This document shows positions 1 through 44,076 of a DNA stretch of 44,076 nucleotides, piece by piece. The DNA comes from Oscillospiraceae bacterium (GTDB lineage Bacteria > Bacillota > Clostridia > Oscillospirales > Oscillospiraceae), in contig JAFSAP010000042.1 of assembly GCA_017440925.1 (NCBI GenBank), positions 1 through 44,076 on the forward strand, written 5' to 3'. The notes under the pieces are model-generated. The model made no database searches. It was not told where the DNA came from and worked only from the letters and a program-made list of their open reading frames with translations. Numbering within the stretch: the stretch's first letter is position 1; each line of letters opens with the position of its first letter. A program made the position numbers and the translations under genes.

Positions 1-1
1 A

Positions 2-1018
2 TTACAGCAGCTTAGCGAAGTGCTTGATGGTGCGGACCATCTGGCTGGTGTAGGAGTTCTCGTTGTCGTACCAGGAAACAACCTGAACCTGGGTCAGGCC
101 GTTGCCCAGATCCAGAACCATGGTCTGGGTGGCATCGAACAGGGAACCGAAGCGCATGCCGATGATGTCGGAGGAAACGATCTCGTCCTCGTTGTAGCCG
201 TAGGACTCGTTGGCAGCAGCCTTCATAGCAGCGTTGATCTGCTCCTTGGTGACAGTGCCTTCAACAACAGCGTTCAGCATGGTGGAAGAACCGGTGGGGG
301 TGGGAACACGCTGTGCAGCGCCGATCAGCTTGCCAGCCAGCTCGGGAACGACCAGGCCGATAGCCTTGGCAGCGCCGGTGGAGTTGGGAACGATGTTCAC
401 AGCTGCAGCGCGGGAGCGGCGCAGGTCGCCCTTTCTCTGGGGGCCGTCCAGGGTCATCTGGTCGCCGGTGTAAGCGTGGATGGTGCACATAATGCCGGAC
501 TTGATGGGAGCCAGGTCATTCAGAGCCTTAGCCATGGGAGCCAGGCAGTTGGTGGTGCAGGAAGCGGCGGAGATGATGTGATCGTCCTTGGTCAGGGTCT
601 CGTGGTTGGTGTTGTAAACGATAGTGGGCAGGTCCTTGCCAGCGGGAGCAGAGATGATGACGTTCTTTGCGCCAGCATCGATGTGAGCCTGTGCCTTGGC
701 CTTGGTGGTGTAGAAGCCGGTGCACTCCAGGACAACGTCGACATTCAGCTCGCCCCAGGGCAGCTCAGCAGCGTTAGCCTTAGCGTAGATGGTGATCTTC
801 TTGCCGTCGACAGTGATGAAGTCCTCGCCAGCCTCAACAACATGACCCTGAGCAGCGTAATTGCCCTGGGTGGAGTCGTACTTCAGCAGGTGAGCCAGCA
901 TCTTGGGGGAGGTCAGGTCGTTGATAGCAACGATCTCAAAACCCTCAGCGCCGAACATCTGACGGAAAGCCAGACGGCCGATACGGCCAAAACCATTGAT
1001 TGCAACTTTAACAGACAT
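2..1018 (-). CDS. gap: Glyceraldehyde-3-phosphate dehydrogenase, type I
   Basis: Cytoplasmic glycolytic enzyme that oxidises glyceraldehyde 3-phosphate to 1,3-bisphosphoglycerate. The 338-residue product has the N-terminal Rossmann motif INGFGRIGR and an Asp at about residue 34 (VAIND), as in NAD-preferring enzymes. The catalytic segment [12 protein letters not shown] places the nucleophilic Cys at about residue 154; the substrate-binding stretch [12 protein letters not shown] and the C-terminal SWYDNENSY are also present, so the gene is full length. The ATG at 1018 is chosen over an in-frame ATG five codons upstream because GGAGGAA lies at the right distance from it and is overlapped by the upstream candidate. 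A sigma-A promoter lies about 90 bp upstream. Codon use is strongly biased, as expected for a very highly expressed gene. Confidence 0.98.
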
Positions 1019-1104
1019 TGGAATTTCCTCCATTTCAAAATTACTGCTTTTTGGCAGTATATTAGACTTTGCAGGTACAGATATTGATATGTCCGTACGA
1101 ATTT

Positions 1105-1133
1105 ATTATACAATACCGCAACTTTCTTGTAAA
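1105..1133 (-). promoter_or_regulatory. gap promoter
   Basis: Read on the minus strand, TTTACA (1128-1133) and TATAAT (1105-1110) are separated by exactly 17 bp. The resulting leader of roughly 80 nt contains a small hairpin (ACTGC/GCAGT) before the ribosome binding site. Confidence 0.75.
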
Positions 1134-1189
1134 CTGTCAAATATGTATAAATCAAATATAATTATTTGAATTTTTGGTATATTTTGCTC

Positions 1190-1225
1190 AGAAAAACGAA
1201 ACCGGAGGCCATGGCAGCCTCCGGT
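1190..1225 (-). terminator. Terminator after the DUF3048 lipoprotein gene
   Basis: Minus-strand hairpin ACCGGAGGC/GCCTCCGGT (9-bp stem, 7-nt loop, 1201-1225) followed by the T-rich TTCGTTTTTC. It separates the lipoprotein gene from the gap promoter. Confidence 0.8.
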
Positions 1226-1288
1226 GAAGAAAACGTTTCCAGTGATCTTTTTTATCGCCCTTTTACCAATTTGCGGAATCCTGCTGCA

Positions 1289-2404
1289 TCAGGCGGCAGG
1301 CTCGGTTTCTGCAGGCTCCGGAGCTGTCCAGGTGACTTCTCCGGCAGGGGAAGAGATGGCAATATAGGTGTTGCCCACGCCGAAGGCAAGAGGTTCTCCC
1401 GCTTCTGTAAAGAACCGGAAGGGCTCCGTGTCGCCGCTGCAGCTCCAGGTGATGGGGATGATCTTACCGCCGCAGGCATAGTAGCCGGTACCGCCCTGCA
1501 GGAAATTGGCTTCATGGTAGCCATAGCCGATGGTGGTCATATCCGCAAACATAACCACCACATTGCGGAAGGTCTCGGGCTCTTCCGTGATCTGGTCCAC
1601 CATCATTTTTTCGTACTGCCAGTAGGTGTAGCGGCCTGTCTCGGCATCATACTTCATGATGGTGTCTTTCTTGGTGTTGTTATACTTGATGCGGATCTTG
1701 ATGTTTTGGGTAGGCTCACCATTGGCGGGGGTGCCGTCCTCTGTAAAAATAAAACCATAGTCAGTTTCCGGCAGGCCGGTGACCTGCTGACCGTCGGATT
1801 CTGCATAATCCCGGATGCCGGATCCAATGACGAACAGGTTGTGTTCGCCGTGCTTGTATTCCTTGTCCCGGTAGGCGGTGCCGGCTTTCAGAGGATCGTC
1901 AGTCTTGCGCATCAGAGAATCCACATTGTAGTGGGCAATACCATAGCCATTGGCATTGTTCAGAGCAAAGCCGGTGCCGCCGGCGTGGACCAGAACTGCG
2001 TTATAGTGGGAGGCGATGTCGTTGAAAATAGGCCGGGTGGAGCGGGTGGAACCGATGGCCTCCACCTGGGAGATATCGGAGAACAATGCCAGACACCGCA
2101 GCACACTGCCGTTGACAAACATTTCCATCAGGATATCAGCCTTCTGGGCATTGACGTGGGGAATGGCATCCCGGGTATTGCTGATGGTGGTGGCGAAGAT
2201 CCGGTTGGTAAAGGGGGTATTGGAAGTCTCGCCGTTCAGGGGATTGACATAGACCGGAGGTTCCGTGGTGGGCTCGGTGGTGGGTTCTGTGGTGGGCTCG
2301 GTGGTGGCTTCCGTAGTGGCTTCTGTGGTGGGCTCAGCAGGGGCCTTGCCGCAGCCGCACAGCAGCAGGCTCAGCACCAGAGCCAGTGCGATCCACTTTT
2401 TCAT
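1289..2404 (-). CDS. DUF3048 (YerB-type) lipoprotein
   Basis: Predicted extracytoplasmic lipoprotein of 371 residues. The signal peptide ends in a lipobox (LCGC, Cys about 16-18), followed by a low-complexity Thr/Glu/Pro linker (repeats of TTEP/TTEA, about residues 25-50). The remainder matches the two-part DUF3048 family, here recognised from stretches such as RSTRPIFNDIA and FLQGGTGYYACGG near the C-terminus; B. subtilis YerB is a member. The family's biochemical role is unknown and no catalytic residues can be assigned. The ATG at 2404 is used because GAAAGGAGC precedes it at good spacing. It follows the family-5 binding-protein gene by 23 bp and is probably cotranscribed with it and pgeF. 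Confidence 0.88.
   Translation of the reverse strand: MKKWIALALVLSLLLCGCGKAPAEPTTEATTEATTEPTTEPTTEPTTEPPVYVNPLNGETSNTPFTNRIFATTISNTRDAIPHVNAQKADILMEMFVNGSVLRCLALFSDISQVEAIGSTRSTRPIFNDIASHYNAVLVHAGGTGFALNNANGYGIAHYNVDSLMRKTDDPLKAGTAYRDKEYKHGEHNLFVIGSGIRDYAESDGQQVTGLPETDYGFIFTEDGTPANGEPTQNIKIRIKYNNTKKDTIMKYDAETGRYTYWQYEKMMVDQITEEPETFRNVVVMFADMTTIGYGYHEANFLQGGTGYYACGGKIIPITWSCSGDTEPFRFFTEAGEPLAFGVGNTYIAISSPAGEVTWTAPEPAETEPAA
2263..2337 (-). repeat. In-frame 12-bp tandem repeat (Thr/Glu/Pro linker)
   Basis: Degenerate tandem units of 12 bp within the DUF3048 lipoprotein gene encode PTTE/ATTE repeats between the lipobox and the folded domain. The unit is a multiple of three, so copy-number changes would alter linker length without breaking the frame. 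Confidence 0.75.
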
Positions 2405-2427
2405 ACAAACAGCTCCTTTCAAAACAG

Positions 2428-4017
2428 TTAGTCATAAACGGTATCGATCTGGATACCGGCCAGGGTCCTGCCCATAGAATAGTAGAAAGCGTTGTCGCGG
2501 GTGGGATTCAGATTGTAGAACAGGCCGCGCTCGGCATAAACAGCATGATAGCCAAAAAGCACGGGAATGATACGGCCATCGTCAGCGATCAGCTTCAGCA
2601 GCTCATAGGCGGTACCGCTGTTTTCCAGCGTATCCTTGCACAGATCCAGCAGGGAATCTGTGGGCAGGCCGCCGGAGCTGAGGTTGCCCCAGTGGCGGAA
2701 AAATTCTGAAAGGTCCATATTGGGAGGCAGGCGGGTCTGGCCCAGATACATGTCCCAGTTATTGGCCTGCAGCACTGCCTGGTAGGTATTGGTGCCGTAT
2801 TCCAGGGTTTCCGTAGGCAGGCCGTATTCTGTCAGTGCAGCGGCAATGCCCCGGGCGGTGCGGAGCCGGGCAGAGTCGTCGCTGTTGACCAGAAGCTGCA
2901 TTTTCCGGTCAGGATTCTTGGGATCCTTGGGGATGTTCCAGCTGCCGATGGCATCGATGAATTTGATGGGATCAAAGGCATACTGGGCGGCCAGGCTTTC
3001 GTTATAGTAAGGGGAGCTGGGGGAGGCAGCCAGGGAGGCAGCCTGGGCACGGTTGTTGTAGTTGTCTCTGATAATGGACTCCCGGTCAATGGCGTAGGTC
3101 AGCTTGGTGCGCAGGAAGCCGTCATCAAAGTAGTCGCTGTACAGAACATTGCAGCCCAGGAACAGGAATACACCGCTGTCCACATTCCAAAGCTCATAGT
3201 CGCAGCGGAAGTCTGCGTAGGAGTCGGACAGGGGATTGGCAACCACCAGGCTGACATCACCGAATTCGAACTCGTCACGAACCTTGGTATCGTTCTCTGC
3301 GGTGACAAGATTGACGGTCTGGGCGACTACAGGTGTTTCCACATTGGCCCACCAGTTGTGCACCCGGGTCAGGGAGGCGCCGTCCGAGCTGGTGGTAAAG
3401 GTATAGGGACCGGAACCCCGGGGATTGGGCGCTTCCACGTCCTCTGCTTTGACGATGGGCACATCCAGAAGCATGGGGAAGTTTTCAAAGGGGGTGGTCA
3501 GCATGAAAGTGACACCGCTGCCATCGTTGGACAGCTTCACCTCTGACAGATAGTAGCGGAACCGGGCTTCGTAGTAGTCATTGGCCATGGCATACTGGTA
3601 GCTGGCAATGACATCCTCCGGTGTGACCGGGGAACCGTCAGAGAAGGTGGCGTTGGGGTCCACATAACAGGTGTAGATCATGTTGGAAGGCGCCACCTGG
3701 AAGGCGGAGCACAGGATGGGAACCGCCTCGAAATTACTGTTTACGGTAAACAGGGGCTGGTACATCAGGGAGAACAGCACCCGGTTGTTCTGACTGTAGC
3801 CGATGAGGGGATTGAGTGAACGGTCGGGGTTGTAGGCCAGCGTGACTTTCTGGGGCTCTACTTCTTCCTCCACAAAGTCATCCGGCTCCATACCGTCGAG
3901 AACAATGGCATCACCGGTGGGAACATAGGCTTCCGGATCACCGCCCCGGATGGCGCAGCCGGAAAGACAGCTGCACAGCAGTGCAAAAATCAGCGCATAC
4001 AGGGTTGCTTTTTTCAT
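2428..4017 (-). CDS. Family-5 extracellular solute-binding lipoprotein (OppA/DppA type)
   Basis: Predicted lipid-anchored binding protein of 529 residues, a normal length for family-5 (peptide/nickel/glycoside) binding proteins. The N-terminus is a lipoprotein signal with LSGC (Cys 21), then an acidic linker, then the SBP_bac_5 fold: NPLIGYSQNN, a DGSPVTPEDVIASYQYA segment typical of the family, and GSGPYTF. The ATG at 4017 follows GGGGAGG and its ATG overlaps the stop of pgeF (ATGA), so translation is probably coupled. No permease or ATPase gene adjoins it, so it either serves a distant transporter or works alone. The ligand cannot be read from the sequence. Confidence 0.88.
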   Translation of the reverse strand: MKKATLYALIFALLCSCLSGCAIRGGDPEAYVPTGDAIVLDGMEPDDFVEEEVEPQKVTLAYNPDRSLNPLIGYSQNNRVLFSLMYQPLFTVNSNFEAVPILCSAFQVAPSNMIYTCYVDPNATFSDGSPVTPEDVIASYQYAMANDYYEARFRYYLSEVKLSNDGSGVTFMLTTPFENFPMLLDVPIVKAEDVEAPNPRGSGPYTFTTSSDGASLTRVHNWWANVETPVVAQTVNLVTAENDTKVRDEFEFGDVSLVVANPLSDSYADFRCDYELWNVDSGVFLFLGCNVLYSDYFDDGFLRTKLTYAIDRESIIRDNYNNRAQAASLAASPSSPYYNESLAAQYAFDPIKFIDAIGSWNIPKDPKNPDRKMQLLVNSDDSARLRTARGIAAALTEYGLPTETLEYGTNTYQAVLQANNWDMYLGQTRLPPNMDLSEFFRHWGNLSSGGLPTDSLLDLCKDTLENSGTAYELLKLIADDGRIIPVLFGYHAVYAERGLFYNLNPTRDNAFYYSMGRTLAGIQIDTVYD

Positions 4018-4814
4018 TTTTGAACCTCCCCGCACAGGATGATGGCACCCTGGCTTCCCCGGTCGCCCTTTGTGACCCGGTGGGACCAGAAACGGTCGGG
4101 GGTGCACATGGTGCAGGCATCACTGATCTCAATGTGCTGCACCCCTGCCCGGCGCAGTACCAGGGCATTGATGGCTTTTAAATCCAGGAAGAATTTTTCT
4201 CCCCGCTTTTCAATATACTGGTTCACTTCTTTGCCAAAGGCGGCTGTCATGGCTTCGGGCACATCGGCATCTGTTTCAAAGTGGCAGAGCCCCACATTGG
4301 GGCCGATGGCTGCCCGGATATCGGCGGGATTGGAGCCGAAATTTTCTGCCATGGCTTCCACAACCCGGGCACCGATACCCTTGGCAGTGCCCCGCCAGCC
4401 GGCATGGGCAGCGCCCACTGCGCCTGTGACAGGATCATGAAACAGCAGAGGCGTGCAGTCAGCGGTGAATACCAGCAGGGCAACACCGGGGGTGTTGGTT
4501 ACCAGCGCATCACACTGGGGGTAATTGCGGTGGCACAGGCCGTTGCAGTCTGCATCTGTTACCACCCGGACGATATCCGAATGGATCTGCATGGTCATTA
4601 CCAGCTTGTCCGGGTCAAAATTCAGAGCACGGCCCAGGATCCGGAGATTCTCTTCCACATTCTCCATGGAATCCCCACGGCCGATGGCCAGGTTCAGGCT
4701 GGACTGGCTTCCCGTGCTGACACCGCCGTGGCGGGTGGTGAAGCAATGGGAGGCAGTGATGCCCTCGGCGGTCAAATATTCTAATGTTCCTTGTTTCTTT
4801 GTAATTACAGACAT
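4014..4814 (-). CDS. pgeF: PgeF/YfiH-family multicopper-like purine nucleoside phosphorylase
   Basis: Cytoplasmic protein of 266 residues in the YfiH/YlmD (former polyphenol oxidase/laccase-domain) family. Members phosphorolyse or deaminate purine nucleosides and help peptidoglycan fidelity in E. coli. Visible family motifs are FTTRHGGVS at the N-terminus, SLNLAIGRGD, the ligand segment ADCTPLLFHD, and AHAGWRGTAKG, which carry the conserved Cys and His residues. The C-terminus has FWSHR and GRQG-like KGDRGSQG, so it is full length. The start at 4814 is preceded by GAGGAG. Its stop overlaps the start of the binding-protein gene by four bases. Confidence 0.93.
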   Translation of the reverse strand: MSVITKKQGTLEYLTAEGITASHCFTTRHGGVSTGSQSSLNLAIGRGDSMENVEENLRILGRALNFDPDKLVMTMQIHSDIVRVVTDADCNGLCHRNYPQCDALVTNTPGVALLVFTADCTPLLFHDPVTGAVGAAHAGWRGTAKGIGARVVEAMAENFGSNPADIRAAIGPNVGLCHFETDADVPEAMTAAFGKEVNQYIEKRGEKFFLDLKAINALVLRRAGVQHIEISDACTMCTPDRFWSHRVTKGDRGSQGAIILCGEVQK

Positions 4815-4826
4815 AATTTCTCCTCG

Positions 4827-4940
4827 AGTGTGGAGAGTTAAGAGTGGAGAGTGAAGTGGATGTGTCGGCTTTGCCGACGATTTAAATCATGGCCGAAGGC
4901 CATACCGAAACTCCACTCTTCACACTCCAAACTCCACACT
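4827..4940. repeat. Dispersed palindromic element between secA and pgeF
   Basis: A 114-bp non-coding unit with terminal inverted repeats AGTGTGGAG (4827-4835) and CTCCACACT (4932-4940), extended imperfectly inward by GAGTGGAG-like units. Two perfect internal hairpins are present: GTCGGC/GCCGAC (4864-4878) and ATGGCC/GGCCAT (4889-4903). It has no ORF and resembles small miniature-element-type repeats. It fills almost the whole gap downstream of secA. Confidence 0.75.
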
Positions 4941-4949
4941 TAAAATAGA

Positions 4950-7706
4950 TTAGCTGTCCATCTTCTCTTTCTGCATGCAGCACTTCTTATACTTCTTACC
5001 GCTGCCGCAGGGACAGGGATCGTTGGGGCCCACCTTTTTGGCGGCATTTCGGACAGGCTGCTTTTTCACCACAGACTTTGTGGCGGCAGCGGTGCCGGTC
5101 TCCTTGGCAACCTTTTCCCGCTTGACTTCCTGGTTGGTGCGCAGCTGCACCAGGAACATCCGGCGGATGGTTTCTTCCCGGATGGCCTGTATCATGGCTT
5201 CGAACATGGCAAAGCCTTCTTCCTTGTAGGCCACCACGGGGTCGTGGGAGGCATAGGAACGCAGGTGGATGCCCTGCTTCAGATCGTCCATGGCATCGAT
5301 GTTGTCCATCCAGTATTCGTCCACCACCCGCAGCATCACCACGCGCTCCAGTTCCCGCATGGTATTTTCGCCATAGAAGGCTTCCTTGGCCTCGTAGGTC
5401 TTGGCGGCGATTTCAAAGATGGTGTCGCTCAGTGCATCCGTTTTCATGCCGGTGAGCTGGCTGGCGCGGGCGGCCAGGGTGCCCCGGGCGAAGTAGATGC
5501 CTTCCATGGAATTTGCCAGACGGGCGAGGTTATCGGCATTGGCAACGCCGCCGTTTTCCCGGAGGGAATCGGCTACATTGCTTTCCACCAGGGCGCGGAG
5601 CATGCTCATCATGTTCTCCCGCAGGCTTTCGCCGTCCAGCACCTTCTGCCGCTGGGCGTAAATGACCTCACGCTGGGTATTCATAACGTTATCGTATTCC
5701 AGAACGTTCTTTCTGGCCCGGAAATGGCGGGATTCCACATTCTTCTGGGCATTTTCCACGGCATTGCTGAGGATCTTGGCGTCGATGGGGGTATCCTCAT
5801 CCAGTCCCAGGGTATCCATCATGCCCATGACCTTGTCGGTGGAGAACAGGCGCATCAGATCGTCCTGGAGGCTGAGGTAGAACCGGCTTTCACCGGGGTC
5901 GCCCTGACGGCCGGAACGGCCACGAAGCTGGTTGTCGATACGTCTCGATTCATGGCGCTCGGTGCCGATGATGTACAGGCCGCCGGCGGCACGGACTTTT
6001 TCGGCTTCGTCGGCAATTTCGGCTTTGTATTTTTTCAGAAGCTCCGTATATTTTGCCCGGACAGCCAGGATCTCGGGATCACTGGTTTCTGCATAGGAAT
6101 CGCATTCGCGCAGCAGTTCCTCCGGCAGACCGGTCTTTCTCAGTTCAGACTTTGCCAAAAATTCCGCGTTGCCGCCCAGCATGATGTCGGTACCGCGGCC
6201 GGCCATGTTGGTGGCGATGGTGACGGCGCCGTACTTACCGGCCTGGGCTACGATCTGGGCTTCCAGTTCATGGAACTTGGCGTTCAGCACATTGTGGGGA
6301 ATGCCTTCGCGCTTCAGCAGCTTGCTCAGCAGTTCACTGCGTTCAATGGAGATGGTGCCCACCAGCACAGGCTGGCCCTTGGCGTGGCATTCCTTCACCT
6401 GCCGGATGATGGCCCGGAACTTGCCCATTTCCGTCTTGTAGACCACATCGCTCTGGTCGATGCGGGCGATGGGACGGTTGGTGGGGATCTCCACCACGTC
6501 CAGCATATAGATGGAGGCAAATTCCTCTTCCTCCGTCAGTGCGGTACCGGTCATGCCGGAGAGCTTGTCATAGAGGCGGAAGAAATTCTGGAAGGTAATG
6601 GTGGCCAGGGTTTTGCTTTCCCCTGCTACGGTGACGCCTTCCTTGGCTTCGATGGCCTGGTGCAGACCCTCGTTGTAGCGGCGGCCATACATCAGACGGC
6701 CTGTGAACTCGTCAACAATGATGATTTCGCCGTCCTTCACCACATAGTCGATGTCCTTCTTCATAAGGCCCCGGGCCTTCATGGCCTGGTTGATGTGGTG
6801 GGTCAGGGTGGTGTTTTCAGCATCGGCCAGATTTTCCACACCGAAGTATTTTTCTGCCTTGGCAATACCGCGGGCGGTCAGAGAAACGGTGCGGGCCTTT
6901 TCATCCACGAAGTAGTCGCAGTCGTAATCATCCTGGACTTCCTTGGCTTCGGTCTTGGCAAAAACCTGGCGGCGCAGTGTGGAGACGAAGTAATCCGCCA
7001 TTTCGTACAGCTTGGAGGAATCCTCGCCCTTGCCGGAAATGATCAGGGGCGTACGGGCTTCGTCGATGAGGATGGAGTCCACTTCGTCCACGATGGCGAA
7101 GTTGTGGCCCCGCTGGACAAGCTCTGCTTTGTAAATGGCCATGTTGTCGCGCAGGTAGTCAAAACCCAGCTCGTTGTTGGTGCAGTAGGTAATGTCGGCA
7201 GCGTAGGCAGTCCGGCGCTCATTGGGCTGCATGCCGGGGATAATGAGGCCCACGGTCAGACCCATGTAGCGGTAGACCTTTCCCATCCATTCGCTGTCAC
7301 GCTTGGCAAGGTACTCGTTGACTGTGACCACATGGACGCCCCGGCCGGTCAGTGCATTTAAGTAGCAGGGCAGGATGGCCACCAAAGTCTTGCCTTCGCC
7401 GGTCTTCATTTCCGCGATTCTTCCCTGGTGCAGCACAATGCCGCCCAGCAGCTGCACGGGATAGGGGCGCATGCCCAGCACACGGTCGGCAGCTTCCCGG
7501 ATGGCGGCAAAGGCTTCGGGCAGAATGTCGTCCAGAGTCTCGCCGTTTTCCAGCCGCTCTTTGAATTCCGCTGTCTTGGCTTTCAGCGCTTCCTCGGAAA
7601 GGGCTTTGTATTCTTCTTCCAGCGCCAGGATCTTATCCACCGTGGGCTGGAGTTTCTTGACCTCCCGCTGGGAACGGGTGCCAAACAATTTATCAAAAAG
7701 TCCCAT
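4950..7706 (-). CDS. secA: Preprotein translocase ATPase SecA
   Basis: Motor ATPase that drives unfolded secretory proteins through SecYEG at the membrane. The 918-residue product has Walker A (MKTGEGKT, about residue 100), the VDEVDSILIDEARTPLI Walker B/DEAD region, the preprotein cross-linking domain, TNMAGRGTDI, and the arginine-rich GTERHESRRIDNQLRGRSGR motor motif. It ends in a complete SEC-C zinc site (CPCGSGKKYKKCC) that binds SecB/ribosomes. The start at 7706 (MGLFDKLFG) follows AAGGAG; an upstream in-frame ATG would add 14 unconserved residues. A TATAAT at 7757-7762 (minus strand) could be the -10, but its -35 is weak. Confidence 0.98.
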   Translation of the reverse strand: MGLFDKLFGTRSQREVKKLQPTVDKILALEEEYKALSEEALKAKTAEFKERLENGETLDDILPEAFAAIREAADRVLGMRPYPVQLLGGIVLHQGRIAEMKTGEGKTLVAILPCYLNALTGRGVHVVTVNEYLAKRDSEWMGKVYRYMGLTVGLIIPGMQPNERRTAYAADITYCTNNELGFDYLRDNMAIYKAELVQRGHNFAIVDEVDSILIDEARTPLIISGKGEDSSKLYEMADYFVSTLRRQVFAKTEAKEVQDDYDCDYFVDEKARTVSLTARGIAKAEKYFGVENLADAENTTLTHHINQAMKARGLMKKDIDYVVKDGEIIIVDEFTGRLMYGRRYNEGLHQAIEAKEGVTVAGESKTLATITFQNFFRLYDKLSGMTGTALTEEEEFASIYMLDVVEIPTNRPIARIDQSDVVYKTEMGKFRAIIRQVKECHAKGQPVLVGTISIERSELLSKLLKREGIPHNVLNAKFHELEAQIVAQAGKYGAVTIATNMAGRGTDIMLGGNAEFLAKSELRKTGLPEELLRECDSYAETSDPEILAVRAKYTELLKKYKAEIADEAEKVRAAGGLYIIGTERHESRRIDNQLRGRSGRQGDPGESRFYLSLQDDLMRLFSTDKVMGMMDTLGLDEDTPIDAKILSNAVENAQKNVESRHFRARKNVLEYDNVMNTQREVIYAQRQKVLDGESLRENMMSMLRALVESNVADSLRENGGVANADNLARLANSMEGIYFARGTLAARASQLTGMKTDALSDTIFEIAAKTYEAKEAFYGENTMRELERVVMLRVVDEYWMDNIDAMDDLKQGIHLRSYASHDPVVAYKEEGFAMFEAMIQAIREETIRRMFLVQLRTNQEVKREKVAKETGTAAATKSVVKKQPVRNAAKKVGPNDPCPCGSGKKYKKCCMQKEKMDS

Positions 7707-7822
7707 AATTAACTCCTTCGTATTGTTCAGATGGCAATAACAAACCATTTTCCGGTATTATAGCACACCTGTAAAGAAAAATATATACAATTTTGTGAAT
7801 AATCTGCTTAGAAACGGATGAT

Positions 7823-8195
7823 GTTCCTTTCTTGTCGCTGAACAAGAAAGGAACCAAAGAAGTCAGCTCAAGAGGCGCTGAGTTGCTTGCTCAGCTCCGC
7901 GCTAAGAGCCGGGCTTACGCCCGGTTGCGCTCTGCACGCACCTGCGGGCGCAGCCGCAAGCAAAGCCGCCCTCTTGAGAATCTCCCGGCACGCATCGCCA
8001 CAGGCTCTGGAGCACTTTAACCTAAATCCTGTTTAAGCAGAAAATGTACCGATTTTCTGCTTAAAGGGGAATACGTTGCAAATTTGTACAATGCTTCTGT
8101 AGAGCGGCGGGGGATTGCAAAGGGGGCGCATTTGCACGTAGCGCCCCTTTGCTCGGCTTCTTTTCGCCCTTTTCTTGCCGAAACAAGAAAAGGGC
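7823..8195. repeat. Hairpin-rich gene-free region between secA and the GntR operon
   Basis: This is most of a 620-bp gap with no supported gene. It begins with a perfect 13-bp stem (7823-7835/7842-7854, loop of 6) and ends with a perfect 12-bp stem (8166-8177/8184-8195, loop of 6); both share the core TTTCTTG/CAAGAAA. Between them are an outer 9-bp pair CTCAAGAGG/CCTCTTGAG (7867-7875/7970-7978) enclosing smaller hairpins, a perfect 14-bp stem (8032-8045/8052-8065) and a GC-rich stem with one bulge (8117-8129/8141-8152). Reading frames across it have no family features. It may be a composite intergenic repeat or a structured RNA; the sequence alone does not decide. Confidence 0.7.
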
Positions 8196-8257
8196 AAGTG
8201 TTCTCTTCGATATACTGAAAAGCTTTCAGTTTTAAAGAAATCTTAATTATCCCTCCA

Positions 8258-8286
8258 TTGACAAAAACTGTATGAAGTATTATACT
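8258..8286 (+). promoter_or_regulatory. Promoter of the GntR-ABC operon
   Basis: Perfect -35 TTGACA (8258-8263) and near-consensus -10 TATACT (8281-8286) are separated by 17 bp. The ribosome binding site and first ATG lie about 40 bp downstream, with the palindromic operator directly after the -10. Confidence 0.9.
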
Positions 8287-8314
8287 AACTGTACTAGAAC
8301 AGTTAGTACAGTTA
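8286..8314. promoter_or_regulatory. Palindromic operator of the GntR-type regulator
   Basis: Perfect 11-bp inverted repeat TAACTGTACTA / TAGTACAGTTA around a 7-bp centre. A second shifted palindrome, TAACTGT...ACAGTTA, sits inside it. The site starts at the last base of the -10 and covers the transcription start, so bound regulator would block initiation. Inference: autoregulatory site of the gene that starts at 8327. Confidence 0.85.
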
Positions 8315-8326
8315 AGGAGGAATGTT

Positions 8327-8695
8327 ATGGTACATCTGGACTACCGGGATGTCCGGCCCATCTATGCCCAGATCATCGACAGCTTCAAGGAGCAGATCAC
8401 CGCAGGGATCCTGGGTACCGGGGACAAGCTTCCCAGCGTCCGGGAGCTGGCGGCAGATCTGGCCATCAACCCCAATACCATCCAGCGCTCTTACCGGAGC
8501 CTGGAAGCGGAGGGGTGGATCGTCACGGTGCCGGGCAAGGGCTGTTTCGTATCCGCCAACGGCAACTGCCAGGAGCGGGAGCGCAAACGGCTGATGGATG
8601 TATTGCAAGAAACCTGTACCGCGCTGGAAGCCCTGGGTATATCCCGGGAGGAACTGGCAGAGCGGATACGGAAAGGAGGAAACGATCATGCTTGA
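8327..8695 (+). CDS. GntR-family (YtrA subfamily) transcriptional regulator
   Basis: DNA-binding repressor of 122 residues. The N-terminal winged helix-turn-helix is complete: PIYAQIIDSFKEQI, LPSVRELA, and recognition-helix segment INPNTIQRSYRSLEAEG, followed by the wing and a short C-terminal helical region of about 40 residues. There is no large effector domain, which is typical of YtrA-type regulators that control adjacent ABC transporters in response to cell-envelope stress. GGAGG precedes the ATG by 6 bp, and a palindromic operator overlaps its promoter. It overlaps the ATPase gene by 8 bp, so the three genes are one coupled operon. The inducer is unknown. Confidence 0.93.
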   Translation: MVHLDYRDVRPIYAQIIDSFKEQITAGILGTGDKLPSVRELAADLAINPNTIQRSYRSLEAEGWIVTVPGKGCFVSANGNCQERERKRLMDVLQETCTALEALGISREELAERIRKGGNDHA

Positions 8696-9569
8696 AATGA
8701 AAAATGTCACCAAAACCTTCGGTGATTTCAAAGCCCTGGATAACCTTACCATGACGGTTCCCCAGGGTGCGGTCTACGGCCTGGTGGGCCCCAATGGCGC
8801 AGGCAAGTCCACGGCCATCCGGCACCTGACGGGTATCTACCGTCCGGATTCCGGCAGTATCACCCTGGAAGGACTGCCCATTTATGAAAATCCCCAGACC
8901 AAACAGACCATCGGCTATATTCCCGATGACATCTTCTATTTCCCTTCGGCAACCATGGAGGAAATGCGCAGATTCTATAAGGGGCTCTACCCCCAATTTG
9001 ATGATGCCCTGTTTGAACGGCTGTACGAAGCCTTCGACCTGCCCCGGAAGACCCCCATCCGCCGTTTCTCCAAGGGCATGCAGAAGCAGGCAGCCTTCCA
9101 CCTTGTGCTCAGCTGCCGCCCGGAGGTGCTGATTCTGGATGAACCGGTGGACGGCCTGGATCCCGTTATGCGGCGGCAGGTCATGGGACTGATCCTTAGC
9201 GATGTGGCTGAGCATGGCACCACGGTGCTGATCTCCTCCCACAACCTGCGGGAGCTGGAGGATATCTGCGACCATGTGGGCATTATGGATCACGGAAAGA
9301 TGCTGCTGGAGCGGAGTTTAGCCGATATGCAGGGCAGCACAGTAAAAGTGCAGATCGTGGGCGAGATCCCCGATGGATTGGAGGTGCTCCACGAAACGGC
9401 CTCCGGACGGCTGAAGACATTGGTTGTCCGTGGCAGCGCGGAGGAAGTGACCCGGAAAATTGAGGCAGAAAATCCTGCTTACTTTGATGTTTTGCCCCTG
9501 TCTCTGGAAGAGATCTTTATTTACGAACTGGGAGGTGTGAACTATGAAGTCAAGAATATCATCCTGTAA
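8688..9569 (+). CDS. ABC transporter ATP-binding protein (YtrB-like)
   Basis: Cytoplasmic ATPase subunit of 293 residues. It has Walker A GPNGAGKST, a signature region RRFSKGMQKQ (a divergent LSGGQ, as in the YtrB/EcsA-type branch), Walker B VLILDEPVDGLDP and the switch His in LISSHNLRELE. About 80 C-terminal residues follow the nucleotide-binding domain. The ATG at 8688 follows AAGGAGG; an upstream in-frame start would read through the regulator gene. The gene overlaps its neighbours on both sides (8 bp with the regulator, 26 bp with the permease), which points to translational coupling. Likely role: energising export or envelope-stress resistance with the following membrane protein. Confidence 0.93.
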   Translation: MLEMKNVTKTFGDFKALDNLTMTVPQGAVYGLVGPNGAGKSTAIRHLTGIYRPDSGSITLEGLPIYENPQTKQTIGYIPDDIFYFPSATMEEMRRFYKGLYPQFDDALFERLYEAFDLPRKTPIRRFSKGMQKQAAFHLVLSCRPEVLILDEPVDGLDPVMRRQVMGLILSDVAEHGTTVLISSHNLRELEDICDHVGIMDHGKMLLERSLADMQGSTVKVQIVGEIPDGLEVLHETASGRLKTLVVRGSAEEVTRKIEAENPAYFDVLPLSLEEIFIYELGGVNYEVKNIIL

Positions 9570-11361
9570 GGCAGCGGCCTTCCGGAAGGATATCACCCGG
9601 TTCTGGCCGGTGTGGGTAGGGTACATTCTCTGCCTCATCATCGTGCAGGTACTGCAGAGCAATGATGACTTAAACTATTGGTATGCCGCCAATATGGGTG
9701 AGGGCATCGCCATTATGGGCGTGGTGAACCTCTGCTACGGCTTTATCGTGGCCATGATGCTCTTCGGTGACCTGTTTAATACCCGGATGTGCAATGGCAT
9801 CCACAGTCTGCCTCTGAAACGGGAGCACTGGTTCGGCGCCCATGTGAAAGCAGCCCTGCTGTTTTCTCTGGTGCCCACAGCACTGATGGCGCTGTTTTCC
9901 GAAGCCGTCATCGTGCTCTATTCTGACATGGTGGCCGGCTGGACGGTGCCCCTGTATTGGTTCATTGCCTCCAACCTGCAGTTCCTGTTCTTCTTTGGCC
10001 TGGCGGTGTTCTGCGCCATGTGCGCAGGCAACCGGTTCGGCATGGCGGTGGTCTACGGCATTCTGAACTTCTGCTCCATTCTGATCTATCTGCTGGTGGA
10101 TCAGCTTTATACCCCCCTGCTGAAGGGCGTTGTCACTATGTCCGGCCCCTTTGAGATGCTGTGCCCTGTGTGGCAGATGGTCAACAAGCGGTGCATCGAT
10201 TTTGACCGGGTGGAGACCGGAAAGACGTTTGTTCATAACGGTATCGAACAGCGGGAATACATCGGTCAGATTACGGTGGTAAAAGAGGGCTGGATCTATA
10301 TAGGAATCGTTGCCGTCATCGGCTTGCTTCTGCTGCTTCTGGCCCGGCAGATCTATAAAAAGCGCAACCTGGAATGTGCCGGGGACTTCCTGGCTGTCCG
10401 CTGGCTGAATGCACCCTTCCAGGTGGTGTTCACGGTGCTGTGCGCCGCCGGCTTCCAGGGTGTGTTTATGGTGTTCTTCGGCTATGGCGACCGGGCGGTC
10501 TATGTTCTGCCGGTCATCGGCCTCATCGTTGGCTGGTTCGGAGGCCGGATGCTCTTAGAGCGCAGCACCCAGGTGTTCCGGGTGAAGAATTTTGTGGGCT
10601 TCGGCCTCATCACCGCCCTGCTGGCAGGCAGTCTCTACCTGACTTGGCTGGATCCTATGGGCATTGAGACCTGGATCCCCAAAGTTGGGGAAACCAAAAG
10701 CGCCACCTTGCGGATGAACTACCGCAACGGTTATACCACGGAAGTTCCGGCGGAGATCGCTGACCTGACCCGGCTTCACCAGCTGGCATTGGAGCAGGAC
10801 TTGGAACCCCATCCGGACTACAGCGATGCCTACTACAGCCCCTATTCCAACGATCCGGACTGCGCCCAGATCATTTTGCAGTATACCGACTATAACGGCT
10901 GGCTCTCCCAGCGGAACTACTACATTCTGGCCACTGGTGAAAGCGGCGATCTGATGCGCAAGTACACCAGCCGTCTGGATGTGCTGTTCCCCGACGAGAA
11001 CGTGGAGGATGCCGCCGATTTGCGCCATACCCTGCGGGATGCTGAGGTGGTGAGGGTCAACGGTATACACAATATATCGGAAGAATGCATGACCGAGGAA
11101 TTCCTCATTGCCCTGGCCGATGCCATTGCCGCCGATGCGGAGGCAGGCAATTTGGTGCAGAGTGGTGTGTTCCACCAGGAACCCATTTTGGAAATGGAAA
11201 ATCCGGAATATAATCAGTACTATCTGACATTGGATATGCACGGTGAGGATTTCTGGAGCAACATCAGCATCTATGCCGACTGTGAGAATATTCTGAAAGT
11301 TCTGGAACCCACCGGGGTTCTGGAATCCGCCCGGCAGGAATATGCTAACATCTACGGCTAA
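9544..11361 (+). CDS. ABC transporter permease-like membrane protein with soluble C-terminal domain
   Basis: Membrane protein of 605 residues, partner of the preceding ATPase. The first 370 or so residues hold about nine hydrophobic segments (for example near residues 20-40, 60-75, 100-130, 140-190, 255-275, 300-340 and 350-370). The remaining 230 residues are hydrophilic and rich in acidic residues and Tyr, and are probably an extracytoplasmic or otherwise exposed domain; I do not recognise its family. GGGAGGTG precedes the ATG, which lies inside the end of the ATPase gene. The architecture resembles the ABC-2-like permeases coded beside YtrA regulators. The substrate is unknown. A strong hairpin follows the stop. 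Confidence 0.8.
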   Translation: MKSRISSCKAAAFRKDITRFWPVWVGYILCLIIVQVLQSNDDLNYWYAANMGEGIAIMGVVNLCYGFIVAMMLFGDLFNTRMCNGIHSLPLKREHWFGAHVKAALLFSLVPTALMALFSEAVIVLYSDMVAGWTVPLYWFIASNLQFLFFFGLAVFCAMCAGNRFGMAVVYGILNFCSILIYLLVDQLYTPLLKGVVTMSGPFEMLCPVWQMVNKRCIDFDRVETGKTFVHNGIEQREYIGQITVVKEGWIYIGIVAVIGLLLLLLARQIYKKRNLECAGDFLAVRWLNAPFQVVFTVLCAAGFQGVFMVFFGYGDRAVYVLPVIGLIVGWFGGRMLLERSTQVFRVKNFVGFGLITALLAGSLYLTWLDPMGIETWIPKVGETKSATLRMNYRNGYTTEVPAEIADLTRLHQLALEQDLEPHPDYSDAYYSPYSNDPDCAQIILQYTDYNGWLSQRNYYILATGESGDLMRKYTSRLDVLFPDENVEDAADLRHTLRDAEVVRVNGIHNISEECMTEEFLIALADAIAADAEAGNLVQSGVFHQEPILEMENPEYNQYYLTLDMHGEDFWSNISIYADCENILKVLEPTGVLESARQEYANIYG

Positions 11362-11369
11362 ACAAAAAT

Positions 11370-11399
11370 ACAGGGGAGGGTCTTTTGACCCTCCCCTGT
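11370..11399 (+). terminator. Hairpin after the GntR-ABC operon
   Basis: Perfect 13-bp stem ACAGGGGAGGGTC/GACCCTCCCCTGT with a TTTT loop starts 8 bp after the permease stop. There is no T-run behind it, so termination may be weak. The stem sequence matches the arms of the paired-hairpin repeat elements at 26.6, 30.7 and 35.3 kb. Confidence 0.55.
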
Positions 11400-11420
11400 T
11401 GATGATGCGGTTGTATTGCT

Positions 11421-11444
11421 CTTTTCTTGTGTCGGCAAGAAAAG
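11421..11444. repeat. TTTCTTG/CAAGAAA hairpin, third copy
   Basis: Perfect 9-bp stem CTTTTCTTG/CAAGAAAAG with a 6-nt loop. It has the same core and loop size as the two hairpins that bound the gene-free region at 7823-8195. It lies between the convergent permease and alaX-like genes. Confidence 0.65.
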
Positions 11445-11453
11445 TACGTTATC

Positions 11454-12605
11454 TCATTTTCTGGTAAAGAAGGCATCAATTTCTGCTTTCTTTGCACTGA
11501 CTCTTCCCTGCTGGCAGTTCGGCTTGCCGCCGCCCCGGCCGGAGAGGGCTTTCGTCATCTCCTTGCCCAGCTGCCGCAAATCATCTGTACGGCTTACCAG
11601 GCAGAAAGCGTAGCCTGTTTCGTCATCACCGCTGAACACGGCGGCCCTGCCGCCGCAGGTATCTGCGATCTTATCCGCCAGTTCCCGGACGGCGTTGTTA
11701 TCAAGGCCCTCTTCAAAATGCAAAACATCTCCGGCTCCGGCGTAGCCATCAGCAATGGCGGCGAAAATCTTCATTTCCAGCCCGGTGATCCGGTATTTCT
11801 GGGCGGACAGAAGTTCATTCATTTTCCGGGCAGCCTCGCCGGTCTCCTGGATCTTGGCGGAAAAGGCCTGGGATACCAGCTTGTTCTGGTCATAGGCAGT
11901 GTTCAGGATGGCCAGGGCCCGTTTACCGCAGGCCATTTCCATTCTTGTGCCGCCCCGGAAGGGAATGGCAGAGAACAGTTTCACAAGGCCCACTTCTCCG
12001 GTGCATGCGGTGTGGGTGCCGCAGCAGGCGCAGGTGTCGTATCCCGGCACCTCCACGATCCGCACCGGCCAGGGCAGTGCCCGCTTGGTGCGGTATTTTA
12101 CATTTTCCAGTTCTTCGGGGGAGGGGACCCAGCACTTCACCGCCAGATTCTGCCAGACGGCGGCATTGGCGGCTGCTTCCAGTTCCGGAAGATCCTCTGC
12201 CGGAATCACACCGTCAAAATCGATGGTGGTGGACTCCGTACCCATATGGAAGCCGGTGTTGTGGTAGCCGTACCGGGCATGGATCAGACCGGAGACGATG
12301 TGCTCACCGGTGTGCTGCTGCATCCGGTCAAAGCGGAGATCATAGTCGATTTCTCCCTCCACAGCTGCCCCGGCAGCCAGCGGCCCGGTGCACAAATGGA
12401 CGATGGTCTCGCCCCGTTCCCGGACATCCAGCACCCGGACACCGCCCAAAGTTCCGGTATCTGCGGCCTGTCCGCCGCCCTCGGGATAGAAGGCGGTCTG
12501 GTCTAGGATCACTTCAAACCCCTTTTCTGTTTCCGTGCATTGCACGACGTTGGCAGAAAAATGGCGAAGATGGCAGTCTACATAATACAGCTTCCTGGTT
12601 TCCAT
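11454..12605 (-). CDS. AlaX-like alanyl-tRNA editing protein with DHHA1 domain
   Basis: Free-standing relative of the editing half of alanyl-tRNA synthetase, 383 residues; such proteins hydrolyse Ser (or Gly) wrongly attached to tRNA-Ala. Seen in order: an N-terminal beta-barrel region (DQTAFYPEGGGQ, about residue 35), the zinc/active-site motif HTGEH (about residue 98), the second zinc half-site CCGTH (about residue 195), a helical linker, and a C-terminal DHHA1-type segment ending in GRGGGKPNCQQG. All four metal ligands are visible, so the protein is likely active. GAGGTG precedes the ATG, and a consensus promoter lies 26 bp upstream. It diverges from the phospholipase-like gene. Confidence 0.92.
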   Translation of the reverse strand: METRKLYYVDCHLRHFSANVVQCTETEKGFEVILDQTAFYPEGGGQAADTGTLGGVRVLDVRERGETIVHLCTGPLAAGAAVEGEIDYDLRFDRMQQHTGEHIVSGLIHARYGYHNTGFHMGTESTTIDFDGVIPAEDLPELEAAANAAVWQNLAVKCWVPSPEELENVKYRTKRALPWPVRIVEVPGYDTCACCGTHTACTGEVGLVKLFSAIPFRGGTRMEMACGKRALAILNTAYDQNKLVSQAFSAKIQETGEAARKMNELLSAQKYRITGLEMKIFAAIADGYAGAGDVLHFEEGLDNNAVRELADKIADTCGGRAAVFSGDDETGYAFCLVSRTDDLRQLGKEMTKALSGRGGGKPNCQQGRVSAKKAEIDAFFTRK

Positions 12606-12630
12606 AATTCACCTCATGAGAATTTTCTTC

Positions 12631-12659
12631 ATTATAACATACGGATTTACCCTTTGCAA
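12631..12659 (-). promoter_or_regulatory. Promoter of the alaX-like gene
   Basis: Minus-strand -35 TTGCAA (12654-12659) and -10 TATAAT (12631-12636), spacer 17 bp, 26 bp upstream of the start codon. Confidence 0.85.
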
Positions 12660-12759
12660 CGGCAGAAAATTACAGGAAAAGTGTACAAAAATGTGGGGAA
12701 ATACTAGCCAAATCGGAACTTATGGTGTAGAATAATAAAAAAATCATGAGGTGATCACC

Positions 12760-13536
12760 ATGCCTGCCAATTATGCCCTCCACCGCTTTGGTGCCGATGC
12801 CCTCCGGCTGCTGCCCAGCCAGATGCAGGGTTCCATCCAGCGGTTCCGCCGGCTGTACAACGGCGGCCTCCATGGCCAGGATCTGTTTTTTTATTTTAAT
12901 CCCATGCATTCCTCTTCCGTGGGCGCTCTGCGCGGCACCTATGATGCCATGACCGGACAGGAATTCTTTGCCCAGGCGGCAGACTATCTGAAGCAGCACC
13001 CCTCCGAGGGCGGTACTGCCTGCCTCTATGGCCTGTTGGCACAATACTGTCTGAAATCCAAACTGGCACCCCTGTTCGCAGCGGAGCTGGAAAAGGGAAA
13101 GGTCAGCCGAACGGAACTGGAAGTGGAATTTGACCGGTATCTTTTCGGAATGGACGATAAGACCCCGGCCCATATCCAGGACATCAGCAGTCATTTCAAA
13201 ATGACCCGGGGTGAATGCATCACCCTTTCCGGCTTCTTTGCACCGGCCACCCCGGCCAATGTGCTGAAGGCCCAGCGGAATATGACCCGGTGGACACGGT
13301 GGTTTGCCGCCCCCAAGCGCAAGCTGGCAAAGCTGCTGCTGGGCACAGCCAAGGGGGAATTCCCGGATCAGATGATGCCCGACCATGCCAACCACAAGTG
13401 CCTCCATCTGGATGGCGCCATGCTGGAATGCTACCATGCCGCGCTGGATGGCTTCCCGGATATGGCAAAGCGGCTGGCCCTGTTCTGCAAGAACGGCGCC
13501 CCTCTGGGTGAGGAATTCGAAAAGCCCTTTGTATAA
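12760..13536 (+). CDS. Zinc-dependent phospholipase C family protein, apparently lacking metal ligands
   Basis: Protein of 258 residues whose length, order of segments and phrases such as DLFFYFNPMHSSSVGALRG and ELEVEFDRYLF match the clostridial Zn_dep_PLPC family. In family members known to me the segment near residue 85 reads like GFxCHxxLDSxxHPY, supplying His, Asp and His ligands; here it reads LLAQYCLKSKLAPLF, and the following SH..IE is SRTELE. If that alignment is right, the metal site is degraded and the protein is probably not an ordinary phospholipase. There is no signal peptide. GAGGTG precedes the ATG at 12760; a GTG three codons earlier overlaps that ribosome binding site and is less likely. 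Confidence 0.75.
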   Translation: MPANYALHRFGADALRLLPSQMQGSIQRFRRLYNGGLHGQDLFFYFNPMHSSSVGALRGTYDAMTGQEFFAQAADYLKQHPSEGGTACLYGLLAQYCLKSKLAPLFAAELEKGKVSRTELEVEFDRYLFGMDDKTPAHIQDISSHFKMTRGECITLSGFFAPATPANVLKAQRNMTRWTRWFAAPKRKLAKLLLGTAKGEFPDQMMPDHANHKCLHLDGAMLECYHAALDGFPDMAKRLALFCKNGAPLGEEFEKPFV

Positions 13537-13544
13537 TGAAAATG

Positions 13545-13576
13545 AAACCGCCGCTCAGAAGAGCGGCGGTTTTTTT
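13545..13576 (+). terminator. Terminator after the phospholipase-like gene
   Basis: Stem CCGCCGCTC/GAGCGGCGG (13548-13569) with an AGAA loop, then seven T. The convergent large surface-protein gene ends within the T-run, so the same hairpin may also slow minus-strand transcription. Confidence 0.92.
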
Positions 13577-16500
13577 ATCGTTTCTTCCGTTTCAGCAGAA
13601 GCAGTGCAGCGGCGGCGCTCAGCAGCGAAGCTGCCGGGAGGAGAACGGTGTCTCCGGTTCTGGGGTTGATGTAGATATCCCAGGGCGGCACGTAGACCAC
13701 TTCCTCGCAGTTGCGCACCCGGATCACCGGATCTCCGGCGGCATCCACATGGAGGATGCCCATGGCCCGGACGGTGCGGTTTTTCCGGATGTCCTTATGG
13801 AGGTCATTTTCTCCGTCAGAACCGTTTCCGATGTTTGGTTCAATGCTGATATAGGCGGTGTTTCCGGTATCATCCTTCAGCGCAATGCCGTATACGCGGT
13901 CATCCTCCGTCAGAAAGACCTCTGTGCATTTGCCTTCCACCTCCACCAGCTCCCCGCCGTGAAGTGCAGGATCCAGCAGCTGTTTCCAGTCTCCGGTGGC
14001 GGGCGGATAGTGGTAGGCGCTGCCCTCCAACACCTGCCAGGAGACAGGGCTGAGGCCCGGGTTTCCGCTTTCCGTCCGGACAGTTCCGGTAACTTCTATG
14101 GGGGTGCCGGGGGTGATGCCCTCCCGGGAAAAGGGAATCACGGCGATGCCGCCGGTGTCGTCCTGGAGGTACAGGGTATCCGGGAACCGGTTCTGGGGCT
14201 TGTCAGTTCCGGCGGTGACATAGCCACGGATCCGCAGCAGCGTTCCGGCCGCTGCTTCCCGGGCCTGCCGGATGGTGCGCAAAGCCACAGTTTCGCCGCC
14301 GATGCCCAAAAGATTCTGCACAATGGTGCGGTTGGCATAGGGCGTATCCCAGATGTTGGCAGGCTCCTGCAGCTCTCCGCTTCCCGGCAGCAGGCTTCCG
14401 GCTATCAGAATCACGCCGCCGGCAGCGGTATCTTCCCAGGCGGCCAAGGTCACCGGAGATACCCTGGCGGAGGACTGGGTAGTAGAGCGTCCACTGACGA
14501 GGGGTCTGCCGCTTCCGGGAACAAGGGTGCAGCCCTGGACATGGCGGTAGACCTGTCCGGCGGTAAGGCCCTGGCACCAGGGGGAAGTCCGGTCAATGGT
14601 ATCCAGATACAGTGCGCTTTCCGCACCGCCATTGGATATGCTGTCCACCGCGGTATCCTGCCGGAAGGCCATGGAGGAATCCAGGGCGTTCAGCAGCCGG
14701 TTCAGCTCTTCTGCGCTGGAAATGTCTCCGTCCAGCTGTTCCGATTGGCCGCACAGCAGGATGCTGCCGCCGCACTGCACATATTCTGCAGCGGTGTCCA
14801 GAAACACCTGGTCAAAGGGTGTGCCCGGCGCCGTTACCACCAGAAACCGGCAGTTTTGCAGCATGGCCCGGGTGATGCCGGTGGTGGCAGTTGTGACCCG
14901 GATATCCTCTCCGGCGGCCATGGCCTTGAAAACACCCAGATCGGACAGTCCTGCATTTGCATGGCTGCCATCGATGAGGATATCCGTCACCTGTTCCGAC
15001 TGCCGGAAGGAAAGGGAAAGGGTTTCTTCGTATTCCCGGGCAATGCCATCCAGAGTGCCGGAGAGGATCACGGCGATCTCCGTCTGGCCAATGCCTGGAT
15101 AGCGGAAGGAAAGATCCCGGGAAAGGCGGTTTCCGGCGGGGATCTGCGTCAGTTCTGTATCCTCTGCGACCTTTTCGCCGTCTGCCAGAATTTCCAGGGA
15201 TTCCACCAGAAAATCCGTGGCCTCATGGTTATAGACTTCCAGCGCCAGAAGGGTTTCTTCTCCCTGGACAGGAACGGCAGTCTCACACTGCAGGCCGGAG
15301 ATCCCCAGCTGCTCCTCTCCTTTCAGCCAGACAGGAGCGGTCACGGCAATATCCCCGTCGGGCTGGGTGATGCGCAGAAAATAGTAGCTGCTGGTGGCAG
15401 GCAGAGAGAACCGGAGCACATCGCAGCCGTTATTCAGGGTCTGGCTGGCAGCCACAGCGCCGCCGTCCACGATGACTTCCACCAGCCCGATGGCATTGTC
15501 AGTGGGATCGTACAGGTCAACAAAGATGTCTGCCGTATCTCCCACCTGCCAGTTTCCCAGAATGGAGCCCATGGCCCAGCCGTCCAGGGTGTAGGTGATC
15601 TCCAGGTCGCTGTCATCGGTGGCGTAGACCCGGTAACTGCCCATGGCATCATACAGGCTGCTTTCCGCCGGAGATGCGGCGAAAACCACTGTCCGTCCGT
15701 TTTGCCCCTGGCTGTTGGTGGGCGCGATATGCCAGCCCTTGTCCAGGGCCCGGGTATAGTATTGATAGCCGCTGAGATATCCGGCGGCGGTGCTGGACTG
15801 GGTATAGGCGATTTCCATCAGGGTGATGACAGCATCTGCCTCCGCAGAGTAGTGGTCAAAGCCGAAAAAAGTACCATACTGGGTTCCCGGATGGTTCCAC
15901 TGGCCGATGGCCCCCGGCAGAGCAGCAAGTTCCCCGTAAAAGTCATCCAGCACCTTGGTGGGGTTTTTGCAGGCATCTGCTTCCCAGCTTCGGAAGCCGG
16001 GCGTATGGAATACGCTGATGTGGCCGATCTGCATCTGTTCCGGCCAGTTCATTTCAAAGCCGAAGAGGCCGGTGCAGTTTTCTCCGGCAGCTGCAGCGGC
16101 TGCCTTGCCGGAGGCCCAGGACTGGCTGACCAGGGAGGCGTTTTCTCCAAGACTGGCGGAGGCGGCGTTGTCAAAACCGTCGCTCAGATCGGTTACAGCA
16201 AAAAAATCCATACCGGCACTGGCGGCAGCGGTGAACAGGGCCTGTGGCGTTTCCTGACTGCCGGAAATACTGGAATGGGCGTGGAGCTGGCCGAAGTACA
16301 GCTGGGGCCCGCTTTCTTCCGATTCCTCTTCAATAGGGAGGATCCGGAATGGGCCTGTGGGTTCCGTGGCTTCGGTGGGTTCCTCCGGCAGTGCCGGAAT
16401 GGTGGGATCGGTTGGCTCTGTTGCCGGCTGCGTAGTTTCTTCCGTTGGTTCAGAGGGCGCTTCCGTGGCTTCGGTGGAGGGCTCTGTGGCTGGTGGCTGT

Positions 16501-16661
16501 GTTGGTTCTGCGGATCCCTCCGTGGCTTCCGTAGGCGCGGAATATGCCTGCGATTCTTCTGGCAGGATTTCTTCTGCAAAGACAGCTGGAATCAGGCAAG
16601 AGAGCAAGAACGAAAAAAGAAGTAGCGCAGATAAAAAACGCTGCAAAACAGGTCTGGACAT
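13575..16661 (-). CDS. Secreted, cell-wall-anchored PHP/CehA-like protein
   Basis: Surface protein of 1028 residues. In order: signal peptide (to about residue 29), an 80-residue Thr/Glu/Pro linker, a PHP-like domain of the CehA/McbA type (YFGQLHAHS with H127/H129, FAVTDLSDG near 155-162, GQWNHPGTQ), beta-rich domains, a glutamine-amidotransferase-like region (FLVVTAPG... GGSILLCG), an OB-fold segment (LRIRGYVTAG...YLQDDTGGIAV), and a C-terminal NPRTGD motif, hydrophobic helix and KRKKR tail. That end is a sortase sorting signal of the NPxTG type. Two expected metal-ligand positions look changed: TDH is TDL, and a usual QDNH-like motif is NSQGQ. The substrate is unknown. AAGGAG precedes the ATG at 16661. 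Confidence 0.82.
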   Translation of the reverse strand: MSRPVLQRFLSALLLFSFLLSCLIPAVFAEEILPEESQAYSAPTEATEGSAEPTQPPATEPSTEATEAPSEPTEETTQPATEPTDPTIPALPEEPTEATEPTGPFRILPIEEESEESGPQLYFGQLHAHSSISGSQETPQALFTAAASAGMDFFAVTDLSDGFDNAASASLGENASLVSQSWASGKAAAAAAGENCTGLFGFEMNWPEQMQIGHISVFHTPGFRSWEADACKNPTKVLDDFYGELAALPGAIGQWNHPGTQYGTFFGFDHYSAEADAVITLMEIAYTQSSTAAGYLSGYQYYTRALDKGWHIAPTNSQGQNGRTVVFAASPAESSLYDAMGSYRVYATDDSDLEITYTLDGWAMGSILGNWQVGDTADIFVDLYDPTDNAIGLVEVIVDGGAVAASQTLNNGCDVLRFSLPATSSYYFLRITQPDGDIAVTAPVWLKGEEQLGISGLQCETAVPVQGEETLLALEVYNHEATDFLVESLEILADGEKVAEDTELTQIPAGNRLSRDLSFRYPGIGQTEIAVILSGTLDGIAREYEETLSLSFRQSEQVTDILIDGSHANAGLSDLGVFKAMAAGEDIRVTTATTGITRAMLQNCRFLVVTAPGTPFDQVFLDTAAEYVQCGGSILLCGQSEQLDGDISSAEELNRLLNALDSSMAFRQDTAVDSISNGGAESALYLDTIDRTSPWCQGLTAGQVYRHVQGCTLVPGSGRPLVSGRSTTQSSARVSPVTLAAWEDTAAGGVILIAGSLLPGSGELQEPANIWDTPYANRTIVQNLLGIGGETVALRTIRQAREAAAGTLLRIRGYVTAGTDKPQNRFPDTLYLQDDTGGIAVIPFSREGITPGTPIEVTGTVRTESGNPGLSPVSWQVLEGSAYHYPPATGDWKQLLDPALHGGELVEVEGKCTEVFLTEDDRVYGIALKDDTGNTAYISIEPNIGNGSDGENDLHKDIRKNRTVRAMGILHVDAAGDPVIRVRNCEEVVYVPPWDIYINPRTGDTVLLPAASLLSAAAALLLLKRKKR

Positions 16662-16702
16662 GTTGCCGTCTCCTTGATGAGTGCTTGCAAATAATGAATC
16701 AA

Positions 16703-16731
16703 AGTATACAGCAGAAAAGGAAAATAGACAA
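16703..16731 (-). promoter_or_regulatory. Promoter of the PHP/CehA-like surface-protein gene
   Basis: Minus-strand -35 TTGTCT (16726-16731) and -10 TATACT (16703-16708), spacer 17 bp, about 40 bp from the start codon. Confidence 0.8.
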
Positions 16732-16751
16732 GAGATAATTTGCATCAAACA

Positions 16752-16783
16752 ATAAAAAACCGCTGTTTCCGAAGAAACAGCGG
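16752..16783 (-). terminator. Terminator after lrgB
   Basis: Minus-strand stem CCGCTGTTTC/GAAACAGCGG (16760-16783) with a 4-nt loop, followed by TTTTTT ATT. It closes the epimerase-rpiR-lrgAB transcription unit. Confidence 0.93.
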
Positions 16784-16801
16784 CAAAAAGTTTTGGAGAA
16801 G

Positions 16802-17491
16802 TCAGATCAGGGAAACGAATACCGGAAGGATCACGGCGGTGAGCAGGCTGGCCACCACCAGAGACAGGCTGCTGACAGCGCCTGCCAGGGGGCTGATCTC
16901 GTTGGCGCGGGTAGTGCCGATGACATGTCCGGAGGTGCCGAGGGCAACACCCTGGGCAATGGGATCCGTCAGACGGAACAGCTTGCAGAAGGCCGGGCCC
17001 ATCACATTGGCGAAGATTCCGGTGAACACAATGGCGGCGGTGGTGACGCCGGGCATGCCGCCGGACATCTCGCTGAGCACCACGCCGATGGCAGTGGTGA
17101 TGGATTTGGGCAGCAGGGATACCGTAAGTACCGATTCAAAGCCGGCAAGCATGCCGAACAGCAGGATCATCACCAGACAGGAAACGGCGCCGGCGGTGAC
17201 ACCGGCGGCAATGGCCCACAAATTCTTCTTCAGCAGCTGGAACTGCTCATACATGGGCACTGCCAGACAGATGGTGGCGGGGGTCAGCAGCCAGGAAAGG
17301 CTGGACATACCAGCTTGGTAGGTTTTTACGGACACCCCGGAAACCTGCAGGAACAGCAGCACCAGGATCACGGCGATGAGGATGGGATTCAGCAGGGGGG
17401 ATCTCAGCTTTTGCTGCAGCTTCTGGCCCAGAAGGAAGAAAACCAGGGTCAGCGCCACAGGCAGGATCCCGATGGAAAGCAGATCAGCCAC
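16802..17491 (-). CDS. lrgB: LrgB/YohK-family membrane protein
   Basis: Integral membrane protein of 229 residues with the LrgB family layout: many hydrophobic helices, the conserved segment LLPKSITTAIG (about residue 127), SGGMPGVTTAAI, and GTSGHVIGT near the C-terminus. The LrgAB/CidAB group was first described as holin/antiholin-like. Relatives in B. subtilis (PftAB) and streptococci act as pyruvate facilitators. The start is GTG at 17491 with GGGAGG 8 bp upstream, and the gene overlaps lrgA by 8 bp. Its place in one operon with a sialic-acid-type epimerase and an RpiR regulator fits the pyruvate role, because NanA releases pyruvate; that link is inference. Confidence 0.93.
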   Translation of the reverse strand: MADLLSIGILPVALTLVFFLLGQKLQQKLRSPLLNPILIAVILVLLFLQVSGVSVKTYQAGMSSLSWLLTPATICLAVPMYEQFQLLKKNLWAIAAGVTAGAVSCLVMILLFGMLAGFESVLTVSLLPKSITTAIGVVLSEMSGGMPGVTTAAIVFTGIFANVMGPAFCKLFRLTDPIAQGVALGTSGHVIGTTRANEISPLAGAVSSLSLVVASLLTAVILPVFVSLI

Positions 17492-17843
17492 GGTTTTTGC
17501 CTCCCTTCTTCAGAAGCAGCTGGGTCAGACCGCCGCTGATGCCGAAGGTCAGCAGAGTGGAGGCGGCCAGCAGCAGCACGATGGGCAGCAGCCGGGGCTG
17601 GATAAGGCTCCAGTTGTCCACGATGCCCACCGCGGGGGAGACAAACAGCAGTGCCATAATAGAGATCAGAAAGGCAGAAACCTCCTTCACCTGCTGCGGC
17701 TTTACGATGCCCAGGCAGAGGGCGGCAAACAGCAGGGCCAGTCCCCAGACAGACGCCGGGATGGGCAGGGGGATGATCCGCTGAAGGGCTTCACCAGCCA
17801 GGGTGAAGCCCAGTATGATACAGAATTGAGACAGATATTTCAT
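17484..17843 (-). CDS. lrgA: LrgA/CidA-family membrane protein
   Basis: Small membrane protein of 119 residues with four predicted helices and the family features IPLPIPASVWGL (about residue 24) and FVSPAVGIVDNW (about residue 67). It forms a complex with LrgB. The start overlaps the stop of the rpiR-type gene by four bases (ATGA) and the end overlaps lrgB, so the three are translated as a coupled block. Possible functions are pyruvate transport (as in PftAB) or control of murein hydrolase activity; gene context favours the first. Confidence 0.93.
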   Translation of the reverse strand: MKYLSQFCIILGFTLAGEALQRIIPLPIPASVWGLALLFAALCLGIVKPQQVKEVSAFLISIMALLFVSPAVGIVDNWSLIQPRLLPIVLLLAASTLLTFGISGGLTQLLLKKGGKNRG

Positions 17844-18694
17844 ATGTGTTTCTCAGACAGGGCAGCGCCGATGCGCTGCAGGTTTTCTTCACTCTTTTCC
17901 CGGTTGCGCCGCAGGTATTCCTGGAACAGAATGTCCATCAGCACCAGCTGTGCGACCTTGGCGGGAATGGAACCGAACTGGAAGGGCGTCTCATTGGAGC
18001 CGCAGTACAGCACGATGTCTGCCAGCTGGGCAGCGGGAGATTTGGGATACCGGGTCACAAGAACAGTGGGGATCTTATGGACCTTTGCCAGTTCCAGCAC
18101 AGCAATACCGTTGTGGGTGGCGCCGGAGTAGGAAAACAGCACGATGGCATCGGTGGGATCAGCGGTGGCAGCGGCAGATACCTGGGTGTGGGAATCGCTG
18201 ACAGCCACAAACTTGTTGGTGATGGTGCTGAACAGGTGGGCCAGCTCCTGGGCCATGATCATACTGCCGCCGGAGCCCATGCAGAATACCCGGTTGGATT
18301 TTTCAAACAGGGCGACGGCTGCTTCGAGATCCTTCGGCTGCAGCAGATCCAGTGTCTGCTGAATTGCCTCCTGGGAAAGCTGTCCGGCGGAAATGCTGCG
18401 TCCCTCCAGAGAATCGGAGGCCACCTGGCGGTCCCGGATCCGACCGGTGGAGGTGGCGGTATGCTTGGCGATCTCCATTTTGAAGGCGTTGAAGCCCTTC
18501 AGCGCCAGGGAACGGCAGAAACGGGAAACCGTGGCCTCTGCCACGCCACATTCCTCCGCCAGCTGGGTGATGGACATAAACTGCACCTGGCTGTACTGGG
18601 ACAGTACATAGTCTGCCACCTTCCGTTCTGCAGCAGAGAGCTGATAGTAGGAAGAATGGAGCCGCTCCAGAATATTGATATTACGTTCGTTCAT
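17840..18694 (-). CDS. MurR/RpiR-family transcriptional regulator
   Basis: Sugar-phosphate-responsive regulator of 284 residues. The N-terminal 80 residues form the RpiR helix-turn-helix (LSAAERKVADYVL, MSITQLAEECGVAEATVSRFCRSL). The C-terminal part is a SIS domain (VFCMGSGGSMIMAQELAHLF, FSYSGATHNGI, VLVTRYPKSPAAQLAD) that binds phosphorylated sugars. NanR and MurR regulators of sialic acid and MurNAc use are of this family, so control of the surrounding cluster by an amino-sugar phosphate is likely. The ATG at 18694 is preferred over a TTG two codons upstream, because AAAGGGG sits 7 bp from the ATG but only 1 bp from the TTG. It lies 59 bp after the epimerase gene. Confidence 0.92.
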   Translation of the reverse strand: MNERNINILERLHSSYYQLSAAERKVADYVLSQYSQVQFMSITQLAEECGVAEATVSRFCRSLALKGFNAFKMEIAKHTATSTGRIRDRQVASDSLEGRSISAGQLSQEAIQQTLDLLQPKDLEAAVALFEKSNRVFCMGSGGSMIMAQELAHLFSTITNKFVAVSDSHTQVSAAATADPTDAIVLFSYSGATHNGIAVLELAKVHKIPTVLVTRYPKSPAAQLADIVLYCGSNETPFQFGSIPAKVAQLVLMDILFQEYLRRNREKSEENLQRIGAALSEKHI

Positions 18695-18753
18695 CCGCAA
18701 ACCCCTTTCTTATCAGGATGGGGGATGGAAGCAGTCCATCCCTCGGATGCGTA

Positions 18754-19944
18754 TTATTCGCCCAGAACCTCGGTCATCATCTGATCCACCAGGATCAGGC
18801 AGCGGGGCACATGGAAGGGACCCTTGAAGGTGGAACCCTTGCAGGCAGGCTGGGTGGGCTTGCCATCCCGGCGCAGGTAACCGTACCACTCACCGTACTC
18901 GTCGGCAAAGCACTTCTTGCAGTAATCCAGGATCTGATAGAAGATGTCCAGATACTTCTCGTCCTTGGTATCGCGGTAGATCATCATGGAAGCGATCAGT
19001 GCCTCGTTGTGGGGCCACCACAGCTTCATGTCATGCTCGTAAGCTTCGGGAGGATTGCCCAGGCAGTCCATGAAGTACAGAATGCCGCCGAATTCATCGT
19101 CCCAGCCCTTGGAGAAGGCCATGTCAAAGACATGGATGGCCTTCTTGTGCAGCTCGGCATCGCCCACATCGTTGGCGTAGTCCATCAGGAACCAGGAGCA
19201 CTCGATGTCATGGCCGGGGTTCACCATACGGCCTTCGGTGACATGGAGCCGGGGAGTGCCGTCCAGAGCAACGCTCTCCAGGGTAACGCCCAGGTCTTCC
19301 TTGACGTGGTAGTTGAAGATGTCTTCCACACATTCCTTGGCGCGGGCGTCGTAGACATCCTTCATTTCGGGATCGACCCGCTTCATAACGCCGGTGACGT
19401 TCAGAATGATCATGGGAATACCCAGGGCACGGCCGGTGCGGGTGGACTTGGGGCCCATACCGGTGGGATCTGCCATGCCATGGTTCAGATTCCAGTACAT
19501 GTCATAGGCGCGGCGGGCCCGGAGCAGGTGCTCCCGCTCACCGGTAACGCCGTAGTATTCGGCGTTGGCGATGCAGTAGAAGGCTTCAGAGTAGCAGTAA
19601 CGGCGCTGGCGCAGGGGGGTGCCGTCTGCTTCCACGGTAAAGTACAGGCGGCCGTCGGCATCATGGTTGACGCAGTGCTCTTCCAGGAAGTCGATGCAGC
19701 TCTTGGAGAACTTCAGCCAGTCCTCCCGGATACCGTAAATTTTGCACAGGTAAGCGTAGGTCCAGCCGCAGCGGCCCTGCATCCACACGCTCTTGTCGGT
19801 GGAGTAGACCTGGCCTGCGCGGTCCAGACAGGTGGTGACACCGCCGTTGACATGATCCCAGCCGTTTTTCAGCCAGAAATCAGCGACGTTCGTCAGCTGG
19901 TTGCGGATCCACTGGCGCTCAGCCAAAAACTTTTTACGATCCAT
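18754..19944 (-). CDS. AGE-family N-acylglucosamine 2-epimerase
   Basis: Cytoplasmic epimerase of 396 residues, a typical length for the AGE (renin-binding-protein) family, which interconverts ManNAc and GlcNAc. The alpha/alpha-barrel motifs are visible: WMQGRCGWTYA (about residue 54), RRYCYSEAFYCIA, the catalytic-His segment NPGHDIECSWFL (His 245), and LWWPHNEAL (His 312). Both conserved His residues are present. It would process ManNAc from NanA to GlcNAc without prior phosphorylation. GGAGGA precedes the ATG, and a strong promoter lies 32 bp upstream. Some AGE members act on other sugars (cellobiose, mannose), so substrate assignment depends on the nearby nan genes. Confidence 0.9.
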   Translation of the reverse strand: MDRKKFLAERQWIRNQLTNVADFWLKNGWDHVNGGVTTCLDRAGQVYSTDKSVWMQGRCGWTYAYLCKIYGIREDWLKFSKSCIDFLEEHCVNHDADGRLYFTVEADGTPLRQRRYCYSEAFYCIANAEYYGVTGEREHLLRARRAYDMYWNLNHGMADPTGMGPKSTRTGRALGIPMIILNVTGVMKRVDPEMKDVYDARAKECVEDIFNYHVKEDLGVTLESVALDGTPRLHVTEGRMVNPGHDIECSWFLMDYANDVGDAELHKKAIHVFDMAFSKGWDDEFGGILYFMDCLGNPPEAYEHDMKLWWPHNEALIASMMIYRDTKDEKYLDIFYQILDYCKKCFADEYGEWYGYLRRDGKPTQPACKGSTFKGPFHVPRCLILVDQMMTEVLGE

Positions 19945-19976
19945 GATGATTCCTCCGTTAATATAAGTATAGTTGT

Positions 19977-20005
19977 ATTATATATGGATTGCGCCGGAGT
20001 TGCAA
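19977..20005 (-). promoter_or_regulatory. Promoter of the epimerase-rpiR-lrgAB unit
   Basis: Minus-strand -35 TTGCAA (20000-20005) and -10 TATAAT (19977-19982), spacer 17 bp, 32 bp upstream of the epimerase ATG. An AT-rich segment lies between the -10 and the ribosome binding site. Confidence 0.85.
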
Positions 20006-20037
20006 GGGCTTCCGGCATTTTGTTTTTTCGCCAAAGG

Positions 20038-20066
20038 GTGACAGGCGGGGAAAAGTGTGCTATAAT
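20038..20066 (+). promoter_or_regulatory. Promoter of the yesL-like gene
   Basis: -35 GTGACA (20038-20043) and -10 TATAAT (20061-20066), spacer 17 bp. It diverges from the epimerase promoter, with only 32 bp between the two -35 boxes, so a regulator bound there could control both. Confidence 0.75.
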
Positions 20067-20095
20067 GGCCCCATTCCACCTGGGAGGTAAGTGCC

Positions 20096-20716
20096 ATGTT
20101 CCGCAATATTCTTCGTCCTGACAGTCCGCTGATGATCACCATGACCCAGATCACAGACTGCATTTTCCTCAGCCTGTTCTGGCTGGTGGGCTGTTTCCCT
20201 GTCCTTACCGCAGGCACGGCCACGGCAGCCATGTATGATGCGGTGTATCATGCTTTCCGGAAAGGGGAGAAGCACAGCTGGCAGCGGTTTTTCCATGCAT
20301 TCAAACAGAACCTGAAGCCGGGCCTGGTGCCCACGGTGGTTTTTCTGGCAGCAGCTGCGCTGCTTGTCCGGCTCGGTATCCTTGCCTGGAACCAGGCGGT
20401 CTACGGCAATCTCTCCTGGGGCATATTTGCAGCCATTGCCTTTTTCCTGCTGGTGCTGCTGGGGATCGGCAGCATTGTGTTCCCCCTGCTGTCCCGGTTT
20501 GAAACGGGAACGGTGCAGCTGTTTTCCAACACTGTCCGGCTGGGTCTTGCCAATCTGCCGCTGACCTTGGGTCTTGCGCTGGTGAATGCTGTGGTGATTT
20601 TTCTGTGCATCCGCTACATTGTGACCCTGTTTTTCCTGCCGGCGCTGGGTGCGCTGCTGTCCACCCTGTTCATCGAGCCCATGCTGAAGCCTTATATGCC
20701 CAAAGAAGACGAGTGA
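20096..20716 (+). CDS. YesL-family (DUF624) membrane protein
   Basis: Membrane protein of 206 residues with about four to five hydrophobic segments (near 18-40, 80-100, 107-130, 150-175, 178-195). The N-terminal segment LFWLVGCFPVLTAGTATAAMY and the following FxHAFKQN region are typical of DUF624/YesL proteins. These are very often coded beside carbohydrate ABC transporters; their exact role is unknown, possibly transporter assembly or function. GGGAGG precedes the ATG. It sits between the epimerase and the sugar transporter genes, consistent with membership of the sialic-acid cluster. Confidence 0.87.
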   Translation: MFRNILRPDSPLMITMTQITDCIFLSLFWLVGCFPVLTAGTATAAMYDAVYHAFRKGEKHSWQRFFHAFKQNLKPGLVPTVVFLAAAALLVRLGILAWNQAVYGNLSWGIFAAIAFFLLVLLGIGSIVFPLLSRFETGTVQLFSNTVRLGLANLPLTLGLALVNAVVIFLCIRYIVTLFFLPALGALLSTLFIEPMLKPYMPKEDE

Positions 20717-20718
20717 CA

Positions 20719-20940
20719 ACCTCCAAAGGCTTTCCCCGGGGTGGTGCTCCGCGCGGCGAATCAGAATCCACATGATTGTCTGTGGCAATCATTCCATAAT
20801 GTGTTGTCTGTCACCACAATCGGCTTTTCGGAACCGAGTGTGGTGACTGATGAGGAATGCCGATGTTTCAGACCTGCACATTGGCTTTCCCTCATCCGTC
20901 AGCCCTTTGGGCTGCCACCTTCCCCCAGGGGAAGGCTTTT
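20719..20940. repeat. Dispersed palindromic element after the yesL-like gene
   Basis: Non-coding unit bounded by imperfect inverted ends: CAAAGGCTTTCCCCGGGG on the left, CCCCAGGGGAAGGCTTT on the right. A long internal hairpin is built on GTCACCACA/TGTGGTGAC (around 20810-20845). The right half (CTCATCCGTCAGCCC... CCACCTTCCCC) resembles a repeat widely seen in gut Firmicutes. Its right end doubles as a terminator. Confidence 0.65.
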
Positions 20941-20945
20941 TTATT
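20918..20945 (+). terminator. Terminator after the yesL-like gene
   Basis: Stem CCTTCCCC/GGGGAAGG (20918-20935) with a very tight loop, followed by TTTTTTATTTT. It is supplied by the right end of the dispersed element and overlaps the stop of the convergent SGNH hydrolase gene. Confidence 0.75.
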
Positions 20946-21600
20946 TTACCAGACTGGGGATAATGGCTGCCAGATTCTCTGCCAGAGTGGCATGTCCCCG
21001 GGCGGTTAAGTGCATGTAGTCCACGGTGTTGAACTCGCAGCCCATAGCCTCGGCATCCAGGAAATGTGCGCCGGTGAGGTCACACTGTTCCTTATAGTAC
21101 TTGGCCAGCTCCCGGGACTTCTCCACACAGCCGGTGCCCATGGTGGCGGCAACGTCGCTTTTCAGCATGCCTTCACCGATGTGAGGCGGTGCGATGACCA
21201 GAATGTTGGGCCTTTTGCCGCCCCAGCACTCCGTGGCCTGGGCCTTTTTCACCAGCCGGGCCATACCGATGCCGATGCAGGCGGCGCTGGCATAGAAACG
21301 GTCCTTGGTATCGTTGGTGCCCAGCATGATCACCAGCAGATCCACGGTTTCATGGCTTTTCAGACAGGGATAGATGTAATCCAGTGCGCTCAGACCTTCG
21401 TGAATGGGATCGTCGAAGCAGGTGGTGCGGCCGGAAAGGCCCTCCTCGATCACCAGATATTCTTCGCCCAGGTGCTTCTGCAGCAGACGGGTCCAGCGCT
21501 GCTCTTCGGTGAAGCGGATGCCGCCGTCTAAGCAGTCGGCAGGGTCGGCGCAGTAGCCATGGGTGTTGGAATCGCCCAGGCAGACGATATGCTTTTTCAT
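20941..21600 (-). CDS. SGNH/GDSL-type esterase
   Basis: Serine esterase of 219 residues with no signal peptide, so probably cytoplasmic. All SGNH blocks are visible: block I CLGDSNTHG (Ser 10), block II glycine in EGLSGRTT, block III LGTNDTKD, and block V DYMHLTARGH with the Asp-x-x-His pair. The form is closest to arylesterase/acetylxylan-esterase-type lipases. Beside the Neu5Ac uptake genes, which it faces divergently, removal of O-acetyl groups from imported sialic acids is a plausible job; this is inference. GGGAGG precedes the ATG at 21600; longer in-frame versions upstream add only unconserved hydrophobic residues. Confidence 0.88.
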   Translation of the reverse strand: MKKHIVCLGDSNTHGYCADPADCLDGGIRFTEEQRWTRLLQKHLGEEYLVIEEGLSGRTTCFDDPIHEGLSALDYIYPCLKSHETVDLLVIMLGTNDTKDRFYASAACIGIGMARLVKKAQATECWGGKRPNILVIAPPHIGEGMLKSDVAATMGTGCVEKSRELAKYYKEQCDLTGAHFLDAEAMGCEFNTVDYMHLTARGHATLAENLAAIIPSLVK

Positions 21601-21707
21601 CAGAAAAACCTCCCGAAAACACAGAATTGTATAGAATAAGTATATCATAGAAAACGGTAAATGAAAGTTTTTTTCCTTCGTCATAATACAAAAAATGGAA
21701 ACCCCTT

Positions 21708-21728
21708 ATTTGTAAGCAATTTACAAAT
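21708..21728. promoter_or_regulatory. Inverted repeat upstream of the sugar transporter promoter
   Basis: Perfect palindrome ATTTGTAA / TTACAAAT with a 5-bp centre, 34 bp upstream of the -35 of the binding-protein gene, inside the 331-bp divergent gap (21601-21931). It is a candidate operator, perhaps for the RpiR-type regulator. Nothing else in this gap looks like a gene. Confidence 0.5.
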
Positions 21729-21762
21729 CGTTTTCGCCCCGGAAATTATTTCCCTGCAACGG

Positions 21763-21791
21763 TTGACTTTACCCCCGCTTTGAACTAATAT
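21763..21791 (+). promoter_or_regulatory. Promoter of the sugar-binding-protein gene
   Basis: -35 TTGACT (21763-21768) and -10 TAATAT (21786-21791), spacer 17 bp. An overlapping TATAAT starts at 21789 but would need a 20-bp spacer. The leader to the ATG is about 135 nt. Confidence 0.75.
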
Positions 21792-21931
21792 AATCATGGT
21801 AATTGTCGCAGAATCCGGAAAATTTTTTTCATACAAAATGACAAAGTTTGACCGTTTTTTGCGAACCGAATATGGCTCTGCCGGTGGCGACACCGTTGAG
21901 CATATACATTAAATTATTAGGAGGAAAACAA

Positions 21932-23269
21932 ATGAAGAAGATCATTGCACTTCTGCTGGCCCTGGCCATGGTGCTGTCTCTGGCAGCTTGCTCTGTCGAG
22001 AAGGTCGAAGAGCCCGCTCCCACCGAGGCTCCCAAGGCTGAGGCTCCCGCTGCTACCGAAGCTGCCGGCCCCGCACCCGTTGAAATCTCCCTGTGGACCT
22101 TCCCCGTAGGTCAGTGGGGCGAAGAAGCCACCGTTAATGGCTGGATCGAAGCTTTCACTGCCAAGTATCCCCACATCACTGTCAACGTTGAGTACCTGGA
22201 CTATCAGGCTGGCGACGACAAGCTGAACACCGCTATCGAAGGCGGCCAGGCTCCCAACCTGATTTTTGAGGGTCCCGAGCGTCTGATCGCTACCTACGCC
22301 GCCAAGGGCCTGCTGCTGGACATCTCCAACCAGCTGAACACCGATGCCGGCAAGCAGCTGTACCCCTCCATCGTGAACACCTGCTCCATCGATGGCAAGC
22401 TGTACGCATACCCCATCTCCCAGACCGCTCACTGCATGGCCATCAACTATGATCTGTTCGAGGCTGCAGGCGCTCTGGAGCACATCAACGAAGAAGCTCA
22501 CACCTGGAAGTCCGTTGACGATTTCTTCGCTGCTGTTCAGAAGGTTTATGACTATCAGAATGGCGAGAAGAACGTTCTGGCTATCTACTGCGGCAACCAG
22601 GGCGGTGACCAGGGTACCCGTCACATGATCTCCAATGTTGCCGGCGGCACCCAGTGGTCCAACCCCGAGCACACCAAGTTCACCGTTGCCAACGAGGCCA
22701 ATGCTGAGGCTCTGGCTCGCCTGAAGGCTCAGGACGGCGTTATCTTCGATCCCTCCATCGTTGGCGGCGACGAGTACCTGCTGTTCCTGCAGGGTCAGCT
22801 GGGCATGGCTACCTGCTGGAATGCTACTCTGCACGCAAACAGCCAGGATATGATCGATGCCAACGAGTGGACCCTGTTCCCCATGGCATTCCCCTCTGAC
22901 TCCACTCCCGACCTGGCCGGCGGCTTCTACTGCCTGGGCATCTTCGACAACAAGGACGATGCTAAGGACGAGGCTGCTCAGCTGTTCATCGAGTTCATCG
23001 GTTCCGATGAGATCTACAAGGAAGCTGTTCTGGCCGCTGGTCAGTGGGCTACCCGTGACATCGGCAACATCTACGAGGGCAACGAGCTGATGACCACCTA
23101 CGGTATGTTCGCTCCCATGTTCGGTGACTACTACCAGATCACCACCAACTGGGCTACCTTCCGTACTGAGATGTGGAACGCCCTGCAGCGCATCGGCACC
23201 GGCGATGGCACTCCCGAGTCCATCCTGGCTGAGCTGCAGACTGTTGAAGCTAACTCCAACATTGGCTAA
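21932..23269 (+). CDS. Sugar ABC transporter substrate-binding lipoprotein (probable sialic acid)
   Basis: Lipid-anchored binding protein of 445 residues. The signal peptide ends in LAAC (Cys 20), followed by a Pro/Ala/Glu linker and a family-1 sugar-binding fold (ISLWTFPVGQWGEEATVNGW, APNLIFEGPERL, YPISQTAHCMAINYDLF, GQLGMATCW). It is the first gene of the transporter set ending in nanA, so Neu5Ac or a related sialic acid is the likely ligand. AGGAGG precedes the ATG at 21932; the frame extends upstream without a usable signal sequence. Codon use is strongly biased, like gap and ppdK, which suggests high expression. A terminator-like hairpin follows. Confidence 0.92.
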   Translation: MKKIIALLLALAMVLSLAACSVEKVEEPAPTEAPKAEAPAATEAAGPAPVEISLWTFPVGQWGEEATVNGWIEAFTAKYPHITVNVEYLDYQAGDDKLNTAIEGGQAPNLIFEGPERLIATYAAKGLLLDISNQLNTDAGKQLYPSIVNTCSIDGKLYAYPISQTAHCMAINYDLFEAAGALEHINEEAHTWKSVDDFFAAVQKVYDYQNGEKNVLAIYCGNQGGDQGTRHMISNVAGGTQWSNPEHTKFTVANEANAEALARLKAQDGVIFDPSIVGGDEYLLFLQGQLGMATCWNATLHANSQDMIDANEWTLFPMAFPSDSTPDLAGGFYCLGIFDNKDDAKDEAAQLFIEFIGSDEIYKEAVLAAGQWATRDIGNIYEGNELMTTYGMFAPMFGDYYQITTNWATFRTEMWNALQRIGTGDGTPESILAELQTVEANSNIG

Positions 23270-23302
23270 TATAGTTTAATTCCGCATAACTGCACATAAT
23301 TT

Positions 23303-23335
23303 AAGCCCCTTCCCTTTCGAGGGGAGGGGCTTTTG
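23303..23335 (+). terminator. Hairpin between the binding-protein and permease genes
   Basis: Stem of about 12-14 bp starting AAGCCCC and ending GGGGCTT (a few G-U pairs, 2-nt loop), then TTTTGTG. Partial termination here would give more binding protein than permease, a common arrangement in sugar ABC operons. Confidence 0.75.
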
Positions 23336-23423
23336 TGTAAACCTGAAAGAAGCATAAGAAAAGTGAATAGGTATTGTGTCCGCCCTGCGGACAGGCGCCT
23401 AAAATGTGTGTTGTGAAAAAATG

Positions 23424-23558
23424 TGTCATCCCGAGGCCCCAACGGGGCCGTGGGGATCTCCCGGCAGGCATTTCTGATTTGTTTCAATGTTTCGTGGAGA
23501 AACGTTGTACCGGGAGATTGCCACGTCGCCGCCTTTGGGGCGGCTCCTCGCAATGACA
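23424..23558. repeat. Dispersed TGTCAT...ATGACA element inside the transporter operon
   Basis: About 135 bp with inverted ends (TGTCATCCCGAGG left, CTCCTCGCAATGACA right) and an inner pair GGGGATCTCCCGG / CCGGGAGATTGCC. The outer and inner arms match those of the 271-bp elements at 34.5 and 40.4 kb, with a different centre. It occupies most of the 389-bp gap between the binding-protein gene and the first permease; no gene is seen there. Confidence 0.75.
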
Positions 23559-23658
23559 CCAGGTCTTTGGACATAGTTCTGGGCATCCCGGCGTCCAAAC
23601 TGAGGGGACGCAAGATTTATTCACTTTTCTTTTTTGAGAGTACGAAAGGAGGATATCC

Positions 23659-24567
23659 TTGGCAAACAAAAATATTGTTCTGAACATGAAGAGCCGCAAG
23701 CTGATGATGCGGGAAACGGTTACTTCCTATCTGTTCCTGACTCCCTTCCTGCTGTTCTTCGTGGGATTTGTTATTTATCCCATGTTCATGTGTATCCGTA
23801 CCAGTTTCTTTGAATCCACACTGGGTGAGAAGGATGTTTTCATCGGTCTTGAAAACTACCGCACCCTGTACAATGATCCTGTTTTCTGGAAAGCACTGAA
23901 AAACACAATGATCATTGTGTTCGTTTCCGTGCCTGTCACCTGCGCCTTCTCCCTGTGGGTGGCCTCCGCCATCGCCAAGATGCCTGTGATCGCCACTTCC
24001 GCTTTCCGCTGCATCTTCTACCTGCCTGTGGTCACCGGCTCCGTTGCCGTTACCGTGGTGTGGAAGTGGATGTACAACAACTACTACGGCATCTTCAATT
24101 TCCTGGGTAAGGAAATGGGCCTGATCGAAAAGAATATCAACTGGCTGGGCGATGAAAAGTATGCCCTGTGGTGTATCATTCTGATCCTGCTGACCACCTC
24201 CGTGGGCCAGCCCATCGTCCTCTACGTTTCCGCTCTGGACAATGTCGACAAGTCTCTGGTAGAGGCTGCCGAGGTTGACGGTGCTACCCCCATGCAGGCC
24301 TTCTGGAAGATCAAGTGGCCCCAGATGATGCCCACCACTCTGTACATCCTGGTCATCACCACCATCAACTCCTTCCAGTGCTTCGCGCTGATCCAGCTGC
24401 TGACTGCCGGTGGTCCCAACAACTCCACCATGACCATCATGTACTATATCTACTACAACGCCTTCAAGCTGTATAAGTACGGCTACGGCAACGCAATGGG
24501 TGTTATTCTGGCCATCATCATCGCCATTCTGTCTGCCGTCCAGTTCAAGCTGGGCGAGGAAAAGTAA
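23659..24567 (+). CDS. Sugar ABC transporter permease, MalF type
   Basis: Inner-membrane permease of 302 residues with six hydrophobic segments; the first follows a short N-terminal tail (SYLFLTPFLLFFVGFVIYP). The cytoplasmic EAA loop that contacts the ATPase is clear: EAAEVDGATPMQAFWKIKWP (about residues 199-218). The start is TTG at 23659 with AAAGGAGG 7 bp upstream. It pairs with the next gene, 12 bp downstream, and with the upstream lipoprotein. No ATPase gene is in the cluster, so a shared MsmK/UgpC-type ATPase coded elsewhere is expected. Confidence 0.93.
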   Translation: MANKNIVLNMKSRKLMMRETVTSYLFLTPFLLFFVGFVIYPMFMCIRTSFFESTLGEKDVFIGLENYRTLYNDPVFWKALKNTMIIVFVSVPVTCAFSLWVASAIAKMPVIATSAFRCIFYLPVVTGSVAVTVVWKWMYNNYYGIFNFLGKEMGLIEKNINWLGDEKYALWCIILILLTTSVGQPIVLYVSALDNVDKSLVEAAEVDGATPMQAFWKIKWPQMMPTTLYILVITTINSFQCFALIQLLTAGGPNNSTMTIMYYIYYNAFKLYKYGYGNAMGVILAIIIAILSAVQFKLGEEK

Positions 24568-24579
24568 GGAGGTGCGGAT

Positions 24580-25539
24580 ATGAAGAATCCTGAGCGTTTG
24601 GATAATAAATTAAACGGTGAGAAGATCTATTCCATTTTCTCTTATGTCGTGGTTATCATATTTGCATTCCTGTTCACCTTCCCCCTGTACTGGATCATTA
24701 CCGGTACCTTCAAGACCAAGGTTGAGATTCTGGCAACAGAACCCGTCTGGTGGCCCAGCGAGTGGGTGCTGACCAACATCGAAAACCTGATGAGCAAGCG
24801 GTCTGCCCCCCTGTTCGATTTCACCATTCCCGCCCTGAAGATCTCCGCCTTTGGCTACGTCTTTAAGCTGGGCAGCGCCATCACCATCACCGGTCCCACG
24901 GTGCCTGCCGCCATCCGCTGGCTGGTGAACACCGTGTTCATGTCCGTTACTTCCATGCTGCTGACCTGCCTGACCGCCGCCATGGCCGGTTATGTTCTGG
25001 CCAAGAAGCGGTTCTGGGGCAAGACCCTGATCTTCACTCTGGTGGTCTGCGCCATGGCTCTGCCCAAGCAGGTCATTCTGATCCCTCTGGTTCGGGAAAT
25101 GTCTGCCCTGAACCTGTATGACACCATCTGGGCCGTTATCTTCCCCATCGTGGGCTGGCCCTTCGGTGTGTTCCTGCTGAAACAGTTTGCTGAGGGCATC
25201 CCCACCGAAATGGTGGAAGCCTGCCGCATCGACGGCGCTTCTGAGTGGCGGACCTTTACCGATGTCATGTTCCCCATGATCAAGCCCGGTGTTGGCGCCT
25301 GTGCCATCTTCACCTTCATCAACTCCTGGAATGATTACTTCATGCAGCTGATCATGCTGACCTCCACCAAGAACCTGACCATTTCTCTGGGCATCGCCAC
25401 CATGCAGGCAGAAAACGCAACTGACTTTGGTCTGCTGATGGCCGGTTCCGCTCTGGCTTCCGTGCCCATCATCATCGTGTTCCTGATCTTCCAGAAGTAC
25501 TTTACCAAGGGCATCACCATGGGTGCCGTTAAGGGTTAA
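24580..25539 (+). CDS. Sugar ABC transporter permease, MalG type
   Basis: Second permease subunit, 319 residues with six hydrophobic segments and the EAA-type loop EACRIDGASEWRTFTDVMFP (about residues 213-232), which ends in the usual G-rich C-terminus (KYFTKGITMGAVKG). An insert of about 40 residues lies between the first segment and the second, including KISAFGYVFKLGSAITITGP. AAGGAGGTG precedes the ATG. It forms the membrane channel with the preceding permease for import of the sugar bound by the lipoprotein. The next gene is nanA, 28 bp downstream. Confidence 0.93.
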   Translation: MKNPERLDNKLNGEKIYSIFSYVVVIIFAFLFTFPLYWIITGTFKTKVEILATEPVWWPSEWVLTNIENLMSKRSAPLFDFTIPALKISAFGYVFKLGSAITITGPTVPAAIRWLVNTVFMSVTSMLLTCLTAAMAGYVLAKKRFWGKTLIFTLVVCAMALPKQVILIPLVREMSALNLYDTIWAVIFPIVGWPFGVFLLKQFAEGIPTEMVEACRIDGASEWRTFTDVMFPMIKPGVGACAIFTFINSWNDYFMQLIMLTSTKNLTISLGIATMQAENATDFGLLMAGSALASVPIIIVFLIFQKYFTKGITMGAVKG

Positions 25540-25567
25540 TATCCACTTCAATAAGGAGAATTGAATT

Positions 25568-26494
25568 ATGAAGAACATCAAGAAGTATGAAGGCATTATC
25601 CCCGCCCTGTACGCCTGCTATGACGACAATGGTGCCGTTTCCATCGAGCGTACCAAGGCTCTGACCCAGTGGTTCATCGACCAGGGTGTCAACGGCCTGT
25701 ACGTCGGCGGTTCCTCCGGAGAGTGCATCTACCAGACCAAGGACGAGCGTAAGGCCGTTCTGGAAGCTGTCATGGAAGTGGCCCGCGGCAAGATCACCAT
25801 CATCGCCCACATCGCCTGCAACAATACCGCAGAATCCTGCGAACTGGCTGCCCATGCCGAGAGCCTGGGCGTTGACGCCATCGCCTCCATTCCTCCCATC
25901 TACTTCAAGCTGCCCCCCTATGCCATTGCCAAGTACTGGAATGACATGAGCGCCGCTGCTCCCAACACCGAGTTCATCATCTACAACATTCCCCAGCTGG
26001 CAGGCGTGGCTCTGACCACCAGCCTTCTGAATGAAATGATGAAGAACCCCATGGTTGTCGGTGTCAAGAATTCCTCTCCCGCTACCCAGGACATCCAGAT
26101 GTGGCGTGACGAGGCCATCAAGCAGAACCGGGAATTCGTTGTTTTCAACGGTCCCGACGAGCAGCTGATCTCCGGTCTGGTGATGGGCGCTACCGGCGGC
26201 ATCGGCGGCACCTACGGTGCTATGCCCAAGCTGTACCTGAAGCTGTACGAGCTGGTGAAGACCGGCGACCTGGTCACCGCTCTGGACATCCAGAACGAGT
26301 GCTGCCGCATCATCTACAAGCTGTGCTCTGCCCACGGCAACATGTACGCTGTTATCAAGGAGTGCCTGCGCAAGCTGGGCGGCCCCGACTGTGGCTCCGT
26401 CCGCGCACCTCTGGCTGAGCTGATCGATGCTGACGCTGTCGTCGTTGACGAGGCTGTGGCTATGATCCAGGCTGCCCTGGCAAAGTATTGCTAA
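25568..26494 (+). CDS. nanA: N-acetylneuraminate lyase
   Basis: Class I aldolase that splits N-acetylneuraminate into N-acetylmannosamine and pyruvate in the cytoplasm. The 308-residue product belongs to the DapA/NanA family. It has the carboxylate-binding motif GGSSGE (residues 47-52), Tyr 139 in YNIP, and the Schiff-base Lys 167 in VGVKNSS. GECIYQT after the GxSGE motif and YNIPQLAGVALT are of NanA rather than DapA type. AAGGAGAA precedes the ATG. It is the last gene before a strong terminator, in a likely operon with the transporter genes. The dihydrodipicolinate-synthase alternative is less likely given the motifs and context. Confidence 0.93.
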   Translation: MKNIKKYEGIIPALYACYDDNGAVSIERTKALTQWFIDQGVNGLYVGGSSGECIYQTKDERKAVLEAVMEVARGKITIIAHIACNNTAESCELAAHAESLGVDAIASIPPIYFKLPPYAIAKYWNDMSAAAPNTEFIIYNIPQLAGVALTTSLLNEMMKNPMVVGVKNSSPATQDIQMWRDEAIKQNREFVVFNGPDEQLISGLVMGATGGIGGTYGAMPKLYLKLYELVKTGDLVTALDIQNECCRIIYKLCSAHGNMYAVIKECLRKLGGPDCGSVRAPLAELIDADAVVVDEAVAMIQAALAKYC

Positions 26495-26504
26495 ACCACT
26501 TTTC

Positions 26505-26538
26505 GCCGCCGGGGATCCTCCCCGGCGGCTGTTTTTTA
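26505..26538 (+). terminator. Terminator after nanA
   Basis: Perfect 10-bp stem GCCGCCGGGG/CCCCGGCGGC (26505-26529), 5-nt loop, followed by TGTTTTTT. Confidence 0.95.
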
Positions 26539-26549
26539 AGTTTTCACCC

Positions 26550-26620
26550 GTAGGGGTGGGTTTCCAACCTGCCCGGGAAAGTGTGTTGCCCATGCGGGAG
26601 GGGTAAAAACCCTTCCCTAC
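26550..26620. repeat. Paired-hairpin element, copy 1
   Basis: A 71-bp unit with inverted ends GTAGGGGTGGGT / AAACCCTTCCCTAC. Each arm is itself a small hairpin (GGTGGGTTTCCAACCTGCC; GGGAGGGGTAAAAACCCTTCC). It is the shortest of three such elements in the window and lies between nanA and the YdcF-like gene. Confidence 0.7.
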
Positions 26621-26650
26621 AGAATATATTACGTTTCAGCGGAGAAAAGC

Positions 26651-27301
26651 ATGGACTTTTTAGAACCCTTACAGATCATCTGGGATTACCTGGGGATGCA
26701 TCAGACCCCCACAAAAGCGGACTGTATCGTCGGCTTCGGTAATTTCAATACCAATATCGCCCGCCGGGCGGCAGAACTGTATCACCAGGGCTATGCCCCG
26801 AAGATCCTGTTCACCGGAGGTCTTGGCCGGAATACCACCCGCCTCTTTACGGAGCCGGAGGCTGTCCGGTTTGCAAAGGTAGCCATGGAATGCGGCGTTC
26901 CGGAATGTGACATTATCCTGGAGGATAGGTCCACCAACACCAAGGAAAACATTGACTTTATGCGGGAAATTTTCGAAAAGCAGGGAATTCCCCATGACCA
27001 TGTGCTGGGTGTCCACCAGCCCTTCATGGAGCGGCGGATCTGCGCAGCCCTGGGTGTCTACTGGCCGGAACTGAACTTTACCGTCACCTCTCCCCAGGTC
27101 ACAATCCCGGAATATCTGGCCTCTGCCAAAGAGCAGGGCATGACGGAAAATGCTGCGATTTCTGTGATCGTCGGTGACTTCCAGCGGATGGACCTGTATG
27201 CAAAGCTGGGCTATCAGGTTCCCCAGGAGATTCCCGAAGAGGCATGGCATGCTTTCCATGCTCTGGTGGCCATGGGCTACGACAAACAGCTTGCAAAGTA
27301 A
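26651..27301 (+). CDS. YdcF-family (DUF218) protein
   Basis: Protein of 216 residues with the DUF218/ElyC-SanA-YdcF Rossmann-like fold: DCIVGFGNFNTNIARRAAELY, then ILFTGGLGRNT (about residue 53) and the family signature EDRSTNTKENIDFMRE (about residue 92). There is no signal peptide or membrane helix, so it is probably cytoplasmic, like E. coli YdcF. Its reaction is unknown; YdcF binds S-adenosylmethionine. A GGAG-type ribosome binding site lies before the ATG. It is placed between nanA and the ROK gene, but its own terminator context and repeat leave open whether it is functionally linked to sialic acid use. Confidence 0.85.
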   Translation: MDFLEPLQIIWDYLGMHQTPTKADCIVGFGNFNTNIARRAAELYHQGYAPKILFTGGLGRNTTRLFTEPEAVRFAKVAMECGVPECDIILEDRSTNTKENIDFMREIFEKQGIPHDHVLGVHQPFMERRICAALGVYWPELNFTVTSPQVTIPEYLASAKEQGMTENAAISVIVGDFQRMDLYAKLGYQVPQEIPEEAWHAFHALVAMGYDKQLAK

Positions 27302-27342
27302 TTCCTTTGTGAAAAAGTGTAAAAAAGTAATCGATAATGCTA

Positions 27343-27370
27343 TTGCGAACTGTTCAGTTTGTGATATAAT
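27343..27370 (+). promoter_or_regulatory. Promoter of the ROK-family gene
   Basis: -35 TTGCGA (27343-27348) and -10 TATAAT (27365-27370), spacer 16 bp. The spacer holds a short palindrome AACTG-TT-CAGTT that could be an operator half-pair. Confidence 0.7.
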
Positions 27371-27404
27371 ATCAACATACATAATAAATAAGGAGGAACT
27401 TCCT

Positions 27405-28784
27405 ATGCAGTACTTAGGCGTTGAATATTCCATTAAGCATGCCCCCAAGCTGGATCCCACCTTCATTCCCTTCGGTGTGTGGCGCGCTGCCTACCTGAAG
27501 GATGCCAAGAAGCCCATTGCCATCGCTGTTGAGCGCGACAATGGCCAGATCTCCGTCCACAAGACCTTTATCCACGGTACCCCCGAAATGGCTGCTGCTG
27601 ACTACCGTTATGTGGAGCGCTATGTGAAGTTCCTGCTGTGGTCCATCGGCGGCTTCAAGGTCTACATCTGCGGCTGCTCCGACCTGGCTCAGAAGCTTCA
27701 GGCTGCCTACAAGGTAGGCGGCGAGCGTGAGTTCGACTTCACCTTTGTTGACCAGCTGTTTGAGAAGGTTCTGGAGATCATCGATCTGCCCCTGGAAGAG
27801 TGCCCCGCTGCCAACGAGACCGCTATGCCCATGGGCGGCCACATGGACGGCTGCCGCATCGGCTTCGATGCCGGCGGATCCGACCGCAAGGTCTCCGCTG
27901 TTATCGACGGCGAGTGCGTCTACTCCGAAGAAGTTATCTGGTTCCCCAAGCTGAAGGAGGATCCCGATTACCACTATGAGCACATCCTGGAGGCCTTCAA
28001 GACTGCTGCTTCCAAGATGCCCAGAGTGGATGCCATCGGCGTTTCCTCTGCCGGTGACTACATCGACAACGAGCCCCGCGTTGCCTCCCTGTTTATCAAG
28101 GTTCCCCGTGAAAACTGGGACAAGGTCAAGACCATCTACACCCGCGCTGCTGCTGCCATCGGTGATGTTCCCCTGGTAGTTGCCAACGACGGCGACGTTT
28201 CCGCTCTGGCCGGTGCCATGGGCCTGGGCAAGGGCAAGATGATGGGTCTGGCCATGGGTACTTCCGAGGCCGTTGGCTATGTCGATGCTGACAAGAACGT
28301 TCTGGGCTGGATCAACGAGCTGGCCTTTGCACCTGTTGACCTGCAGGAAGGCGCAATGCAGGACGAGTGGTCCTTTGACTTCGGTGTCGGCTGCAAGTAC
28401 TTCTCCCAGGATGCCGTCATCAAGCTGTGCCCCGCTGCCGGTATCGAGCTGGATCCCGAGCTGTCTCTGGCTGACAAGCTGAAGGCTGTTCAGAAGCTGA
28501 TGGAGGCTGACGATCCCAGAGCACAGGCTATCTTCGAGACCATCGGTGCCTACTTCGGCTACACCGTGGTTCTGTACTCCCAGTTCTACGATCTGGACTA
28601 CATCATGCTGATGGGCCGTGTCATGTCCGGCAAGGGCGGCGATACCATTCTGCGTGTCACCAACCAGATCCTGACAGAAGAGTATCCCGAACTGGCTGCC
28701 AAGTGCACCGTCACTCTGCCCGATGAGAAGATGCGCCGCGTCGGCCAGGCCGTTGCTGCTGCATCCCTGCCCCAGATCAAGTAA
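27405..28784 (+). CDS. Atypical ROK-family sugar-kinase-like protein with N-terminal extension
   Basis: Protein of 459 residues, about 150 longer than ordinary ROK kinases. Residues 150 onward look like a ROK/ASKHA domain: phosphate loop FDAGGSDRK (154-162), VDAIGVSSAGDY, the catalytic-type NDGDVSALAGA (261-271), and GLAMGTSEAVGYV (281-293). The zinc motif CxCGxxGCxE and the GH(I/M) of classic ROK kinases are not visible; NELAFAPVDL stands at the equivalent place. The first 145 residues are unrecognised, with a possible degenerate beta-hairpin (PIAIAVERDNGQISVHK). AGGAGG precedes the ATG at 27405. Codon bias is very strong. Candidate GlcNAc or ManNAc kinase from context; activity is unproven. 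Confidence 0.75.
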   Translation: MQYLGVEYSIKHAPKLDPTFIPFGVWRAAYLKDAKKPIAIAVERDNGQISVHKTFIHGTPEMAAADYRYVERYVKFLLWSIGGFKVYICGCSDLAQKLQAAYKVGGEREFDFTFVDQLFEKVLEIIDLPLEECPAANETAMPMGGHMDGCRIGFDAGGSDRKVSAVIDGECVYSEEVIWFPKLKEDPDYHYEHILEAFKTAASKMPRVDAIGVSSAGDYIDNEPRVASLFIKVPRENWDKVKTIYTRAAAAIGDVPLVVANDGDVSALAGAMGLGKGKMMGLAMGTSEAVGYVDADKNVLGWINELAFAPVDLQEGAMQDEWSFDFGVGCKYFSQDAVIKLCPAAGIELDPELSLADKLKAVQKLMEADDPRAQAIFETIGAYFGYTVVLYSQFYDLDYIMLMGRVMSGKGGDTILRVTNQILTEEYPELAAKCTVTLPDEKMRRVGQAVAAASLPQIK

Positions 28785-28796
28785 TCTTACCAGTTC

Positions 28797-28826
28797 AAAA
28801 GCACCCGCTGTAAGCGGGTGCTTTTT
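28797..28826 (+). terminator. Terminator after the ROK-family gene
   Basis: Stem GCACCCGC/GCGGGTGC (28801-28821), extended by A-T pairs, then TTTTT. Confidence 0.93.
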
Positions 28827-28881
28827 CTGCACAAATTTACGGAAATTAACTGTTTTTCCGATAAAGAAACGAATTTTACCG

Positions 28882-28910
28882 TTGCAAACCGGGAAAAACT
28901 ATGCTACAAT
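28882..28910 (+). promoter_or_regulatory. Promoter of the COG2426-HIT unit
   Basis: -35 TTGCAA (28882-28887) and -10 TACAAT (28905-28910), spacer 17 bp, 30 bp upstream of the ATG. Confidence 0.85.
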
Positions 28911-28940
28911 GTCCGGGAAATTTGAACTTAGGAGAGAAAG

Positions 28941-29414
28941 ATGCTCAGAAAATATCTGCTTGTATTTCTGGTTTCTATGGTGCCGCTGATCGAACTTCGC
29001 GGTGGCGTGCCCATTGCCGTGGGCATGGGACTGGATTATTTTAAAGCCCTCATTGTCTGCGTTATTGGCAATATGCTGCCTGTGCCTGTCATCTACTTCT
29101 TTGCCCGCAAGGTGCTGGAGTGGGGCCGGGACAAAAAATATATCGGGAAGTTCTTCACCTACTGCATTGAAAAAGGTGAGCACGGCGGCCAGAGGCTGAC
29201 AGCCAGGGCAGGCCGGGGCGGCTTGTTTATTGCCCTGATGCTGTTCGTTGGTATTCCCGTGCCCGGCACCGGTGCCTGGACAGGAACGCTGGCAGCATCC
29301 TTTCTGAACATGGGCATCAAATCCACATCCCTGGCGGTTTCCCTGGGTGTGGTCATTGCCGGAATCATCATGGGTGTTGTCAGCATGACGGGCATCCATG
29401 TGCTGGGATTATAA
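28941..29414 (+). CDS. Small multidrug export family (COG2426) membrane protein
   Basis: Membrane protein of 157 residues. Features of this family are the N-terminal MVPLIELRGGVPIAVG segment (about residue 13), GNMLPVPVIYFFARKVL, and VGIPVPGTGAWTGTLAA in the middle; about four hydrophobic helices are present. The family name comes from weak drug-export evidence, and its true substrate is not settled. AGGAGA precedes the ATG. The HIT gene follows after 17 bp and is probably cotranscribed. Confidence 0.88.
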   Translation: MLRKYLLVFLVSMVPLIELRGGVPIAVGMGLDYFKALIVCVIGNMLPVPVIYFFARKVLEWGRDKKYIGKFFTYCIEKGEHGGQRLTARAGRGGLFIALMLFVGIPVPGTGAWTGTLAASFLNMGIKSTSLAVSLGVVIAGIIMGVVSMTGIHVLGL

Positions 29415-29431
29415 ATCTGGAGGTAAGAATT

Positions 29432-29773
29432 ATGGAAAATTGTCTGTTCTGCAAGATTATTGCCGGGGATATCCCCTCTGCGAAGGTCTGGGAGGATGAC
29501 CTGTGCTATGCTTTCCGGGATATCGCGCCCCAGGCACCCACCCACATTCTGGTGGTGCCCAAGGCCCACATCGACAGTGTTAACGGCATCACTGTGGAAA
29601 ACAGCGCTGTGGTGGCCCATATTTTCGAGGTGATCCCCCAGATTGCCAAGGCAGAAAATCTGGAAGGCGGCTACCGTGTGGTGTCCAACTGTGGGGCCGA
29701 TGCTGGTCAGACCGTATTTCATCTGCACTTCCACATCCTGGGCGGAAAGAAACTGGCCCTGGAAATGGCATAA
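29432..29773 (+). CDS. HIT-family nucleotide-binding hydrolase (HinT-like)
   Basis: Cytoplasmic protein of 113 residues, the usual HinT length. It has the N-terminal CLFCKIIAGDIPS, HILVVPKAHI, and the active-site HIT triad QTVFHLHFHILGG near residue 98. Enzymes of this group hydrolyse AMP-linked amines such as adenosine phosphoramidates. GGAGG precedes the ATG. It ends at a clear terminator. Confidence 0.95.
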   Translation: MENCLFCKIIAGDIPSAKVWEDDLCYAFRDIAPQAPTHILVVPKAHIDSVNGITVENSAVVAHIFEVIPQIAKAENLEGGYRVVSNCGADAGQTVFHLHFHILGGKKLALEMA

Positions 29774-29780
29774 AGTATTG

Positions 29781-29808
29781 ATGGGAGGGTCTGTGCCCTC
29801 CCATTTTT
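29781..29808 (+). terminator. Terminator after the HIT gene
   Basis: Perfect 9-bp stem ATGGGAGGG/CCCTCCCAT, 6-nt loop, then TTTT C. It ends just before the -35 of the thiT promoter. Confidence 0.88.
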
Positions 29809-29809
29809 C

Positions 29810-29837
29810 TTGACATCTGAATCCTGTCTGCTATAAT
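29810..29837 (+). promoter_or_regulatory. thiT promoter
   Basis: Consensus -35 TTGACA (29810-29815) and -10 TATAAT (29832-29837), spacer 16 bp, about 25 bp upstream of the TPP riboswitch. Confidence 0.9.
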
Positions 29838-29860
29838 AATGGTAGTCGCAAAACAAATAA

Positions 29861-29953
29861 GTCTTCGGGGAGCCGGATGCATCCGGCTGAGAGTGGGATA
29901 TGTTGCCCTGACCCGTGAACCTGATACGGTTAGTACCGTCGGAGGGAAAGATG
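29861..29953 (+). promoter_or_regulatory. TPP riboswitch (THI element)
   Basis: The conserved THI elements occur in order: GGGGAGCC, a closed P3 arm (GGATGCATCC), GGCTGAGAG, the second helix with GACCC, GAACCTGATACGGTTAG, and the closing GGAGGGAA. The outer P1 helix pairs GTCTT (29861-29865) with AAGAT (29948-29952). Known function: thiamine pyrophosphate binding turns the gene off. It controls the ECF thiamine transporter gene starting at 30032. Confidence 0.96.
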
Positions 29954-29976
29954 CATATATGGGATACCTTTTGTGT

Positions 29977-30005
29977 CGCATTGCACCTGGACGGTTTGCA
30001 ATGCG
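29977..30005 (+). promoter_or_regulatory. Expression-platform hairpin of the TPP riboswitch
   Basis: Perfect 9-bp stem CGCATTGCA/TGCAATGCG with an 11-nt loop, followed by GCAATTTCATTTTT, between the riboswitch and the ribosome binding site. It looks like the ligand-dependent terminator; its T-run is interrupted, so control at translation is also possible. Confidence 0.65.
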
Positions 30006-30031
30006 GCAATTTCATTTTTGGAGGTATTCTC

Positions 30032-30598
30032 ATGCAAAACAAAACACATCAAAACATCCGGGCGCTGACGGAAGGCGCCGTGCTTGTGGGTCTGGGTTTC
30101 GTGCTCAGCTTCGTCAAGCTCTATGAACTGCCCAACGGCGGCAGTCTGACTCCTGCCATGTTTCCCATCCTGCTCTACGGCCTGCGGTGGGGCCTGGCCC
30201 GGGGCCTGGGAGCCGGATTTGTTTTCGGCCTTATGCAGCTGCTGTTTGACGGCGCCTATGCCTGGGGCTGGCAGTCCATGATCCTGGACTATCTGCTGGC
30301 CTTTACCCCTCTGGGCCTGACGGGTCTGTTCAAAGGAAAGGCCTGGGGTATTTTCCCCGGTACAGTTATCGGCTGTGTGGGCCGGTTTGCGGTGCATTAT
30401 GTATCCGGTGTCACCATTTATAAGATCATCGAGCCTACGGCCATTCCCGGCATCGGCACCTTTGATAATGCAGCCCTGTATTCCATTGTCTACAACGGCA
30501 GCTATATGCTGCCCAACATGCTGCTGGCCCTGGCCCTGGCAGCCCTTCTGTATAAACCCATGAAGCGGTTTTTCGCAGGCAGTGATATTCAGAAATAA
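30032..30598 (+). CDS. thiT: ECF-type thiamine transporter S component ThiT
   Basis: Membrane substrate-binding subunit for thiamine, 188 residues with about six hydrophobic helices. ThiT-type features include the N-terminal ALTEGAVLVGLGFVLSFVKL, the loop segment LPNGGSLTPAMFPI (about residues 34-47), FGLMQLLFDGAYAWGWQSMILDY and a C-terminal YNGSYMLPNMLL. It works with a shared EcfA/A'/T module not present here. GGAGGT lies upstream of the ATG at 30032; longer in-frame starts would lie inside the riboswitch. The TPP riboswitch upstream agrees with the thiamine assignment. Confidence 0.95.
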   Translation: MQNKTHQNIRALTEGAVLVGLGFVLSFVKLYELPNGGSLTPAMFPILLYGLRWGLARGLGAGFVFGLMQLLFDGAYAWGWQSMILDYLLAFTPLGLTGLFKGKAWGIFPGTVIGCVGRFAVHYVSGVTIYKIIEPTAIPGIGTFDNAALYSIVYNGSYMLPNMLLALALAALLYKPMKRFFAGSDIQK

Positions 30599-30599
30599 G

Positions 30600-30630
30600 A
30601 AAAGGCGGCAGGTTACCTGCCGCCTTTTTC
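30600..30630 (+). terminator. Terminator after thiT
   Basis: Stem AAAGGCGGCAGGT / ACCTGCCGCCTTT (30601-30627) closing on a tiny loop, followed by TT C. Confidence 0.92.
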
Positions 30631-30654
30631 TATGGGAAATAGAAATATGACTAT

Positions 30655-30789
30655 GTAGGGGAGGGTCTTGACCCTCCTTTAACGTAACGTTGTTTGAGCA
30701 ACACCGTTTCCTGTATGCCCGTATTACCCGACATAATCATTCTGCGTATTATTTTGATGGGCTTAGGGAGGGTCAAGACCCTCCCCTAC
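30655..30789. repeat. Paired-hairpin element, copy 2
   Basis: A 135-bp unit between convergent thiT and the SLH gene. It has inverted ends GTAGGGGAGGGTC / GACCCTCCCCTAC; each arm folds back on itself (GGAGGGTCTTGACCCTCC; GGGAGGGTCAAGACCCTCCC). The roughly 90-bp interior differs from the other copies and has no ORF. Confidence 0.8.
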
Positions 30790-30795
30790 GGTTGC

Positions 30796-31995
30796 TTACT
30801 CTGCGAAAACGGATTTGCTGTTCATTTGCACTGCCTGGTATAGAACCTGTGCTGCTTCTCCCCGGGTGAGGACAGCCTCCGCATCCAATGCAAAGCCGTT
30901 ATCGGCCAGAGTGGTCATTGCGGTTTGTGCCCAGACGGGCAGTGTGGACTCCGCTGCAGTTTCTGCATCCTCCTGCATGGCCACCCGCAGATCCAGTGCA
31001 TTTTGCAGCATCACTGCGGCTTCCGCGCCGGTGATGGGTGTATCTGCGCCGAATACCTCCTGTTCCGGCAGGCCGGCAGTCAGACCGGAGCGGACGGCGG
31101 CAGCCAGATAGGGCTGAAGCCAGACAGGAATTTCATCGGTATAGCCTGTGAGGGCAGTATCTTCCTCCGCAGGAATGTCCAGGGCCTTCACCAGCATGGT
31201 GACGAATTCCCCACGGGTGACTTCCTTTTCCGGATGGAAGCAGGGCTTTCCTGCCAGCCGTTCCCCGGCGAAAATGCCGGTGTTGCGCATCCATTCAGCA
31301 GCGAAACGGCATTCTTTGCCCATGGTGTCGGTGTATTGGGTGGCATCTGAGGGCTTGAGGATATTGATGGTGACAGTTGCCTCCCGGCTGACCTTTCCGG
31401 CAGGATCCGCAGCAGTGAAGGTGAAGGAATCTACACCTACTTTGTTCTTTTTGGGGGCATAGGTGAAGCTGCCGTCCTGGTTCAGGGTCAAAGTGCCCCG
31501 TTTGGGCTGCCGGGTGACGGTGAAGGTCAGTGCCTGCCCTTCCGGGTCGTTGACTTTCAGCTTGCCGGTGACTTCCAGATTCTTATAGGTTTCCATGGCA
31601 AGATCCTCGGCAATGGGCGCCTTATCCTCCTTGCCCCGGATGGAAATGGTCATGGCGGCAGAGGGCGCCACGCAGTCTGCATAAATGGGCAGGTATTCCA
31701 CCATGGCGCTGCGGTCAGTCTCTGTCCGCAGGGGACAGAAGGTCATCTGAGCCACCTGCTCAGCAGTAAGGATATCGCCTTCCCGAAGCACACGGGTGCC
31801 CAGCATCATCGTGCCGGTATTCGCCTCCGGCAGGCCGGTGATGCAGATACCGGTGACGGCATTTTCCGAAGAAAAGTCCCCGGCGGAGAAGCAGTAAACA
31901 CTGTCGCAGTCGGTTTCTGCTGCGGCAGCAGGAAGAACTGCGCCGCCAAGACACAAAACAGCTGTCAGGGCGGAAAGAAAACGGATTCGTAACAT
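30796..31995 (-). CDS. S-layer-homology (SLH) surface protein with cadherin-like domain
   Basis: Exported protein of 399 residues: signal peptide ending near ALPAAAA (about residue 26), an N-terminal region of unknown type, a cadherin/Ig-like repeat (DKAPIAEDLAMETYKN...GTLTLNQDGSFTYAPKKN...DSFTFTAADPAGKVS, about 125-210), and a C-terminal run of about three SLH-type modules (EVTRGEFVTMLVKAL, PITGAEAAVMLQNAL, VLTRGEAAQVLYQAV). SLH modules bind secondary cell-wall polymers, so it is probably attached to the cell surface. The ligand or partner is unknown. GGAGG precedes the ATG at 31995. Confidence 0.88.
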   Translation of the reverse strand: MLRIRFLSALTAVLCLGGAVLPAAAAETDCDSVYCFSAGDFSSENAVTGICITGLPEANTGTMMLGTRVLREGDILTAEQVAQMTFCPLRTETDRSAMVEYLPIYADCVAPSAAMTISIRGKEDKAPIAEDLAMETYKNLEVTGKLKVNDPEGQALTFTVTRQPKRGTLTLNQDGSFTYAPKKNKVGVDSFTFTAADPAGKVSREATVTINILKPSDATQYTDTMGKECRFAAEWMRNTGIFAGERLAGKPCFHPEKEVTRGEFVTMLVKALDIPAEEDTALTGYTDEIPVWLQPYLAAAVRSGLTAGLPEQEVFGADTPITGAEAAVMLQNALDLRVAMQEDAETAAESTLPVWAQTAMTTLADNGFALDAEAVLTRGEAAQVLYQAVQMNSKSVFAE

Positions 31996-32067
31996 AAATC
32001 AACCTCCAGAAAAAGATTTCCGGTGGTATTGTTTGCCAGTGCTGGCAGAATTATTCACACTTTGCCA

Positions 32068-32096
32068 CAAAAAAGCCGCCCCGGTTTCCGGGGCGG
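32068..32096 (-). terminator. Terminator after the folT-like gene
   Basis: Minus-strand stem CCGCCCCGG/CCGGGGCGG (32076-32096) with a 3-nt loop, followed by CTTTTTTG. Confidence 0.93.
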
Positions 32097-32102
32097 TTTC
32101 TG

Positions 32103-33179
32103 TCAGTGGTCGCAGTTTGCGGCGGTGTATTCTATGGATAGCAGTTCGTCGGTGCGGCTGTTCAGTACGATTTCTGCGGTACCCACCCGGGTCAGAGCTT
32201 CATGCTTGGAGGCCGGTGTTTTTTTCAGCGGCCACAGGGTGTCCATGTCGGCATCGGTATCCGCCGCATAGTAGGCCACATGGTAGGTAACTTCCCGGCC
32301 CAGGAATGCCTTGTAGGCGGATTCGATGATGGCAACGGAGGGGCCGTTGATGCCGCCATCGGTTTCCTCCAGAATAAACTCGTGCATCTGCTGGTTTCTT
32401 TCGATCCGTTCTTCTGTGGTGTAGCCGGTGGTGAGGGAGGTGTTGTCATAATGATAAAACAGGTATCCGGTGACACAGCCGCAGCCGAAAACAAAGAGGA
32501 TCACCAGCAGGGCGATCTGCCTGGCGGAGAACAGGGCCTTGCTTTCCGGCTCACAGGGAGGTGCTTCCGTGCTGGGATCCGGGCCATAGGTCAGTTTCAG
32601 CCGGCGGGTGATGGGCTGCATGAAGGCCAGGAATATGGTCAGCACTACAGATTCGATGGGGAACATGAAGAGATTCTTGATGATCTGGGGCACGGTGAGC
32701 ACATAGCTGGCGCCGCCCATCATCAGCTTATAATAGAGCATCATAATGGGGGTCTGCAGGAATACGTTGACAAACAGGCAGATGCAGAACCGGCTTAAGA
32801 TCACACGGGTGGGGGTTACTTTTGCCCGGTACAGGAACAGGGCAAAGATCATACTGCCTGCGATCTCCGTCAGCGCAAAAGGCGGGAAATAGACATCGCC
32901 GCTGATGAGCACGCCCAGCACATCAGAAATCACGGCGGAAACGGCAGCCACCACCGGCCCGAAGACCATAGCGCCCAGAGCGTTGACAACGAAAGCGGTG
33001 TTGATCTTGAGGTTAGGTGCCAGGGGAATGGCCACCAGCTTCATTGCCACCCGAAGGGCGATCATCAGCGCGGCGAATACCAGCATTTTGGTGTCCTTCA
33101 GCTCTGCGGCAGCGTCCTGCCAGTAGGCACGGCTGAAGGGGGTCTTGTAAAGGTTGTTTGTTTTGTTGACTTTGGACAT
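32103..33179 (-). CDS. folT: Folate-type ECF transporter S component fused to a C-terminal extracytoplasmic domain
   Basis: Membrane protein of 358 residues. Residues 30-195 are the FolT-like S component, with about six hydrophobic helices and typical segments KMLVFAALMIALRVAMKL, NALGAMVFGPVVAA and FFPPFALTEI-like YFPPFALTEIAGSM. FolT proteins usually end near there. This one continues through a linker, one more hydrophobic helix (about 220-240) and a 115-residue soluble domain (from YDNTSLTTGY to the end) that I do not recognise. AGGAGG precedes the ATG at 33179. A THF riboswitch in the leader supports folate as the substrate. Confidence 0.9.
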   Translation of the reverse strand: MSKVNKTNNLYKTPFSRAYWQDAAAELKDTKMLVFAALMIALRVAMKLVAIPLAPNLKINTAFVVNALGAMVFGPVVAAVSAVISDVLGVLISGDVYFPPFALTEIAGSMIFALFLYRAKVTPTRVILSRFCICLFVNVFLQTPIMMLYYKLMMGGASYVLTVPQIIKNLFMFPIESVVLTIFLAFMQPITRRLKLTYGPDPSTEAPPCEPESKALFSARQIALLVILFVFGCGCVTGYLFYHYDNTSLTTGYTTEERIERNQQMHEFILEETDGGINGPSVAIIESAYKAFLGREVTYHVAYYAADTDADMDTLWPLKKTPASKHEALTRVGTAEIVLNSRTDELLSIEYTAANCDH

Positions 33180-33238
33180 GGATTTTCCTCCTTTTTGGGC
33201 AGATAAATCCACTGCCCCCAGGAAGCAAAGAAAATGAA

Positions 33239-33270
33239 ACTCCCCCAACAGCGGCAGCCGCAGGGGGAGT
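33239..33270 (-). promoter_or_regulatory. Hairpin between THF riboswitch and folT-like gene
   Basis: Minus-strand stem ACTCCCCC/GGGGGAGT with an inner CGGC/CCGC-like pairing, followed by TTCATTTTC. It is a candidate expression platform or attenuator for the riboswitch; the T-run is poor. Confidence 0.6.
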
Positions 33271-33324
33271 GTGAGTATCCTTTGCGTATGGTTTCCATGA
33301 AACGGAAGATCCTGTGTGGCGCAG

Positions 33325-33421
33325 CGGGTGCGGTGACCCCACCGCGAGCAAGTGCTCTTCGTCTGCCATACAACTCCCCATTCTGGCAGCACTTTACGCG
33401 GGGTCTCCTACTCTGTACCCG
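33325..33421 (-). promoter_or_regulatory. THF (tetrahydrofolate) riboswitch
   Basis: On the minus strand the leader carries AGTAGGAGACCCCGCG, TAAAGTGC, GAATGGGGAGTTG, ACGAAGAGCAC and CGCGGTGGGGTCACCGCACCC in the order of the THF riboswitch consensus. Pairing supports it: P1 CGGGT/ACCCG (ends 33421 and 33325) and P2 GACCCC/GGGGTC. It starts almost exactly at the predicted transcription start. Known function: binding of tetrahydrofolate lowers folate-gene expression. Confidence 0.93.
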
Positions 33422-33424
33422 TTC

Positions 33425-33453
33425 AGTATACAGGAAATGGAAGAGAATGTAAA
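33425..33453 (-). promoter_or_regulatory. Promoter of the folT-like gene
   Basis: Minus-strand -35 TTTACA (33448-33453) and -10 TATACT (33425-33430), spacer 17 bp. The start site falls at the 5' end of the THF riboswitch. Confidence 0.85.
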
Positions 33454-33490
33454 TATGGGCAGGCAAAAAATAATCTTTTACCGAAAGGCC

Positions 33491-34348
33491 TTAAAAATCC
33501 GGAATAAAGCCCTGATCTGCGGAGTCTCCTTCCTGGGTGAAGCCCTCCAGCTCGTTTAAGTACATCCAGCTTAAAACGGCATCATATTCCTCATCCGTCA
33601 CCCGGCGGTCAAGGGGCGCAGGCAATCTGCCCATGGGGGTGTACTGCCGCATGAGGCTCACCAGCACTTCGCCGGGGGCAAAAGTGGATCCGATCCAGTC
33701 CAGCACCTTCAGCGAATTGTCCACATGCCCCGGCAGGATCAGATGGCGGATGATAACACCGCGCACCACCTTGTCTCCCTCCCACTGCACAGGGCCGACC
33801 TGCCGCACCATCTCCCGGATGGCGCTTTTGGCTTTGGGGAAATAGTCTGCGGCGCCGGAAAGGGCTTTGGCAAGCCGTGCTTCTGCGTATTTGAAATCCG
33901 GAAGATAAATATCCACCTTCCCCTCCAGCTGCCGCAGCGTTTCCACACTTTCGTAGCCGCCGCAGTTGTAAACCACCGGCACCGGAAGCTTCGGTGACAG
34001 GGCAGGGAGGATGTCGGGCAGAAAATGGGTGGGGGTCACGAGATCGATATTTTCTGCACCCTGGGCGATGAGGTCTTCGAACAGGGCCCGAAGCTGCACA
34101 GAATCCATGGTCTGTCCCACCGCACCGCCACTGATGGCGGCATTCTGGCAGTATTTACACCGCAATGTGCAGCCGCCGAAGAACACGGCACCGCTGCCGC
34201 CGCTGCCAGCCAGGGCAGGTTCTTCCCATTTGTGGAGCATGGCTTTCGCCACCAGTGCGGTGCCGGGGCAGCCGCAGAAACCGACCTGTCCGGCGCTTCT
34301 GTCCGCGCCGCACTGCCGGGGACAAAGCTTGCAGTTTGCATAATCCAT
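33491..34348 (-). CDS. Radical SAM protein (COG1313, PFL-activase-like)
   Basis: Iron-sulfur protein of 285 residues with the radical SAM cluster motif GCTLRCKYCQN (about residue 60) and an extra N-terminal Cys set CKLCPRQCGADR (residues 6-17). The downstream region (GGYESVETLRQLEGKVDIYLPDFKY-like) is typical of the COG1313 group, which resembles pyruvate-formate-lyase-activating enzymes but whose substrates are unknown. The ATG at 34348 is chosen because AAAGGAT lies upstream and the Cys motif follows at once. It stands alone, with the folT-like leader downstream on the same strand. Confidence 0.88.
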   Translation of the reverse strand: MDYANCKLCPRQCGADRSAGQVGFCGCPGTALVAKAMLHKWEEPALAGSGGSGAVFFGGCTLRCKYCQNAAISGGAVGQTMDSVQLRALFEDLIAQGAENIDLVTPTHFLPDILPALSPKLPVPVVYNCGGYESVETLRQLEGKVDIYLPDFKYAEARLAKALSGAADYFPKAKSAIREMVRQVGPVQWEGDKVVRGVIIRHLILPGHVDNSLKVLDWIGSTFAPGEVLVSLMRQYTPMGRLPAPLDRRVTDEEYDAVLSWMYLNELEGFTQEGDSADQGFIPDF

Positions 34349-34486
34349 AGAAACACATCCTTTGCCTATTAAGATAGCAGTTTTTTTGCCTTTTCTCAAC
34401 CCCGGGTTTACGCAGAAGAAAATTTGTGCTATGATACATTATTATGAATCGGTAAACGATCGTTTATATGAGCAGAAGGATATGTG

Positions 34487-34757
34487 CTGCCGGGTATCGA
34501 CAACCACTGTCATGGCGAGGAGCGAAGCGACGTGGTGACCGAAGGAAATACCTTTCGGTGCAATCTCCCGGAATGCAGTAATAAATCGGAAAACCTTCGA
34601 TGAATGGTTTGTTTTGGTGAAATCCGTCTGTTGATCTGCTTTTCAGATCGTTCCATTGTACCAGGAGATTGCCACGCCAGTCTGAGGACTGGCTCGCAAT
34701 GACATGGTAATCGGGAATGGGCTGCAAAGCCATGACTGCATGGATAAACGATCATTT
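34487..34757. repeat. 271-bp dispersed element, copy A
   Basis: Aligns without gaps to copy B at 40372-40642 with about 28 differences (roughly 90% identity). Both carry an outer inverted pair TGTCAT(T/G)GCGAGG / CTCGCAATGACA and an inner pair CAATCTCC / GGAGATTG. No ORF. It fills most of the 431-bp gap between the radical SAM and GNAT genes and ends 22 bp before the GNAT start codon. An AAACGATCGTTT palindrome lies just outside its left end, and a similar AAACGATCATTT ends its right side. Confidence 0.9.
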
Positions 34758-34779
34758 TTCCAAGAAGGGTGCTGTTATT

Positions 34780-35247
34780 ATGGAAATCCGTCTGGCATGC
34801 AAAACCGATATCCCCGGTATGATTGAACTGCTGAAGCAGGTGGGAGAAGTCCACCATAAGATCCGTCCCGACCTGTTCCGGGGCGGTGCCCAGAAATACA
34901 ATGAAGCGGATCTGGAAGAACTTTTGCAGGATGAACTGCGTCCCATTTTTGTGGGCCTTGAGGATGGCAAGCTGCTGGGCTATTGCTTCTGCATGATTGA
35001 AGAGGTGAAAGACAACCCTGTTCTGCGGGATGTGAAGAGCCTGTATATCGATGACCTGTGCGTGGATGAAACCTGCCGGGGCAAGCATGTGGGCAGCCGC
35101 CTTTATGATTATGTCTGTGACCATGCCAAGCAGATCGGCTGCTGCAGCGTGACTTTGAATGTCTGGTGCGGCAACGACAGCGCCATGCGCTTTTACGAAA
35201 GCCGGGGCATGAAACCCCGGAAGATCTATATGGAAGCCGCCCTGTAA
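34780..35247 (+). CDS. GNAT-family N-acetyltransferase
   Basis: Acetyl-CoA-dependent transferase of 155 residues. The GNAT fold is indicated by EIRLACKTDIPGMIELL at the start, YIDDLCVDETCRGKHVGSRLYDYV (acetyl-CoA loop, about residues 89-112), and the late NVWCGNDSAMRFYESRGMKP (about 128-147). The substrate is unknown. The ATG at 34780 is preceded only by a weak GAAGGGTG, and the gene begins right after the 271-bp repeat, so the repeat may supply its promoter or leader. It is followed by a paired-hairpin element. Confidence 0.92.
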   Translation: MEIRLACKTDIPGMIELLKQVGEVHHKIRPDLFRGGAQKYNEADLEELLQDELRPIFVGLEDGKLLGYCFCMIEEVKDNPVLRDVKSLYIDDLCVDETCRGKHVGSRLYDYVCDHAKQIGCCSVTLNVWCGNDSAMRFYESRGMKPRKIYMEAAL

Positions 35248-35263
35248 GAAATAGCAGATCCCC

Positions 35264-35343
35264 GTAGGGGAGGGTTTTCAACCCTCCCGTGTGTTTTCAT
35301 CACAGGCTCAGACGATGCGGGAGGGTTAGAAACCCTCCCCTAC
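35264..35343. repeat. Paired-hairpin element, copy 3
   Basis: An 80-bp unit between the GNAT and rlmD genes with inverted ends GTAGGGGAGGGTT / AACCCTCCCCTAC. The arms fold as GGGAGGGTTTTCAACCCTCCC and GGGAGGGTTAGAAACCCTCCC. The 25-bp interior is unrelated to copies 1 and 2. Confidence 0.8.
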
Positions 35344-35365
35344 AATAGATTTCGGAGGATACCGG

Positions 35366-36721
35366 ATGCTGCTCAAAAACCAAATTTACGAAACTGTCAT
35401 TACGGACTATACATCGGAAGGCCAGGGCGTTGCCCACATTGAGGGCTGTGCGGTATTCATCCCCAACGCCATTGCCGGGGAGCGGATTCGTGTCCGCATC
35501 GAAAAAGCCCAAAAGACCTGGGCCGCCGGAAAGATCGTGGAGATCCTGGAAAAGTCGCCCCACCGCTGCAACCGGGAATGCCCCGTTGCCAAGCTCTGCG
35601 GTGGCTGCGATTTCTGGCACATGGATTATGAAGAAGAGACACGGCTGAAAGCGGAGCGGGTGAAAAACTGCCTGAACCGCCTGGGCGGTGAAACGCTGAC
35701 ACAGATGCCGATTCTCTCTGCCCCTACCTGCCACGGCTACCGGAACAAGGCCCAATATCCTGTGTCCCAGAAAAAAGGCCGGGCCTATGCAGGTTTCTTC
35801 CGTGCCGGCACTCATGATGTGGTGGAGAACAAACGCTGCCTCATTCTGCCGGAGGAAACCGATGCCGTCAAGGATGCAGTTATGGATTATGTCAACCAAT
35901 ACCGGGTGACGGTCTATGATGAAGCATCCCATAAGGGCCTTTTGCGCCATATCTATGTCCGCCGGGGCGTTGTTTCCGGACAGGTGCTGGTGTGTCTGGT
36001 CTGCAATGGCGACAGACTGCCAAAAGTGGACAAACTGCTGAAGCGGCTGCAGAAGATTCCCGGCTTTACTACCCTGGTGCTGTCCGTCAACACCAAAAAG
36101 GGCAATGCGGTTCTGGGGGATAAATTCATCACCCTCCATGGCCCCGGTTACATTGAGGATACCCTTTGCGGCCTGACCTTCCGCCTCAGCCCCCGGTCTT
36201 TCTACCAGGTGAACCACCACCAGGCACAGCGGCTGTACCGGGCTGCCATAGAGCAGGCGGAGATCACCAGGGATGATCTGGTGCTGGATCTGTATTGTGG
36301 TGTTGGCACCATTACCCTGGCCATGGCTTCTGCCGCCGGAAAGGTCATTGGCGTGGAGGTGATCCCCCAGGCTGTGGAGGATGCCAGGGACAACGCAAAT
36401 CGCAACGGTATTGAGAATGCAGAATTCTTCTGTGGCGATGCCGGTGCAGCAGCGTTGGAGCTGGAGAAGAACGGCGTCAAACCGGATGTGGTGGTTGTGG
36501 ATCCGCCCCGGAAGGGTCTGAATGCGGACACCATTGAAGCGCTGCACCGGATGGCACCCCGGCGTATTGTCTACGTTTCCTGCGATCCGGCCACTCTGGC
36601 GAGGGATGTTGCCCTGCTGAAAGAGCGGGGCTATAACCTCAAAAACGCCATGGCTGCTGACCTCTTCCCCCGGTGCAGCCATGTGGAATCTATCGTCTGC
36701 CTTGTAAAGGCGGATATCTAA
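35366..36721 (+). CDS. rlmD: 23S rRNA (uracil-C5)-methyltransferase, RlmD/RumA type
   Basis: SAM-dependent RNA m5U methyltransferase of 451 residues. In order: an N-terminal TRAM domain (EGQGVAHIEGCAVFIPNAI), an iron-sulfur ligand set (CNRECPVAKLCGGCDFWHM, about residues 68-86), the central RNA-binding domain, and the C-terminal Rossmann methyltransferase with DLYCGVGTITLA, VDPPRKGL and the catalytic-Cys loop YVSCDPATLARD. All catalytic features are intact. Clostridia often have two or more RumA/TrmFO-like paralogues, so the exact target uridine is uncertain. CGGAGG precedes the ATG; the AEC transporter gene follows after 16 bp. Confidence 0.93.
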   Translation: MLLKNQIYETVITDYTSEGQGVAHIEGCAVFIPNAIAGERIRVRIEKAQKTWAAGKIVEILEKSPHRCNRECPVAKLCGGCDFWHMDYEEETRLKAERVKNCLNRLGGETLTQMPILSAPTCHGYRNKAQYPVSQKKGRAYAGFFRAGTHDVVENKRCLILPEETDAVKDAVMDYVNQYRVTVYDEASHKGLLRHIYVRRGVVSGQVLVCLVCNGDRLPKVDKLLKRLQKIPGFTTLVLSVNTKKGNAVLGDKFITLHGPGYIEDTLCGLTFRLSPRSFYQVNHHQAQRLYRAAIEQAEITRDDLVLDLYCGVGTITLAMASAAGKVIGVEVIPQAVEDARDNANRNGIENAEFFCGDAGAAALELEKNGVKPDVVVVDPPRKGLNADTIEALHRMAPRRIVYVSCDPATLARDVALLKERGYNLKNAMAADLFPRCSHVESIVCLVKADI

Positions 36722-36737
36722 AGAAAGAAGCGGTATT

Positions 36738-37646
36738 ATGCTGGATATTCTCACCCGGGCGGGGTGCTTTGTGGCCATCATTGCCTTAGGCCACATTCTC
36801 CGCCGTACCGGATTTTTCGGACCGGAGACCTTTGGCCTGCTGTCCAAAATCGTTATGAAGATCACCCTCCCGGCAGCGCTGCTGGCCAGCGCTGCGGGAA
36901 AGCCCATCGATGCAAGCCTTCTGACCATCTCCCTGCTGGGTCTGGGGGGCGGTGTGCTGTATATGGGCCTTGGCTGGCTGCTGCAGCGAAAGGGAAGCAA
37001 ACAGCAGCAGGCCTATTTTATTCAGAATCTGCCGGGCTATAACATCGGCACCTTCGCGCTGCCCTTTACCCAGAGTTTTCTGGGCCCTGTGGGTGTGCTG
37101 ACCACCAGCATTTTTGACCTGGGCAACGCTTTCATCTGCTTCGGCGGCTCCTTCAGCATTGCCCGGGCAGTGAAGGAGGGGGGCAAGGCGGACTTTCGCC
37201 GGGTGCTGAAAGCGCCTCTGACCTCCCTGCCGTTTCTGACTCATGCACTGATGGTGTTTCTGAATCTGAACCATCTGACTCCGCCCAAAGCCATCATCTC
37301 CTTTGCTGAGATCGTTGGCGGTGCCAATGCCTTTCTTGCTATGCTGATGATTGGTGTGGGGTTGAACCTGTCTGCCGACCGGAGCAAGTTGGGCGCCATG
37401 GCGAAGATCCTGTCGGTGCGCTTCGGCGTGGCGGCTGTGCTGGCACTGTGTTACTATTATCTGCTGCCCTTTGACCTGGAGGTGCGGCAGGCATTGGTGA
37501 TTCTGGCCTTCAGTCCCATTGGCTCCACTGTTCCGGTGTATACTGCAGAGCTGGGAGAGGATGTGGGCCTTTCCAGCGCCACCAATTCCGCTGCCATCGT
37601 GATCTCCATTGTCATCATCGTCACTTTGCTGACGGTGATGCTGTAA
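36738..37646 (+). CDS. AEC-family transporter (auxin efflux carrier/malonate-type)
   Basis: Membrane transporter of 302 residues with about ten hydrophobic helices in two repeats, as usual for the AEC family: LGHILRRTGFFGPETFGLLSKIVMKITLPA-like start, QNLPGYNIGTFALPF (about residue 96), and a C-terminal SPIGSTVPVYTAELGEDVGLSS. Family members carry organic acids such as malate or malonate; the substrate here is unknown. The ribosome binding site is weak (AAGAAAGAAG), so translation may be linked to rlmD 16 bp upstream. A strong shared terminator follows. Confidence 0.88.
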   Translation: MLDILTRAGCFVAIIALGHILRRTGFFGPETFGLLSKIVMKITLPAALLASAAGKPIDASLLTISLLGLGGGVLYMGLGWLLQRKGSKQQQAYFIQNLPGYNIGTFALPFTQSFLGPVGVLTTSIFDLGNAFICFGGSFSIARAVKEGGKADFRRVLKAPLTSLPFLTHALMVFLNLNHLTPPKAIISFAEIVGGANAFLAMLMIGVGLNLSADRSKLGAMAKILSVRFGVAAVLALCYYYLLPFDLEVRQALVILAFSPIGSTVPVYTAELGEDVGLSSATNSAAIVISIVIIVTLLTVML

Positions 37647-37675
37647 AAAAGACCTGCTGTATAGCAGGTCTTTTT
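37645..37675. terminator. Bidirectional terminator
   Basis: Stem GACCTGCT/AGCAGGTC (37651-37670) with a 4-nt loop, six A before it and TTTTT after it. It serves both the AEC transporter gene (plus) and the cysteine hydrolase gene (minus). Confidence 0.93.
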
Positions 37676-37676
37676 C

Positions 37677-38210
37677 TTATCGGTTCATTACCTTCACCTG
37701 GAAACCGGCCAGCACATCCAGCACCTTTTCGTGCAGCCCCTTGTCGAAGGAATCGGTGCACGCAGCATCCACGATGATGGTGGCCTCGGGATATTTGCTC
37801 TGGAGCACCACCGCATTGGAGACTACGCAGATGTTGCTGACCAGGCCCACCAGCTCAATTTCGTCGGCGCTTTCCGGCAGAACGGCAGCCGTGGCAGGGT
37901 CGGTCACATCCATACCGAATACCAGCTTATCGATGCCCTTTGCCGCCACCTCTTCCAGGGCCTTGGCAGTTTCGCCGTAGACCTGCCAGCCCGGAGTATC
38001 CTTCACACAGTGGACAACAGGCAGATTTTTGCCCTCCCGGGTGTCCAGGTAGTTTTCAAAATGGGTGTCCCGGGTGAAGAGCACATGGCCCTTTCCATAC
38101 TGGCGCACCTTGGCAGCGATCTTTTCATCCAGCTTTTCCGCACCGGGGAAGCCCAGCGCACCATCAACAAAGTCGTTCTGATAGTCAATTACAAATAAGT
38201 AGCGGTTCAT
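37677..38210 (-). CDS. Cysteine hydrolase (isochorismatase/nicotinamidase family)
   Basis: Cytoplasmic hydrolase of 177 residues. The catalytic triad expected for the family is visible as Asp 9 (VIDYQNDFVDG), Lys near 95 (KGIDKLVFGMD) and Cys 128 (VGLVSNICVVSNAV). The metal segment reads TRDTHFENY, where the last His of the usual DxHxxxH motif is Tyr, so the metal site differs from typical nicotinamidase. The substrate may be nicotinamide or another amide. AGGAGGA precedes the ATG. Its promoter is back to back with that of murI. Confidence 0.88.
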   Translation of the reverse strand: MNRYLFVIDYQNDFVDGALGFPGAEKLDEKIAAKVRQYGKGHVLFTRDTHFENYLDTREGKNLPVVHCVKDTPGWQVYGETAKALEEVAAKGIDKLVFGMDVTDPATAAVLPESADEIELVGLVSNICVVSNAVVLQSKYPEATIIVDAACTDSFDKGLHEKVLDVLAGFQVKVMNR

Positions 38211-38242
38211 GGCAGTTCCTCCTGTGTATTATTTATAAATCA

Positions 38243-38271
38243 AACATAGCAAATACGGCGGAAAAAGTCAA
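38243..38271 (-). promoter_or_regulatory. Promoter of the cysteine hydrolase gene
   Basis: Minus-strand -35 TTGACT (38266-38271) and -10 TATGTT (38243-38248), spacer 17 bp. Confidence 0.8.
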
Positions 38272-38278
38272 CGGAGCA

Positions 38279-38307
38279 TTGCAACCGGTGGGATTTTTTG
38301 TTATGAT
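38279..38307 (+). promoter_or_regulatory. Promoter of the murI-udk-HAD operon
   Basis: -35 TTGCAA (38279-38284) and -10 TATGAT (38302-38307), spacer 17 bp. Its -35 is only 7 bp from that of the divergent cysteine hydrolase promoter, so the two could compete for polymerase. Confidence 0.82.
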
Positions 38308-38330
38308 ATAAAAAGATGTGAGGTGAAAAT

Positions 38331-39119
38331 ATGGCCACCAAAACAGATTATATCGCAGTGTTTGATTCAGGCCTTGGCGGCATCAGTGTGCTGCGGCACC
38401 TGCGGCAGCAGATGCCGGGGGAGCGGTACCTCTATTTCGGAGACAGCGCCAATGCGCCCTATGGCTCCCGGCCCACGGCAGAAGTCCGGGCGCTGACCCT
38501 GGCGGCAGCGGAGAGGCTGATGGCCCGGAAGCCGCTGAAAGCGCTGGTGCTGGCCTGCAATACAGCTACGGCAGCGGCAGTAAAGGAGCTGCGCAGAAAC
38601 TATCCCGATCTGATTGTCATTGGCATCGAGCCTGCGCTGAAAGTGGCGGCGGATCACTTTCCCGGAGGCCGCATCGGCGTCATGGCCACGGAAGTGACGC
38701 TGCGGGAGGAAAAGTTCGATGCCCTGCTGCACCGGTTCGATGAAAGCTGCACCGTCACCAAGCTCCCTATGCCGGGACTTGTCCAGCTGATCGAGCGGGG
38801 AAAGACCGGAGGCGAAGAAATAGAAGCGCTGCTGCGCAGCCGCCTGGAAAGCTGCATCGGCAATCTGGATACGGTGGTTCTCGGCTGTACCCATTACCCT
38901 CTGGCGGCGGAGGCCATCTCCAAAGTGCTGGGAGAAGGCGTCGTGCTGCTGGACGGCGGCCCGGGGACGGCCCGGGAGACCCGGCGCCGGCTGGAAAAGG
39001 CAGGACTGCTGGAGCAGGGCGGCGGCGAACTAATTCTGGAGAACAGCCGGGAAGATCCCGAAATGATCCGGCTTGCATATGAACTTCTGAATGGGGAGAG
39101 ACAGAACCATGGAAAATAA
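38331..39119 (+). CDS. murI: Glutamate racemase
   Basis: Makes D-glutamate for peptidoglycan. The 262-residue protein has FDSGLGGISVLRHL (residues 11-24), GDSANAPYG, the first catalytic Cys in ACNTATAAA (Cys 76), and the second in VLGCTHYPLA (about residue 186). All substrate-binding motifs are present. GAGGTG precedes the ATG. It overlaps the uridine kinase gene by 11 bp. Confidence 0.96.
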   Translation: MATKTDYIAVFDSGLGGISVLRHLRQQMPGERYLYFGDSANAPYGSRPTAEVRALTLAAAERLMARKPLKALVLACNTATAAAVKELRRNYPDLIVIGIEPALKVAADHFPGGRIGVMATEVTLREEKFDALLHRFDESCTVTKLPMPGLVQLIERGKTGGEEIEALLRSRLESCIGNLDTVVLGCTHYPLAAEAISKVLGEGVVLLDGGPGTARETRRRLEKAGLLEQGGGELILENSREDPEMIRLAYELLNGERQNHGK

Positions 39120-39732
39120 AATTCTGGTCATCGGCATTGCCGGCGGCACCGGCAGCGGCAAAACCACCTTGATGAAGAACCTGATCGCGGAATTTTCCGA
39201 TGTGGTCACGGTCATCAGCCATGACAATTACTACAAGCGTCATGATGATCTGGCCTATGAGGAGCGGTGTAAGCTGAATTATGATGAGCCTGCAGCTCTG
39301 GAAACAGACCTTATGGCACGGCACCTGGATGAACTGCGCCATGGCCGCAGCATCGAATGCCCGGTGTATGATTTTACGGTTCACAACCGCAGCGATGAGA
39401 CCATTACCATTGTGCCCAAGAAGGTCATCATTGTGGAGGGCATTCTGATCTTTGAAAACAAGCCCCTGCGGGATCTGATGGATATCAAGATCTTTGTGGA
39501 TACCGATGCGGATGTGCGGCTGTGCCGCCGCATCAAGCGGGATGTGAACAAGCGGGGCCGCACCCTGGAAAGCGTGCTGACCCAGTACCAGGATACCGTC
39601 AAGCCCATGCACGAGCAGTATGTGGAGCCCAGCAAAAAGTTTGCCGATATCATCGTGCCCGAGGGCGGCAAGAACCTGGTGGCCCTGGAAATGATCATTG
39701 GCCGTATCCGCCGGCACCTGGAGGAAGCATGA
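39109..39732 (+). CDS. udk: Uridine kinase
   Basis: Phosphorylates uridine/cytidine in pyrimidine salvage. The 207-residue protein has Walker A GGTGSGKTT (residues 10-18), SHDNYYKRH, DEPAALETDLMARHLDELRHG and VYDFTVHNRSDE, all typical of Udk, and a lid region with RLCRRIKRD. The ATG at 39109 lies inside the end of murI after GGGGAGAG. Its stop overlaps the next start (ATGA), so the three genes are translationally linked. Confidence 0.95.
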   Translation: MENKILVIGIAGGTGSGKTTLMKNLIAEFSDVVTVISHDNYYKRHDDLAYEERCKLNYDEPAALETDLMARHLDELRHGRSIECPVYDFTVHNRSDETITIVPKKVIIVEGILIFENKPLRDLMDIKIFVDTDADVRLCRRIKRDVNKRGRTLESVLTQYQDTVKPMHEQYVEPSKKFADIIVPEGGKNLVALEMIIGRIRRHLEEA

Positions 39733-40352
39733 AATACGAGAGTCTGATTTTTGATATTGACGGAACCCTGTGGGATTCCCGGGCCCTGGTGGCAGAGGGG
39801 TACAACATCCAGCTGACAAAGGAGGGCCTTTCCCACCTGTGCGTCACGGCAGAGGATTTAAAGCCCCTGTTCGGCAAGGTCATGACGGAGATCGCAGATG
39901 TGATCCTGGCATCCATCCCGGCGGAAAGCCGGTATGCGCTGATGGAGCGCTGCATGGATACGGAAAACCGGTATCTCCATGAAAACCCCTGCCGGATCGG
40001 TTATCCTGGCGTTGCGGAAACCATTGCCAAACTCAGTGAAACGTACCGGCTGTTCATCGTCAGCAACAGCCAGTGCGGATATCCCGAGCTGTGCATGGAA
40101 AAGCTGGGACTGACCCCCTATATTGAGGGCCATATGTGCTTCGGGGACACCGGCACCAGCAAGGGAAAGACCATCCGGACGCTGATGGCAAAGCACAATA
40201 TCGGTTCCTGCGCCTATGTGGGCGATACCCAGGGGGACTATGAGGCCACCGTGGAGGCGGGCATCCCTTTTATCTGGTGTACTTATGGTTTCGGTACTCC
40301 CGACGGCCATGCCGCAAAGGTGGATTCCTTTGCAGATTTGCTGAAGCTATAA
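39729..40352 (+). CDS. HAD-superfamily phosphatase (phosphoglycolate-phosphatase-like)
   Basis: Hydrolase of 207 residues with the four HAD motifs: FDIDGTLWDS (nucleophile Asp 9), SNSQ (about residue 106), Lys in GTSKGKTIR, and GDTQGDYEA (about residue 162). A helical cap lies between motifs I and II, as in subclass IA enzymes such as Gph and beta-phosphoglucomutase. The substrate is unknown. It is the last gene of the murI-udk operon, coupled by ATGA, and is followed by the second 271-bp repeat. Confidence 0.92.
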   Translation: MKYESLIFDIDGTLWDSRALVAEGYNIQLTKEGLSHLCVTAEDLKPLFGKVMTEIADVILASIPAESRYALMERCMDTENRYLHENPCRIGYPGVAETIAKLSETYRLFIVSNSQCGYPELCMEKLGLTPYIEGHMCFGDTGTSKGKTIRTLMAKHNIGSCAYVGDTQGDYEATVEAGIPFIWCTYGFGTPDGHAAKVDSFADLLKL

Positions 40353-40371
40353 AGGAACGTTTCTATATACA

Positions 40372-40642
40372 CTGCCGGGTATCGACAACCACTGTCATTG
40401 CGAGGAGCGAAGCGACGTGGTGACCGAAGGAAATACCTTTCGGTGCAATCTCCTGGAATGTAGCAACGAATCGGAAAACCTCCGTTAAATGGTTTGTTTT
40501 GGTGCGATCCATCTGTTATTCTGCTTTTTTGATCATTTCATTGTACCAGGAGATTGCCACGCCAGTCTGAGGACTGGCTCGCAATGACATAGTAATCGGG
40601 AATGGTCTGCAAAGCTATTGCTGCTAAGGTAAACAATCATTT
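40372..40642. repeat. 271-bp dispersed element, copy B
   Basis: Gap-free partner of the element at 34487-34757. The differences cluster in the centre and in the last 30 bp, while the stem-forming arms are almost unchanged. It occupies most of the 333-bp gap between the HAD gene and the YhcH gene and ends 43 bp before the latter's ATG. No gene is seen in the gap. Confidence 0.9.
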
Positions 40643-40685
40643 ATCATTGATAATGGAAATTTTAAAACGGAAAGGAAGTTTTGTT

Positions 40686-41120
40686 ATGATCATCTGCCCC
40701 TGGAAAGACATCAAGAAGTATGCATCCCTGCTGCCCGGCATTGAGGAAGCGTATGACGCCGTCAATGCGCTGGACAATTACGAGGCAAAGACCTACCCCC
40801 TGTCTGACGGTAACCGTTTCTTCGTAGCCGTTGGCACCACCAAGGCTCCTGATGTGGCAGAAGCACACCGGAAGTACCTGGATATCCAGTACATCGTCAA
40901 GGGTAAGGAAGTCATGGGCTGGGCTGACCTGGCTGACTGCAAGCTGGAAGGCGAGTTCAATGAAGAGAAGGACATCGGTAAGTATTCCGGTGATTTCTCC
41001 TTCGTTACCATCAACGAGGGCATCTGCTATGTGGCTTTCCCCGAGGATGCCCATATGCCCGGCCGTCATCTGGATGTGCCCAATGATTTCGTGAAGATCG
41101 TCGTTAAGCTGAAGGTATGA
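40686..41120 (+). CDS. YhcH/YjgK/YiaL-family protein (NanQ-like)
   Basis: Cupin-fold protein of 144 residues. Family marks are YEAKTYPLSDG-like beta strands, AHRKYLDIQYIVKGKE (about residue 63), and the metal-ligand segment FPEDAHMPG (about residue 119). E. coli YhcH (NanQ) is a sialic-acid anomerase and others sit in sugar-acid clusters, so a role in the sialic-acid pathway 13 kb away is possible. AAAGGAAG precedes the ATG. The stop overlaps the next start by four bases (ATGA). Codon use is of the highly expressed type. Confidence 0.9.
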   Translation: MIICPWKDIKKYASLLPGIEEAYDAVNALDNYEAKTYPLSDGNRFFVAVGTTKAPDVAEAHRKYLDIQYIVKGKEVMGWADLADCKLEGEFNEEKDIGKYSGDFSFVTINEGICYVAFPEDAHMPGRHLDVPNDFVKIVVKLKV

Positions 41121-42007
41121 GCATTCCCATTGATACCCAGTGCATCCAGTGCTTTTTGAAACGGAACCTGGAACTGGCCCGTAGCCTGGGCACGGAGCAG
41201 CAGGCAATGACCTTTGCCAGGGAACTGATGAAACGGTATCTGGATGCACCGGAGGGCGTATCCTCTCCCTGGTTCGGCCCGGCGGCAGCGGATCTGCTGC
41301 ATGAGATATACGGACTGCCCATCGACCGGTTCCGGGAGGAAAAGAAATACTCCAACGCCTTTGTGCTGGAACGGATGGATCAGATCCGCCAGAAGGTGCA
41401 GACCGCACCGGATCCGGTATTTGCCGGCCTGCAGTTTGCCATTCTGGGAAATTATCTGGATTTTGGCGCCCTTCAGGGGCAGGTCAGCTTTGAAAAATTA
41501 GAGGCTATGCTGGACAAGGGCCTGGAAATGGAACTGGATATGGAAAATTACCGCAGCCTCTGCCGGGATCTGGAAGCAGGAAAGAAGCTTCTGTATCTGA
41601 CGGACAATGCCGGTGAGATCGGTTTTGACCGGATCTTTGCGGAGGAGATCGCAAGGCGGTATCCCCATCTGGAGATCACCTTCTGCGTCCGGGGCGATAT
41701 TGCCCAGAATGATGCCACCCGGGAAGATGCCGAGGCAGTGGGCATTCCCTTTCCGGTTATTGACAATGGAAACCGCATTGCCGGAACCCAGCTGGATCAG
41801 CTGAGCGATCCGGCACGCAGGGCTCTGGAGGCGGCAGATGTGGTCATTGCCAAGGGCATGGCCAATACGGAGACTATGTTCGGCTGCGGCTTCAATGTGT
41901 ACTATGCGTTTCTCATCAAGTGCCAGCGGTTTGTAACGGTGTTCGGACAGCCTATGTTCACGCCCATGCTGGTGCGTGACCTGCAGAAAAACAGCGGCAG
42001 CATATAA
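41117..42007 (+). CDS. DUF89-family metal-dependent phosphatase
   Basis: Protein of 296 residues from the DUF89 family (damage-control phosphatases). It has the N-terminal CIQC motif with following helices (subfamily I type), the metal/active-site motif LYLTDNAGEIGFDRIF (about residue 157), and the late KGMANTETMFG (about residue 252). Known relatives remove phosphate from damaged or excess sugar-phosphate metabolites. It is translationally coupled to the YhcH-like gene, which suggests that the two act on the same sugar or its phosphate; this is inference. A strong terminator follows. Confidence 0.9.
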   Translation: MSIPIDTQCIQCFLKRNLELARSLGTEQQAMTFARELMKRYLDAPEGVSSPWFGPAAADLLHEIYGLPIDRFREEKKYSNAFVLERMDQIRQKVQTAPDPVFAGLQFAILGNYLDFGALQGQVSFEKLEAMLDKGLEMELDMENYRSLCRDLEAGKKLLYLTDNAGEIGFDRIFAEEIARRYPHLEITFCVRGDIAQNDATREDAEAVGIPFPVIDNGNRIAGTQLDQLSDPARRALEAADVVIAKGMANTETMFGCGFNVYYAFLIKCQRFVTVFGQPMFTPMLVRDLQKNSGSI

Positions 42008-42030
42008 GCCGCAAACGGCAATCAGATATT

Positions 42031-42070
42031 CGGGCGGCACGGCTTTTGGCTGTGCTGCCCGTTTCTTTTC
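42031..42070 (+). terminator. Terminator after the YhcH-DUF89 unit
   Basis: A 13-bp stem CGGGCGGCACGGC/GCTGTGCTGCCCG (two G-U pairs, 42031-42061), followed by TTTCTTTTC. Confidence 0.9.
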
Positions 42071-42140
42071 GAAAAAGCCGGCAGGTCGGGATTTATTTGA
42101 GAATAAAATACAGAAATATTCATAAATTGGTGAAAAATGT

Positions 42141-42169
42141 TTGCAATTTAAAGATTTGCGTGGTATACT
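42141..42169 (+). promoter_or_regulatory. ppdK promoter
   Basis: -35 TTGCAA (42141-42146) and -10 TATACT (42164-42169), spacer 17 bp. The leader to the ATG is about 80 nt. Confidence 0.87.
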
Positions 42170-42253
42170 ATATGGGCATTCTATGGAAGAATACAAAAAT
42201 ATAAAAAAACAGGCGAAAAATGTATCGCCTGAAAAGTTTGAAAGGGGTATTTT

Positions 42254-44076
42254 ATGTCTCACAAGTACGTTTACCTGTTTACTGAAGGCAACGGTTCCAT
42301 GCGTGAGCTGCTGGGCGGCAAGGGCGCCAACCTGGCCGAAATGACCAACATCGGCCTGCCTGTTCCTCAGGGCTTCACCATCTCCACCGAAGCCTGCACC
42401 AAGTACTACGAAGACGGCCGCAAGATCAATGACGAGATCATGGCTGAGATCATGGCCAACGTTGAAAAGCTGGAAGCCATCACCGGCAAGAAGTTCGGTG
42501 ACAAGGAGAATCCTCTGCTGGTTTCCGTCCGTTCCGGCGCCCGCGCCTCCATGCCCGGTATGATGGATACCATCCTGAACCTGGGTCTGAACGAGGACGT
42601 TGTGGAAGTTCTGGCTGCAAAGTCCGGCAATCCCCGCTGGGCTTACGACTGCTACCGCCGCTTCATTCAGATGTACTCTGACGTTGTTATGGAAGTGGGT
42701 AAGAAGTACTTTGAGGTCCTCATCGATGAGATGAAGGAAAAGAAGGGTGTTACCCTGGACGTGGATCTGACCGCTGAGGATCTGAAGGAACTGGCCAACC
42801 AGTTCAAGGCCGAGTACAAGGCCAAGATCGGCGCAGAATTCCCCTCCGACCCCAAGGAACAACTGATGGGCGCCGTCAAGGCTGTTTTCCGTTCCTGGGA
42901 CAACCCCCGTGCAAACATTTACCGCCGCGAGAACGATATCCCCTACTCCTGGGGTACTGCCGTTAACGTTCAGTCCATGGCCTTCGGCAACATGGGCGAT
43001 GACTGCGGCACCGGCGTTGCTTTCACCCGTAACCCCGCCACCGGCGAGAAGAAGCTGTTCGGCGAATTCCTGACCAATGCCCAGGGCGAAGACGTTGTGG
43101 CCGGCGTCCGTACCCCCATGCCTATCTCCGAAATGGCTGACAAGTTCCCCGAGGCATTTGCCCAGTTCCAGAACGTCTGCCAGATCCTGGAGAACCACTA
43201 CCGCGATATGCAGGACATGGAGTTCACCGTTGAGAACGGCAAGCTGTATATGCTGCAGACCCGTAACGGCAAGCGTACCGCTCCTGCTGCTCTGAAGATC
43301 GCCTGCGACCTGGTCGACGAAGGCATGATCGACGAGAAGAAGGCTGTCGCCATGATCGAGCCCCGTACCCTGGACACCCTGCTGCATCCCCAGTTCGATG
43401 CTGCTGCCCTGAAGGCTGCTACTCCTGTGGGTAAGGCACTGGCTGCTTCTCCCGGAGCTGCCTGCGGTAAGATCGTCTTTACCGCTGAGGATGCCAAGGC
43501 TTGGGCTGAGCGGGGCGAGAAGGTCGTCCTGGTCCGTCTGGAGACTTCCCCCGAGGATATTGAAGGCATGATGGCTGCACAGGGCATTCTGACCGTCCGC
43601 GGCGGCATGACCTCCCACGCTGCTGTCGTTGCCCGCGGCATGGGCACCTGCTGCGTTTCCGGCTGCACCGAGATCAAGATGGACGAGGAGAACAAGCAGT
43701 TCGTCCTGGCCGGCAAGACCTACCACGAGGGCGACTACCTGTCCCTGGATGGCTCCACCGGTAATATCTACGACGGTATCATCCCCACCAAGGAAGCTGA
43801 GATCGCCGGTGAGTTCGGCCGCATCATGGCCTGGGCTGACCAGTACCGCCGCCTGAAGGTCCGCACCAATGCCGACTCCCCCCGCGACGCCATCAAGGCC
43901 CGCTCCCTGGGCGCAGAAGGCATCGGCCTGTGCCGTACCGAGCACATGTTCTTCGAGGAAGGCAGAATCGGCGCTTTCCGTGAGATGATCTGCTCCGACA
44001 CCGTGGAGGAGCGCGAGGCTGCTCTGAACAAGATCCTGCCCATGCAGCAGGCTGACTTTGAGGGCATCTACGAGGC
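42254..44076 (+). CDS. ppdK: Pyruvate, phosphate dikinase (3' end beyond the window)
   Basis: Interconverts pyruvate, ATP and phosphate with PEP, AMP and pyrophosphate. About 607 of an expected 870-880 codons are present. Seen: the N-terminal ATP-grasp region (YLFTEGNGSMRELLGGKGANLAEM, VSVRSGARASMPGMMDTILNLG), the MQDMEFTVENGKLYMLQTRNGKRT segment, the phospho-His domain GGMTSHAAVVARGMGTCCVSG with its catalytic His, and the start of the PEP-binding barrel (GLCRTEHMFF). AAAGGGG precedes the ATG. Strong codon bias matches gap. The gene stays in frame to the window edge; the truncation is only the edge. Confidence 0.97.
   Translation, partial: MSHKYVYLFTEGNGSMRELLGGKGANLAEMTNIGLPVPQGFTISTEACTKYYEDGRKINDEIMAEIMANVEKLEAITGKKFGDKENPLLVSVRSGARASMPGMMDTILNLGLNEDVVEVLAAKSGNPRWAYDCYRRFIQMYSDVVMEVGKKYFEVLIDEMKEKKGVTLDVDLTAEDLKELANQFKAEYKAKIGAEFPSDPKEQLMGAVKAVFRSWDNPRANIYRRENDIPYSWGTAVNVQSMAFGNMGDDCGTGVAFTRNPATGEKKLFGEFLTNAQGEDVVAGVRTPMPISEMADKFPEAFAQFQNVCQILENHYRDMQDMEFTVENGKLYMLQTRNGKRTAPAALKIACDLVDEGMIDEKKAVAMIEPRTLDTLLHPQFDAAALKAATPVGKALAASPGAACGKIVFTAEDAKAWAERGEKVVLVRLETSPEDIEGMMAAQGILTVRGGMTSHAAVVARGMGTCCVSGCTEIKMDEENKQFVLAGKTYHEGDYLSLDGSTGNIYDGIIPTKEAEIAGEFGRIMAWADQYRRLKVRTNADSPRDAIKARSLGAEGIGLCRTEHMFFEEGRIGAFREMICSDTVEEREAALNKILPMQQADFEGIYE

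Follow-up and report, generated by a model that had tools for sequence, protein, structure and literature searches.

A lrgAB pair behind a NanR-like RpiR regulator in the sialic acid cluster of a probable Faecousia genome: a candidate outlet for pyruvate

LrgAB proteins have long been called holins, and pyruvate carriage has been shown for them in a few bacteria. The pyruvate facilitator PftAB (YsbAB) of Bacillus subtilis is the same LrgA/LrgB-family pair as the one described here, but it is reported to be controlled by LytST and CcpA, whereas the latter is encoded behind an RpiR gene in a sialic acid cluster. Among described sialic acid systems, the Bacteroidetes route is reported to use NanE-II (AGE) and RokA (PMC10017367). 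Our locus resembles it in combining a lyase with an AGE epimerase, NanE not being found, and differs from it in the presence of an ABC transporter, an RpiR regulator and LrgAB, as well as in its occurrence in a Clostridia genus. The RpiR-type NanR proteins of Streptococcus pneumoniae and Vibrio vulnificus have in common with our regulator the HTH_6 and SIS domains, the encoding in sialic acid clusters, and the phosphate-binding residues; however, Arg148 of S. pneumoniae NanR, which selects ManNAc-6P over GlcNAc-6P, is replaced here by Thr. The nan cluster of Ruminococcus gnavus contains ABC transporter genes with nanA, as does ours, but its operon also holds nanE, nanK, and nanH (PMC3808388), and the term lrga is absent from the main text of that paper. 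Among the titles and abstract openings listed, mostly of papers outside subscription journals, there is no account of lrgAB within sialic acid genes.

The window analysed here is a stretch of 44,076 nucleotides of a draft genome that probably represents Faecousia (Oscillospiraceae). Its open reading frames place the AGE epimerase gene, rpiR, lrgA, and lrgB in this order on the minus strand, with a transporter/nanA operon as the opposite arm. The tight four-gene operon proposed in the initial annotation occupies exactly positions 16802-19944, and the overlaps described there are confirmed by the coordinates (4 bp, ATGA, between rpiR and lrgA; 8 bp between lrgA and lrgB), while AGE and rpiR are 53 bp apart. 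The single promoter and single terminator that had been proposed correspond to one sigma-70-like site before AGE and one hairpin after lrgB, both consensus matches only; a TTG[AC]AA box with a TA-rich -10 region also precedes AGE or rpiR in many relatives. The encoding of LrgA (PF03788) and LrgB (PF04172) side by side assigns the pair to the LrgAB/CidAB family. Rfam at gathering thresholds (12000-44076) gave no match in the cluster. A phage search with 20096-26600 as a query gave no match. The features are as follows.

16759..16784, minus strand: terminator-like hairpin 3' of lrgB (11-pair stem and T run; consensus match only)
16802..17491, minus strand: lrgB, LrgB/CidB-family membrane carrier subunit, 229 aa (PF04172, 2.6e-69; predicted fold nearest CitS)
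17484..17843, minus strand: lrgA, small partner subunit, 119 aa (PF03788, 4.9e-28; 8-bp overlap with lrgB)
17840..18700, minus strand: rpiR, NanR-like RpiR regulator, 286 aa (HTH_6, 1e-22, and SIS, 5.1e-22; best PDB relative 4ivn; adjoins AGE and nan genes in relatives)
18754..19944, minus strand: AGE-family N-acylglucosamine 2-epimerase, NanE-II-type step, 396 aa (PF07221, GlcNAc_2-epim, 1.1e-47; PDB relatives 8bry and 1fp3 aligned nearly full length)
19977..20005, minus strand: promoter-like site of the AGE-rpiR-lrgAB operon (sigma-70-like TTGCAA-17-TATAAT, 10/12; consensus match only)
20096..20716, plus strand: DUF624 membrane protein, cluster-conserved (PF04854, 1.6e-11; present in relatives' clusters)
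20941..21684, minus strand: GDSL esterase, possibly a sialate O-acetylesterase (PF13472, 7.1e-19; cluster conservation)
21742..21752, no strand: GAAA-N3-TTTC palindrome, possibly the operator through which RpiR acts on the transporter-nanA operon (starts 21 bp before the promoter TTGACT-17-TAATAT at 21763-21791)
21932..23269, plus strand: ABC solute-binding protein (PF13416, 2.7e-24, scanned from 21848; ATG start at 21932)
23659..24567, plus strand: ABC permease 1 (PF00528, 1.1e-13)
24580..25539, plus strand: ABC permease 2 (PF00528, 1.4e-22)
25568..26494, plus strand: nanA, N-acetylneuraminate lyase (best PDB relatives 6rab/6rb7, 411/408 bits)
26651..27301, plus strand: DUF218 protein, 3' of nanA in many relatives (PF02698, 7.4e-16)

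The NanA that the initial annotation placed in this region appears to be a true sialate lyase. It is homologous over its full length to solved sialate lyases (6rab, residues 1-307) and scores below the cut-offs of the NCBIfam NanA models (NF003164, 217 vs. 281 bits; second model, 208 vs. 382). A sialidase BNR_2 domain gave no match in the draft genome of the window and exceeded the cut-off in 8 of 24 genomes. The homology of AGE to 8bry and 1fp3 includes in the alignments the conserved NPGH and FHVPR segments, the histidines of which we take to be catalytic; its score with NCBIfam NF052547 is 305 bits, under the cut-off of 600. Since 23 of the 24 genomes searched had no NanE match, and the one genome with a match had no AGE, NanE is most likely replaced by AGE, which would convert ManNAc to GlcNAc. 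These data suggest use of the AGE (NanE-II) route in Clostridia. AGE was missing from four genomes with NanA (G225, G232, G260, G331; the NanE search covered only G225 among them), and NanA from six genomes with AGE.

The initial annotation also had the RpiR protein sensing an amino-sugar phosphate. The HTH_6 and SIS domains, together with the position of the gene in conserved sialic acid clusters, are those of a NanR-type regulator, and the sugar-phosphate loop is kept: S146, S190, S192, and T195 correspond to S135, S179, S181, and T184 of S. pneumoniae NanR, all four columns being invariant in 21 sequences. Thr159 occupies the position of Arg148, the arginine that binds the N-acetyl group of ManNAc-6P, while 4ivn, which we take to be V. 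vulnificus NanR, has Arg. These residues suggest a NanR-like regulator whose effector would be an amino-sugar phosphate, GlcNAc-6P being more probable than ManNAc-6P.

A GAAA-N3-5-TTTC palindrome was found upstream of all 23 transporter operons read (solute-binding match above 40% identity and 200 bits, by which L138, L155, and L222 dropped out). It occurred at 15 of 26 close AGE promoters and at 4 of 8 more distant ones; it is absent from the AGE promoter of the window and missing at 6 of the 10 linked loci with upstream sequence read, the window included. Where lrgA lies apart from rpiR, as in genome G225, none of the 55 gene starts carried it. Its occurrence upstream of GDSL (16/21) and DUF624 (14/25) genes presumably reflects the same intergenic DNA held in common. 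No exact palindrome with half-sites of 6-8 bases was common to more than 2 of 42 stretches.

The predicted fold of LrgB appears to be nearest that of the elevator-type citrate carrier CitS and is compatible with a PftAB-type facilitator; a modelling study is reported to assign LrgB to the CPA/AT clan of transporters (PMC8396727). A PDB sequence search yielded no LrgB relative and, for LrgA, only two chance-level matches (E 0.07-0.08). As for a LytST-type control, the 67.9%-complete draft of the window has one match to the LytS domain PF07694, which scores 31.2 bits against a cut-off of 24.6 and lies on a different contig, in a frame of 202 aa. This domain exceeded the cut-off in 11 of 24 genus genomes, strongly only in G268 (98 bits) and G225 (89 bits), and in none of the 24 was a match seen beside lrgAB.

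We propose that AGE-rpiR-lrgA-lrgB would form the minus-strand arm of a sialic acid cluster, the opposite arm of which would import sialic acid and cleave it by NanA to ManNAc and pyruvate. AGE would then yield GlcNAc without a prior kinase step, replacing NanE, and NagA, encoded elsewhere in the genome, would continue the pathway. The NanR-like RpiR would respond to an amino-sugar phosphate, and LrgAB, as a PftAB-like facilitator for carboxylates, would let NanA-made pyruvate exit down its gradient and later re-enter. Most likely, LrgAB was placed behind a sialic acid regulator so that acid from sialic acid breakdown can exit the cell. What can be read directly in the genomes sampled is the gene set, its arrangement as an operon, the recurrence of this arrangement, and the near-absence of NanE wherever AGE occurs. 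From these we infer co-regulation, effector, cargo, and direction, and we hold with about even confidence that a NanR-controlled sialic acid operon has here gained a carrier for the facilitated transport of carboxylates, with pyruvate as the likeliest cargo.

The gene order is not unique to this strain, as among the matches listed it recurs in related species. The survey of nanA-bearing relatives, suggested as a check in the initial annotation, also revealed a second arrangement. In 10 of 136 genus genomes, rpiR lies directly 5' of lrgAB, with AGE in front in 8; an eleventh has a transposase gene where rpiR would be, and a twelfth, G225, has the order nanA-esterase-lrgA-lrgB. The 4-bp overlap is retained in 8 of the 10 linked genomes, the window included (exceptions: G220, 5-bp gap; G317, about 0.5 kb), the LrgB of these relatives being only 58-77% identical to that of the window. 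Because the overlap is so kept, and pairwise dN/dS in three species is 0.15-0.24 for lrgA, lrgB, and rpiR, the arrangement appears to be more than chance. By record titles, three linked loci come from the gut of goat, water buffalo, and roe deer.

The LrgB tree (71 rows; of its 70 genomes, G275 is represented by two, and G209 is left out) favours two origins of the linkage. It is possible, if rather doubtful, that the sialic acid regulon captured LrgAB as a by-product valve for pyruvate, perhaps also for glycolate (Neu5Gc) and acetate, which would pull the reversible NanA reaction forward and feed neighbours, and that the capture took place twice in the genus, behind the regulator and behind nanA and an esterase. 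We consider it unlikely that LrgAB exports instead another acid of sialic acid breakdown, either the glycolate that N-glycolylneuraminic acid (Neu5Gc) would yield or the acetate released by NagA and esterases. The LrgB family is labelled a glycolate/glycerate transporter in one report (PMC8396727), plant PLGG1 is described as the plastid glycolate/glycerate carrier, and glycolate is the product proposed for Neu5Gc catabolism in Escherichia coli (PMC3658417), but the bacterial LrgAB pairs described in the literature examined carry pyruvate. Similarly, an esterase-like gene lies immediately 5' of lrgA in G225, although its match is under the Pfam cut-off (21.6 vs. 24.8 bits), and the three hosts named above would agree with such a cargo, but these hosts are a very small sample, and in two loci from goat, L237 and L244, AGE-rpiR occurs without lrgAB.

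Equally improbable in our view is that LrgAB is a passenger, a generic organic acid carrier that came to lie behind rpiR by happenstance and has no special tie to sialic acid. LrgB matches occur in 71 of the 136 genus genomes (in G209 as a 48-residue fragment only), 36 of them without NanA; the linkage was lost or moved in several species, G299 retaining an lrgA remnant; and the palindrome-less AGE promoter of the window, like the 34 of 44 nanA-positive genus genomes without rpiR-lrgAB together, counts against a fixed role of LrgAB. On the other hand, the overlap persists despite the divergence of LrgB, the pair lies beside nanA in G225, and nanA is present in 18 of 20 genomes of the linked LrgB clade vs. 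17 of 51 other LrgB genomes (Fisher tests; the NanA list was curated from 46 genomes, minus G215, G227, and G236 at 36-48% identity and plus G287 with a partial NanA, and the LrgB list includes the G209 fragment). The same clade contains nine species with lrgAB apart from the cluster, with fumarase adjoining in the two loci read, and the invariant LrgB residues are common to linked and unlinked copies, with no cargo-specific change seen. A holin/antiholin-type role for LrgAB, modulating autolysis under a sugar regulator, is very unlikely, as NCBIfam family naming (all matches below cut-off) and the vesicle pores reported for Staphylococcus aureus LrgA (PMC8805020) are opposed by the carrier-like LrgB model, by the CPA/AT placement (PMC8396727), and by the pyruvate uptake also reported in the S. 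aureus study.

The recurrent, overlapping placement of LrgAB behind a sialic acid regulator would tie this family to a defined catabolic route and offer a clean test of its cargo. Sialic acid is a mucus sugar and the linked loci are known from a group of uncultured gut bacteria; the placement would also suggest that acids derived from mucus sugars are cross-fed in the gut. In the wider order, NanA matches at E 1e-40 were present in 49 of 394 sampled genomes (besides the window, 22 of 48 at no less than 63% identity, the rest being more distant lyase-family proteins), and LrgB lay within 20 kb of a NanA match in none of the other 48, although contig ends may hide some. LrgB was also present in 22 of these 48, with same-contig pairs in G118 (~113 kb apart) and G128 (~193 kb). 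At the family level (31 loci, L001 and L002 being the window's own), no rpiR match lay upstream (80 to ~1,150 bases) in 29 loci, including L003 of the same genus. A search of the named collection with the RpiR alignment gave 38 loci; none of the eight at 50% RpiR identity or below was linked, three of them being named Avoscillospira or Flavonifractor, and lrgA and lrgB lay beside rpiR in nine loci and an lrgA remnant in one, all with at least 59% RpiR identity.

The link between an LrgAB carrier and genes for sialic-acid use is real and recurs within the genus, and it is better supported than the identity of the cargo, for which pyruvate is our best guess. The comparison with characterised carriers draws on parts of the literature on PftAB and Streptococcus mutans LrgAB and, for S. 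aureus LrgAB, on sections of PMC12632267 and PMC8805020. The operon described in the initial annotation is present in the window exactly as given there, with a promoter-like site 5' of the AGE epimerase gene and a terminator-like hairpin 3' of lrgB. The operon and its neighbouring genes are:

16802-19944, minus strand, AGE epimerase, rpiR, lrgA and lrgB
plus strand, DUF624 gene, ABC solute-binding protein gene, two permease genes, nanA and DUF218 gene
minus strand, GDSL esterase gene, between the DUF624 and solute-binding genes

The draft genome containing the window comprises 1.92 Mb and is 67.9% complete, so that absences from it carry little weight. A gene of the YhcH/DUF386 family, which PMC8141875 presents as an anomerase partner of NanA, lies about 14 kb away from nanA (40602-41120), and weak YhcH-like matches adjoin nanA in genomes G287, G289, G291, and G314. 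The window also contains a TPP riboswitch (29856-29964) 5' of a ThiT-like gene and a THF riboswitch (33320-33417) at the 5' end of a gene for an ECF S-component.

Among the 136 genomes of the genus, LrgB matches were found in 71 (E 1e-8; that of G209 is a fragment), AGE matches in 55 (E 1e-10), and NanA matches in 46 (E 1e-30). The gene order of the window does recur in related genomes: by coordinates, among the matches listed, rpiR is directly 5' of lrgAB in 10 of the 136 (G000, G231, G268, G249, G315, G223, G321, G317, G220, and G300), and AGE precedes rpiR-lrgAB in eight of these ten. In G231 and G268 (loci L131 and L133), AGE is outside the nan cluster and adjoins a second DapA/NanA-like gene. 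An IS605-type transposase gene occupies the expected place of rpiR, between AGE and lrgA, in G279, and a mere lrgA remnant follows rpiR in G299. The arrangement in G225 is permeases, nanA, esterase-like gene, lrgA, and lrgB, all on one strand, with a 4-bp overlap of the esterase-like frame and lrgA. Many other clusters of the genus contain AGE-rpiR without lrgAB; G287 has two AGE-rpiR copies (L216 and L217), the rpiR match in L217 being in two pieces. Outside the genus, the order sample includes 48 genomes that match NanA, and linkage of LrgB to nan genes was found in none of them; no lrgAB linkage was seen in the eight most distant RpiR relatives of a named collection.

In the LrgB tree (71 rows, 70 genomes), one 20-row clade (100/96) includes 11 of the 12 nan-linked copies, while that of G225 belongs to a different clade. 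The remaining nine rows of the 20-row clade are located away from the nan cluster, and seven of them share one subclade. The linkage labels require five changes, three of which are forced by starred branches. A single gain of linkage followed by losses could have produced this distribution; the simplest account is two gains, and the two linked arrangements, behind rpiR vs. behind nanA and the esterase-like gene, differ. Three neighbourhoods of the unlinked seven-row subclade were examined closely. In L150 and L151, an uncharacterised gene lies between lrgB and a downstream class II fumarase gene (assigned by Pfam for L150), and in L153 lrgB is followed by the same uncharacterised gene, which has no Pfam match. 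A similar gene is also 3' of lrgB in the nan-linked locus of G317 (L139).

The reaction of NanA is reversible. For E. coli, PMC3658417 proposes that Neu5Gc catabolism yields glycolate, and the nan operon of R. gnavus is treated in PMC3808388. The NanE-II route of Bacteroidetes, as outlined in an excerpt of PMC10017367, comprises lyase, AGE epimerase, RokA, NagA, and NagB. The gene content sampled in the genus would fit this route, since NanE was found in one of 24 genomes tested (G225, which has no AGE match) and NagA scored above the cut-off in 22, including the genome of the window.

The best PDB relative of the window RpiR is 4ivn (107 bits), which we take to be V. vulnificus NanR. Entry 8tx9 (60 bits) is taken for S. 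pneumoniae NanR because residues agree at the positions named in PMC12713135. The window RpiR keeps the phosphate-binding serines and threonine. Arg148, which in that paper is the authors' reason for no GlcNAc-6P binding by S. pneumoniae NanR, corresponds to Thr159 in the window RpiR, in a column of T, N, or I (21-row alignment). Given AGE in the place of NanE, we infer that GlcNAc-6P would be a natural signal.

A putative operator, GAAA-N3-5-TTTC, is present upstream of the solute-binding gene in each of the 23 stretches analysed, against a mean of 2.0 and a maximum of 6 in 200 dinucleotide shuffles. A promoter-like pattern follows it in 13 of them, starting 21-23 bp from the palindrome start in 12; in the thirteenth (G303) the pattern is a shifted match. 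At AGE promoters, the palindrome was found in 15 of 26 of the close group (shuffles: mean 1.2, maximum 4), often covering the -35 element, and in four of eight more distant ones (shuffles: mean 0.4), and at lrgA starts away from rpiR in 0 of 55 (shuffles: mean 1.2). The window, with 10 matches in total, has the palindrome at 21742, 5' of TTGACT-17-TAATAT (21763-21791), and further copies at 21663 (within the listed GDSL frame) and 21818. Since it is present in 4 of the 10 linked loci with upstream sequence and absent 5' of the window's own AGE, this site likely controls lrgAB in some species and may do so in that of the window. A second inverted repeat, TTTGTAA-GCA-ATTTACAAA, lies 5' of the transporter operon (21709-21727), and a similar repeat is present in G231, G268, G315, and G223 among the stretches of eight relatives, the others having been checked in part.
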